Source of the DNA: Kondoa malvinella
Taxonomy: Eukaryota > Basidiomycota > Agaricostilbomycetes > Agaricostilbales > Kondoaceae
Assembly (NCBI GenBank): GCA_039545315.1
Contig: BCIM01000002.1
Location: 709,369 to 773,368 of the forward strand
Length of the DNA stretch: 64,000 nucleotides
Direction: 5' to 3'
Below are positions 1-64,000 of this stretch, piece after piece; position 1 is the stretch's first letter; each line of letters begins with the position of its first letter. The translations under genes were made by a program, and so were the position numbers. The notes beneath the pieces were generated by a model. The model ran no database searches. It worked only from the letters and a program-made list of their open reading frames with translations, and was not told the DNA's origin.

Positions 1-77
1 TTCTCCTCTTACCATATCTTCTCTCATCTTCCCTGACGAGACTAAGACTATCCGCTACCACATTACCTTTGCACAAC

Positions 78-1448
78 ATGTCGCAAATCAGAGCTTCTGC
101 ACTACCCACTCCTGCTTCAGCTCAACCCTCTATCTGGCGCGCTCTGTTCTGGCCCTGCCTTGCAGCCCTTATCCTCAACCTTGGCCCTTTCCTTCCCGCG
201 CCAATTCCAGCAACCTCTCTCAGCGCAGCATCCAACACATGCCTACGCCAACCTCTAGCTCTGCCGCCTACCAACTGGCAAGACTTTGCTATCTGTGGTC
301 TCGTTGATATGCACGCCCAGGTTAGTCGAGATTGCAATCTCCTTCACGCGTCAAATAGCTGACAGTTTGCGATAGGCTGCCAACCCTTCTACCGAAGTCA
401 CTGGATCGCTCAAGGCTACCAACGCTCGCCTAGAAGACCAGCTCGATATGACTCGCTCATTCCTCGCTACTTCTGCTGCCGACTCTGCATTTCTCCGCAA
501 CCTCGTTGACTCGCTCTATGCCAAGCTTCAATCATCTCATACCGATATTAAAACCCTCGTCACTCAAGCTGCTACCGATCGCGCCTCTCTCGAAGATGCT
601 CGCATAGCAGTCTTAGTCGCTGAAGAGGAAGTCGAGATCTGGCAGCGCAAGAACGCTCTGCTCCTAGAAGGTGCCAAAGACAGCTTGGCAGTCACAGAAC
701 AACTCCAAAAGACCCACGCCGCTTTCATCNATGTCCGCAATGCCAACTCGCAGCTTCGCCAAAATTTGGCCATGGCAGCAAACCAGTACAACAACCCTCT
801 CCTCTTCACTGCTGCTTTCCTCGCTGTCCTTCTTGTTGCTTTGAGCTTGCACCGTGTTACTGTCGAAACAAGCTACTTGCGCCAAGGTAAGCAACTTAAA
901 CTTCTCACCCAGACTTTAGCTGACTTTTCAATCTTGTAGCTNTTCTTCGGTACATGGACGCTACCTCAAANCTCGATGTCCTCGCTGCTTACAACGAAAT
1001 TAATGACCTCGAAGCTCCCTCTACTCCAGTCGCGTCNTCAGTNNNTTACTCGCCTCGCCGACTCTCCCGCACTTCATCAATGGCCGACGTCTTTGAATCG
1101 CCAGATATTTCANCCCTTCAGCTNTCTAATTCACGCAAACATCGCTTCTCCTCGGCTTCTTCCGCATCATCTCTTGAAGTCGCCGATGTTTCCATCGAGC
1201 TTCAGCAGCTCCAAACCGGCATCGAGTCAATCTTCGAAGCAACCAAAGATATCCAATTCGAGCTCATCAGCAACACCGGATCTCTCAGCGGGATTGGCAG
1301 CAGCTTTTCAACCATCGATCACCTCATTGACGATCTTCAATCGCCGCTCGAATTTGTCTCCACCATTCGAGCAGTCCTCAAAGAGCATCACGGCGCAAAC
1401 TATGCGCTCTACCAAGCTTTGTTAAGGGAACAGGGAAGGAAGTGCTAG
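78..1448 (+). CDS. Membrane-anchored coiled-coil protein, function unknown
   Basis: Not recognised. The ATG at 78 opens a frame joined by two clean introns (about 320-376 and 887-939), giving a protein of roughly 360 residues ending at TAG 1446-1448. An N-terminal hydrophobic segment (WRALFWPCLAALILNLGPFL) is followed by a charged, helix-rich stretch resembling a coiled coil, then a second membrane segment (FTAAFLAVLLVALSLH), then a Ser-rich acidic tail. Two membrane passes around a coiled coil suggest an organelle-membrane organiser, but that is inference. Several N bases lie in the exons. The true gene may not stop here: the next 1.5 kb holds consensus introns and coding-like frames, so a frameshift near 1425-1445 may have cut the model short. 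Confidence 0.55.
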
Positions 1449-2930
1449 GTTTTGGGTTTCGACCTTGGTTTATGTACAGTCCTGGTGAGTCTTTGAGCCT
1501 TCTCAGTCTTGAGCCTCGCTAACCATCCAGCTTAGGTCTTTGGTCATCATCCTTCATCGCTGTCTATAGTCCATTTTCAGTTCTGGCTGTCATCAAGCTG
1601 CAAGACCTCGCTCTCGTCGTCTTTTCTCGATTCGATATTCATATGTCAAGCTGGTCTATCATCTTGTCGGCTCGACTCTCGTCATTCTTTGGCTTGTTCA
1701 CTTCAGCCAAGGATCAATCCCTTCAGCTCGCCCTCTCATCTTGGGGCAGCATCACCAGTACCGCGTCGGTCTTCATGCTACCGACGCAATCAACACCCCG
1801 GCGAACAATGCTTCGCCATTCAACACCACCTCAACTCAAAACGGTCGCTTGAAAAAGAACCCTTCAAGCCTTCCCTCGCCAATGCGCGCAAAACAAAAAG
1901 GTCGGCGAACTGGCCTATACCCTCGGGTCAGAGCTCGTCTCGCTCACGTTCAGGGCGGTTGAGGTATGTTTTCTGCCTTCTACTCCATATCCTTAGCTGA
2001 TGTGTTTCTTTGTAGCCAACCTTCAATAGGTTGCCTCACCAGTTTCTCGTTTACAGTAACTTGTCGCTGCTCTTCTTGTGAGTGTTTTGCATTATTGGTC
2101 AAGTCTTGCTCTGACCTTTGTCTTGCAGTACTTTCAGTAGCGATAGCAAGTCATCCGGGGACGACAAAGAGGCTTTGTCTAGACTACCTGCTTANCGGCG
2201 GGGAAACAGCAAACTGCTTCTGGGCCTAGAGTTGATGTCGAGAGGGGGACGCTCCTCTCTGATGTCTGCACACTCGAACCCTGTCGCTCTATCTTCAGCC
2301 GTGCAAGGCTACATTGGGTCGCATCGGACCAGCTCGACTCTCCACTCAGATCAGCTTTCAACCTCAGGTCCAGCCTCCGCCCGATCAATCTGCTCTGATC
2401 TCAATCAAGCACAGGCCAACAAGCAGACACGCTATGCTCTCTCTCTCTCTCTACTTTTGGCCTTCTGCTTCAGCAGTCATCTTCATCATTTCAAAGATCA
2501 TACTCGCTTTCCCATCCTCGTCTCCCCTGTTCGGATCAACTGTATCGGATGCTTTGGACGTAATTGCTTCGCTTGGTACTCGTATGTAGGATGTGCAAAG
2601 ACTGGTTGGAACTGTATAGGCTCTGCTTCTCTTGTACATGAACAGTTCGAATAATGGTTATCGAATCCTTTTGCAATCTTTCGGTTTGCGCGTTCTGTTC
2701 TGCAGACTACTGTCTTCTGCTTGCATGCTCTCTCGACATTACCGGAACAGCGAGACATTGCCTTTTCCTTGGCATTGACACTTTTTGAATTAATGACAAG
2801 CTTGTGCTGGCTGTCTCTCATACCACGTTCTGTTGCCAAGCTGAGATCTCTGCTATTGTGTCATCCTAATTTGCAAGTTAAGCGCTTGGACTCCTCAAGG
2901 GCTGAAACGGAAACTGCTCTCCAGTCTTAA
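1449..2930 (+). pseudogene. Frame-disrupted multi-exon coding remnant, possibly the 3' part of the preceding gene
   Basis: No single model works, yet the sequence looks coding. Three consensus introns are visible: one starting GTGAGT near 1484 and ending TTAG near 1532, one about 1963-2015 and one about 2079-2128. A further candidate lies near 2577-2620. Between them, hydrophobic coding-like pieces fall in different frames, for example LQDLALVVFSRFDIHM near 1600, SASAVIFIISKIILAFP near 2480 and LALTLFELMTSLCWLSLI near 2775, the last ending at TAA 2928-2930. This fits either a multi-pass membrane protein broken by sequencing indels (N bases lie at 1037-1125 and 2195) or a decayed gene. The strand is clear from the splice signals; the product is unknown. 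Confidence 0.4.
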
Positions 2931-2938
2931 CAGCTTCA

Positions 2939-4221
2939 ATGACCAGGATAGTACCAGCACCTGATCACCATCGATCAAGCGAGACGAGGGAGCTACGCAT
3001 TGCTTTCCTCATTTGCGATGAACCAGGTTCCGTTTAGAAGCCTCTCGAGCACCAGGTCGAATCCGCTCATGCTCTTGTTACGCCAGCTGAAACTACTCTC
3101 AAGAAGCATGGGGGCTTTGATGATCTCCTCAACCATCTGCTAGAACCAATCCTAAAGGTTGCGGATCCTGAAATTGAACTAGTCGTCCAAGGCTACGACG
3201 TAGTGAATAAACGCGAATATCCTTCTCAAGCAGCCTTGCGTGACATAGATTGTGTGATGATCAGCGGCTCCTTCGTGCGTCTGCCTACTCTCTTAGCCTT
3301 CCGATGATCAAGATTCTATTCGTGCAGGTCGAAGATGCATACGTCGATACGCCATGGATCTCCAGACTTGCAGGATATGTCAGTCATGCACATCATCTCG
3401 CTCTTCCCGTGGCTCATCACCAACAGGTCGTCTACCTGCATGATGTATGGCCGTCAATCAGAATCATAGGAATCTGTTTCGGTCACCAGAGTAAGCAGTC
3501 AGCATATCGCCTGAAGCCAGCTGAATCCGAGCAGTCATTGCGAGAGCGTTCGGCTCTCGTGTCGAGAAGAATACTTTGGGCTGGGAGATTGGATCAACGC
3601 TTTTGAAACTTACCGAAGAGGGTACTTCCCTGATAGGCACGCCGGGAAAGCAAGAGAGTGAACTTGTGAGCCTACTCACCTTCTCCTGAGCTGTCTTAAT
3701 CCTGATGCATTCGCGGCAGTGGATACAACAAATACACTCTGATCACGTCACTTCCGTACCAGAAGGCTTCAAGCTGCTCGCATCGAGCAAAAAGTGTCAC
3801 GTGCAGTCTATAGTCAAGTACTACGATGGCGATATTCCGGGTTTCACGCATGGCTCCAAGCTCCCTCCCGAGCCGTATAGATCGGTGCACATTATCAGCC
3901 TGCAAGGCCACGCCGAGTGGTCAGGAAAGCATGTAATTCTGCCGCTAGTCGATGGCGAGTCCTGTCCTGAGACACTAATAACTGTTTTGACGTTGCGCAT
4001 GTTGCAGAGTTCTTGCGAGACGGCAAGATTGACCAGCAGACAGCTGACGAGGCAAAAGAGAATGCACTACAGGTACGTCTCGATCAAGCCGTCGCATGGA
4101 AACAGGCTGACTGACCACCTAGCCGGATAATGCTGAAGTCTTTGGAAGGTGTCTACTGCGCGTGATGGGCGTGGCTCGGGAAGAAACGCATCAACTGGGA
4201 GAAGAGCAAGGCACTGCATAG
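2939..4221 (+). CDS. Class I glutamine amidotransferase-like protein, with an in-frame TAG
   Basis: This is a GATase1-fold protein of roughly 270 residues in six exons. The nucleophile elbow GICFGHQI supplies the catalytic Cys, and the LQGHAEW motif near the C-terminus supplies His and Glu. A segment resembling the family's usual S-WI-RLAGY stretch precedes the elbow. Splicing is consistent throughout, for example the exon ending FGHQ joins IARAFGSRVEKNTLGWEIG. The odd point is a TAG at 3035-3037, about 32 codons after the ATG, with the same frame continuing on both sides as clear coding sequence. No usable intron removes it and no later ATG precedes the conserved core. The gene may be a recent pseudogene, or the base may be an error. 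The family contains cytosolic amidotransferase or peptidase-like proteins; the substrate is unknown. Confidence 0.75.
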
Positions 4222-4321
4222 GACGCAAAGAGGCATTGTCCAGCAGGAGTCTGTAAAAGCATATATAGACATTGCATTTCGGTAGGGATTGAGATGTCAC
4301 TAGTCGAGCACTCCAGCGATA

Positions 4322-5937
4322 TCAAGACAAGGACTCCACGATTTCCTTCTGGCCAAAGTGTCTCCTCATAGCATCCGCCAGCAGGGCAGGTCGTTCCATG
4401 GCCAAGAAGTGACCTCCGTTTGACACAACTTCAAACGATTGCAGATTGACTTCCTTTTCCATCTTACTGCGAGGCGGCCAATGTAGCTCGTAAGGGCCGA
4501 CGGACACTGCAGTAGGGGCTTCAATGCGCTTGGCAGAAACGGAGAAGATGTCACCGCCATGGATACGCTAGTGAGGAATCAGCGCTGGCAGAATAGAGCG
4601 GTGAAGGACTTACATTGTAGTAAAGCCAAAAGCTTGACGTGATGCTCTTTGAAACTGTATGATGATCAGCGACGAGTTGCGCCCCTATAGCAAAATACGT
4701 ACACCAGTACAACAGGACATTGGTAATGATGTCGTCCATGCTAGGCTGGCTGTCTGGCGCAGACCATCGATAGAATTTCTCTGCAATATACGCTAGCAGC
4801 GCAACAGGCGACATCGCCAAAGCAGCGCCCAGAGTCTGAGCAATGTAGATCAGCACAGACAAAGTAATCGGAGCGCAATCAGCTCACATAAGGTGTCGTG
4901 CCTTGCATCATAGCATACGCCGAACCTTTCTCTCTGAATTCGACACCTCTTTCGACGCCGCGCTTTTCGTCAGGCGGCAGACCTTCAGTAGAAATATTAG
5001 GTCCAGAATGCATGTACTAGGCCACGATAATCAGCCGTGCAGAGTGGCTGTCAATCGAGAACTACTGACGAAGTTCAGATGCATTGCTTTGCAGACGTCT
5101 TGGTGAAAGTATGCAATAGCTCGACTGATGATGCTGCCCCACTGGAGTTCCATCAGTGCTGAGCGGAAAGGTACCTAGATGAAGCCTACATCGCCGCCTT
5201 GAACCACGTACTTGTTGTACCCAAGGTGCTGCATAACGGAATTGAAGCATTTCGCTATCGTCTCGAGCTGTAGCGGAGACTGCTTAGGTGCGGACGAGAA
5301 GGTATAGCCTGGAATAGAGCATGCAACCTTTCATGCTATCAATGGCCATGCTTGTAGAAGTTGCGGACAGCTTACAACGTGGAAAGCCTGACCTCCCTTC
5401 GGCTCCGTAAGCAAAGGGATAATGCCTTCAAATTCCCAAACGGATCCTGTCTCTCAATGAGACAAGTCAGAGGTCGTCAAGGATAGCACTGACCTGGCCA
5501 GCCGTGGCAGAGAAGCAGAGGAATGGCAGAGGCACGGGAAGACCGCTTGTGTACATAGTGCAAGGACAGGTCTTCACCTCCAGCCTGCACGGACAGATGA
5601 GCTTGTTCGCCCATATTGTTGAAGCGCTTCTCGTTGGCGCGCCAGTCATAATCGGTCGTGAGATGCTTGACTAGCGCTTGTAGCTTCTCAGGTCTGCATG
5701 AGCGATGAGCAACAGGCGGACAGGGGCGAATATGCTCACCTGATTCCATAGATGGAGTCGTCCTGAGGATCGGCCTGGTTCTACACTTTAGCTGCTGGGC
5801 ATCAGACTGCTTACATGACTTACCGAAGTCAATGTGTTAGCAGCCCAGGCATCCAGCTCTGGCTGCGAATCTTTCGCTAGACGTCTAACACGCTCTAGTT
5901 GCTCATCGCTGATGTTCAATGTGAATGGTGTGCTCAT
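4322..5937 (-). CDS. Epoxide hydrolase, microsomal/EHN type (alpha/beta hydrolase)
   Basis: This should open epoxides to diols. It starts MSTPFTLNISDEQLERVRRL, the classic epoxide-hydrolase N-terminal (EHN) region. The oxyanion-hole motif HGWPG follows. The nucleophile motif GGD-WGS is split by an intron (about 5133-5181) between Asp and Trp. The C-terminal SNGGHFLAMERP carries the catalytic His. The tail is soluble and about eight short introns interrupt the gene; total length of roughly 400 residues matches the family. No membrane anchor is obvious at the N-terminus, unlike mammalian EPHX1, so it may be cytosolic. It converges with the amidotransferase gene 100 bp downstream. Fungal homologues detoxify epoxides or act in secondary metabolism; neither can be told here. 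Confidence 0.85.
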
Positions 5938-6107
5938 GGTCGCTACAAGGAGAGCAATGCGGGGTAGCAAGCGGAAGCAATGGACCAATACAAAGACGTG
6001 CTAGTACAAAGCGAACACTACTCCGGCTGCGAGACTCATTGATACTAGCCAGCCGACTCTCGACGCAGAGGATTGATCTTCGACAGAAAAAGGTGCTAGA
6101 GACAACA

Positions 6108-6685
6108 TCAACGCTTCATCCATATTAAGTCATGGAGGAGCATACGCTTTGACTGCCTTGTAGGCTCGACTGGATCTTCAACCTCCGAAGCAGACATACC
6201 AGCGGCCAGCGCAGCAAAGTCCAAGTCGACCGAATGGTCAGCGCAAACTTCCTCGATATTAGTAAGAGCCTGCTCTCGATCCTTCTTAGGGCATGTCTGG
6301 AGCTAGTCTGAGCTTGTACATCGCATGGAGGAAGTGGGAAGACTCACTGTAGCAGTCGAGCAGTTGTAGATTTGCACAGCAAGATCCTCTCTTGCACAAA
6401 GACAGGCTATTGCATCTTCATCGCCAGCACATGACACCACGGCCTAGTAACACGTCAGACTAAGGCCAGATCAGAAGTTGCTGGCTTACTGATATAGGCA
6501 AAGGCATGGTGTCTGTGCATCCGCGAACACACTCTGGCACGGCCGGAAACTTCGACGAGTATGAGTATAAAGCGTCAGATGGTTGAGATTGAACATACTG
6601 CTTCGAAGATGGTGTCTGATAGGATGTTTGCCCATGCTAGGGATGCACTGACGAACAGCAAACCGTAAGAAAGGAGCAACTTCAT
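6108..6685 (-). CDS. Secreted CFEM-domain protein
   Basis: Four exons, all joined in phase 0, encode about 135 residues. The N-terminus MKLLLSYGLLFVSASLAWA is a signal peptide. The mature part carries eight cysteines in CFEM order: PECVRGC, then SCAGDEDAIACLC with the characteristic acidic residues, then YNCSTATC and a final VC. CFEM proteins are fungal-specific extracellular or GPI-linked proteins, several of which bind haem or act at the host surface. No hydrophobic GPI tail is seen; the protein ends KRMLLHDLIWMKR, so a freely secreted form is more likely. The start is the first ATG before the signal peptide. The divergent partner is TIP41, 760 bp away. Confidence 0.8.
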
Positions 6686-7446
6686 CGTTGCAGGCGAAAC
6701 CAAATTGGTAGCAGTCACAGAAGAGTATCACCAGCTGTTTGTGCAAGAGTGTGACAGAAGTTGGACAAAGGGATGTTGTCGAGTGCCAGACTTCGCACAC
6801 GTTGCTCTCCGTACGCTTGCGATGGTCCCTTTAGCAACGTGACAACGCATAAGTAGTATAGTAGATAATAGACACTCAGGACTGATCGGATGACAGAGTC
6901 GAGCGACCAGGGTGAAAGCCAAATCCAATCATGTATGACAGAGCGCTTCAGGTACTAGCAAGGATTGCGGTAGATAGCAAGTAGGGGAAGAGAGGAGCTA
7001 GACATGGCAGTAGAAAGGTAGCTGTAGATGAGCAGGAGGAAAAAGCTTCGAGCTTTATTGGTGAAATATGTGAATCGGTGACAGACATTTCACAGGTTGA
7101 CTTTCCAGAGCAAAAAAATTGATTTGGCTCGAGCCCTCCGAAGAGAGTCGAGCCGTTCAAAATATTAGGCGACGCTACCCCCCAGAGGAGAGCAGCCTCT
7201 ACAAGCCACGACCTGAAGAGCTGAAACGCGTCGCTGTGCAATGGATGCGGCTTGTAGAGGACATCTACGATGCTTGAGCGCTTGATGCCATCACAAGGTA
7301 AGTATGAGCAAGCAAAGAAAGCAACATTGGTCGAGATTTATTCACTCTGTGCACAGATCACACTGTTTTTCGTGGTCTGTGCGACACGGTGAGCTGGTCC
7401 GTCTTTGTTGATCGAGCGTTGTCATAGGCGAGCATACTACCAGGGG
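6686..7446. other. Intergenic, divergent promoter region
   Basis: This separates two genes that are transcribed away from each other. The longest minus-strand frame here (7241-6948) begins at TTG, has no splice context and shows biased, non-coding-like composition. No RNA gene or repeat was seen. Confidence 0.6.
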
Positions 7447-8663
7447 ATGCAAAGGGCAAGAGCAGAAGTGTACGAAGGTGAAGATGGTGTCAGAGGTGTG
7501 AAATACAAGTCCTGGCAAGTCGAAACAGCAAAGCGGCCAATCTTGAATGCAAGCGAGAGCGAGAAGCAAGCTGCTGTCGTTGGTGCATGCAGACAGGGCT
7601 AATGCTTATGACAGGGCCTCACAAGATCTGGAGATTCCACTGCCAGAGATCTGCTTTGGTCGCAATTTGCTGTCTATCAAGCATACCGAATCTCAGCTGG
7701 AATACGTCTTTGACGGTTTGACTGCATTGAAAGCTGTGGACTCGACTGGAGAAGCGAGTGGAGCTGTTAAAGTAGCTTATGCGGCAGATTGGGCCAAGAG
7801 CCGGAGCCTGAGCGGGGCGAGCGACCCTGTTGGTGTAGTCAAGAATTGGGACTGGACGTACACGACTACACATCCTGGCAGGCTGGAGAACAGTGGTCTG
7901 GTGAGTCTGTCTCGCTATTCTCTAGTTATATAGTGAGATCAAAAATTCGCAGAGCTTTGAAGATGCACCGAATCATCCGGGCATACCGCTTGCACAACTC
8001 GCTTCGCAGAATGAACCTATCCTCTTCTTTGATGAAGTCACTCTCTTCGAAGACGAGCTGCATGACAATGGCATAGTCAACCTTGTGGTCAAAGTGGTCA
8101 GTTGATTCTTCGATTTCTGCCCAATCAGTCGCTGAGGCAGAATAATATTGCCAGCGAGTGATGCCTTCCTGCCTGTTCGTTCTATCTCGCCTATTCCTTC
8201 GAGTCGACGGAGTTCTCTTCCGTATCTACGATGTGAGACTGTATCATGCTTTTGGGACAAACGAGGTCATCAGGGAGTGCAAAGGCAGGCAAAATACATA
8301 TGAAGCAGTCAAACAGGCAGGTGTCCTTCTCATTCCATTACTTTACTGATCGCTATTGTGCGACAGCGACTACCGACCGAAAAGCCTCACGATCTAACTC
8401 CGCTTACCGATAGCAACTGGGTCGCGATCATGCTCGGCATGCTGGATGATCTACCAGCACATCTACATTCTGCCAATCAAGCAACGACTGGACCCGCATC
8501 TCTGCCTCAGCCTTCGAACGCTCGCGTACCAGCATCAGCGCCATGGTCATCTTCAGCAGCCGTCGAAACTCCTACACCTGCTTCTTCTGCATCAAAAGAC
8601 ACAGCATCAGAATGGCAAGGCCTCGGCACCCATTTACAGATACTGCATTTACCCAATAAATAA
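7447..8663 (+). CDS. TIP41: TIP41-like protein, TOR/PP2A phosphatase regulator
   Basis: TIP41 binds the PP2A partner Tap42/alpha4 or PP2A-type catalytic subunits and tunes TOR signalling in the cytosol. The family landmarks are present in order: VKYKSWQVETAKRPILNA, LPLPE-like EIPLPEICFG, VKVAYAADWAKSR, NWDWTYTT, EPILFFDEVTLFEDELHDNG, RVMPSCLFVLSRLFLRVDGV and LTPLTDSNWV. Exons are 7447-7582, 7626-7900, 7953-8096, 8155-8316 and 8367-8663. The last intron (8317-8366) starts GC rather than GT; the GT options nearby break the frame. A Ser/Pro/Ala-rich tail follows the core. The ATG at 7447 fits the family N-terminus. Confidence 0.92.
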
Positions 8664-8678
8664 AGCTATACAAATACC

Positions 8679-10926
8679 CTAATCACGCTCTCTGCCATCA
8701 ACAAGCGCATACATCTCTGGATCTGGCTTTCTACCATTCCTACTTCTTGGTTTTTGTCCTTCTTTTGATCGACTAAACTTCATGTCGACGCCTTGCGCCT
8801 TTCTCAGTCTGCGCCTGGAGATGAATCGCACGAGCAAGACCAGCATGGTGATGACCAATAACAGTAGCAGGACGAGTACAGCCGTACGACGCGGACCGTA
8901 GTATTCTTCACGAGCTTGCACCTCTTCAGAACCCGCATCGACGAGTAGATCGCCCGACAGTAATTCTGGATCGCCCTCAGCGATAGCCGTCTCGAGAGAA
9001 GTGCCATTTGGGTGTGTCTCTTTGATGACGGCGACAGCTTCAGCACCAAGGCGACTAGGTACTTTGCCTGAAGATCCAGCTGCTCGAAGCATGTCCATAC
9101 CGGTGAAGCGGATGAGCATGTCATGTGCGGCTAGAGGCTGGTCGACTGTATACAGCTTAGTCAATGCATTGGATCTCGTATGAAGACTCACTAGGAACCA
9201 TATGCGAAGCATTTGTAATGCGAGCCCATGTCAATCGCCTTGAAGTGAGCCAGTTGCCAACGACCGTTCCGTTGACCCGCCAATCAAGGACAGTCTCATT
9301 CTGTCATTTCACAATAGTCAGAACGCATTAATGCGATGGAAATTTGTGCAGCCTCACTCCAAAGCCGGTCGCTCCGTCCCACTCGAGCTTTTGCAGACTT
9401 CTTTCAACTGCCCGGAACTCAGACAGCTACAGTGATAAAGTATGTCTGACTTACCTCCCAGCCAATTGCACATTGCGTCTTGCTCGCCCGCAAAGAAGAG
9501 CACATCGATCTTTTCCAACAAGCTGGGCAGGAGCTCCACAGCGGGTTTCGATTCTGGAGTAGCCATCTGCTGACTGATTGTACCATTACATTGCGTCCAA
9601 GGTGTATGTTTTCCTTCTGCGTGAAAGGCAGAAATGACATTCGCATCCTGCAACCTGTCAAGCTTGGATTTTACAGAGACGAGTTGACTTACCCGCAGGT
9701 AGGGCGTGACTTGTCTCAAACCTCTCGGCCAATCTCGACCACACTCGATATCTTCCGTGACGTTGTACAGATTCACACACATTTGCTTTCCGTTGAGCAT
9801 CTTTGGCGGCGGTACCATTAATCCCAGCAGGTTCTCGCAGCGATCAACCAGGATCTGCCCTGAGCCTGATCCATGCAGCGTAGTGTTGCATAACGCGACT
9901 GCGTCGTCTAGTCTTTGACCTAATGGAGAGTCCTTGACGAGTAGTTTGTTCTGGTAGGAATAGTCTGCGTACGCCATATATTGTGTTTCTGGGTCGATCC
10001 ACGCGTTGCCCATCATGATGCCTTTAAGTGGAGCGGTGATTCGACTTGTCTTGAGCATCGCATCTGCAATGTAGGGTATGTACATTCCCGCGAAACTCTC
10101 ACCAGCGATAAAAGTCTGCATTACAGCGTCAACATTTCTTCAGAGGCAGGTATATGGCACCTACTTGAGTCTCTGCGAATTCAGGAAAGACGCGATAGAA
10201 GTTTTGCAGAAACTGGATCACTTGATCGGCAGCAGCATCCAACTCGGTCACTGGATCACCTTTCGCTAGATAGCTGTAGCCTGTACCAGCCGGTTGATCG
10301 ACTGCACTTTGCTCAGAAATGCACTTGTGACCGTAGCGGCTTGCTTACCGTATAGCACATCTGCATATTCAGACCAAGTTGTAGACGCTTCTTCCAGCTT
10401 TGGCCCATCTCGGTCCATACTAGCTACTCGTACAGGTCCTATCTCCATTAGAGCACCATCGAAGCTTGAGCTGGTTGCACAGCATCAGCACATTTGTTAC
10501 GAAGAGGTTGGTTGAATGCTCACCATCCTGGTCCTGTGACAGGGATCAGACATATTTCGCGCAACTTGAGCACTTGTGCTGACCTCCATTAAACCATATG
10601 ACCAGTCTAGGCTTATCTGCTATATGCTTTGCGCCCGATAGCAGAAAGAAGAGGTGAGCTTGATCATCTTGTTCGCCTTGCGCTGTGTCGAAAGCAGGCA
10701 AATGGCCAGCGTACAGCTTGACTCTAGAGCTCTTGTCCAATCCAGGCAATTTGCGAACATATAATTCAGCAGCGGACGGCACTAAAGAGCTCGCGCATTT
10801 CAGCAACAGTTGACAACTCAGGCGAATGCATTCACATCTATATGAGCCTGTCTGTCTTCGTCTGTCTACTGATTCGGGTATATCGTGGTGCTGCAATATT
10901 ACTTCCAACAGCGAGCTTGGTATCAT
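8679..10926 (-). CDS. KEX1: Kex1-type serine carboxypeptidase, Golgi membrane protein
   Basis: Peptidase family S10. It trims C-terminal Lys/Arg left after Kex2 cleavage of secreted precursors, in the late Golgi. Visible landmarks: the substrate-side WFNGG-CSS segment, the serine elbow AGESFAGMYIPYIAD, the Asp segment FFAGEQDAMCNW and the catalytic His in NASHMVP. After the catalytic domain come a spacer rich in acidic residues, a single membrane span (TAVLVLLLLLVITMLVLLV) and a basic cytosolic tail, the architecture that distinguishes Kex1 from soluble vacuolar carboxypeptidase Y. Several short introns interrupt it. The N-terminus is uncertain: the ATG at 10926 is in frame, but the stretch that follows is not a textbook signal peptide, so a small intron may be missed. 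It runs in tandem with the coiled-coil gene, about 100 bp downstream of it. Confidence 0.88.
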
Positions 10927-11028
10927 TTCCCAGCGGGATATACACGGTTGTTCGACAACTGTCAGATGCAATCGAACGCAACGATCCCAAGATAAATAAG
11001 TACAATAGGTGCTACAAGTACAATACCA

Positions 11029-14000
11029 CTACGCCGGTATTGCAGTCGAGCGCGATCTACGCGTTCGAGGTACATCCGGTAATCGACCAAGAAGTTCTTC
11101 GCCTGTGTTCTCCTTCTCTGCGGTAGGTCGCCGAGGCGCGTCGCCATAGACAGAGGCGATAGAGCCGCGACTGTTCTTCTGACTGAGACCAGTCTTCGCT
11201 AATGTCGGTGTTTGGTCGACCTGCTGGCCAAACGAAATTCGCCGAGGTTGCAAGGATTCGCGCTTGGCTGTGCTTGGCTGCATTTTCGTAGCATTGGGCA
11301 TGGGGGTCTCCGCTTCTTGCAGCGTTTGGGCAGACGGATGAGAGCGAAGGATTCGCTGACTTTTGGCGGTCGTGAACGGCATGACGGATGGATCCCTCGA
11401 TTCTCTTCGCCGCTTGAGCATAGATAGCTCTTGCTGTTTGGCTTCGAGGGCAAGACCGAGACCTTCCTTGTCTTCTTTCAAGTCTGCTTTGGCTTTACTT
11501 AAGCGGTTGATTTTGGCTGTACCATCTATCAGTTCAGGTGATGGACATGCGATACTCGTATTCACCTTCTCGATCTGAAGCTTCAAAGCGCATCTTGGCT
11601 ACCGCCTTCGACAGTCTCTCAACCTCCTTCTGCAGCTCGCTACTGCTTCCCGCCTGAGAAGCACATTCTGCACAGGATCGAGGGACTTGCTGAAACGAGA
11701 CCAAGTCCTGCTCGAGTTTCAACACTTCCATCTCGCCGCGTTGCCTAGCAGTAGCAGCTTCCTGTCTGGCAATTACAGCTTCTTTCCGTTCGCTGTTGAA
11801 CTTCTCCGTCAATTGCTGCAACTGACTATCTTTCGCATCAAGCTGTTCTTCAAGATCGTGAAGGTTATTGAGCAAGCGATCTTGACCTGATTCAAGCTGA
11901 TCAATCTTCGACTGGCTACGCTCGACTCTGTCTAAATGACCGGTCGTGCCATCTTCGAGCTCTGCAATGTCGTTTTGAGCTTTCCTGAGATGCTCCTCCA
12001 GCCTTGAGCACCGCTGGCGAGACTCGCGAAGCTGCTCCTCCAAGTTGTCCTTCTCCGTCACGACTACCTCGAGCGCTTCTGTATTGTGGTTGAGCTGGTT
12101 GATGAGTTCTTCCTTCTCGGCGATCTCAGCTTCGAAATCGATTTTGGCCTGATCAAAGTCGGCTTGCAGCGATTCATGCTGTTCGACGATACTACGTGCT
12201 TCTGCGAGTTCAGTCTGTAGAGAGTCGATTCGGCTTTCTTGCTCTGCTTCTACCTTTGTGTATTGTTCCAACTTGCTCTTGGCTGATTGCTGTTCCGCCT
12301 CTGATGTTTCCAGGTGTTTGCGAAGCACTGCGACTTGAGATAGAAGGTCGCTGATTCTCCATTGAGATTGTTTGGCTTCTTCGCTTTCCGCTGCGATTCG
12401 AGAGGCATCGAAAGTATCCTGCTGTTGTTGGATCTAGAGGCATCTCAGCGGTGTGATATAATACAAGCAGAAACCTTACTGCATTCAGCTCAGTATCTTT
12501 CTGCTGTACCGGATCTGATTGCTTGTCAAGCTGAACTCGAAGCTTATCAAAGAGGATCAGACAGTCAACATGTTCACCAGCGGGAACAAACCTCATCAAG
12601 CTGCCTTTCCAAAGATTCGGTCTTCTCCTGCGCCGCATTCACCTCATCCTCTTTACCCTCGACCAACCCTTGCATTTGTACTTCCCGATCTTTCCCATCT
12701 TGCACAGCTCGATCCACCTCCGCCCTCAGCCGTACAAGCTCGATACTCACTCCATCCATCTGCTCAACCTTCTCCAAAGCCTCTCTGCAACTCCTACTTG
12801 CATGCTCTAAGCGGATCTCAAGGTCTTTCTTCTGTCTTTGTAGCTCTTCCACATCAGGACCAGCATGAGCGAGTTGCTCTTCCTCCCATCTTCCCGCTTC
12901 CTCTATTGCGTCGGACCAGCCTTGTTCTGCCAGATCGACCTGTTTCTTTAGGTTGCAGAGTCGTTTGTCTTTCGCTTCAGAATCTTTTTGTAGTTGCTTG
13001 AGGAGGTTAAGGACCAATGTTCGATGTGTCGCACTTTCGGATGTCAAAGCAGAGTGCTGCGAGGAGAAGATGGTAAAGAGATCTTGTAGCGAAGTATCTG
13101 CTGAGAAGGGCGCTGCTTTGGAAGGTGATTGGCAATCGGTGATGTCCATTGAGCTACTTGATTGATTGACTGAGATTGGAGGAGACAGTGAAGGGAAAGA
13201 GCTTTTCGTTGGTGACGGTCCGACATCAGGTAAAGGCTCCGCAGCCATAGGCGAGAAGTAGATGGACTTCTCAACTGGCGTTTCGATGATGGACTCCGCC
13301 GCGAGCTTCTCGAGCGATTCGGACTCGCTAACAGGTACTTTGACAGGTGTCTGATTTGGCGGTGGACGGAAAGGTAGACCAGCTACTTTCACAGGCGAAA
13401 TCGAGCTTCTTCTTCGCTTGTTATGCGTTGAAGATGGTGTAGAGTACCGTTCCTCTGGACTCGAGATGCCAAACTCGCCACAGACTCTATCACCGTCCCG
13501 CTTGAGCAAATTGACTTTGGTGTTGAGTGACCGACGGCTTTCTGCGCCGAGACCACTTGCTTTCTCTGGTGATGACCCGGGCGTGGAGAAGGAGGCCAGA
13601 GAGTTGAAAGATCTGCTGGTCTGTATGCCGTCCAATGCTGCTTTGCCTGGAGTAGTGAAAGATGTTTCTGGTCCCAACTGAGCACTGCGATCTGGTGATA
13701 GTGACTTTGTTCGACTCTGATCTGGTGACTGCACTACCGTTCGACGAGAAATATCGTGTACAGTTGTAGCTGATGGATCCCGCTCGGAAGAGGTCGATTC
13801 AGCCAGGGTTGAAGAGCCTCGTTGATCAGGTAACGAATTGTCAATCAAGTTGGTCCATTCTTTCGTATATCCGGGCAGACTTGCACTTGATCCAGTGCTC
13901 GAAGCAAGTAGAGATGTTTCGGGCGAAGGTATAGCAGCTTTCAAGCGGTTCAAGAAGCTTTGAGACCGAGGCACACTAGGTGCAGCTGGAGTGCCAGGTG

Positions 14001-14593
14001 AAGAATGAGCAGTCTTTGGTGGACTCATTTGATCGAGCGCAAAAGAGTCGAACGGCTCGCCTTCTTGTTCGAACTGAATATCTTCACCGGCAGGGTGAGG
14101 TGGAGAATCAACAATCACTTCAGCATGTCCGCTCCAGTCAATCTCGGTCTTGTAGAAGTATGGTTCGGCAGTCTCATCGCCAAAGTGGTACGAAGCAGGA
14201 ACAGGCGTATTGTGTTCCCTCGCTTCACTAGTGGACGCAGTGAACTTGACACTTCGGCTTGGTGTTGCTGTCTCTACCAGATTTGTGATTGATGACTTCT
14301 TCAGTATGCTTCTGACTGATGATCTAGACCTTCTGAGGGATTTGCTTGGTGAACATGGTGGTGTTGTTGAATCTATTTCAGCGTGGCTTCTAAGCGATGA
14401 GACGGAGCTGCTCTTCTTCAATGAGTGTAGCAAGCGTTTCCCAGGTGACTGTCCATTCACGAGTACCACTTAGCAAAGGCGTTCAAGCATGACATTGGAA
14501 ACTGACAGTTTGTTTGGCAGGCGAAAGACTTGCATCATCTTGACTGAAACTGGAGCGAGACAAGCTGTTGGTGAAGCTCTTGAGCCAGGACAT
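11029..14593 (-). CDS. Long coiled-coil protein with KEN box, probable cell-cycle or spindle protein
   Basis: The N-terminal half (about 450 residues) is basic, Ser/Pro-rich and full of SP/TP sites that could be CDK targets, including NGQSPGKR, CSPSKSLRRS and ATPSRSVKF. The second half is heptad-rich coiled coil of some 400-450 residues. The tail is basic and contains a KEN box (TAEKENTGEE), a degron read by the anaphase-promoting complex. The start at 14593 (MSWLKSFTNSLSRSS) joins the main exon through a 36-nt intron that creates an ATG-spanning junction; the large ORF itself begins only with GTG. SP/TP clusters, a KEN box and a long coiled coil together suggest a mitotic spindle or spindle-pole protein, but no family signature was recognised and this is inference. 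Confidence 0.65.
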
Positions 14594-14812
14594 GAGAGCT
14601 GTGAGGTGCTTCTAGCGATAAGTTGACATGAAGGGAGAGACTCCAACAGGCGAAAGTAAATAAACAAAAGCTCTGCAACACGTGACCGGAAGGACTGAGA
14701 AGTGACATGACAGACAGGCCAAAGCGAGACGATGGCATATCCAAAGCCTATTTTGACCCAATCGCATTTCCAATCCACTAAAATACAATATTTTCCCGAC
14801 GATTCCGAGGCA

Positions 14813-16759
14813 TCAAGACATCATCAACTCATCAGCCAACTTCTTCAATGGTGAGCCAGGAGCACTCGTTTGAGCTTGCTCCGCATCCACATCCATGCTT
14901 TGATCTTGTGTCCTGTTTGATCTGTAGCTGCCTGACTCTGAATTGGCGCGTGACCTATAGGCAGTCACAAGTATAGACGTAAGCGAAGTCGCTACTACAG
15001 AAGATTGAACGTACATGAGTTCTGGGTGACCGATCTTGCTCAGTTTCCCATCATCTGTGAGTGGATGATCAACTCAGCTACGATGTAGCAAAAGCGCCCA
15101 GCACTCACAATCTCCCTCTCTATAACCGCCTACGATACGCGAGAGCAATTCTGAAGTCGATATACCGCTTGTTCGACGAGTCGGAAGGAATTTGCCTGTA
15201 CACAGAACAACTCCGACATGGGCAATATACCCAGGCCAGACTGTCTATCACGTACCGATGGATTTGGCATACGCATAAACATCCTCCGAGTCGAGCGAGA
15301 CATAAGGCTCTTCATCTATCATATAGCACAAAGCTAAGCGTGAGAATCAATTCCTACTGATATGAACTGACCGTGAGCGACGTAATCAACCTGATGTTTA
15401 TCGATAAATTCTTGCGTCACTTCCCAAGGTGCGTCTTCGATCACTTCATCAACCCTGTCGCCCGTTCTTCTCGTCAGAATACATCATTTGTACGTGTGCA
15501 GAAAAGGGCAGACCATTTACAGTTCCTCACGGATTCGTATCGCTCGACATCAGTGAGGACGGGCAAGTTCTTGTATTTCGATACTAGTTCGTCTGAAACG
15601 ACACCGACCATGAGATAGACGGAAGGGAAGCAGAGTTTGGCCTGTGGGAAAGCAGCGCGTGGCATAATCAGCGCAAAGGCTGCATAATGGCGGAGTCGAT
15701 CCCACCTGTCTCAGTTGAAGCTATTTGCCAAAGTCAGTAAAAGAGAATGATGATTCAGCAAAGACAAGCATACAGCATGCGCATAGTGGAAGAGATCGTA
15801 GACACCTGTACATCGCAAGAGCGCACCAGTCAACCGAAGCGACTGAAGCAGCGAGAGCGAACGCACCATCTGCATAAATCCTAATGGGTCTACCAGCAGG
15901 CGGCGCATTAATCTTATACTGCCTAGTCTGACCATCCGGACCAACACCACCAATAGCTTCCAACATTTCCTTGTTCAAAGCTTCTGGTGTAATTTTGCTA
16001 ATCATGCCATGAGGTGCTGGAGCATGAAAAGGATGTTTTGGTTTTTCAGGTAAAAGCATTGATCTATCTGGTGTAGGAAGATCTGGAGCAGTAGGTGAAG
16101 AAGGTGGTGAAGTCTCTGAAGGCATTGACGTCGTTAGAGCGGGTCGGGAACGTGGAATGCTGTTATAATGTGATGCAGTGTGAGAGGTCTTGGAAGGCTC
16201 TGAAACTACTGAGTCTGCTAGATTGGTTGCTTTTCGAGGTTTGGCAACATTGGTCGACGATACATCTCCGTCATCTGTTGGCGCAGATAAGGTCATTTCG
16301 ACTCTTATTGCGTCTGAGCGTAGTACGCACATGTAGTAGCGCTATCTTCACCTGCATCTTCTTTGCGTGTAGTCACGCTGGCCTCTGGCAAAACTTGAGT
16401 ACGCATTGGGCTGGCACCAAATGACTTCTTGCTAGGTTTTCGAGGCTGTTTGAATTCGGATCCGTTCTCTCTTGCAGAAGCCGGCTCGTTCACACTACTC
16501 GGTTCGTCGTCGTCTAGGATGCCTACGTCAGTCTAAAGGTTATGAGCTTGCCATCAGCCAAGACAATAGCACGTTTGGCGTTTCAAAGTATGTACCTCGT
16601 CGTTGGATTCCGCTCTGCAGTGCATGATCTGGGTAAGAGTAGCCTATAGCGCATGCAAGGGGACACGTACGAGGCCTCGCGAGACGATCCATGAGCTTCT
16701 TCTCTTTTGCTCAAACGCCGTCTTCGAGGGTTCATACTAGCAGTCGCGGATGAGGCCAT
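14813..16759 (-). CDS. PCT1: Choline-phosphate cytidylyltransferase
   Basis: Makes CDP-choline from CTP and phosphocholine, the rate-limiting step of the Kennedy pathway, on nuclear and ER membranes. The catalytic core is clear: [59 protein letters not shown] and [19 protein letters not shown], the last being the RTxGISTS signature. A long Ser/Pro-rich N-terminal extension (about 250 residues) precedes it and a short acidic tail follows. The nucleotide-binding motif reads HYAH where the family consensus is HxGH; the residue after it is interrupted by an intron (about 15721-15773). The amphipathic membrane-sensing helix usual after the core is not evident in the short C-terminus. Many short introns. 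Confidence 0.9.
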
Positions 16760-17672
16760 GGTGCTGATAGCCTTGTAGGATATATGTTGGACTATTTGGC
16801 AGTGACCAATAGCTTGGTAACGGAAGAGAAGTTGAGCCGCTTCGAGAATTGAAAATGTCGTCAATGCTTTGATAGGAACGTGCTTCTAGAACGTAACGGC
16901 CGTCTGCTCTGGCGTCGCAACAGGCTATGGCTGCACCTCCTCCAATAAAAGCCTTTTAAGCTTCAAAAGGTCTAATGCAAATATCCCGCTGGCAGAGACA
17001 TTTCTGAGACTTCCCGATACCTAACAAGCGGGGCAAGGGCTGGCCAGCAACAGAGCAGCAAGTGTTACGCGGAATACCTCCTGGCTAGATCTAGCAGTGT
17101 CGCCTCACGTCAACGAGCAATACGATAACGGCCAAAGTCATTGATCGATTCAGCTTTGCTTTTGCTTTGACCAGGTCCAGAGCTAGGCTGCTACTCAAGC
17201 TGGATAGGTTCAAGTCTGTCGAGTCGGCATATCCGCCTGAAGCAGGGAGCAAAGCCTTGCAAGAGATCTGAACCTGTCTCGTCTGCCGTGCCAAGGTGTC
17301 TCGTGTTCAACAGCAAGTACTGTCTCATCAGATGTCTTGCAAGGCTGGAACTTTTGCTCGATGCATCCAGCACAATGCGGCGCTTCTTGCTATGCTATGA
17401 CAGTCGGCTCTTCATCGGACGACACCGCTACTGTCTTGTACCTCTGCTCGATCAGCTGGGCATCTTGAAGATTTCTGATAGCTTTGCACCACTATGCAAT
17501 AGCTTCTATGTCATCTGCCCGGAAGTGAGATGGTCGGCATATAGCTTGCTTCAAGGAGCGATTGCGAACTAGCATCGAAAGTATGTGCATCTATCTAGCA
17601 GAACACAATGTACCCTACGTGGACAACATGCTAAAACGAAGACGTTGCAGAGTCCATGATTTATACAACTGC
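16760..17672. other. Intergenic region, no convincing gene
   Basis: About 900 bases upstream of the cytidylyltransferase gene. Open frames on both strands are short, start with non-ATG codons and lack splice partners. No tRNA cloverleaf, repeat or RNA gene was recognised by eye. Confidence 0.5.
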
Positions 17673-18439
17673 TCATATCGCGTAGGCCGGCAACCCCTCT
17701 TCGATCCCTTCCTTGATGAACATCTATAAGCTTGCAATATCAGCGAACTGGCTAGCAGAGAGCTGGAAAAAGGATCGACCTCGTAATTGCTCGCAGCTCG
17801 GTTGCATTCGTCCGAATACAACCATGGTGTCACGATATCTGCATTTATCGACCGATTGCTGTCCTGCCCAGCGTAGCATGCATTGTAGAACCAGAACTTC
17901 CATAAAGGTTTCAATCGGCCGGCTTCATCAATCTCGACAATTGGCTTGCCGACGTAATCCAACTTGCATTGCTTCAGTCATAATCTCTGAGTGCGTGCTC
18001 GATATGTTGCAAAAGAATGACTGACTGTAATGAAAGGTTTCTTCCTGTTCTTGATGTCTTGCACGCCTTGCAGAAAACCTGGGAGGATGCAATGCGTTGA
18101 GCTTTCATTAAATTGATGTCTTGATGACTCGCTCATGTAATCATCCCACTGGATGACATGTCAATGTAACGCTAATGTATTTTAAAGGCAACCCACACAT
18201 CGTAAGCGTACATAGTATGCCCCCTCTTCGTTCGATGGCCGTGATGACCGCATCTCTTCCACCAGCGATTTGATATTTGCTAAGGCTGCCTGGATCTCTT
18301 TTTCGTGTACTTGACTTGCTATCGAAGCGCCAGGCAGCATTATCGAGTATGTAGATGAGAAGCCATCATATGAACAGTATTGCTGTCGTAATTTTGCTTC
18401 TTTGGGCTCGTCGAAGAGGGTATGTAAGAGAGACGGCAT
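17673..18439 (-). CDS. Hypothetical protein, function unknown
   Basis: Not recognised. A four-exon model runs smoothly. The first exon starts MPSLLHTLFDEPKEAKLRQQ and contains a short helix, KEIQAALANIKSLVEEM. It is joined through introns at about 18087-18193, 17959-18021 and 17719-17777 to an exon with LDYVGKPIVEIDEAGRLK and LWKFWFYNACYAG, and finally to FIKEGIEEGLPAYAI and a TGA. All junctions keep frame and use GT-AG with branch-like sequences, which is good evidence for a real gene of about 190 residues. There is no signal peptide or membrane span. The Trp/Tyr/Phe-rich middle suggests a compact folded domain. Confidence 0.55.
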
Positions 18440-18715
18440 TGTAGTAACTGTTATTTGAAGAGTTTAACAAAGATGTGACATTGAGATTGATCCTACTGCG
18501 CACCCAAATAGACCAAAATATTTCCAGCCTGCCCAGTTCTGTAGTCCTTTCTTCCTAGGCCAGATCTCTTTCTAGTGCAGCCTACAATGTCCAAGACTGC
18601 TTGCAACCCACTTCATACCGGCAGAGCTGTGCGGCTATCCTGGATCCGACAGAATCGCAATTGTCGTGATCTGTTGCTGATGCCAAGAGCTTCGAGCTTG
18701 GCGGTTGATCGGATT

Positions 18716-21310
18716 CTAAGGGCGCCTTCCACCCTCCGCATCAAAGATACTGCCCGAGTTCAGCCAACGATGGACGAAAGACAGCTGCGATTCAGTCGGG
18801 TAGCTTTCCTTCATCCACGACCTTAGCCAGACTTCCAAAGCACGCAGCTCCGTCATGTTCGCTCCCGACTCTTCGTACAGAATGATGGCGATCGTAATTG
18901 TAGTCTTGTCCACTGCTTGCAGCCCATCTCGCTCAGTGACTGCTTTCAGCCAGGCCAAAGTTAGAGGGATACGATCACTTCTTGCGAAGAGACCAATGAC
19001 GATGATGTATTCTTGAAATGCAGCAGAGGATGGTATGATGGACAAAGGAAAGTCGTTACCGAAGTTTGCCAATTCTGCAAGGGGCAGAGGTGCAGGAGAA
19101 GCCTTGACTACTTCTGCTGGCCTATTGGTTCCCACTAGCCATTCTCTACCCTGCTTGTACATCCCTTGCAAGCCATGGGCGTCCTTGAGCGGATCTTCAA
19201 CAGCAGCCGGACCTTCGGCGTATTGCGGCCAAGTAGCAACCAATGACTCTTCAAACAGCTCGCATGCCTTCTTCCACGCTGGCATTCCGTCCCAAACATC
19301 ATCTTGTTGCTGTAACTCCCTCAACTTGCTTCCGCCCACCACATGATGAACTCGACTCCCGCTTCGACCTCCTCTAGCGCTTGCCAAACAACCGGCTCTT
19401 AAGAAAGCTGCCAATGATTCGTCATCCAGCTGAGAGCCTGCAAACACTTGATTGCTTTGCAAAGCGATCCAAAGAGCGTAGAAGTCTTGCCATGCTTCGC
19501 GCTCGACCAAATCTTGTAACAAGAGGTTCATAATGTTTGCATCGAGGGTCACAGACCCATGAGTAGCGGTTGTGCAATGCAGAGGAGGACGATTTGGCCA
19601 AAGAGATGGAATAGGAGAAGCGTTGTCCAGTGTATAATTGCTGAATGATATTGTCTTGCGACCGCACCATGTTGCAACTGCCATAGCTTGCTCCGGGCGC
19701 TTGAGATGAAGTAAGGCCAGAACGAGGAAGCGCAAGACGCGAATGGATGGCTGAAAGTGGTCGGCTTGCAGTCTGGCGTCCCAATAGCTGATGACATCCC
19801 GCCAACGCTTTGCTCGCACAAGTGGATGCATAATTGCGAAATCCTGAAGCGCTTGTTGTTCAGGTGTCTTTGCCTGCTGATGAAATGACTCCGTCCTTTG
19901 AAAGTCGCACCACTTCTCATCCTCCGGTCTATAATGACCTGCACAAATGACCATCATCGCTTGCTGCAGTTCTGCGAGAGGCACTTCGCTCTTAACACCT
20001 CTTGAGATGGCTTCACAAAGTAGCTCATACCAATACAGCGCTCGTCGAAAGTTGAGCTGTTGATTCTGCAGATAAGCGAGATGAGATTTTGTGATAATGG
20101 AGTCGAGGTGCTGTTCAACATGGTCTGATCTGCTCGCATCCACGTCTTCCTGAAGCTGAGATCTCTTGAGTCTTGGAAACAGTTTGATTCCGCCGTCGTT
20201 GAGCGCTGTTTGAACAATCTCGTCGAACAACGCGGATGCTGGAAAGGCCGAGTTGCCAGCTTGACACCGCAGAATGCCTTGTCCGAGTGCGATAGTAAGA
20301 GGGATATCGGTCGCACTGAGAAGAGAAAGAAGCGCAGTGCACATTTGTGCCGATACCAGATCAGGCCGAATGAATATGAGCTCTACAGTGCTCGCGATAA
20401 CTGGTCTTGGGCCTCTACGCGGTCGATCTCGAGTTGGGAACTCTTCAATATCTGTTTCAGGACTGAATGTTATGCAGAAGGCTTGGATAAGTTGAGTATA
20501 AATCGGCTTTGCTGCCCAAAGATCTCTGCCAGATGATTTTCGCATGGCTAGAAACATGTATTCCCAGACTTGTACATTCCGACGCAGCAGCCTTGTTTCT
20601 AGTGACTGATCATTACAGAAGAGGTCCAGAAGCTGTCGACAAAGGATCCAATCTTGCATGCGAATGAAGGCATACAGGCATTCGGCGAAGAGCTGGCCGT
20701 ATACAATAGGTGGTAGACGCTTCGACTCGATGTTCAGCAAGACCAGAAGTAAATGCGCATCTTCTCTTGTCGATAGAGCGGAAGGCAAAGTGAGCAATTG
20801 ATGGGCAGCGACACCGTCTAATGTAGGCGGATCTACATGTCCAGCTAAAGCAAGGATAGCCTCTCGCAAGCTGGTTTGTTCATAGTTCTTCTGCCAGCTC
20901 TCAAACACCTTCTCGTTCAGATCATGCCGTTCGAGCACTTCAGAGGGAGAGGTCGAAGTCCGCCGGGATTTGGCCAATGCTTCAGCAAGGAAGCGAGGCT
21001 GTCTGAGGGCGAGCGCAGGTAAGAGAGGTTCTCTTCTCGCATTAGCAGGCCGTCTCTCCCGAAAGCGAAATTGCTTTGCGACGGATTTGTAGCCTGCCAA
21101 ATTAAACGCTTGAACAAAATTCGAAGAGCTCTGAGAAGTATGGCAAACATCTGATCTGACAGCCTTGCATCAATCATGCTTCTATCCGCCAGTCTAGCAA
21201 GGGTATTGCTCTTGCAAGGTATATCGAGATGACTGTCAAAGGCCAACTCGTCAATGCATGGAACTGCACCACAAGTCTCAGAGGCAGCCTCGGCTGAAGT
21301 GGGGAGCATC
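18716..21310 (-). CDS. Large helical-repeat protein (PPR/TPR-like), possibly mitochondrial
   Basis: One uninterrupted frame of about 800 codons ends at 18716. It is almost all alpha-helical, with paired-helix units such as AFIRMQDWILCRQLLDLF, NFRRALYWYELLCEAI and HLKRPEQAMAVATW, resembling pentatricopeptide or tetratricopeptide arrays. Such proteins in fungi usually bind organelle RNA. The start is not settled: the long frame has no ATG near its 5' end. The ATG at 21310 lies in another frame that ends in FAILLRALRILFKRLIW, a stretch that looks like a mitochondrial presequence, so a short intron or an indel must connect the two around 21100-21130. Function by analogy only. Confidence 0.6.
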
Positions 21311-21377
21311 ACAATACTCGCACCACTACGGGCGCATTTATCTCAGACACAACAAGGAACGTCGACGATTGCAAACT

Positions 21378-23188
21378 CTATAGGAAGAAGCGACCCTTCT
21401 TGACCTGCATCTTAGGCTGTACATAAAAATAGACGTATTAGAATGTTTGTATCGAACGATCATAAGGAAGGAACGTACCTGCCACGCCCAAGTCTTGCTC
21501 GCATCACTCATGCCACCCTGGAAAGAGATGCCGTCAAGAATAGAAGCACCCGCTTTCCTCTTCTTGATTCGATGTGTACCGCCTGATCGAGCTTCGGCCA
21601 AACTTTCAGCAGGAATAGGCAGACTTGGAATCCTGATACCGCCATCTTTTAGTGCGTGCGTCTTGGGTCTTTTGCGCTTCTTCTTATTGGCCTTGTCGCT
21701 TTCTGTTGTATTCGACGGCGCTTCTGCAGAGGCTGATGCAATGGGTTCGTCGACAGCTTGATCGTTTTCCTCATTCGGTATTGAGTCTTTCACTTCTTGT
21801 ACCACATCTTCCGGCACTTGCCTGTCCTTACTCGCATCACCAGCTTCGAGCTCATCAGCGGCATCTTGATCGATAACAGCATCACCACCATCATCCTCCT
21901 CATCAATCTCCATCACATCTTCCTTTGCCTGTTTGCCAATGACTTGCCCACCTGCTCTCCTCCTACCCTCAACCAATGTTCCCTTCTTGATCCACCTCAA
22001 CTTCAAAGTCAACCTCGGCCCAATCTCTTGCATCTTGGTTCGGACATCTTCGTCCATTCCTCTTTCTCTAGCTTGTTTCCTCACAGCTTCATCATCCGCT
22101 CTCAAATCAAACATGTATCGAAAGCGACGGAAAAAAATGAAATCCCGCTGGTTGTGCACAGCGACTACTTGTCGACCTTCTAGTTGCGGCAAAGGCGGGA
22201 AAAGAGTTTGCAATAGTCGACCGACGGAGAGACCTAGTGGTGTGGACATGTTTGAGAGGACTAGTTCTGGTGCGTGTGATGTAGGGGCTGCGTGACCGGA
22301 AATGTGTTTTGTTGCTTGCACGGAAGTGAGTCTGAAGTGAGCGGTAGGACCGAGAGGTAGTTTGGTCAAAGTGACAGAGCCTTAGATCACAGTAAAATCA
22401 GTATCGCAGGAGCATCTCGCGATCAACAAGACTTACTAGGTTGTTTGTGATCCTCGCCTATCACCAAGAGAGCACGGTAGCCTCTTTTCGCTGCCCAAGA
22501 ACAGACTTTGCTGAGTTGAAAGCGAGCATCTCTTCTCGGCACAATGTGCGCATACTTCTTGCCGCCGAAGAGGGATTGCAACTCTTCGAGGAACGAGAAA
22601 GTAGCTTTACAAGGTCTCGGAGCGGTAGTGATCAACACAGGACCTTGACCAGACAATAGTTGAACAATAGCAGGTTCTTCTGTAGCTGGTAGAGCAGAAG
22701 TAGATGCTTCAGGTTGGGTTTCTTCAGCATCTTCTGGATTCGCAGTCTCTGCTGCTTTCTGACCAGGTCCAAGAGTAAGACCTTCTTCATCAGGGAACAA
22801 GTCTTCCAGTCCAGCCATATCGAGTCTGTAGTCGCCTGTAGCTTCGTCTGGCAGGACTTTGACAGGAATCGTTCTTGGGTCTAGTACTTCGCCCTCTTCG
22901 TTCATACCAACCCAAGTCTTGCTGTTTTCTACAGTCCGAGGTACATTCTTCTCTAGTCTCTCCTTTTTCAATGCAGGATTCGCAGACTCTGCTTTTTTCT
23001 GGGCCATGCGTCGTTTTAACTATCGGAAGCTGTTGAGTCAACAGAGTATGGCCTATTACTGAGAGTTGACCTACCTTGGCTTGTGCTTTTGTCCTCTTGT
23101 CCTTCTGATGCTGCTCAGAGCGCTGCATTTTGTTTCCCTGGAAAGTCGCTTTGTTGGCGATAGAACCGCCTGATTCATCTCGAGCCAT
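21378..23188 (-). CDS. RPF1: Ribosome production factor 1, Brix-domain protein
   Basis: RPF1 is a nucleolar factor for 60S subunit (27S pre-rRNA) processing. The Brix domain is recognisable: PVLITTAPRPCKATFSFLEE, HIVPRRDARFQLSKVC, RGYRALLVIGEDHKQP, then PTAHFRLTSVQ, LVLSNMSTPLGLSVGRLL, LEGRQVVAVHNQRDFIFFRR and EIGPRLTLKLRWIKKGT. The N-terminus is basic (MARDESGGSIANKATFQGNK) and spliced to a second basic block. Unlike most RPF1 proteins it carries a C-terminal extension of more than 100 residues, with a strongly acidic section followed by a Lys/Arg-rich nuclear-signal-like section. The last exon encodes PKMQVKKGRFFL and the stop. Confidence 0.88.
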
Positions 23189-23787
23189 TCTTGCACTAGC
23201 CGAATGATATATGTGCGTGGTGTATATCAAACTCTCAGCGGCAGTAGAAGCTCTGCTTATAGGACGGTGGTCCTTGTTCGACCTGAGATTTTTTATTCTT
23301 GGACAACACCGACGATGTTTGCCGCTCTGGGCCTATCTGCAGTGAGCAGATCGTCTATACGCATGTGCAAAGAGTTAAATAGCATCACAGACACTGCCTT
23401 CAGCGCCTGAAGCGACGCCTGTACTAGTGGCTAATAACAAGAACGGGTGGGTGATCTGCTGCCAGCTTGCTTTGCATTCTGAACTAAGCATTGTCACCTC
23501 CAGGGCACCAGTCAATAAATTCATCACAGAGTTGAACCCAAAAGGCATCAAGCCGTTCGTCTTTGTCTGATTAATGACGCGCATCCCTTATTTTTTTCTC
23601 GACAGATGCTGTGCATGTCCAGAAACGAAACAACCTCGAGATGATTGTTTCCTCAAATACGGGCCAGAAGCGGTAGAATGCAAAGATCTGATGCAAGCGC
23701 ATAAGCAATGCATGCAATCTCTAGGGTTTAATATCTAATCTGATAACAAAGCAAATAACTGTACAATGTAACAACCACTAGCATCAC
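23189..23787. other. Intergenic region, no supported gene
   Basis: About 600 bases between two minus-strand genes. A plus-strand frame from ATG 23204 (68 codons) and a minus-strand frame 23584-23375 exist, but neither has splice signals or recognisable sequence. The region probably holds the RPF1 promoter and the 3' end of the quinone reductase transcript. Confidence 0.5.
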
Positions 23788-25340
<1,553 letters not shown>

Positions 25341-25520
25341 GATTTATCGTTGATATGGGTATTCAGAGGTGGTTGCTTGATGACTTGAAGCAAGAAAGGG
25401 TGAAAAGTAGAAATTGCGTGATTTGTCGCGTCCGGGAAAGGTCGCGTAATGACGCGTCTTGCTTGAGAGAAAATGCAGGTATGAGAGTGCTTGGTATGTA
25501 CAAGACCATCTGGGTATAGA

Positions 25521-26540
25521 TCACTTGAGCTCTTCCATCCTTCCTTTGAGCAATTTGATGACCGTTTCTAGACCGAGATTATAGCCCACATCAGGTCCTT
25601 GACCAGGTTTGGCCCGTGCGTGAGCGAAATCGATAGCCTTGACCGCACATGCCAGCTTCCTCTTTTCCTTCTCATCCTCGTCGTCCTCGTCTTCATCCTC
25701 GTCATCCTCTTCAGATTCAGAATCCACATCAGGTGATTTCAGCGCTTCTTCCAATGCTGCAGCGTCGCCTTCGTAGACAATCAGGATACTGCTTCCTACT
25801 AGTTGCCATTCGAGAGCTTTGACAGTATCGTAGTATTCTTGCACGCGCTCGGTGATGCGGGGTAGGACTTGTTTCAATAGTGACGAAGGCAGACCGCCCA
25901 TGCTACCTTCCGCGTCGGAGGAAGAAGGCAAAGCTTTCTGGGTGCCAGCTGGTAGATCAGAGACTTTGATAGACTTGCCATAGCTCTTGTCGGTTTTGAC
26001 GTATTCGCCGGAAGACGCGTTCCAGACCTTCAAATCCGGTCAGTAGGGGGCTTGTAAGAGACACAGAGTCAGACAGACCTGAAAACCAGTCAATCTGACA
26101 CCGGTTTCGAACGAAGTCGTCTCTTTGCTAGCCTTCTTCATGCGTTCAACCTTATCCTCGCTGCTCTCCTCGTCCCAAAATTGCGTCCCCAGCTTTATAT
26201 CAATAATGTTTGGCTTGACAAAGCGATGTGCGACATTCTCCAACACCACAGACGGCGTTTGGCCCTCGAAGGGCTCAATCTTTATCTCTCCAACGATTTG
26301 CTCCTCTTTCAATTGACCCTGTAACCTCAATGTACCATAGAATTTCGGTGTCCAATGCCCTACAAAGCCCGGCATGAGCGAAGGCGCCGTCGTCTCATAG
26401 GCCGTCGTCTCATAGAAATCGAGTTCGAGCTGATTTGTCGGTTTGATGATCAGCCCGCCTGTCGCGTCTTGGGAGATGGACGCAGGGTGGCCAGCTACTT
26501 GGCCTTCGTAAGTCGTTACATTCGTGAGGTCGGGCGCCAT
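25521..26540 (-). CDS. Inositol polyphosphate multikinase (Arg82/IPMK family)
   Basis: Phosphorylates Ins(1,4,5)P3 and InsP4 on the route to InsP5/InsP6, in the nucleus. The family signature PxxxDxKxG appears as KPNIIDIKLGTQ. Upstream is FYETT plus FVGHWTPKFYGTL, and downstream TGVRLTGFQVW, then the C-terminal LVGSSILIVYEGD (the SSLL-like motif) and KAIDFAHAR (the DFAH ATP/Mg site). Two exons are joined by one intron near 26030-26080. An Asp/Glu run of more than 20 residues lies between the last two motifs; acidic inserts at this place also occur in yeast Arg82, where the run contacts Mcm1/Arg80. ATG 26540 is the first in frame. Confidence 0.92.
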
Positions 26541-26853
26541 TCTGCAAATTGGATGTTGCTCTCAAAGCACCGGCTCGCTCGAATATACCTGGATTGCATG
26601 GGGATACCCTGACTGGCAGCCGCAGATCAGAACATACAGTATATTGTTATCAGGGCGGCAGCGCGGCTGTTGAACTCGCTTTGGCTTCTCTTTCGTTGGG
26701 CCTCTTTTCGCCTGCCAGTCTTTTGCGTATGCTTGCCTTCTTCTGCTTCTCGAACTCTTTCTCACTCTAGACCTCTATCTCTACCTCGTTCAGCTATTCC
26801 ATACCGGTTCCCTTTCCCCGGCTCACAATCTATCAAGCATCAACCACCAAAGC

Positions 26854-28007
26854 ATGCAACGATTAAGCAAAGAAGATATGGCAGCGATGCCGGCTCTGAT
26901 CAGTGAATACACGCGTCACCTCGAAGAGGAACAAGATTGGATCAGGCCAGCTAGCGCAAACTTTTCTTGCAACGATCCTGTTTCTCAGCAGCGGGACGAC
27001 ATCTTCAGAAGCTTACATCAACCTCTCCCTCAGATTCAGCTAGAGCACAGCAAGCAAACGACAAGAAACTTGATAGTCAATCATTATGTCTTTCGTCGCA
27101 TCTTTTCCGAAAATCCGGAAGCCTGTGTGAGAGCTTTGCACAAGTTGTACCCAACCACCTGGACAAATCCGAACACCCCGGTATGGACGACACGTTCATC
27201 TTCGTCATATCGGCAGATCAAGCATGCGACTCGTTCCGTGCTTTGGACATAGATCAAAGAGCAATCATCCTGCAATCCAACGTTCTGTTTACTATGCATC
27301 GTCTTTTAGCTCTATTCGTCCAAACATCCTATCGTGACTCTACTGGCGAGGACGTGGCAAAACTCAACAAGCCGTACATGACGCTGCAGAGGATGGCCAT
27401 TATGCTAGCCAAACAACGCGATGCGGTAGTGGATCTTGTGGTTGAAAGGACCCCTCCAGCGGTAAAGGCACTATGGCAGAAGCTGTTGCACACAATATTT
27501 GCCTGGACGAAAAAGTCAACGGTAGCAACTTCAGGGCATAGTTGGCTGTGCTATTGGTGCGCTACGCTCTGTATCACCTTCGGTCTGGATCTCCCAATAG
27601 GCTCAGAGGTGACCCTCAGTCCGGAAGAATGGCGCCTGGAACGGGAGCAAATCACTCCTCAAGAGCGACTGGATCAATGCATTAAATCATTGGACGGCAA
27701 CTTCCCCAAGTGGACCACAGATTTCATCTGCTTGGGCTGTGGTAGCCATTACACAGTGAAGACCCACAAACCTGCTCAACCGTTCAAAGTATGTTCTGGG
27801 TAAGGACGAGATTCTAAATTGCCTCCGCTGTAACTAATGCCCTTTGCTAGCTGCTCAACTGCCATGTACTGCTCTGGAGGATGCCAGGTGTCAGGTGTTT
27901 GCTCCTTTTATACAGATTACGTCGTGAGCTCATAATATGCCGTGTCAGATTGGAAGGCGGGACATGGCAAGCGCTGCTATGGCAAGAGACGAGACAAGAG
28001 CAGCTGA
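26854..28007 (+). CDS. MYND zinc-finger protein
   Basis: The C-terminus is a MYND finger assembled from three exons: FICLGCGSHYTVK, then CSTAMYCSGGCQ, then DWKAGHGKRCYGK, giving the C-C-C-C-C-C-H-C ligand order. MYND fingers bind Pro-rich partner peptides. The upstream 280 residues are helical and not recognised. The ATG at 26854 starts QRLSKEDMAAMPALISEYTR. The first reading frame must shift near 27.1 kb; a 56-nt intron at 27076-27131 restores the frame exactly (joining RNLI to SFAQVVPNHL), though its 3' end is only weakly pyrimidine-rich. Later introns start about 27801 and 27882. The left arm of the inverted repeat begins within about 60 bp of the stop. Confidence 0.75.
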
Positions 28008-28059
28008 AGGGAGACAGATGTTGCTAGTGACGCAAAGGAGGATGCTTATCAAGCCTAGG

Positions 28060-28260
28060 CAAGGTAATGGAATTGACCTGCCTGGCGTTGGGCTGTGTGT
28101 CTATGTTATGATTGATACGGGAGAGGTTCAGAGCTTTGACAGACATCTGACTGCTTCCTGTGTCTTGTGGCCTTGTAAACAGGAATGGAGTTCGTTGAGT
28201 CTGGCACGAGGGGCAAAGGAGGTGTCAAGTTTCAAAACTTGACCGGCTGTCAAGTCTACT
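28060..28260 (+). pseudogene. Partial copy of the gene at 33035-33389
   Basis: Plus-strand coding-like pieces LCVYVMIDTGEVQ and RGKGGVKFQ parallel VSVRLMVDGEEQ and AKGGVKFET of the intact gene in the right arm, in the same order and spacing. The 5' half of that gene is missing here; the copy begins just after the MYND gene. No ATG-to-stop model equivalent to the right-arm gene can be built, so it is read as a truncated duplicate. Confidence 0.45.
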
Positions 28261-28445
28261 ACTACTACTACAAGTTTGGTGTGAAATGGGTCCACATCGG
28301 TGATAAGCTGGGTACGCGTATATGGTTTCTCCCCCGTCTTTGTACAAGCCTTTTTTTTTTCTCTGGTCTCGATGCAAAGAGTACATGATGCCTGAGCACT
28401 TATTTATCAATAGCTGTCAAGGAGCTCCCAGCCCAGTCTCAGATC

Positions 28446-28551
28446 TTCTGCATGCTTTTACCGAAATATGACTGCTTTATACATCGACTCTTCTTTTTTT
28501 TGACTTCTGCATACTTTTCTCAAGAAGTACTGCTTCAGACATCGACTCTTT
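28446..28551. repeat. Imperfect tandem repeat, two copies, 59-bp period
   Basis: Two copies of a roughly 48-base unit start at 28446 and 28505. Both begin TTCTGCAT and both end ATCGACTCTT, with a poly-T run between them. The corresponding place in the right arm (around 32880-32830, reverse complement) has only one copy, so the duplication arose after the arms separated or was lost on the right. Confidence 0.7.
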
Positions 28552-28671
28552 GACTATCTGCAGGCTGCACCATTCTATGGATCTGATGATCCAGCTAGTC
28601 AAGGCTTCCGCACGGGCCTTGACTCCATGCATGCAATAAGGAGAGCTTCAAACCCTCTGCCGTTGACCTGC

Positions 28672-28963
28672 CTAGGTTTCTCTCGCATCGTTTGCTCTTG
28701 CAGTCAATTCGCGCAATGCTCTTTCAATTTTCGGCGCTGTCTCCTGCGCTGGCACCGATCATGGACCGTGGACCAGTGAGTGCCCGTCGCATTTGCAAGT
28801 ACAAATACCATTCAAGTCGGCCTCCTACCTTCACAAGGTATGAGCTGTAACGACGCAGAGAGGGATGGTCGATAGCACTGATATAGTGATCCGAAGAATG
28901 AGAGAAAGAGCGTTTAAGAGAAGAGCGGTCGTTAGGAGGGCGCAAGTTAGGCCTCAGGCTCAT
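28672..28963 (-). CDS. Short unknown protein encoded in the left arm
   Basis: Two exons, 28963-28835 and 28743-28672, joined in phase 0 by a 91-nt GT-AG intron, give 66 residues. Exon 1 is basic and Ser-rich (MSLRPNLRPPNDRSSLKRSF...). Exon 2 is a charged amphipathic helix, KIERALRELTARANDARET. The exon-2 sequence recurs in the right arm as MERALRGLTVRTDHARET on the opposite strand, which argues it is or was coding. No known family was recognised. The N-terminal exon is outside the conserved blocks. Confidence 0.4.
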
Positions 28964-29283
28964 AACCTTATAAAGATGGGCGCGCTGCTCCGACTCTCAG
29001 CCACTTGATACAATCGAGATGAGATGAGAAGAAGAAGCAGAACCGAAAACAGAAACAGTCCTTCGCTATTTTCATCGAGCCCGGCTGTTCTGTTCTTCCC
29101 CTCTCTCTTGGTCAGGGCATCAGACCAGACTGTCCTGGTCTCCTTATTGTCTCTCCGTCAACAAGTTGAAGCGACTCTTCCAATCCATTTCCAACAGAAA
29201 GTTATACTGTACTCGAAAATTGTATCAATGTATTGCGTTCTTATGACCGAGATTGACGTACATTACAATTCATCTCAGTCAAT
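28964..29283. other. Spacer between short gene and HNH gene
   Basis: A plus-strand ATG frame (about 29024-29287) is low-complexity at its start and has no splice or homology support. A TATAAAG element is present just upstream of the short gene. Nothing else was seen. Confidence 0.4.
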
Positions 29284-30921
29284 CTAATCGCTACCCAGGC
29301 CCGCTGAGAACCCTCTGATCCTCATCCGGCAACATTGCGCATAGTGCCAGTCCATCAGGCGAGGGTCCGGAACTTGAAATTCATCATGACCTGGAAATAA
29401 ACGAAACACTGTGGCGGGATCGATGACTTTGCCATGGTACATTCCTTCAAACCTGGGATCGAAGCTGTGAAAGATGATTTTGTCGTCCTACAACAGGCGC
29501 TTGAGCGAATTACGCAGACGTTATAGCCAAACTCACGCGCGTATAAAAAGAACACTGAAACATATCGTACGCTCTATGGATGCTCGTGACTAATAGAACT
29601 GCGGCTGAAGTTTCGTACGCCGGATCTGGTACATCTGGGCCAAAGATAGAAGCGTAGATCTATCAAGGGTCAACCTTTGAATTAAAAAAAGACAGGCAGA
29701 CTGACATCGGCGCGTCGTTTCGGCACTAGGTGTGCAGCATGACATAGTTGTGCGGATTTGCCGCTGACGATACAGATCCCATCCCTTATCAAGAGATTTT
29801 CCCGGAGGGTTGACTTCAGATATTGTGAGCATGGATTGAAGGCATAGAGTACATGGAACCTTACTTGCATCGTGGATATTTGTGACTCTGAAAGGGATGT
29901 AGTATCATTGAAGGTCTCACCGTCCCTGTGCGGTACCTGAGAATAACGTCCGTCCGGCCCCGAAGCCCATGTGAAGGCATCGCCAAGAGCTAGTAAGGAG
30001 CTATAAGAGAAAACAAAAGTCCCACGCAAACAGAAAAACGTTGCTTACTAGGAATGAAAGTGTATTCAAACTCTCCCCGACCGACTGAGGCTTCCCATGG
30101 AATATCAGGCACTACAGGTTGTCCAGTATTGCTCGACTTGAGAACGCCAGCTTCGTTGACGAGGACCGAACATAAACGTGCAATATCACGCCAAAGCGTC
30201 AAGCGGCCCGACTCGAGCCAATTCACAGGTAACTTGAAAGGTTGGCCATCATAGCCGTGACAGTGAATGGATATAACGGAGGCCCTATGCCAGGTCAACT
30301 TCTTGTAGTGTAGCGCATTCTTTGGTAGTTCAAGTATAGCGGCAGCGTCCATGCAAAGTACTGTTCCAAGAGATTAATGCGGACTCGTAGCCACACTTCC
30401 ACCATACGTACTTTGAAGTTATTCGTTTAAAACTTACTTCCAGTAGGGTTTGGCACCGTTGGCGGTTCGCAAAAGACACTTGAGCACTGCTTCTGCCTGT
30501 ATCCGTGTGCGATCCCGCTTGACAGTACCAGAATGTCGGACGGTGAACGTTTCGGAAGAAGAGTACAAGGCACAAAATGATATCGAATGAGGACGGCGCT
30601 CCTCCTCTAACGGAAAGAGCGCCTTCCCCTGGACGGGCGCGATGACCAGGGACTGATCCCAAGTCACGCTGAGTCTCTCCTACTACTATTGCAAACCTCA
30701 TAAATTGCAAGTCAAAACATGACCTCGCTCGAAATTCCCAGAGCTCCTTCGTCTGTTCGTGGAGCTTTTGTAGCTGTTTATCGTCTTCTCGCACGGGCAG
30801 GTGTCTTTCAGAACTATCGGTGTATAATAGTGATAGCGTAGGGTTACGTTCAGTGGGATTGGCAAGGGTGTCGGCTGGTGTAGCTCGGTTTTGTTTGTAG
30901 CTCACCAATATGAGTGGCCAT
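29284..30921 (-). CDS. Fungal HNH-endonuclease-domain protein (HNH_2 type)
   Basis: The nuclease core spans two exons: LLIRDGICIVSGKSAQLCHA then HAAHLVPKRRAD, followed after an intron by IYASIFGPDVPDPAYE, SIHRAYDMFQCSFYTRDDK and DPRFEGMYHGKVI. The C-x-V-S/T-G turn, the AAHLVP histidine and the later H-RAYD histidine fit the HNH_2 pattern common in basidiomycete and ascomycete accessory genes. The upstream region includes ELPKNALHYKKLTWHRASV and FPLEEERRPHSISF. The 3' end (TAG 29284-29286) and the four last exons are firm; the first exon (ATG 30921) is tentative because phases do not close cleanly. There is no signal peptide. It is the central gene between the two inverted arms. DNA cleavage is inferred from the fold only. 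Confidence 0.65.
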
Positions 30922-31608
30922 TAGTGCCATGCAACAGGATCCTCCAAGGCATTGATCACACGTGGGCCACAAGGGAGACCAGGGTGGAGGGTGTGATTAA
31001 TGCAAACTATTTGTCTTGCGCTGCAGCGAAAGATAGCGCCCATATCTCGCAGAGTGAGCTGCAGAAGGTCGGCCTCGGGCTTGCGAAAATGCAGGACCTC
31101 TCTTGCATTGAGTTTCTGCTTTATAATGGTATATCGTTTCAAAAGTTTAGAGCTCCAGCTTCGACCTGATAGGCTTAGCGAGACAGTCTCTGCCGTGTAA
31201 GAAGCTGGAAGTAGACACAAGCTGTGTAGAGGTAAATGATTTGGTTCGTGATTGTTCACAATCGAGAGCCATTTTGCAAAAGAATGCACCCCAATCAGAG
31301 CAGCAACAAGTTCCCTTGTGTCCTTTGATGTAGACCCCGTGCGCCATAAGATAGTGTCGGCCCACTTGAGTAAGAGTCGCTAGTTCGCCCAAGATGCCCA
31401 GCCGTGCAGATACCCAGCCGTGCGTGGTGTCAAGTTGCCATTGGGAGTAGAATATCTATTTGCTGGGCATTAGCAGCGTTTTGCGATGGAGACACGAATC
31501 TCGACGACTTGCATAGTTCGAAAATTCACGAGTGTAATCTTCTCCCACTTGTCTGCCGTATCTACGGAAAATCACCTGCCACATACACGTCTGCTATCGC
31601 TTGTGGAC
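30922..31608. other. Spacer upstream of the HNH gene
   Basis: Frames here are short and lack ATG starts or splice partners. A short direct duplication, CCCAGCCGTGC, occurs near 31396 and 31416. No gene or RNA is supported. Confidence 0.4.
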
Positions 31609-32580
31609 TCATGCTTGCGGTAGATCACATAAACGCAGCAGGTCATCGAAGTCCAGATTGGCGCTGGAAGCTGGATCTACAGGCCGGATAAGGGAAGCCA
31701 AAAGATCGTCAAAATTACCAGGCATTCCCAACGGTGCGACTGGGGCTGCACCGAATCCCGCTAGGAGTGCATCTACATCCACATCTGCTGGCAAAAGCTT
31801 TGCGCCCACGGAGAACTGAGCCGGTTGTCCTGCTCTGGAGCTTCCCACTGAGTTGTCGAACGTGGCCAAAATTTCCCTCTTCGGCATCCGTAAAGTTGTT
31901 ATCATCTGAGATGGGAGGGCCGATCAACACTCACTGACGACAAGGTTCGATGACAGAAGCTCGCCACTGGCGTCGTCGGCAATAAAAGAACGCATGGGCT
32001 CACGATACCTGTCGACATCATTAGCCATTGCCATGCCCAGACCGTCGTACGGGGGAGGTGCGCCAAGAAATGTGTCTCCGAGCATCAAGCGTCGGACAGC
32101 TGCATCAAGTTCATGCATGCCATTGCGGGGGCAAGAAGACCTTGCGAAACGGCTTCGCGATGCAGCAGATCTTGATATGGCTTCAGCTGATGACTGATGC
32201 TCATGGTGGCATCTTGGCGATGTTGGATTTCGTGATCGAGGTACGTAGCCAAAATTCGTGCCCATTGTCTTTTGCCCATTTCCCTTTTGCCGGTCGAAGG
32301 ACTGGCTTGTCGAAGATCACGAATCCTATTGGCTGGATCTCGTGATCTAGCAGTGGGATATTCATAGATTGTCATGTTGTCTTCTGTGTTGGTGATGAGT
32401 TACACTTCAAGCAGGCCATCGATGACCGACTCACTCGATACCAGGTCAGCCACCGGTTCTTCGGCTTTTCATGATGATAAAAGCTGGTGTAAGACTGTCA
32501 ACACATGTCAGATCCAAACAAGCTCTGTATCTACTCATCGCTTTGCCAGGAGCTTTATCGAGAATCTGTTTAAACCATTG
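31609..32580 (-). pseudogene. Unknown fast-evolving or broken gene within the island
   Basis: Minus-strand coding-like blocks follow one another: RYTQWFKQILDKAPGKAM (32.5 kb), YEYPTARSRDPANRIRDLRQ and GKREMGKRQWARILA (32.3 kb), NGMHELDAAVRRLMLGDTFL and DDASGELLSSNLVV (32.0 kb), and a C-terminal block with two FDDLL motifs (GNFDDLLASLI and LDFDDLLRLC) ending at 31609. Joining them needs unusually short introns (29-41 nt) and one unexplained frame change near 31850. The two acidic-hydrophobic FDDLL motifs resemble transactivation or docking motifs, and the middle is strongly basic, which would fit a DNA-binding regulator, but this is speculation. It could be a real gene with small introns or a decaying one. 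Confidence 0.35.
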
Positions 32581-32862
32581 AGTGTAACGTGTCTCATGCA
32601 ATGTAAGGATGAGATGAGTTAAGTGGCAATTTGTACTTGTCCAGGCCAGGGCACTTACTGGTCCATGGTCCATGATCATTGCGGCCGAAGGATGAAGCAC
32701 CGAAGAATGGAAAGAGCATTGCGCGGATTGACTGTAAGAACAGACCATGCGAGAGAGACACAGACAGGTCAAGAGCGAAGAGTGTTGAAGCCCTCCTTTT
32801 GTAGGCATAAGTCAAGGCCCGTACATGAGGTCTATGCTCGAAGGACCAAGCGTATTCTTTGA
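32395..32862 (+). CDS. Right-arm counterpart of the short unknown gene
   Basis: Opposite in strand to the left-arm short gene and in mirror position. The second part contains MERALRGLTVRTDHARET, matching the helix encoded in the left arm. A first exon starting MSYTSSRPSMTDSLDTRS could be joined through an intron from about 32604, but a one-base indel relative to the left copy changes the frame, so this copy may be defective. Its first exon would overlap the opposite-strand unknown gene, and one of the two is probably wrong. Confidence 0.25.
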
Positions 32863-33240
32863 GCAAAGCATGCAGAAGATCTGTGATCAGGCTGTAAACT
32901 TTTTGACAGCTATTGTTACCTACGTGCTCAAGCGTCGTGCATTCTTTGCATTAAGTCCATCGAAAATTACAGATGTAAAAATTGCCGGAAAACCCATCTA
33001 AGCGCTCCAGCTTATCTCCGATGTTGACAGCCGGTCAAGTTTCAAATTTGACACCTCCTTTGGCGGCCGTCGTGTGGGAGACGATACGACCTTTGAAGTT
33101 GCAGGCCTTTCCCGCAGCTAGCACAGCACGATCCTGCCAATCACCTTGAGACAAGCATGCTTTACACATGCTGAGACAGGCTGACCTGTTCCTCTCCATC
33201 AACCATCAATCTCACAGAGACGTCATGCCGGTCGCTGCTG
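32590..33240. repeat. Right arm of the diverged inverted repeat pair
   Basis: Reverse-complement counterpart of about 28060-28840; see the left arm for matching blocks. It includes the 3' half of the minus-strand gene at 33035-33389 and the helix-coding exon of the short gene. The core between the arms is about 3.7 kb. Confidence 0.75.
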
Positions 33241-33389
33241 ACGCGCACATTGAACCTCTGGCCATCTTGCGATTCTACAAAGCTGCTGGCTTTTCTGGCT
33301 GTCCCCTCTGACGTTGAGCTGTATTCGGTAGCGACACCACTAGCAGTCTCAAGAGTAGCTCGAAGACCTAGCGAGTCAATTACAGGCAT
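33035..33389 (-). CDS. Small protein, DUF7918-like beta-rich domain (tentative)
   Basis: ATG 33389 begins MPVIDSLGLRATLETASGV. One intron (about 33144-33187) leads to DWQDRAVLAAGKACNFKGRI and ends AKGGVKFET at TGA 33035-33037, about 103 residues. The pattern of an aliphatic strand, a Cys/Ser segment, GQRFNVRV, then VRLMVDGEE recalls the fungal domain in which a FxVxV strand is followed by VYVDG, but I am not sure of the family. The 3' half is duplicated in the left arm. An upstream extension to 33446 exists only with a TTG start. Confidence 0.45.
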
Positions 33390-33631
33390 GCTTGTGTGCA
33401 GCGTTAAGCGATAGTGGTCGTCTTGGACAGGTGAGACGCGTGTCAAAAGTAAACACCTCGCCGCTTGCTGTTATCCTCTGCTCTGCGCGCTGCTGTGAGC
33501 TGTATTATTGACCATGCGCGTCTTGTTGTCTGCGAGCACATGCCGCTCGTTCATGACGCTTTTTGCCAAGACTTCTTTAAAACTCGCGGTCACAGCTTTC
33601 TGCCTCTCTTTCCTGCACAAAACACATACAT

Positions 33632-34797
33632 CATGCTCACCTGCGCCATTTTATTAGCCCTCGGCAGCTTCACATCTGCACTTCCAGCAGCAGATTTGCA
33701 CAGACGGCAAGATGCCTCAAGCGTTGCTCAAGTAGGAACATCTATACCGCCTGTCCCGCTACCGTCGCCTATCACTGTGGAAACATCCATCCCTCCTGTA
33801 TCTCTCCCGAGCCCAATTAGCAGCTCGACTCGCCAGGCTGCCAGCGCGACTATTTCAGGTGCTACAGCGGCAGTAGCTTCCATGACACCTATCACAGAGC
33901 TACCAGGCTACTATCCAGGCTACCCATGCCCTGATGGCTACTTGTTGAGCTATGCAGAAGATCAACGAACCTTTCCTTATGACTCAGAAGTATTTCAAGA
34001 GTTAGGTATTTGGGGTGTATGTCAGAAATTTACACACGGCTGTCCTACTTACTGACCTCTATCCACAGGATTGGCTCAAAGCGCCGTCAGTCTGAATCTG
34101 AAAAGCACAGCTCCAGCTTATCTATTCGCAGTCAATATGGGGAAGTGCAAATCAACCCTTCTGAAGAGGGCATCAATGGCTCTAGCCGTCTTCGCAGCGT
34201 GTGAGTGCCTCGCTTGCTTAAAGCTGCTGTGCTTATGCGCTGCCTGTAGGCCTGGCTTCTCTGCAATCACCGAGACTTTGATCAATTCGACAAACAGCGA
34301 CACTTTCTACCAGGCTGGTGAGTCAATGCCTGGAGAGCCTTGAATAAGCTTACTCGCACTGGACAGACTCCAACCTCACCGCTCCTATCGTTCGAGATGA
34401 TCACTCGATCGCAACCTGGAGCCATGTTTTCCAGACCTATATCAACGAGACTGGTGAAACACCGACAAGCACCGGCAGGCCAAGTACTACGGTCAAGATC
34501 TTTGCCAATGCTTGCGGCCAGAATCAGAGTGAGTCCTTCTGTCCGGACCTTCTGGTGTCACTTATCCCAATCATCAGCCATTACGGTCAATCACCTCGAA
34601 TTCTTGTTTGGATACACTTTCGGAACAATCGCGCAAGTACTTGAAGAACAGCCTGCTGGATCTGTGAGTTATCGATGAATCGTTTTTCGGCCTATCTCAT
34701 CAATTTTGTTCAGGCCACTCTCGGCAGTGTTGCTGCATCACCAACCATGCAGACCAACTCGATTCAGTCGATGGTTGCGTCGGCACTGGGCGCATAA
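33632..34797 (+). CDS. Secreted protein of unknown function
   Basis: MLTCAILLALGSFTSALPAA is a signal peptide, followed by DLHRRQ, a likely Kex2-type processing site, and a Pro/Ser/Thr-rich linker. The mature domain begins near CPDGYLLSYAEDQRTFPYD. Six exons join in consistent phase through short introns (about 34005-34067, 34196-34248, 34317-34367, 34530-34577 and a last one near 34660-34712). Several N-glycosylation sequons (NST, NLT, NET) are present. The C-terminus, rich in small residues (SMVASALGA), could be a weak GPI-type signal, though it lacks a strong hydrophobic run. No domain recognised; the context of other secreted genes suggests a cell-surface or extracellular role. Confidence 0.6.
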
Positions 34798-34919
34798 TCA
34801 GCGCATACTGTGGTCAGACGAGCAGACGGTCAATGTAAAATAGAGCAACTGTACAAGTCGTTACAAATCGGTGCAATGTACAAATACTGCAATAGGCACA
34901 AATACTGTGTACACACCCC

Positions 34920-36409
34920 TCATCGCTTCTTCCGCCAGAATATTGGCGACAGCGATCGAGCCCGTTTCGTGTATGAGCGGCGACATTTGGCTTGTGGCTG
35001 TTTCTGAGCGATCTGAGTCTTCTGTATCGCAAGAGTAGACGTCGATTCTTCCTCTGTGTCGTCTTCCTGACCTGCCTCTGTTGAGGTCGCTCCTGTTGCT
35101 GATCCTGACGAGCTGCCGGAGACATTGCCCCCACAATCAATCACCTCTTGAGGCAAACCATGACGCATGGCTGTTTTGTCACGAGCCGCCTTACCATCTG
35201 GTCCAGCCAGCCCTTCTGGATTGTAGTAGCCTGTCGAATTGATGCTGTTGAAGTTCCAATAGCTGCATTCGTTCGGGAGCGAAGCAGAGTCGATTTCGTT
35301 GATGTTCGAAGCGTCGCTCAGAGATCGGTCGCCGCCTTCCCATTCAAAGCTGCAGCTGTCTGTTAGCTGCGCGGTTGCTTGAGGGCCGCCCTGGATCTCC
35401 TTCAGAGATATATAGTCAGCAGCTACTCGAGCCAACAATCGAGCCAATTGACGAACCAGGTTTGCACAGTTCCTAAAGAAGGGCAAAGGCTCCTCTAGAA
35501 CTCCGTAGCTGTCCTATGTTGACGGTCAGCAGCCTTCTCAACGAGCAAAGGTCAACTCACATGAACGCCATACCTACCAGGGGCAATATCAGACACGGCT
35601 GAGGTGAGTGAAGAATACATACATTACCCACTGCATCACATATTTTCCGTCTTGAAGCCAAATTGGCATTGTTATCATCGTTCTACAGGCCAAGTCGGGG
35701 CTGGAGTTGTCTTGTTCTATACCATCTTGAGCAGGGAGATTCCATGGGCTGTAGTATGCGTAGGCTGGATCATCATAGCCTAGACGTCTGCCACCACAAT
35801 TTTGACCCATGCTAACGGCATATTTGAGAGCTGCTCAAAGTTGCTAATAAGGGTGCTTACCAGCTAATCTTGATGAACTGCAAGCTGTTTCAGCATCAGG
35901 CGAGGTATGAGTTGCTCGAGACAGACATTGTTTGCGTCATGTAAAGCGTCCTTATCGGTTTCCTCTTTTCCTTCATCGTCAGCCAAAATTATAAATGGGC
36001 ATGGCAACTTACGACCAGCAGGTACGATGGAAAACCGGGCAAAGCCTCCCCCTTAAAAATTGTCAGCCGTGGATGGCTATGTCGAGTAGAGCAGACTGAC
36101 AATGATCTAGACAGGCATTGAGCCACGACAGAACAGAGATAAGAGAGCAGGCGTACTATTATATGTCCATGTTGCTTCGATCTGTTCTCCTCTTTGATAG
36201 GTATTTCCTGTCGGAATGTCCGTGTTCGTATTTTCGCAATTGTTGGTCTCGCCAATCTCTCCAAACAGGCCAGCGCGCGGCTTAGGGGAAGTTAGCCAGT
36301 TCTACGATCCATCAGCATAACTCAAGCTAAAGAAGGCGAGATGACCAACATGAGCATTCGTACTCGGCAAGATGAGCGACGCCAATGGAATGAAGATCGA
36401 CACATGCAT
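34920..36409 (-). CDS. Secreted LPMO-like protein, paralogue A
   Basis: MHVSIFIPLASLILPSTNA is a signal peptide whose predicted cut leaves His as the first mature residue (NA/HV), the hallmark copper ligand of lytic polysaccharide monooxygenases. Next come NWLTSPKPRAGLFGEIGE, a Cys-rich start (CENTNTDIP), the motif TYNNHWGGFARFSIVPAG with a second candidate His, then NCGGRRLGYDD, MPIWLQDGKYVMQWVMYGVH and CSFEWEGGDR. The last part is Ser/Thr-rich and ends basic. The NNHW motif forms only after splicing an intron at T/GG. These features match the general LPMO layout but no named AA family was assigned; a copper-binding or structural role is equally possible. It shares all motifs with the next gene. 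Confidence 0.55.
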
Positions 36410-36855
36410 ATGACCTTGCGGATCGTCGTACGTGTAGCAGTTACTTCAGACAAGATCACGAGACGAGACGAGGGAGAAGAGACGAGAAGCGGTCATCCGG
36501 CGCTCTCATACGGTTGAACAAAGGAAGACAGATTCGGCAAGCTCGAATATAGTCACGGAAGAGATTACAGAGATCCAGCAATCGGCACAACGCAGATGTT
36601 CACGCAGAAGCTGGGAGGAATAGTTCGAAGACGGATAGTAGTCGCAGATTTCTGAGCGAGAATGTTTGAATCGATGCATGCTGCGTCCTTCGCGTAAAGA
36701 TGACTGGAGCTTTTCATGCAGACACAACGCGATTCTCAGGCTCTTGAAGCTGGAAGTTCGGAATCGAGAGGCTTCGGGACAACTTTCGCATCAAGGGGGA
36801 AGGTTGGATTGATCTATAGACACCTGATAGCTGCAGATTACACATCCAAGACCCG
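36410..36855. other. Spacer between the two LPMO-like paralogues
   Basis: About 450 bases holding the likely promoter of paralogue A and the 3' end of paralogue B. The minus-strand frame at 36727-36506 has no ATG with context. Nothing else was seen. Confidence 0.5.
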
Positions 36856-38464
36856 CTAGAACGATACTTTCCGGCGCCTTCGCCATCCTCTATGCTTCTC
36901 GTCCGCTTCTATATTAGAATGCTTACTTTTCTTCGCCTTTGACTTGTCGCTGTCCCTGCTGCTTTGCTTGACAGTCGTTCGCTGGGTCCTGTTTGCTCCG
37001 ACCTGACCACCACACGCTTCGACTTCTTTAGGCAGTCCCGCTCGATNCCCCGAGGCGTCATGAACGGCTTTGCCGTCCAAGCCAGTCATTCCTGCAGGAA
37101 GGTATTGACCGACCGCGTCGATATTGTTGAACAAGAGGTAGCCGCACTGGTCGGACATGTCGTCAATATCGTTCACGTTTTCGGCACTGCTCAAAGCCTG
37201 TCGATCAGGGGAATGAGTGAGATTTTTCCTGCTATCAGGCGCAACGTACTCTGTCTCCGCCCTCCCACTCGAATCCACATCCATCTGACGGCTTTGGTGT
37301 CGCATTGGGACCTCCAATGATAGCCTTCACATTCTTCAGAGCAAGCTCAAGGAGTGTTCGAAGATGCACGCACGACATTTGCACAGCTACGGAAGAACGG
37401 AAGGATCTCGTCCACCACACCACTGAATCATTGTCAGCTGGATCACATCACAACGCTCAGGTGAACAGACAATGCATTCTAAAGTCGAAAATCAGTAAAA
37501 CATCTTGATAGGTCGAGACAGCTTACACCCATGTGAACTCCATACATGACCCATTGTAAAACGTATGAGCCATCTTCAAGCCATGTTGGTATGGTCAAAG
37601 GCGTATGACAAGCATTTTCTGCGTCTGCGTTGTCTTGATGGGAAAAACCGGACTGCTGCCCCAGGTTGTAAGGAGCGTAGTAGTCGACTGTAACGTATGT
37701 TCAGCAAAGATGTTATGGAACTTCGCGCAGGACTAACATTCGGGCTAAAGTAGTCGTATTTCAAGCGTGAGCGATTCGCAAATGTGACTGTCGAGGATAA
37801 ACTGACCCTGTCAAGTCCTAGCTGCCTGCCGCCGCATGTCTACATGCACACCTTAATCCTGATTGGTGAAGGAGGGCCGGACTGACCTTCGTATGGCAAG
37901 TGATTTTGACGAACTGTTAATAAAGCTCGTGAGCACGATTTGACATTTAATCTACACGAAACGCACGTTGTTCGGATCGTGAAAGGCTTCTGGATCTTGT
38001 TCCTCTTTTTTTGAGATGTGTCAGAGCCTGGACGAACAAAGCGCGAAGATGCTTACGACCAGCAGGTACGACTAAGGCAAACAGAAAGCTGGATTGTCAG
38101 AAGGTACGAGCCCCTATGGAATAGCACACGTACTGCTAAACCTGACGAAGCCGTTCCAGTGATCTGCCAACAGTATCAGCAAAATGCGTTCAAGAGTACG
38201 AAAAAGCGCACTGTTATAGACCCAACTCGCATTGAAAGTCTGCCCTCGTTGATATATCTGACCCTCTGGTATCGTCCCGTTTTGATTTTCGCAATGGCCT
38301 TCATCGCCAATCCATCCAAACAGTCCACCTCTTGGGACTGGATGAGTCAACCAGTTCTAATATTTTGAATTATCAGAATCCTTTTGTCCAGATTGAGGTA
38401 TCCGTACATGGGCCTGAGCGCTGAATGCAAGGGCCGACCAGAATAGATAATTCTTCACATGCAT
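36856..38464 (-). CDS. Secreted LPMO-like protein, paralogue B
   Basis: Same architecture and intron positions as paralogue A: signal peptide MHVKNYLFWSALAFSAQA cut before His (QA/HV), NWLTHPVPRGGLFGWIGD, then YNNHWNGFVRFS-IVPAG across introns, a CGGRQLGLD segment, TIPTWLEDGSYVLQWVMYG and CGFEWEGGDR. The tail differs: it is Lys/Arg-rich (SKAKKSKHSN...) where A is acidic then basic. One N at 37047 affects a single residue. Tandem head-to-tail placement and matching splice positions indicate local duplication. Function as for A; a substrate cannot be named. Confidence 0.55.
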
Positions 38465-39040
38465 CTTCGTTTACGCGTTCGTAAGCTTAAGATTGAGAGA
38501 CCGGCTCGTTTCGTAATGGCAGGATACTGTCTGGTCCAGCAGCAGCAGAAGTAGATGGTCGTCCTGGTTGGACCTATGAATAGTGTTTGACTCTCGATCA
38601 CTTTTGCTTTGGACGCGTCGCCGGGTTGCGCACGCGCCGCCTCACCCGTTACGAGGTCTAGAGGCTCGTATAGCTGGCAGAGCACAGATTGAGGCTGCAA
38701 GAATGGCCTGCGAGATTAGGAACGGAGACTCAGATTGCGCTGGCAGTTAAACTTAGAGTTCTGCAATGTGATCTTTGAATGTGATAGCGACCCCAGAGGG
38801 AGCAGATGTGGTAGTCGTGAGTAAGAGAAGTAGCGCTCTGCCCTTGCTAGGGCGAAGAAGGAGTGTTCTGACAGAGAACAGCTGCGAATTCAAACAAAGA
38901 TACCTGGACCTTCCATTGTGACCGCCGCAGAGCCTTGCGAGACATACAGATCGGATAGAAACGAGCTTGCAAAAAGAAAAGGCAGACAATAAATCCGACA
39001 TGACAGGACATCTTCAGACAACAACGAGCTCACTCAAGAG
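38465..39040. other. Divergent promoter region
   Basis: Lies between paralogue B (minus) and the FG-GAP gene (plus). Minus-strand frames at 38700-38455 and 39001-38753 have no supporting features. No repeats were seen. Confidence 0.5.
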
Positions 39041-41648
39041 ATGCTCAACCTGGATGCAATACCCATAGGATTGATACCCTTGTTGTGTTTGTCGCTCGTA
39101 CGCCCTGCAGAGGCATGGCTAGGGCTAGAATGGCCGCATTTTGGCAAACAGCAAAGATTCACGTATGAGGGACTGGTCAACGCAGGTGCTTTGGGCCTGG
39201 AAACGCCTGGAATGGTTGCTGCTGTTGGCGACGTCGAAGGAGACCAGCTGTGAGGCATACAAGGACATGGCAGTCGGACGGAAAGGGCTGACATGCATCA
39301 CGTCTTCAAGGCTCGACCTGTTTGTGCTCAGTCAGGATCAGCGCAGTCTCCAAGTATGGCTGTGGGACAAAGGTGAGCACCAGCACTTGGCTCAGATTAT
39401 GTCGAGCTCATTGCTTTGACAAAGAATCATACGCCTTCAAAGCGTCCACTGCCTCGCCAGTCCAAGCTCCTGGCAATCTCAAAATCACAAACGTAGTACC
39501 TGGAGACTATGACTACGATGGAAGGCTGGATCTTCTCATCATGTCGCAAGAGAAGCCTAACGGAGGCTGGTGGTCAGATGATCAGACCTTGAGGATGCAC
39601 TTCTACAGAGGACTAGGAAAGGCTACTTTCGGTCAGTCGTGTCGCAAGTATGCGCTGTAGAGCGCTGACTTGAAGCAGGCGAACCCATGGAGCTACCTAC
39701 TTCTTCCCCTGTTCAACCAATGGTGCTCGACGCAAATGGAAACATGAAGCCCGATTTATTGGGCATGCCTTCAGGCGAGAATGCACGAATGCGGCTGTGG
39801 AAGAATGTCATGACGCCCGAACAAAATACCACGCTGTTTGAAATGTTTGTCCTTTGCCAGGTTTGACCTACATCAAGCTGATCTCTCGCACCTACAGGTC
39901 TGATCCTCCGCTCGATATGAATGCTATAGATTGCAAGATGGCAGGACCTCACAGTAACGCCTTCTTAGATCTGGATGGTGACTGTCTAGCAGGTAAGGGG
40001 ACCATGACGACAACATGGATTGTCTGACATCCGGTGCAGATCTTTTCCTCACGTGTACGGATCCAAGCGATACGAATCGCCTCACATATCAAATATGGCT
40101 CAACCAAAAGGAGATGGGCTTTGTCTTCTCACAATCTGGTCAACTGCCACAAGGTACCGGACAAGTATCCTTCGCAGATATAGGTACGTCACATAGAAAT
40201 TCTATGTCACGTCTACTGATCAGGCAGTAGACCGGGATGGCACGCTCGATATGGTCTTCCCGTCGTGTAGTTCGGGCAATTCTGATTGCTACATCAACAT
40301 TGCGTACAACCAGCAGATACCGCTCTGTATACCGGGTCCTCTCAAGCTCAAAGAATGCCGAGACGCCAACGACCTATGTGTCTCTGACCCGAACTTCAAG
40401 TTTGATCTCAATGCGGAATCATCTGTGCGTCGCTTATGTCCTGAGAGACAGATTAACTGACCTCAAGCAGTCTTTCGCTCGCTTTCCGCTCAATTCAGTT
40501 CTACCAGATCGTCAACACCTAATCATGAATGACAAATCCTTCCAAGGCACCTTACCTATTCCTATCAGAATAGGTGACTACAACCAAGATGGCTTGCCTG
40601 ATCTCCTCGTCCTATCGTCCGCATACGGGTCTGCCGAGTCTGGTACAGTCAGCCTATTGCAAAATCTACCTTGCGAAGATCGATATCCGGGTTGTGGCAG
40701 GAATGGAAAGAGACGGTTCGAGAAAGTCAGCAAAGGAGCTAATGCGTTGGAGAAGCTTAAGGATGCGAGAGGAGCTAGCTTCTTGGATATAGATGAGGAT
40801 GTGCGTTTCGCTGACCCTTCACATTTTGGTGATGCTGTATTGACCGTGATCATAGGGATCGCTCGATATAATGGTTCAGCGCGATGGATCTGCCGGAGGC
40901 ATATCGAGAAAGTTTGCCTTCATAAAGAACAACTATTACAATGACGCTTTTTTCATGAAGACCCTCGGTAAGCAATCTTGCATCATCAATGTTCTTTTTT
41001 CTCACATAGCTTCTCAGTCGCAAACGGAGCCTGTGACGGCTTATGCAGAGCTCAAGGGATCAGCGATGAGCGTTATCATGTAAGTTTGGCACGCGAACTC
41101 ATTTATTGTACGTTTCTGATCGAAGCTCTTCGCGCAGCCTTATGGAGTCAGCTACTCTGGTGCCTCTGTCAAATTCACCATCTTTGACTCTACAGGCGTC
41201 CGAAGAGCCACTCAAGTCGCGCAGATGCCACAAACCTCTTATCTCTCGCTTCTAACACCATACTCGTTCTTCGGCCTAGGAAGGACAAACAACTACGTCG
41301 AGAACCTATTTGTTGGCTCTACGCGACACCAGCCCCAGCATTTCACCAATATCGAAGGCTTGATCCCAAACTCGCAAGTCTTTATTCTACCTTACCAACC
41401 TGAAGGAGAAACCGATCCTGGTTCCTGGAGTCGAGAGCTCTTCTTACATCCTGGAGACTGGGTACCAGGAGTCACTCTGACTGTGCTCGGAGCGATTCTG
41501 ATTCTCGCTATTACGGTTTTGGTATTGCATCTGCGTGAAAGGTACTTTGCATCATCCATACTCTTACAATGCTCACGATTGTCACAGACGGCAAGATGAG
41601 ATGGACAGGAAGCAGAATCAGGCGTTCATCAACTTCGATGCTTTGTAA
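39041..41648 (+). CDS. ITFG1/TIP-type integrin-alpha FG-GAP repeat membrane protein
   Basis: The start is an ATG followed by a signal peptide (IGLIPLLCLSLVRPAEAWLG). A beta-propeller with repeated calcium-loop motifs follows: GDYDYDGRLDLL, DANGNMKPDLLG, DRDGTLDMVFP, GDYNQDGLPDLL and LDIDEDGSLDIM, the last spanning an intron. Then comes GRTNNYVENLFVG, and near the end a membrane span VPGVTLTVLGAILILAITVL with a short cytosolic tail ending QAFINFDAL. This order matches T-cell immunomodulatory protein (ITFG1) homologues of animals and fungi, of about 600-700 residues. The fungal role is poorly known; ER or surface location is expected. About nine introns, all short. Confidence 0.82.
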
Positions 41649-41905
41649 AGAGCGGCGCATGACTTGATCAGAACGCGTACCAGCAGGCCAAGCGATCAAA
41701 GACACTGTACAATAATTCTTGTACAGCCTCTTACTGCTATACTACGCGTACAGGCAGAATATTACACCACGTTTTTGTGTGTCCGTGCGCGCGTTGTCCT
41801 CGCTCTGCCCAATTTTCACATCATTCACATTGTCGACCAAGAGTAATACCTGTAGAGCAAATATACCCAGCTGGAGGTCGTGATTCCCGTCTGATTGAAT
41901 GAATT

Positions 41906-44900
41906 ATGAAGGCCCGCTTTCGGCGCAAGAGGGCTGCAAATCCGCAAGAGAACAATGGCTTGGCCAACAAGAAAGCGACTACGCTGCCTATGCTGGAACT
42001 CGACCTACCCACGCATGAATTCAGGACCTCGCTGATACTTCCCCATCTCACACAACGATTCGCTTTGCTGCGCAATGAAAAGGGTGATCTGCTGTCGTAC
42101 CCAGAATTCTCAAATGCTCTTCGGTGCGTTTGACGCGTCAGGAGATCTCGACTGGTCACTTATTGCGTGTTGATACTGCAGAGCTCAAAGAGAGACCGGC
42201 AAGCTGTCAGAACACGAAGAGCGAAATATCCTGGAACAGTATCGCTTGCAATCATCAAAGGAGAATGCTTTCCTCTCAGAACCACCTGCAACTGGCCTAT
42301 ATACCACAAACAACTGGCAGATGTCATCAGATACCCTCGCGTCCACAAGCATGAACGATATCGCAAACTCTAGCGTGCCGGGCACCTTGGAAGACTTTCA
42401 CAAACAACGTGTCAGGCATCAAGGAAACAGCAAATCCATGTTCGGTCATGATACTGGAGAGCCAGAGATGAAAAGATCTACCAGTGAAAACGTCTCCCTC
42501 AAAAGCTCAAGATCTCGGTCACGCATTGCATCACCTTCGTCTGAAGAAGCGTCGCCTGTACTACATTACAGCAGCTCGTATAGCAAGCTTGCAGAATCTT
42601 CCGCAGATGAGGACGACGAAGAAGACGATGTCGAACCCTTGCCAGCCAAATCCGCGAATTTGGACGTGCAAATGACCAAATCTCAAATCCGAAGGATCTC
42701 TCGCGTGCTGGATGAGATGGAACTAGAATTCTCAACCAACTACACTTCTCTTCTCGCTAAGACTGCACAAAACGATCAGTCTCACTACGAAGATACCTTT
42801 GCTGGATCAAGCGATAGTTTGGACAAATCTACTTCAACGAGCGGTCCTTCTCCGACAAAAGGGTCTTCAAGAAGTCGAGCAATTGACGAAGACACAGAAG
42901 CCATAGATCCAGGCCGCGATCACTCTCTCCTTCGACGACCCTTTCAGCCAAACCCTCGATCTCTCTCGCCTGTTCCATCTGTACCTGCATTAGACCACAG
43001 TCGAGATTCTGCAGCACTCTCAGTCGTCCACTCTGCACTCTTTTCTCCTGCAAATGGCTCGACATCGCCTTCAGCTAGCATGCATGACTCAGCTACCGAA
43101 CGTGATGTCTCCACCCCTGTTCCGCTCACACCCATGGACCCTGATACGCCTCGGTACGGCCAGCAAGACTTGCCTACCTCTGCAAGTATGATTGCAGCAC
43201 CATCAGAATCGCCCACAATGTCGAGCTTGGCCAACATTCGGCCCGGTTTCTACGAGTATCAGGAGGAAGACACGCCCTCCATAACCTGGAAGAGAGATTC
43301 GGAGCTTGGCGAAGAAGCGTCTGATGAGCAAGAGGGATCGGATGGAGGCGTCATGTCATGGGAGCGAGGATCGCTGGGCGAGGCAGACCCAAGTGAAGCG
43401 ACGCATACAACCGAAGAGACCGGCTTCCAATCTCGGCGTCATGTGTCAAGCACTTCTATAACCTCTCTCGGTTCTAGCTATCGTACGAACGAAAGTGATC
43501 TAGACGAAGAGGATGTGTTGATGCAAAAGAAGCCAGCCGAAATTGAACAACTCGACAAGAGTCTGGACTTGGATCTACAAGAAGCGCTAGGAGCAGATCC
43601 TATGGCGCTGGGCGGCTTGCACATACAAGATGTCGCTTTCATGCAGCAAGAGTTGGTACGATCAGCTAGTCAAAGAGCACAAGCAGCATTACAGCGCGGC
43701 ATTGGCAACGCGACAATGTCTTCTCGACGACCTGCTGAGAAAGAACAGCAGGAAGCGCCAGAACAACATGGCACTCCGCTCTTTGCATCTTCAGCCGACA
43801 CAACTCCCGATCAATCCTACGAGCAGGAAGAGCTTGCAACCCCAGAAGTCGAGGCGACAGATCTGGGTTACATTCATTCTCAGCCAAAGGCGTTTGAGAT
43901 GGCTAGATGTGAGTTCTGATGCTTCTTAATGCCTACTGACTAATGCTCTACCTCAGCTGCATCTGCCTCACCGGTCCAAACCTTTGGGGAAAGGCCGAGC
44001 TTGAGACCTGCGATGTCTATCTCTGAACTTCGTGGTATGCACAAGGCAAAGGCCGATGACGCAGTGCCACGGCATACTCCATTCCATCCAAACAGCGATG
44101 ACTTTCTACCTGGCAGCTCTTCGACTCCTGCGCCTCAGATTCAAGCATCGTCAACACCTAGAAGCCCTCCGAGTAATCGACCCTATGCCAACACACAATC
44201 TGTCTTATTGCGCTCTGTTTCCGATCAAGCTGAAGCTGCAACAGTCGCTCTCAAAGGTACAGCTGCCAGCTCAGACTCGCCTCCATCTCGCTCGATTCTT
44301 TCAAGGCGCAAGTCAAGTAAATCATTGAGCACAAAGAATATTTCGACTCCTCAGTTGCTCTCCTCCTCTGCGGATCTGTCTCGACTTCAGCATTTGGCGA
44401 CAATTCACCCTCTGCCAGATTCACCGGAAGTTCATCGCCGCGGAGGCAAGCATGAGCGAGCAGAAAGCGGGCCAGACGGGAAGTCCAAAGCACATCGGCA
44501 GCGAGAAGCTACGGAGCAAACCATGGTCAATCTCGGTCTGCTCGACGCAGCTCCTCGACCCGCTGGTAGCTCGACGGAGATGATCACTCCTCCGATGCAA
44601 CAATCTGCACGTTTCAGTCCTCCGCAAACACCGGCGACGCCTTTATCTCCTCCGCCTGTTCCTCGTTCAAATTCCAGACAAGACCAAAATGAAGGATCCG
44701 AGAAGGGTCTCAATAGACTGCTGTCTCGCTTACGAAGACGCAAACCTTCTACTTCTGGTGCTTTCCCTGAACCTATTCCATACCTTCCCTTCAATCTAGG
44801 ATCGCCGAGAGAACCATCTTCACCACCTCCACAAGCTACCAGAGCACAGTCACCAGTGACTCGGAGAGCCAAAAGTCCTCCGGAAAGAGCGCAATCGCCT

Positions 44901-46739
44901 GAGCTGTCGCATGCCCGCCATCCTTCAGTCACTATTCCTACCACACCTGCATCGTATCGAAAACCGCCGCGGCCTATCTCGCCGCCTCCCGCGCATCTTG
45001 TTGAAGAGGCGAGTGTCCCTTTGCCAGAACAGACAGAGACTCCAAGAAGCCCTTCAGCAGCTGGACGAGCGCCAATCTCTTACGATGTGTCTGCTACTTG
45101 GAGAAAGCGATCTTTATCAGTCAGCGAATCGAGTCGATCGCGAACCAATAGCCCTATGCCTAGCAATTACGCGACCTCTTTCTCGACACCTACGAGCCCA
45201 TTGACGAAGCCCGATCCCATGCCAAGTCCTCCTCTAGCTGAGTTGTCAGCGGCGATGCAAAGAAGCACTACCGAACCCTTGCGTGACTCAATACAGCAGT
45301 TAATGCATGCTGGATTATCGCTTGGTATAGATACCAACAAGCTGAACGATCTGGTGAATCAAGCATCACAGCGCAATTCCCAGTCTTCCTCAGCTCAATG
45401 CGACTCTATACCCGAAGAGGAAGAAGAAGCTACCAGAGATCTTAGCCGGAAGCTAGTCCGCAGAACGATCATCTTCCCTAGCTCTGCTCTTTCCGAGAGT
45501 GGTATATCGCCAACAGCGATTGACGGCGACCGGCGGTCACGAGCAGAATCCGCTGAAAGTCGAGGGTATTTCGACCAGTCAAACATCTCCGACGTTCTTC
45601 AAGAAGCAGGTTTTATCGAGCCAGAAACCGAGGAAGAAGAATCAGAAGCTCGCGAGGATCCAGCAGAAATGGTCTCCTTCAGGTCGGTGGATGGAAGAGC
45701 GCCAACCCCGCCTCCAACACAACACCGGCACAGTCGCAGGGCTTCCCAAGATGTGCTAGAAGCAGAACCTGTGCCCAATCTACCTCGACCACCCGCAATA
45801 AACAGAAGGCCAATCGAACCCCTTCACATCACGAAACAGTCGTCCATGTCAGGCAGTACCATCAGCCCTACCTCGGGAACCTTCCTCTTGCCTTCCAACA
45901 CAAGAGAATCGCTCCGACCTCACACTACAAAATCTTCCTATGCCGATTCAGTCCTGGACTTCTATAATAGCGGCGATGACACGGAGGAGTTCATTGTAGC
46001 TCAAGGTCGAGTTCCGGCTGCTGCGGAGTCTCCGGCCAGCCCGCTCAGCCAAGGGTCGAGCAGTAGATCCGAAGAGGGCGATCCGAATGTCCCTTCGACG
46101 GAACCCGGGGATCGTGTGGAAGTAGACGAGATGGGAGACGGCTCGCTTGTGTAAGCACCTTTCATATGATTGTCAAGTCTAGCTGATAAATTTCTATAGC
46201 TGGTCTGTCGTTCGCAACCTCCGTCATCAAAGCGGTCGACAAAGCATCGTCTCAGCCGAATTCAATTTCCATTCGCGCAATACCAGTATCGATAGTACAT
46301 TTGTCGCGCCATTAAAAACGCACAAGCCGACGCGCAGCAACGATCCGCTTCGACTGCTTGTGAAAGGTCATCAGCGCAAGTGGTCTCGGGAAGAAGGTGG
46401 TGTTGGCGGTCTCGGCTACATTCCTTCGCCTCCTAGTGATCCTGCTGCTGCTCGCACGCAATATCGAGCGCGAGCTGACTCGAATCAAGAGGAAATAGTC
46501 GCTTATTCTGCTGACGATGGAGTGTGAGTCTCGCTCTTGAAAATGGCGTGCACTAGCTGATTATCAGCAGTGTCTCGCAACTGATTGAAGATATCACAAA
46601 AGGCATGGACAAGGGCTCCTTCAACCTCGTCCGCGCGCAAAGCATAACTCGACTTAATCGCGCTAGAGCCGAACGGGAAGCAGCCAAATTACAGCAGAGC
46701 CAAGTGCAAGCACTCGATTTCGATAAATGGTCACAGTAG
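41906..46739 (+). CDS. Very large Ser/Pro-rich low-complexity protein, conserved in fungi
   Basis: About 1,540 residues in five exons. The conserved part is the N-terminus: LDLPTHEFRTSLILPHLTQR and, after the first intron (42125-42182), TGKLSEHEERNILEQYRLQS. I recall similar openings in uncharacterised large proteins of other fungi, without an assigned function. The middle is disordered, rich in Ser, Pro, Glu and SP/TP sites, with acidic stretches and many potential phosphorylation and SH3-type PxxP sites. The last exons have a second ordered-looking region (WSVVRNLRHQSGRQSIVSAE and SQLIEDITKGMDKGSFNLVR) and end DFDKWSQ. A scaffold for polarity or signalling would fit such composition; this is inference. 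Confidence 0.7.
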
Positions 46740-46898
46740 CATCGTTATAGCATAGGCGTCAATACATTCATTGTAGATACCGTCATCTGTCACACTTGTA
46801 ACAATACCAAAGGCATGCACGCATAGATTGGGCTGGAAATCAAGTTGTAAAAATGCATTTCCCTCTGAACTTGGAGACCTTGTGCACTATTGAGTCAA

Positions 46899-48370
46899 TC
46901 AACCCTCGACCTTCCATAGCTTGCTGCCTTTCTTCGGCCGAGAAACTACTTGGACATTGGACGCTGCGTTGCCATGCGAACCGAATGCGAGCACAGCGAC
47001 TTCTTGTTCGCCATCTTTCCCTCTTCGTCTTTTGCGTTCGGTAATGCATCGTTTGGCGAACGAGAACTATGCTCGACAGAAACCTTGTATCAGCGCAAGC
47101 CGATAATCAGAATCACGACGACGCACCCGCTCCATATCACCAGGTGGGAATTCTGCACTCTCAATAACGCTCTTGAACACATTGAAAGGTAAAACAGCAT
47201 AAACTTGAATGAGCGCTCGTTGACCATTCGTACTGCTGCTCGGCGTGGAGGAAGAAGCAGTGTAGTTCATTCCTCCGTTCGCTGCTGGTTGGGCAGGTGG
47301 GGAACCTTGGCTTGAACCGAAAGCTGCCAAGAGTGTAGGTAAGGATTGAGTGAGGTAGTGCATTAATTGATGGCGGAGGTGATAGGCTGCTGGGCCGTAG
47401 AGAAGTTGTGGAGCATCGGAAGTAGGTGAAGGTGGAGAATAGAGCTGATGCGGTGTTGAAGTTGTTGTTTGGAGAAAGGTGAACCAGTCTGCGATATCTG
47501 TTGGGTTGGTTAAGTTGTAGATGAGGGTTCGACAGAGGTCAAAGGCCATTTGTGCGAGGTCTGATATCACTATAAGATGATTGTGAATCTACCAGGAACA
47601 GATAGATACCTTCTAGACCCAGGAAAGTCGCGGCTGCTAATACTGACCGCGCATTGTCATGCGTAAGCCGCTGCCGCGCTAGCGAGGAATACAAGTATCC
47701 TATCGCCGTGCAGAAAGCGTCTGTAGACATCGGCAAACTCTTGATGAGGGCAAGCTCAAAGTGAATCCATCGACCTACCTTCAGAGATGTTTGGATCGCC
47801 AATGACGAGAACCAAATCTGGACCTTGATTCATTCGCAAGTAGTGTGCTAGTGTGGGCGATCTGTAGTGACGGCGCCTCATTAAGGTCGAAAGACGTACT
47901 CAAAGCGGTTCACCTACCTTGACAAGATGAGCTTGTGCAGTCCGTACACCTACGCTGATAAGCTCTTCTCTCCATTGAAAGGAACTAGGCAGCTTACTCT
48001 TCTTGCTGTGAGACGCAGACAAAAAGGCTAAGCATGTATATCCTTAGGGCTAATTCAATCCACTCACTGCTCCCAAAATGCGCTTCGACTCTGCAATCTG
48101 CCCATTCAGCATTCGAGAACCCTTGCGTGTACTGTCAAGCGCTTCCAACAATTAGCTGTACACCCAGCGACATTGCAGGAGGCGACTGACGAGATGCGAA
48201 CTAATGTCGAAATCATGCTGAACGGCATCATCGTGTGAATGCGTAGGTCCATTAACGTATTCGTCTTGTTGGGCTTTTTGGCTTGTCCCTGTTGTGGCAG
48301 GTTCAGCCAGGCCATTCGCGTGAGGTGCAGTACTTGATGAGGCCACAGGTGAGGACGATGTTCCGTTCAT
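46899..48370 (-). CDS. BTB/POZ-domain protein
   Basis: Starts MNGTSSSPVASSSTAPHANG and has a disordered N-terminus, then the BTB fold: DCRVEA, YRLHKLILS, RSPTLAHYLRMN, LVLVIGDPNISE and AFCTAIGYLYSSLARQRL, THDNARSVLAAATFLGLEGI. A helical and Ser-rich C-terminal region follows, with IQVYAVLPFNVFKSVIES and FSFAKRCITERKRRR, ending SKLWKVEG. This arrangement, including a final LWKVE, is seen in fungal BTB proteins. BTB domains dimerise or link substrates to Cullin-3 ligases; no Kelch or MATH partner is present. Six exons; the last intron (about 47054-47130) carries an in-frame stop if unspliced, so splicing is required. Confidence 0.8.
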
Positions 48371-48669
48371 TGCTTTGCTTAGGATCTGTTTGAGGGTATT
48401 GATAATGAAGTGTCTTGTGTAGTCTGGTATTAGCTTGTAGTTGCTTCGAAAGGCAGGTGATAGTCAGAATAAGAGAGGTGTTGAAATTTTGATGCGAAGG
48501 TTCATGCAATGCTTATCATACAAATTTAGGGAGTGCTATCATCTATGCTACATCCAGTACTACAGTGTTTCTCTCTATGACGCTGCTGATGTTGTACTGG
48601 GTCGATCAACCCATCGCGCCTGTCATGACATGCCTGCATCAGCTCACTGAACAAAGAGGGAAGGTGCAG

Positions 48670-49317
48670 TCAAGACATGATGAAGGCCCTCTTGTACAGA
48701 GTTCGCCAGCAGCATGGAAAGAAAGGGAAAGAAGCAGATCTCGAAGACTCAAAAAGGGAATCAAGCTCACCGTCAATACAGCTTCGCCCTCCGGACCCAT
48801 GACACTCTTACTCTCCACACTAGGGCTAGTCACAAACCTGCCCAAGTTTTCCACAACCTCATAATCGACTCCATAAAGTTTCGCCAGCTCTTTTACTTGT
48901 GCATCGCTCTTGGCTTCTTTGCGCGAATCCAGTAAGTTGGCTAATTGGCCCGCTGTAAGCTTGTTGTGCCCTGAAGCGGGTGATTTCATTTCCATCGCCG
49001 CTTCTTGCTGTGAGCGCTGCGCCAGAATCCCGAGCATTTGATCAGTCTGTTCGGTCTCTGCGTCTCAATTTCTGGCTTAGGACGAGCAAAAAAAGGGAAC
49101 ACACAGGTCGATAATTGGTGCTCTGCTTGTTAATCTTGACCTGCCCTAGCACTTCCAGATTCCTCTTGAGATGAGGATCAACGCCATCGAGCGGATTAGT
49201 CGTGGTGTTGGCTGTCGCTGGTTGACGCGGCACTTGCGCTTGTGCTGTTGGACGTGCAGCAGAAGCTGTTATAGGCCCAGTAGCTTTGGGAGCGGAGCGA
49301 GAAAGTTTGTTTCCCAT
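48670..49317 (-). CDS. Small protein with N-myristoylation motif
   Basis: MGNKLSRSAPKA begins with Gly2 and a small/basic context typical of N-myristoylation. A Pro/Ala/Thr-rich stretch, DPHLKRNLEVLGQVKINKQS, and a C-terminal helix pair follow: MLGILAQRSQQEAA and LTAGQLANLLDSRKEAKSDA, then VKELAKLYGVDYEVVENLGR, which resembles a winged or helix-turn-helix unit. This layout occurs in small uncharacterised fungal proteins; no function is assigned. About 155 residues in three exons, with the final exon RAFIMS ending TGA at 48670-48672 the preferred end. The divergent neighbour is the RidA-like gene, 126 bp away. Confidence 0.6.
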
Positions 49318-49443
49318 GCTTTCGCGGTTCAGGACAAGGAGATTATGTGATGCAAATTGGTTCTCAGCTCCCGAGTCCAGTAGCAAGAGAGGACGATATA
49401 GCGCTACATCAGACTGGCTGTCCCAGTAGCAGACTTGGCAGTG

Positions 49444-50050
49444 ATGAATGCGGATAGTCAACAGCCGATCATTTCCCCGCTGCCAGTTGTTGACCCGTTG
49501 CTCTATAACCACGACCCGAAACCAACAATGTCGCACTTGACCTACTACAATTACCCAGGATATGGTCATCATGCGGAACAAACGTTACGTTACTCGCAAG
49601 CTGTTTGTGTAGGAGATCGCATTGAATGCTCAGGCCAAGGGATGCAACCAAGCTTGAGTACGCAGAGTTCGAGCTTACGCATTCTACAGGAGGTTGGAAG
49701 AGAGAAATGAAAGAGGGTGCAGGATTGGCTATTGATCAGGACATCAAGAAGGAGATTGATCAGGCATTTGAGAATTGCCAAGTAGCTCTCGAGACTGCTG
49801 GAGGGAAAGGCTGGCCACAGGTAGGTCCTCTGATCTATCCTTGGACGAAGACTTGACAGACTTTGAAACAAAGGTGTACAGAGTGAATTCCTACCATACC
49901 GTGCTCGATGATACAGTGATGCAAGCGATGGTTGGAAACTTTGAAAAGTGGATGCCAGATCATAAACCGCTGTGGACGTGCATTGGCGTTGCAAAACTGG
50001 CAGATAAAGATATGAAGGTGGAAATTGAGGTCATTGCGCATATAGGATAG
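49444..50050 (+). CDS. RidA/YjgF/YER057c/UK114-family protein
   Basis: RidA proteins hydrolyse reactive enamine/imine intermediates made by PLP enzymes. The fold landmarks are LRYSQAVCVGDRIECSGQG, IDQAFENCQVALETAGG, VYRVNSYHTVLDD with the substrate-binding Arg, and WTCIGVAKLADKDMKVEIEV with the conserved Glu. Two introns are used: 49658-49689, only 32 nt, which exactly restores the frame and yields GGWKREM, and 49821-49873. The start may be ATG 49444 or the second Met at 49528 (MSHLTYYNYPGYG), where the family homology begins. It converges with the amidase gene 47 bp away. Confidence 0.85.
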
Positions 50051-50096
50051 GTTGATAACCGATGCGACAATCCAAAAAGACAATTCGATTTCCTTA

Positions 50097-52354
50097 TCAG
50101 ACGGGTGTCATTACGTCCGCGAGCTGTGTACTTGGTTTGATCATCGGCCGGACTGTGTTTCGAAACTGCCGTAAATATCAGCATTGGATGAAAGACCATG
50201 TAGACGCAGCATACCTTTGTTGCCTGCTCAACAGCGTATGCATACCCAATTAAACGCTCCTCGTTCCACTTCGGCCCAATAAAAGCTAGACCTATTCCTG
50301 AGTTTGGTCCGAATTCGATAGCTCCGCTTTTGGGATCAGTCTTGCCAGTAGCATTGTCTGGATATCTCCTGCGTCACAGATCAGTCGAGTGAGTCTACCC
50401 AGCTGACAGACATACGCGAGAGGTATAGAAACCATAGGATAGCCATTCAAAGCAGCGACAGCACAGATAGATTCTGTACTTGGTACAACGAGCGCATCCA
50501 GTTTGTAGGTATCAAGAGCATGCTGAATAGTGCCTTCTCCGCCCAAGTAAGCGCGCTTCTTAGCCAATTCGATGTAGTCGGGCGAAGAAGTAGACATATT
50601 TCGCTTGACGGCTGATCTCCAGGTTGCCTGCTTCGTAATCGGCATGGTCCACGCAGGAGATAGAGGCAAGCTCACAGTGTCATAGACATCAGCCCGCTCG
50701 CCTGGACATGCTTCGGTCTTTTCGATCAAATCGGTAATGCTTTCGATGCCTGCGGGATTATGCTTCAGCTTGGAGAGATATTCCGTCGTGCCTTGAGCAA
50801 AGTCTACTTCCAGTAGCATTGTCTGGGATCAAGAATCGTTAACTGGATGTTCAGCTTTAGATTGAACGAATCACAAAGTCAGTTGCTTCATATTCAGCCA
50901 AAGCAGGAAAGTTTGCGTCCGCATGCACTTTCGCACCAAGTTGCTTGAGCAAAGGTAATACCGCTTCAAAGGCTTTCTTCTCCTCCCGAGTAATTTCACT
51001 GGCTGCTGAATTGATGAAATTGATTGGAATGCCTGGACTAAAGATAAGCATCTGGACAAGGGCGTAGAGGCCTCAAAACATACCTAGCACAGCATCTTTC
51101 AGACTGTCACTTCGACACGCTGAAAGGTAGTCTGGCGTCTTGTCAAAGGGGATAGCAGAAGTGAGGTCGTCATTTTCATCTTTGCCTACGATTATGGACA
51201 GGATCGCAGCACAGGTCTTGATATCGCCTGCTAGTGGTCCGACGGTACTGCGTTTGCGATCAGGTCACAATCTCAAACGTAGTAGGAGGACCTTACTCTT
51301 GCTTGAGGCTGATAGGCATAACGAGATGTCGAGAAGTAAGACCAGCAGTAGGCTTGATAGTGGTCTGGACAGCTATCTGCTCAATAGCCTCCTCGCCGAG
51401 GGATAGAGACTCACAATGTGAGTGGTTCTAGCGGGAGCATTGAGACTAGCAATTGTCTCTGTTCCGAGAGCAGCTGTGCAAAGTCCAATAGAAGCCGCTA
51501 CTGCGCTACCGGAACTAGAAGCACCGGGACCTTGCTTGTCGCTGTAGGCACCGAAGGCTTGTCCGCCACGTCCTGACCAACCACTGCACGAAATGAGCAT
51601 GTTTAGGAAGATAACAGAGGGTGCCGACTGACTTTGAACCTTCGCTCGACCGGAAGTCGACAGACATGTTAGCTAGCCAAAAGGTCAACGGTGTCGTTCT
51701 CTGGTTAATCAAGACGACAAACTCTTTCCCAAGATGATTGCTCCAGCTGCTCTGCACGAAGATAAGCATGATTGCGTACGCATCAGATCAAGATCTCACT
51801 TCAGCCGTTTGACCACCGCGCAATCCCCTGGAGGTACTGAGCCCGTAAGTACATGATTGCCCTGTACGACGAGATCAGCGATCAGCCTTGTGCGTTGGCA
51901 GGTCGCCTTACAGAAGTAGTATTCAGGTCTGCTTGGCTGCAAAGGCCATAAGAGCATTGTCTAGAGAGCGGCTGACAGACCTACCTAGTTCTGGCTGTCG
52001 CCATGTTGTCTTTCAGGAGCTAGGAGCGCGATTCAGTGATGGAAAGAATCATCTTAGCGAAACATACGATGGGAATACCATGCAGGATACTCCTTACTCG
52101 TCCATCCTTTCGCTCGCGATCGAGTCTAGCAGCTTCCAATATCGCATACTGGAGATTCCTTCAGCCTATCTGCAAGACTGGAATGACAATGTACCGACAG
52201 CGTTGATCTCCAGTACAGCGCTCAGTCGAGAATTGACTTCGCGAATTCGAGCGATATACGCCAAAGTAAGGTCTACTGAGGAGAAGGCACTCGTTGCGAG
52301 ACCATTGTTGATCTCTTCGAGAGAAGCGTAGAACAGATCTGGTAGTTCAGACAT
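50097..52354 (-). CDS. Amidase signature-family hydrolase
   Basis: Starts MSELPDLFYASLEEINNGLA, then SVDLTLAYIARIREVN. The catalytic Ser-cisSer-Lys set is visible: the Lys in HGIPILVKDNI, the cis-Ser in PGASSSGSAVAASIGL and the nucleophile in ALGTETIAS. The nucleophile motif reads GTETIAS where GTETDGS is usual. Other landmarks are VGPLAGDI and, near the end, IGLAFIGPKWNEERLIGYAY and EQATK, followed by a last short exon ending MTPV. Length is about 550 residues with roughly ten short introns. The family includes general amidases, fatty-acid-amide hydrolases and GatA-like enzymes; the absence of a membrane anchor or presequence suggests a cytosolic amidase of unknown substrate. Confidence 0.85.
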
Positions 52355-52745
52355 TGTCAAGACACTCTCGAGCAGATCACAGCGAGATGTAAAGCTTCCG
52401 ATTAATTGAAATGGGTACGAAAGCGAGTCGAGACAAGACACAGAGAAAGAAGGACGGCTGCTACAGGAAAAAGAGCTCGACCTAAAACAGCGAAATTTGG
52501 CAGATACCCGAACAACGAAAGGAGAGCCAGAAGAGGCTGTACTGTGATACCCTGTGCCTGGTAGTGGATCATATCGAGCTGCTATACCCTCTCGAAAGGC
52601 CAAAGAGCTGCGTCGGCCGTCGCTATTCGGCGTCAAGCAGAATTCTGCATTAAGCGGCTTGGAAACTGCCTCGAGCTGTTCTGTGTGCTGTAGAAGAATT
52701 TGCTAGATTTGGTCTACTGGCTCTGTCCTGTTGCCAAAGAGCACG

Positions 52746-54682
52746 ATGCTGAACCTCGTTCCTGTCAATCCATCTCAAACAGCAGCCGTACCAGGATCAT
52801 GGCAGCCCAAGCTCATGTATGCTCCTCCGCTACCTGCGACGGCTGCAGAGCGAGCAGCAGAAGAATTAAAGGCTCAACAAGCTGCTATGTTGACGAATGA
52901 TGCGCGGATGGAAAGAGGTATGCCCAGCAATAGAGGCAAGGAAGGCAAGAACAGAGTCAGCTAAACACTCTTGCTATGGTCTACTTTATCTCATTGTGAT
53001 TGCCTCTTAGCCGCGAAAGACGGTCGACTATTTCGCTGGGCTTGATCGCTGGAGGCTGGTCAGTGATTAGGCAGTATCTGCGGTACACCAGCTCACCTAT
53101 TCATCTGGATAGCTACGGACTATGCGAACATGTATAGGCGAAGTGCACCAGATGCGTCCTAACCCAAATTACGTGATTGAGGCAAGTCTTCTCTTCGTGA
53201 TGCCCCTTCGAGGTTTCATAATAGGGAATACTTGCAGATGCTACCACCTACAGCGTATCCAGAGAACTACTCTACCTCCGTCTGCGGTCGCTATGTGCAT
53301 ACCTCGACCAATAAAGTCCGCTGTCCAGTCAATCTTGTTCGAGTAGGTTGTCTGCCAGGACCAAATCAACTAGTGCTCATCGCTGTAAAGTTTACCTCGG
53401 AAGGTCGACGCATCATTACAGGCTCTACATCGGGCGAATTCACTCTTTGGAACGGCTTGACTTTCAATTTCGAATCCATCTTACAAGCTCACGACGGTCC
53501 CGTACGCTGCGGTGAATGGTCAAATAGCGGTATCTGGTTTGTCTCCGGCGATGGGAATGGTACAATCAAGTACTTTCAAAATAACATGAACAACTTGCAA
53601 GCTTTCCAAGCGCATCCTGAATCAGTCCGAGATGTGTCGTTCGCGCCAAATGATGCGAGGTTTGCTACGGGTGCGGATGACAGTACAATCAAGATATGGA
53701 GCTTTGAAGAGATGAGAGAAGAAAAGACTTTGAGCGGACACGGATGGGATGTCAAGTGTGTGAAATGGCATCCTACCAAGGGACTCTTGGTTAGTGGTAG
53801 TAAGGATAACCTGGTCAAGTTCTGGGATCCACGAAGTGCAAAGTGTCTGACTACTTTGTATGTTGATCTGTTTTCGGGTATTGGGCTTTGTTAATTCAGA
53901 GCAGGCACGGACACAAAAACACCGTACAAGCCTTAGCGTGGAATCCGAACGGCAACCTTGTAGCTTCAGCATCGCGGGATTCGTTCATCAAAGTATACGA
54001 CATCCGAGCGATGAAAGAACTAGTCCAGCTTCGAGGCCACAAGAAAGAAGTCTGCTCAATAGCCTGGCACCCGATCCATCACTCCTACCTCGCTTCAGGT
54101 GGATCAGAAGGGTCAATATGTCATTGGTCTATCGAATCTTCTGCACCTATAGCCGCACCTCTGGAAGCACTAGACTACGCGCACGATTCAAATGTTTGGT
54201 CGCTCGCTTTCCATCCTCTCGGTCATGTTCTGGCTTCTGCTTCGAATGACCATACTACGCGCTTCTGGTCTAGGAATCGACCTGGAGTATCGCGCAACAT
54301 GATGGACCGTTTCCACATTGGTAAAGACGAATCTCGTCGACTAGGTGTGAAAGAGGAAGAAGATGAGCATGATGAATTCGCTTTACCTGGTCTTGGAGGA
54401 GGAGGAGGTTTCGGCGGAATGCAGAATTCAAGACCGATGCCAATGTTCAATCAACAACCGCCTGGAGAAGCTTTCATTCCTGGATTTGGAGGTGGTCCGC
54501 CTGGGATGGATGGCCCGCCTGGGATGGGTATGGGTATGCCTGGGATGGGTATGCCGCCTCAACAGTATGGAATGCAAAGAAGAGGGATGCCTTTGCCGGA
54601 TCAAGGGCAGATGGATTTCGGTCAACAGCGGAGAGGTCGTGGGAGAGGGAGAGGAAGGGGCCGAGGAAGAGGCATGGATTAA
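52746..54682 (+). CDS. PFS2: Pfs2/WDR33-type polyadenylation factor, WD40 protein
   Basis: Subunit of the cleavage and polyadenylation factor that positions the poly(A) signal machinery in the nucleus. The first exon ([20 protein letters not shown]..., 52746-52954) is spliced to [16 protein letters not shown], then [11 protein letters not shown], then [10 protein letters not shown], the family's hallmark N-terminal segment. Seven WD repeats follow, including [95 protein letters not shown] and [18 protein letters not shown]. The C-terminus is Gly/Pro/Met-rich and ends in an RG-repeat tail, a probable RNA-binding and arginine-methylation region. The intron at 53182-53237 has a GC donor (GAG/GCAAGT). 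Confidence 0.93.
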
Positions 54683-54786
54683 TGTACGTGTGCAATTGCA
54701 AACATGTAACAGAGAAACGACACCTACTACTATTCGGCTTTGTTGACTTGTTACCGCCGTCATATCGAACGTCTTTCTGCCACTGT

Positions 54787-56708
54787 ATGAGCACGCCAGC
54801 TGTTCAGCAATGGCTACGCTCTGTATTAGGACCTGTGAGAGCAGTCTCGACACTCACGAGATAGCTGGAATGATGCGTGCGATGTTTAGTATGCCAACAA
54901 AGACCGCGTTCATGCAGACGTGGATCAAACGCTGAAGACGTTCAATGCTCTAAATCCAAGTACAACGACCTATAGTAAGTCACCCGCTTGTATACAAGTC
55001 GCGAGAGCTAAAGGTGGACATGACCTGCAGTTCATGACAATGGCGAGAGCCAGCTTCTGCTTCGTCTGGCAGGAACTATAGCAGTCTCGTTCAGAGGTGC
55101 CAACTACAATATCCCTTTGGCGTTCTGGATACCGTACGACTATCCTCAGAAACCACCTATCGCCTACGTGACGCCGACTAGCGCGATGCTTGTACGAGCA
55201 AACAAGAATGTCGAAGTCAGCGGCCTGTGTCGTGGTGAATACATAGAGCAGTGGTCTAGAAAGAGCGAGGTGGGTTTAGTGTTTTGGAATTGCGTGATCA
55301 GCTTTCAAACAGCTGTCGCTTACAGGGATGCAACCTGCTCAACCTGGCCTTTTCTCTACGGGATCTCTTCTCAAAAGAACCTCCAGTATATGCAAAGCCA
55401 CCGCCTGCTGCAAATCAGCAGCCTTCTCGAACTAGTCCGTCGCCAAGTCCCGTCACGCCAGTCGTCGAGAGCCCTCGTCCAATGTCTGCTCAAGCTGGAC
55501 CTAGACCAGCTCCGTTACCACCTGGGGCCAGTTCAGGATCGCAACAGTCCGTGTCAGGCCAACCTCAATTACCCGCTAGACCGCCAGGCTATTCTTCACA
55601 TCATCGGACCGGCTCATCCTCTTCTTCCCAATTTGGTCGAGCTCCCTTTGCTCCAGGACCTGAAGGGTATTCGCCTGCTCGTGCTATTCGCTCGCCTGCT
55701 CCTGTGCCTCAGCAGAACAGCTATAATGCAAACAGTCCGTCGTCGAATTGGCAGCCACGGCAAAATCAAAATTATAGACCACTGCAGCATCAACAAAGAC
55801 CTTCGCAAGATTACCATGCACCTCCTACGGCTAGCCCAGCGCCTCGATCTCCTCCACCTCATCCTCAGCAACAGTATCACCCTCAGCAGCAGCAATATCG
55901 ACCCTATCAGACTCCCAATAATCAACCGGGTCCATCCCGTCTTCCACCCCAAGTTGCACCAGAAGCTCTAACCAAGTCCTTTGCAGCTGTTAATATCCTA
56001 GATGAAGACGAAATCCCGTCACCCACTACACAACCTGTTCCTTCAAGACCTGATAACCCAGACTTGCAACAAGCCAAACAAGCCTTGCATGCCAAATTAC
56101 AAGCAGCCTACGAGTCGCATATGGCGCAGCACGCGAATGATTGTGCCTCTTTACAAAGTCTGCAGCAAGATTTGCTGAAAGGCGAACCGGCGATCTTGGA
56201 TGAGATGGCTCGTTTAGGCGCAGTGAAGGATGTTTGTGTAGGCGTGAGAGAGAAATATGCGCATGTTGTGGATGCCGCTCAGAGGAATGTGGATGAAATG
56301 AGAAACAGGCCGGATCCGGAAGTGGATGAGATTGTTTGCTCGACGAGTGTGGTGTACAATCAGTGAGTGCTGATTGAGGCAGTGAGGATGAGAGCTGATG
56401 CGTTTGTAGGTTGATTGATCTGGTTGCCGAAGACAATGCGCTGGAAGATACCATTTACCAATTGGGTAGAGGCTTGAATTCTGGTACAGCGAAGATTGAT
56501 CTGGACAGGTTCTTGAAAGTACGTCTCGCTGAACGAGAGTTGAGCGAAATGCTGATGTGATTCACAGCGTCTTCGTTCACTTGCCAGAGAACAGTTCCTC
56601 AAGAGAGCACTTGTAAACAAAATTTTGCTGCAAGTTGCTTTGCTAGGTCCGACAGATGTGGATACGAGCTGGGCCGCACAAAGGCATTCGGAGCGACAGT
56701 TTGTTTAA
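54787..56708 (+). CDS. VPS23: ESCRT-I subunit Vps23/TSG101
   Basis: Binds ubiquitinated cargo at endosomes and recruits it into multivesicular bodies. The UEV domain comprises MSTPAVQQWLRSVL, TFNALNPSTTTY, LLLRLAGTIAVSFRGANYNI, FWIPYDYPQKPPIAYVTPT and NLLNLAFSLRDLFSKEPPVY. A long Pro/Gln/Ser-rich linker comes next, then a coiled coil near HAKLQAAYESHMAQHANDC, then the C-terminal steadiness box, LIDLVAEDNALEDTIYQLGR joined to LDRFLK and RLRSLAREQFLKRALVNKI. The start ATG 54787 and three short introns in the first 500 bases give continuous homology. The final exon overlaps the methyltransferase ORF on the opposite strand. Confidence 0.93.
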
Positions 56709-57748
56709 TAGAGAGCGTAGCTAGATATAAATGTAAAATTCTTGGGTCTTTTATGAATGATTCTGGAACGCACGTTTTGACTGGGTATAATTCCTCTGGG
56801 AAGCCAGGCTGAACTTCTTCTTGTATCAAAGTGAGGCCTAAGGATGTGTTAGCAATGCAAACAGCTTGACGACAGAACATACCAGCCAGATTGAAGCATG
56901 TTTTAAAGCTTTCATCGGTTCTGTTGAACAAGTCAGCAAAAGTCCAGGCAGTAGAGGAAAGTGCCCACCTGACCAGACTTGAATCAGTCTCATCAAAGGC
57001 ATCCTCTTTTGTGTTGATGACATTCTCCTTGAGAACAACGACCGCCCGATCTTCTGGTGGAGATAACCGCAAAGCCTTTTGACAACGTTGCAGGAAGGCT
57101 ACGAGGTCGTCCTGTCCAAGATGGCCAGCTACCCATTGAAGCCATATCACATCATAGCCCTCCGCAAGATCTTCAGCCCCAGCTGTTCCAACCAAACCAG
57201 AAGGTGACGCCGGATCAAAGTATTGCAGACCAGCTTTATATAATCTGAGACCTTTGCTGCTGTCTGCTATCCCCCTCCATTTTGCACTGGCTTTCTGAGC
57301 TTTTTCGAGAAAGTGAGATGAGCTTTCGACCAGGTCCACGTGATCGAATAGCGGTAGCAGGACATCAGAGGTCACTCGACCAATCCCAGCACCTGCGTCG
57401 AGCGCTTTGACAGGATGTGCGCGCTTCGGTAGTGACTGCAAATGAGGAGGGACGATCGTGGACAGAGAAGGTTTCAAAGTCAAAAGGAACATCCTTGAGG
57501 AGAGAGCATCAATGCGAGGCACTGGACCGTTGCCAAATCCGCCCTAACGAGGACGTCAGCTAATGCTATAGCGCCTCCTTGAGACATACCAGAACTCCAT
57601 TATTGCTTGGACGCAATATTCAGCCTTTTTCTGTGACAAGCGAGATCTGCACGCACCTGGCTTCAATCGTGTCCCAATAAGCGACACCGCGCTCAAAGTC
57701 TGGCTGGTCGGCCTGCAGAACCTTGAAGTTTCCGTCGCTGCGCTGCAT
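56599..57748 (-). CDS. Alpha-N-terminal protein methyltransferase (NTMT1/Tae1 type)
   Basis: Methylates the N-terminal amine of proteins beginning X-Pro-Lys, such as ribosomal proteins, using S-adenosylmethionine. The start MQRSDGNFKVLQADQPDFER leads to VAYWDTIEA, the family's Y-W segment. Splicing then brings NNGVLGGFGNGPVPRIDAL. The SAM motif is ALDAGAGIGRVTSDVLLPLF followed by VDLVESS. The substrate-side IWLQWVAGHLGQDDLVAFL and VVLKENV (the conserved KEN) follow. The usual end is near FPEELYPVKT, but this frame stays open another 53 codons to TAA at 56599, running 110 bp into the Vps23 3' end; whether the last part is translated is unclear. Four introns. Confidence 0.88.
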
Positions 57749-57932
57749 ACCGCGAAAACAAGTCGAAAAGTGTTGTTGCGGGTGCAAGAGATTTGAAGAG
57801 CTGCTGGGTAAAGGGAGAGAAGCAGTGGATAGGCTTTCGGACAGGTGTATCACGGTCTGAAGTTGCTGTAAGTACGCGGAATCCGACGGTGTAGTTGCAG
57901 GCTGACATGCGAAATACTTAGCTCTTACAAGC
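57749..57932. promoter_or_regulatory. Shared bidirectional promoter region
   Basis: Only 184 bases separate the methyltransferase ATG (minus, 57748) from the F-box ATG (plus, 57933), so both promoters must lie here or overlap the 5' leaders. No TATA box or other specific element was identified. Confidence 0.5.
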
Positions 57933-59101
57933 ATGAGTTTGGCATCACTGCCTATTGAGCTGTTGGACAACATCAGCGAGCATCTTTACCATCTCCTCCC
58001 CGGCCGACATTCCCACCAAGCAACGCTCGGTAGAGCTGCTCTCGTCAACCGTATCTTCTATCGTTTGGTCAAACCGAGACTCTACCGTACGATAGGCGGT
58101 TCCGCCTTACAGTCGCTCAAATTCTTAGAACAATCACAGCTCGCTCAGATCTGGGTCGTTTGGTCACCAAAGCAGAGTGGTTTCCTGAGGCGGACGAGAG
58201 GCTGCAGATTGAGCTCGGTTTCGAGATCTTGAAGCAGTGCCCACTGCTGGAGCACCTCGTCATTGATTTAGACAGCATGGTCGGGGATGATGGCAGTCAA
58301 TTCGACCACTCATACATCATCAACACAAGCCGATTGCCTTTTATCAACACGCTGGTCACCCTAGAATTGCTGGCTGAAGGTTGGCAGATCGATGCTTGGC
58401 GTTGTTTCTGGCGTCTATGTACGATGGCACAACTTAAGCGTATTGTGATTGCAGCAGAGCTATATCGCACCGAGTGGTCTGTTCCTGCTTTCGGCGACAA
58501 CCAAGCAACAGCAACAAGTATTGAGGGTGACGGGCTTTTCGCCGAGATCCAGAACAACACCAAGCTTCGTCTCACCAACTTCTACTGTAACGTATCGAGG
58601 GAAACCGGCGTTACAGTACCGGAAGAATTGTCAGAATTGGGCTGGACTATTCCTCGCTTTCACGTCAACTTCCCCAATGTTACCCTGGATGACTACGAAG
58701 ACCATATCAGGATTCTTCCGTCTATCGCCAGCTTGCGAGTCACAATGGAGCATGCAAGTCGCAAGTTCCCACGCTTGATGAATCTCGGTTCCTTCGGCCA
58801 GTCCATATCCGCTAGCCCAACCGCCGGGCACTTGAAACAGCTATCTTTCCCTCTCGGTCTTCTGGTGCCGAAAGACGCAGGTCAATGGTCGCCTTTTCTA
58901 TCACAACCTACCCTGAGAAGACTGGACCACGTCAGTATCATCGTGGCCTTACCAAGTTCCGATCCACACGCTACATATAGCACTTTCTACGGCATTGCCA
59001 GCCGGCGAGCCGAATTACTATCGTCCTCTGTGCAACATCCAAACAAAACAATCACCATCGTAACAGAGCTTACAACCTACTCCTCATGTTCTGACCCGTA
59101 G
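57933..59101 (+). CDS. F-box protein
   Basis: The N-terminus MSLASLPIELLDNISEHLYH is an F-box start (LPxELLxxI), followed by AALVNRIFYRLVKPRLYRT, the usual continuation. F-box proteins dock substrates to SCF ubiquitin ligases through Skp1. The second half, from TITARSDLGRLVTKAEWF, resembles the leucine-rich or degenerate C-terminal region of fungal F-box proteins, with FEILKQCPLLEHLVIDLD. The two parts are in different frames. The break at about 58087-58115 can be closed by removing 26 nt that begin GTACG and end ACAG, too short for an ordinary intron; an indel is the alternative. Length about 380 residues. Confidence 0.75.
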
Positions 59102-59134
59102 AAGATTCTGGTCATCACATTTCAAGCTGGTGCC

Positions 59135-59403
59135 ATGAAAACGATGTCCTGTACTACGACGCCCTTTACTGTCCCCAATAGCAGACAGCGCAGGCGTGCT
59201 AGGGACTCGCAAGCGTTGTTGATCAGTTATCTGCGTGATCCAAGTAGCGATGCCGTCAAAGCCGCTCGACAAGGTAAGCCTGGGCAGCGCGAAAACTTGC
59301 CAGAGCTGACTTTTCCTTAGCTTTTCTTGCGACCATTCCAATTGAAGAACAAATGGACTACGAAGCGGAAGACTTTCAGCCAATAGCAGTACAGGAGCCG
59401 TGA
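59135..59403 (+). CDS. Small hypothetical protein
   Basis: ATG 59135 (MKTMSCTTTPFTVPNSRQRR) reads to KAARQ, then a 47-nt intron at about 59275-59321 with GTAAGC and TTAG ends, then FLATIPIEEQMDYEAEDFQP and TGA 59401-59403; about 72 residues. The basic N-terminal half and acidic C-terminal half look like a real small protein, but no family is recognised. Confidence 0.4.
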
Positions 59404-59961
59404 GAGATGTTTGCCGTAGCGGAGCAGCGAAGGGGAAGACCGATAATTGAAATTCTACAATCAAGTTCAGTTTTCAATAACCGACCAGCGAGCCACAACC
59501 GTAAACTTACAGAACCGGAATTGTGGCATGGTGCGGCGTCGTCCAAGTTGCTCTCGAGTGACGAGAACAAGCAGAACATGCGAATTGACATCCACTTGCA
59601 CTGGTGGCAGCATCCCATATGCGCGTGCAACGATCAAGTATATGCTGGTAAGCCGACATAAACAGATGCTATTCGACTGTTGATGTAGCCTAGCTTTGAC
59701 ATCTACGGACAGCGCTGGTGTCTACATCAATGTCAGTCGGCCTATTCCTAAGGCTCCAAGCATCGCAATTTGTCACGACTTGCCTGTCTGCAAAGCAATG
59801 AAGGCTATTGGACTGAAGAGTACACTACCGCGCTGCGAGTCATTTGGCTCGCTTGAAATGGCAGCCTTCTTCTTGTTTCCTATCTACGCACAATTCGATG
59901 CTACCTGATACATGTACAAGAACGGCTGCTTTCAAAGCACCAGCATCATACCTACGGTGCC
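59404..59961. other. Region upstream of the dynamin-like fragment
   Basis: This is where the missing G1-G3 motifs of the dynamin GTPase domain would be expected. No GxxxxGKS or DLPG motif was found in any frame by eye. Several plus-strand frames of 60-85 codons are present, without consistent splice signals. Confidence 0.5.
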
Positions 59962-61961
59962 ATATCATACTTAGATGATCCCCAAAATACTGTCCTTGTC
60001 TGTATTGCAACGAGCCTCAATATCAGCTTGGTACGTGCTTGGCTTTGTCCATGGTTAAGTCGCTCACTGTGTAATCGTACTATCGGTCAGCTAGACGACT
60101 GGGACCTCAGCTTTTGCCTGACTGATTTCCAGGCATCCTTACGAAACCGGACACTTTGCAGGCTTTAGAGGACGGCAAATGGATGCCTTTGTTCTTGAAC
60201 AACAGTGCTAAACACAACTTGAAGCATGGTTGTTTTGTAGGTAATACCTTCGTTGGTAGGATAGGCGCTGGCGACTTGGCGCAGGTTGCTCGACAACCTA
60301 ATCTAGAGGAGCTGAACAATGGCATCTCGCACAAGGACGCTCGCGCAAAGGAGCTGGACTTCTTCAAGAGCACAGAACCTTGGGCCAATCACTCGCGTAA
60401 CAGCAACACTGCAAAGCGCATTGGAACGCAAAATCTGGTCACTACATTGAGTCATCTGCTGTCCAACACTGTTGACGAAAGGTACAATTTGTGGCTGACC
60501 AAGGCGACAAAGACTGAGATATTCTCTATGACAGACTGCCCACTTTGTTCGCGGAAATCAAAGAACACTCAAAGCGTATTCAGACAGAGAAGACCGAACT
60601 TCCTCCTGCCCCATCTGCTGATCCGCAACAAGAATTGCTTTCACTGTTGATCTCGCTCAACTCCGATATTGACAAACTGGTGGCCGGTTCACAAGGCTCT
60701 GGACAGCTTATCCAGTCATTGAATATCGAGTATGATGCGTTCATCCGCTCCATCGGTCGCACCCTGTTCCGTATCGTCCCCTTCGCAACAGAAGACGCTC
60801 GCTGCGAAAGCTCTTGCCCTGAGCCTGAGTGTCTAAGGGACGGATCAGACGGATCAGAGGACACTGATCGTCACGAGCAAATAATCGATGCTCGCCCGAC
60901 TCTCAATTTGTCACAAGTTCGAGAAGCGATACCGGAGAGCAAAGCTAGGGAGCTACCGTTCAGTAAGTCTGCCACCGATTTCCAAGCAACATGCCTAATC
61001 ATGAATTGCAGACGTACCCATACAAGCCAAGAATACCCTGATTGCACAAGTCACTTCCGGATGGCCTGAAATCATGCGTGAAAGCCTACAACGAATGGTG
61101 CCCATCGTTCGCGAGATTGTCGTCGCCAAAGTCCAAGAGCAATTCGGCCGCTTTCGCGAAAACAACCTTAGAGCCAATGTTGAGTCAGTCACTGCTTGTG
61201 GAAACATGCTCAGTAAAATCTAATCTGTGCTTTGCCTAGGGCTATCATTCACGACTTGATTGATCGACTTGTCGGCGACACGGCTGCACAGATTAGCTAT
61301 CTCGCTCAGATGGAACTACATCCCTGGACTGCCAACATACACTATCTCTCCACCTCTTTCGAAGGTATACAAGCCGACCTCAAACAGAAAAGGAAGGACA
61401 CGTCCGAGTCCGAAGACAAATCCGACATGTTCGGGAATACAGCTGCAAGAGAGAGGGAAAAGCAAGTGTCGACCGTCCTGGCCGAGCTGCCAAGACTCGG
61501 GTACAGCTCGAAAGAGGAAGATCTGGCCAAACTGCTTCCTGGTGACGATTGGCTTCAGGAGCTCGAGGTTGCAGCCGAAGTCAGAGCATATTTGCAGGTA
61601 GAGTACTTCGTTGATTTTCACTCTGAGTCTGACATGTCACGCAGGTCGCATACAAGCGCATAATCGATAACTTCCCTCGCAGCGTCAACGTCTCTATTAC
61701 TTGTGCTCTCGGCAAGAAGCTCTTTCCGTCTTTACAAGATGGTCTTCGGTTCTCGAGTCCCGAATTCGCCCAATTAGCTCAATACTGGCTTGCTGAAGAT
61801 GCTAACGTCAGTCAAAGGCGAGCGGATTTGATTGCAAGCGAAAATCGGGTAGATCAAGCAATGAAAGCATTGCGGTATGCCCGATTGATCTGCCTGTAGG
61901 ACTCAAGCTGACTTGTTTGCACAGCGACTACCAAGGCGGCATTCGCATGAAAAGAGTTTGA
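59962..61961 (+). CDS. Dynamin-superfamily protein lacking most of the GTPase head
   Basis: The reading starts in the head domain: SYLDDPQNTVLVCIATSLN is the strand around G3-G4 and GILTKPDTLQALEDGKWMPL contains the TKPD guanine-specificity motif. Everything after this looks intact: NNGISHKDARAKELDFFKST, IGTQNLVTTLSHLLSNTVDE spliced to LPTLFAEIKEH (dynamin middle domain), the stalk, LIAQVTSGWPEIMRESLQRM and the effector domain with DNFPRSVNVSIT and RADLIASENRVDQAMKALR. Most junctions are clean; the best is at VDER/LPTLF. The stretch between the two G motifs is shorter than in the family, suggesting internal loss as well. No ATG for an N-terminus was found. It resembles fungal Mx/Vps1-like dynamins. 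Confidence 0.6.
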
Positions 61962-62145
61962 AGGGCGGTACAGCAAAGGCTCGCTTCCAAGTAGACTAGA
62001 TGCTGTAACTCTTCACAGGACAATACATGGCTCATATCAGCGCTTCAAGTGTCACTGCTCATGACTTGACTCTGCACGACTTAGAGCATGATGATAATCA
62101 CAATACATACAGATGATGCTAATTAATATGCCAAAGTGTCCACAT

Positions 62146-63849
62146 CTATGCCTTCCACTCATTCGCCCTTCTTGCTTTCTGCCTCCACGCCCATACGCTT
62201 TTTCCGACAAAGACCAGCGCACCGACACCACTTGTCCCTACTAATGCCTGCTCCATGAACTGCCTGCTCTCTGAAAAGGTACTCCTCGCCCAATTCTTCA
62301 GACTCGTGGACCGGCTCTTCTGCCTCACATCGATCAGCTGTAGTTGAGCGATGCCTTTCGTCCACTTTTGCCCAAGACCATAGCGATTCGTCTTGATAAT
62401 GTCTAGATTCTGGTTGATGTCTTCAATCAGCACAAGCAGACCTTGAACAGGGAACATTTGATGACTGTCGTTCGCTGGCCAGGATTCGCCTCCAGAGACA
62501 GCGTGCGTGAGGAGGAAATCGTGCGCCGCAACGATGGGCGGCATGAGCGCGTGAGAAGACTCAAAGACTGGTAGAGAAGCATTGGCAACAGCTGCAAAGG
62601 TGTCCATGTCTTCAAAGTCTTCTTCGTTGGTCGGTAGAGCATGCTGAGGAGGTGGCATAGTCCAGAGGTTGTATGGACTTGATGGGCGGTCTGCTGACGC
62701 GGCGTCCAGCTCGTATGAGAGTAGGTGCAGAAGACGAAGATTGAGTACTGAGTAGTCCCAGGACGACGAGCGGACGAGCTCGAAAGGTTGCCGGCCATCG
62801 TGCTGATCACAAGGTGAGCTGTGCCTCTCGAGAGAATGAGAAGCGACTCACAGAGATGGCATTCATTGCCCGTGGGATGACATACTGCTCTACATGAGCA
62901 TCATACATGGACGGGTAGTAAGGCTCTTCGTTGATGAAGCGAAGCAGCGAGAGGTATTGTATGTCGTAAGCTGTGCCATGGCTACTCGAAGACGTCAACT
63001 AGAGCAAGGACGCGAAGAGGAAGGGCTTACTTGTTTGGTGCAAGAGCCTCTTCCGAAGCAAAAGGGTGCGTCTCATGCCATTCTGCATACTCCTTTGCCC
63101 ATTCCAATAGGCCATTCTTTATCCTTAGACCCTCATCATCCATTCCAAGCCGGAGCACTTCTAATGCTCTGAAGACATGCGAGATGGGGAAGAGCTCCAA
63201 GATACCCGTTCGCGTCCCACTTCCCGGAGCATTCGAATTGCTTTGACCAAGACAGATGCCCGCAAATTCCATTCTCGGCAGCATGCCAACATTCTCATCC
63301 AAGAACCAACTGTTGATGAGCTGCAACGCCTTCTCTCGATAGGTATAATCGGCTTCTGAAAAGAGGAAAGCGAGAGAAAGCGACGTGACATGGCTGACCA
63401 TTTTCCTGAAGAGGTCGTAATCTGGTACAGAGCGAGCTATTTGCGTGTTTATGTGCCCTTCGCGAGTTTCCCATCCACCGGATGAGTTTTCCCAGCAATA
63501 CTTGTTGAATGAAACGTAGTCTCGTTGTGTCGCTCCGTCAGGTAACAGTGAAGCGTCTTTGATAGACATGTCGAGCAGTTCAGAGGTCTGCAAGACCCTC
63601 ATGGCGCGCTGTAAGAGAATGCATGAGTGTCTGGTACGACTCGAAATATAGCATGACATGGCGCACATTTCGCAAATTGTTCCGCAAGAAGGGTCGAGTA
63701 GACTGCGGACTTCTCGGATTGAGCAGAAGTAATGTAGGATCCAGCTTGGTCACGTAGGCAGGCTCTTGATGCAGGAAAGTCAGCAGGACGAGCAGCGAGA
63801 GACCAAAGGGTAAGGCGGTGAATAGAGCTTTTCGCTTGAGGGACACCAT
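62146..63849 (-). CDS. Alginate-lyase-fold membrane protein (polysaccharide lyase-like)
   Basis: ATG 63849 begins VSLKRKALFTALPFGLSLLV, a signal-anchor. The catalytic-domain landmarks of the alginate lyase family (PF05426) follow: INTQIARSVPDYDLFRKMVS, REKALQLINSWFLDENVGML, MEFAGICLGQ, RTGILELFPISHVFRALEV, LLEWAKEYAEWHETHPF, HGTAYDIQYLSLLRFI and DGRQPFELVRSSSWDYSVLN. A C-terminal hydrophobic segment GTSGVGALVFVGKSVWAW near the end could be a second span. The mature domain would face the cell wall or secretory lumen. Such proteins are common in fungi, although alginate is not their usual food; the substrate is probably another uronan or wall polymer. A handful of short introns; about 500 residues. 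Confidence 0.75.
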
Positions 63850-64000
63850 GTCTGCTTGGAGGGTGTCGCGTGTTGGCAGATGACAGGCAAGAGGAGTAGT
63901 AAACAGTTGCTCGAGGGTCCTGATCGAGTTGCAATGAAGAAAATCTCCTGCAAGTCGTTCAAAACAACAAGGTCGCGTCGACACCTCAATTTAGCTTTCA

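What the first reader, a model, noticed from the sequence alone, without database searches (positions are those of the whole stretch)
28060..33389. Accessory island: HNH-nuclease gene between two diverged inverted arms
Two arms of roughly 650-780 bp match each other in reverse orientation in at least three separated blocks (for example 28212-28253 against 33064-33024). Between them sit an HNH_2-type nuclease gene and an unusual unknown gene. Each arm carries one copy, whole or partial, of a short gene and of a DUF-like gene in mirror order. A nuclease inside inverted arms, next to fast-changing secreted genes, could be a mobile or self-propagating cassette, or a locus remodelled by an inverted duplication. 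Arm identity is too low for a recent single event, so the island may have persisted for some time. No target-site duplication was found by eye.
Basis: partly seen in the sequence, partly recalled or inferred. Interest (0 to 1): 0.75.

Follow-up and report, generated by a model that had tools for sequence, protein, structure and literature searches.

The report
Old jumping element carrying nuclease-like gene
The island is an old copy of a family of cut-and-paste jumping elements in a fungal genome; this copy carries a nuclease-like gene, probably as a passenger, while larger relatives in the same genome carry sugar-use or metal-pump genes.

Summary
The inverted arms are real: they are the two ends of one transposable element, window 28205-33074 (4870 bp). 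Each arm starts with a terminal repeat (CACGA-type) that two pattern scans place at 20 spots in this 19.1-Mb fungal genome, the window's two included. A 3-bp repeat, TGG, flanks the element. Four other inward-facing end pairs (7.8, 10.2, 29.0, 33.1 kb) each have their own matching 3-bp flank: 5 matches among 48 end combinations, all between the two ends of one locus. The 29-kb relative has an open frame for a protein with the DDE, C(2)C and H(3)H residues of EnSpm/CACTA transposases; 5 of its 22 database relatives bear PF02992, though it does not hit that profile itself. The window copy shows no transposase. It keeps a frameshifted element gene and an intact five-exon HNH_2 gene, most likely cargo rather than motor. 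Larger relatives carry a sugar transporter with a GH3 enzyme, or heavy-metal P-type ATPases. Fungal EnSpm elements with another cargo (TET/JBP) are published, so this is a new variant of a known kind. Present-day movement and strain differences could not be tested.

The parts
28205..33074 (.). whole element, 4870 bp, EnSpm/CACTA-type, non-autonomous
   Evidence: paired termini and matching 3-bp flanks
28202..28204 (.). left target-site duplication TGG
33075..33077 (.). right target-site duplication TGG
28205..28256 (+). left terminus, CACGAGGGGCAAAGG...
   Evidence: 27 of 28 letters of the family consensus; aligned with 13 other termini
33023..33074 (-). right terminus, CACGACGG... with 3 extra bases relative to the family
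28205..28822 (+). left inverted arm
32612..33074 (-). right inverted arm
28716..28785 (+). copy of the first exon of gene A in the left arm, frame shifted
   Evidence: nucleotide match to the right arm; frame read by eye
29284..30352 (-). HNH_2 gene, exons 30352-30049, 29989-29865, 29813-29706, 29659-29537, 29487-29284; 287 codons without internal stop
   Evidence: splice model and paralogue comparison; PF13391 28.0 bits
31924..32719 (-). element gene A, starting in the right arm; frame disrupted near 32085-32110
   Evidence: core 59% identical in protein to the C7 copy; seven copies in the genome; disruption read by eye; exact ends not known
26854..28007 (+). left neighbour, MYND-finger gene (start approximate)
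   Evidence: PF01753 6e-07 on a piece of it
33162..33446 (-). right neighbour, first part of a DUF7918-like gene whose frame runs into the right terminus
   Evidence: (23.6, 25.0 and 22.1 bits, all below the cut-off of 27)

Best explanation
Window 28205-33074 is one old, non-autonomous insertion of an EnSpm/CACTA-type DNA transposon. A transposase made elsewhere, such as the one encoded by the 29-kb sister element on contig C6, would have recognised the CAC...GTG ends with their GTCAAG/CTTGAC palindromes, cut the unit out and joined it into a staggered cut, leaving the 3-bp duplication TGG. It carries an HNH_2 gene as cargo, probably captured from the host. Shown by sequence: paired ends, matching flanks, sister elements with other contents, a transposase in sister elements, an open HNH gene. 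Inferred: cut-and-paste movement in trans, capture from the host, passenger role of the HNH gene.
For: Termini at 20 places by two scans, with 0 matches for both reversed control patterns. Sharp outer boundary in 14 aligned termini. 3-bp flank identity in 5 of 48 combinations of 8 plus and 6 minus ends, all five being the two ends of one locus; no extension to 4 bp. Subterminal motif 37 times inside and 0 times outside 13 termini, 250 bp each. Transposase in C6, inverted in part in C2, with stops in C7; 22 relatives, 5 with PF02992; D219 and D314 in 21 of 21 rows, C333, C336, H644, H648 and E664 in 20 of 21. Fungal EnSpm criteria from PMC12730594 (passages). HNH: 284 codons compared with its paralogue, pN 0.32, pS 0.80.
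Against: The C6 transposase does not hit PF02992 itself at E<=10. Four of the 14 counted termini have no identified partner. The small unit in L054 has unlike flanks. In C2 and C6 a variant CAAA-type end lies nearer than the chosen partner. The right window terminus is degenerate. No empty site or second strain was seen. The origin of the HNH gene was not traced.
Confidence: 0.85

Rival explanations
1. Two separate insertions of the same repeat family landed in opposite orientation on either side of a resident HNH gene; the gene is a bystander that never moved.
For: HNH_2 genes occur at other places of the genome; inner parts of termini also occur singly (L061), and 4 of 14 counted termini have no known partner.
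Against: The outer flanks of the two ends match (chance 1 in 64), and so do those of four other pairs, with no match in the other 43 combinations.
Confidence: 0.08
2. The HNH protein takes part in spreading the element, as a homing-type nuclease would, or gives the element a selfish advantage.
For: The gene is open over five exons and under protein-level constraint while gene A in the same element is broken. A transposon lineage with a homing endonuclease is known in animals (KolobokP, PMC9587614, search listing only).
Against: No close HNH copy in the other four paired elements. Where I expect the Asn of the HNH motif (recalled), both the window gene and its paralogue read Ala-Ala-Val.
Confidence: 0.05
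3. An inverted duplication of a host locus made the arms, without a transposon.
For: Each arm holds the start of gene A in mirror orientation.
Against: The arms end at a terminus found at many unrelated places and flanked by a target duplication. Inverted arms of 0.1 to 2.7 kb occur in all five paired elements.
Confidence: 0.02

Closest known systems
Fungal EnSpm/CACTA transposons (PMC12730594, PMC1636069, and CNIRT6 of Cryptococcus in PMC12810828; passages read)
   Same: CAC..GTG termini, 3-bp target duplications (CNIRT6 and the Puccinia EnSpm families), DDE transposase with C(2)C and H(3-4)H motifs; some fungal EnSpm carry a non-transposase gene (TET/JBP dioxygenase).
   Different: Here the contents differ from element to element (HNH_2, sugar transporter with GH3, heavy-metal ATPases), lengths reach 33 kb and the inverted arms reach about 2.7 kb. 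No TET/JBP search was made.
CNEST of Cryptococcus (PMC12810828, passages)
   Same: Terminal repeat starting CACGG, related transposase supergroup.
   Different: 2-bp TA duplications, about 7.2 kb; here 3-bp duplications.
Starship giant elements (PMC12134995 search listing; in the basidiomycete Tremella, PMC13066641 passages)
   Same: Large fungal elements with varied cargo genes.
   Different: Starships are classified by a tyrosine recombinase; here a DDE-type transposase was found. No recombinase profile was searched.
KolobokP (PMC9587614, search listing only)
   Same: A DNA transposon with a nuclease gene inside.
   Different: It encodes its own transposase with a His-Me finger homing endonuclease and is an animal lineage; here the HNH gene sits in an element without transposase.

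Membership tests
EnSpm/CACTA | termini 5'-CAC..GTG-3' | tested here: met
   window ends CACGAG and CACGAC; 13 of the 14 termini aligned start with CAC
EnSpm/CACTA | 3-bp target-site duplication | tested here: met
   TGG at the window; 5 of 5 inward-facing CAC-type pairs; 5 of 48 combinations overall
EnSpm/CACTA | inverted terminal repeats with subterminal repeats | tested here: met
   37 motif copies inside and 0 outside 13 termini; arms in all five pairs
EnSpm/CACTA | DDE transposase with C(2)C and H(3-4)H, in the family | tested here: met
   C6 protein: D219, D314, C333-x2-C336, H644-x3-H648, E664
EnSpm/CACTA | hit to the Transposase_21 profile PF02992 by the element's own protein | tested here: not met
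   no hit at E<=10; 5 of its 22 relatives carry PF02992, one confirmed at 3.6e-9
EnSpm/CACTA | transposase in the window copy itself | tested here: not met
   a genome search with the C6 protein at E<=1e-6 gives no match in the window; hence called non-autonomous
EnSpm/CACTA | observed transposition or empty sites | not testable with these tools
   no other strain or related fungus held
HNH_2 (PF13391) | profile score above the curated cut-off | tested here: met
   window protein 28.0 bits against 21; its paralogue scores 15.4, below the cut-off
HNH_2 (PF13391) | His-Asn-His active site | tested here: inconclusive
   first and last His visible in the translation; Asn apparently absent in both paralogues; the expected position is recalled
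Starship | tyrosine-recombinase captain gene | not tested
   no such profile was searched

The most novel reading that the evidence does not exclude
In this fungus an EnSpm lineage is a general carrier of host genes, a DDE-transposase counterpart of Starships: it takes up whole genes or small clusters (nuclease-like, sugar uptake with GH3, metal pumps) between expandable inverted arms and moves them as units, while the element's own genes can decay.
Probability: 0.45. Interest if true: 0.75.

Novelty: new variant of a known kind. Interest (0 to 1): 0.58.

Why it matters
Large cargo elements in fungi are mostly discussed as Starships. Five EnSpm-type units with exact ends and target duplications in one small genome, with different contents in each case where genes were recognised except the two large ones, would be a second and simpler route by which fungi move whole genes. 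Because the ends and duplications are exact to the base, presence or absence in other strains is directly testable.

Tried and rejected
Other transposon types (LTR, Helitron) were weighed while only one end per copy was known; paired ends with target duplications replaced them. Insertion of the element inside the DUF7918-like gene was tested: the left flank keeps a 59-codon open frame, but this piece does not resemble the paralogues (88 of 100 shuffles scored as high) or any Pfam profile at E<=1; not claimed. A 1-kb unit in L054 was first taken for a two-ended element; its second end matches the consensus in only 20 of 28 letters (shuffles of 217 kb reach 18-20) and its flanks differ. A C12 element (terminus at 237089, flank AGT, with a degenerate candidate partner near 219480) was noticed after the fact and is not counted. 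Searches with gene B (0 of 7999 scored) and HNH (0 of 558) found no relatives; the database held only a few named fungal relatives even of the transposase, so this says little. Literature: searches (15 of 30 papers listed; 4 of 4; 9 of 9; 12 of 20; 15 of 106; 0 found; 12 of 64) listed, by title and start of abstract, no fungal EnSpm/CACTA with HNH, sugar or metal-ATPase cargo; only open-licence papers are held and the lists were cut.

Full report
Observation. A self-comparison of the window finds the arms in three reverse-oriented blocks of 79, 73 and 92.5% identity. The best local score of the two arms is 183; 500 shuffled pairs reach at most 32.

The genome. The window is C2:709369-773368 of an assembly of 19,088,850 bases in 20 contigs. 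The genes modelled have short GT-AG introns. The four relatives of its transposase that bear an organism name are from basidiomycetes (Hypsizygus, Mycena, Galerina, Puccinia). That the fungus is a basidiomycete is inferred; no call names it.

The arms are transposon ends. The first 50 or so bases of each arm recur in the genome: 16 matches to a 22-base probe and 17 to a 23-base probe from the inner half, each with up to 3 mismatches, against 0 for the reversed control patterns; together these are 20 places, including the window's two and some partial ones. In an alignment of 14 copies conservation starts abruptly (at CAC in 13, CAA in one) and by eye nothing outside is shared. GTCAAG/CTTGAC motifs occur 37 times in the first 250 bp inside 13 termini and 0 times in the 250 bp outside.

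Pairs and target duplications. Inward-facing CAC-type pairs are the window (4870 bp), C3:825417-833254 (7838), C1:1005949-1016157 (10,209), C6:243720-272756 (29,037) and C2:56590-89669 (33,080). The three bases outside the two ends are identical in each: TGG, TAA, CAA, CTT, TGC. Among 8 plus-strand and 6 minus-strand termini, 5 of 48 combinations match, exactly these five pairs, and none extends to 4 bases. Of the 20 places, six were left out of this count: two variant CAAA-type ends (C6:268520 and C2:69100), two disrupted ones (C2:71834 and C1:3495687) and two not fetched (C1:2261977, C2:1006399). In C2 and C6 the variant end lies nearer than the chosen partner and its flank (ATA) does not match. 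Four of the 14 counted termini (C7:123531, C1:2269741, C3:985433, C12:237089) have no identified partner.

The motor. Inside the C6 element one open frame of 940 codons (C6:264219-267038) encodes a protein with 22 relatives at E<=1e-3 among 7993 scored; one, P0001, is identical over the compared length and comes from environmental sources, and five carry Transposase_21, PF02992. Puccinia protein P0020 hits that profile at 3.6e-9, while P0001 and P0010 do not at E<=1, and the C6 protein does not at E<=10. In an alignment of the query with 20 of the 22 relatives, D219 and D314 are in 21 of 21 rows and C333, C336, H644, H648 and E664 in 20 of 21, the missing one being a gap. A 2025 paper classes fungal families with CAC..GTG ends and 3-bp duplications as EnSpm and gives the C(2)C and H(3-4)H motifs for that clade (PMC12730594, passages). 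The C2 element has the same gene with its first part inverted, the C7 region a copy with stop codons, and more distant matches lie at C2:413513 and C4:612455; none lies in the window.

Cargo. The window's HNH_2 gene reads through 287 codons in five exons and scores 28.0 bits against a cut-off of 21. Its close paralogue, C1:2310222-2311277, is 51% identical over 284 codons, with pN 0.32 and pS 0.80: protein-level constraint, though synonymous change is saturated; the paralogue itself scores only 15.4 bits. The HNH_2 profile finds 11 other places, 10 over its cut-off and 3 over the whole profile, none within the five paired elements; this search missed the two intron-split genes named here, so it is a lower bound. 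The C1 element holds a sugar transporter (PF00083), a GH3 enzyme (PF00933, PF14310) and a protein with a sub-threshold Zn-cluster match (E 0.25). The C6 element holds two genes with HMA, E1-E2 ATPase and hydrolase parts, that is heavy-metal P-type ATPases; whether each is whole was not checked, and copper as substrate is recalled, not tested. The C2 element has very similar open frames for one of them, judged by eye; 12.6 kb of it were not read. In the C3 element two frames gave no Pfam match at E<=0.01.

Element genes. Its window core is 59% identical in protein to the C7 copy over 87 codons, but its frame is disrupted near 32085-32110, and the exon-1 copy in the left arm is shifted; both were read by eye. 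Gene B, 593 aa in C7, lies beside gene A in C7, C2 and C6, shows dN/dS of about 0.14-0.18 in two exons between two copies and matched none of 7999 scored proteins. That either binds the ends, as second EnSpm proteins do, is a guess. Extended inverted arms are a family trait: about 600 bp in the window, 222, 99, 786 and about 2700 bp in C3, C1, C2 and C6.

Flanks. Left stands a MYND-finger gene (PF01753 6e-07). Right lies the first part of a DUF7918-like gene, below that profile's cut-off in each search, whose frame runs into the right terminus. The missing part was not found on the left, so insertion into that gene is not claimed.

Mechanism and verdict. The best reading is an old EnSpm-type cut-and-paste insertion, moved in trans, with an HNH_2 gene as passenger. 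The longer arm blocks are 21-27% diverged and gene A is broken, so it has probably been in place for long; no date is given, because inverted arms need not start identical. The boldest reading left open is that this EnSpm lineage is a general carrier of host genes. Fungal EnSpm with TET/JBP cargo is published and Starships are reported in a basidiomycete (PMC13066641, passages), so cargo as such is known; the varied host cargo on an EnSpm chassis makes this a new variant of a known kind.

Noticed in passing
window 35133-35714 and 37012-37637 (minus); 36155-36304 and 38210-38359 (minus): Related stretches repeat in the same orientation about 1.9-2.0 kb apart (43-73% and 60% in protein), as in a tandem gene family.
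   Followed up: no
C2:64943-67965 (L060, L054): The first part of the transposase gene in the 33-kb element is inverted relative to the rest.
   Followed up: partly
C7:123531 and C7:138754 (L044, L055): A terminus with genes A and B and a transposase with stop codons, and a second gene A copy in opposite orientation about 14 kb on, look like a further element whose right end was not found.
   Followed up: partly
C12:219480 and C12:237089 (L047, L048): Possible 17.6-kb element: a degenerate terminus preceded by AGT faces an intact one followed by AGT. Seen after the fact.
   Followed up: partly
L062:402-512 (C1:3495600-3495711): A terminus whose outer and inner halves are separated by about 55 extra bases.
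   Followed up: no
L054:900-1907 (C2:68099-69106): About 1 kb between two weak inverted termini of the CAAA type, with unlike flanks; it lies between gene B and the transposase gene.
   Followed up: partly
P0001: A protein identical to the C6 transposase over the compared length is held from environmental sources on a 3496-base contig.
   Followed up: no
window 31392-31423: A 16-base direct duplication inside the element, between the HNH gene and gene A.
   Followed up: no
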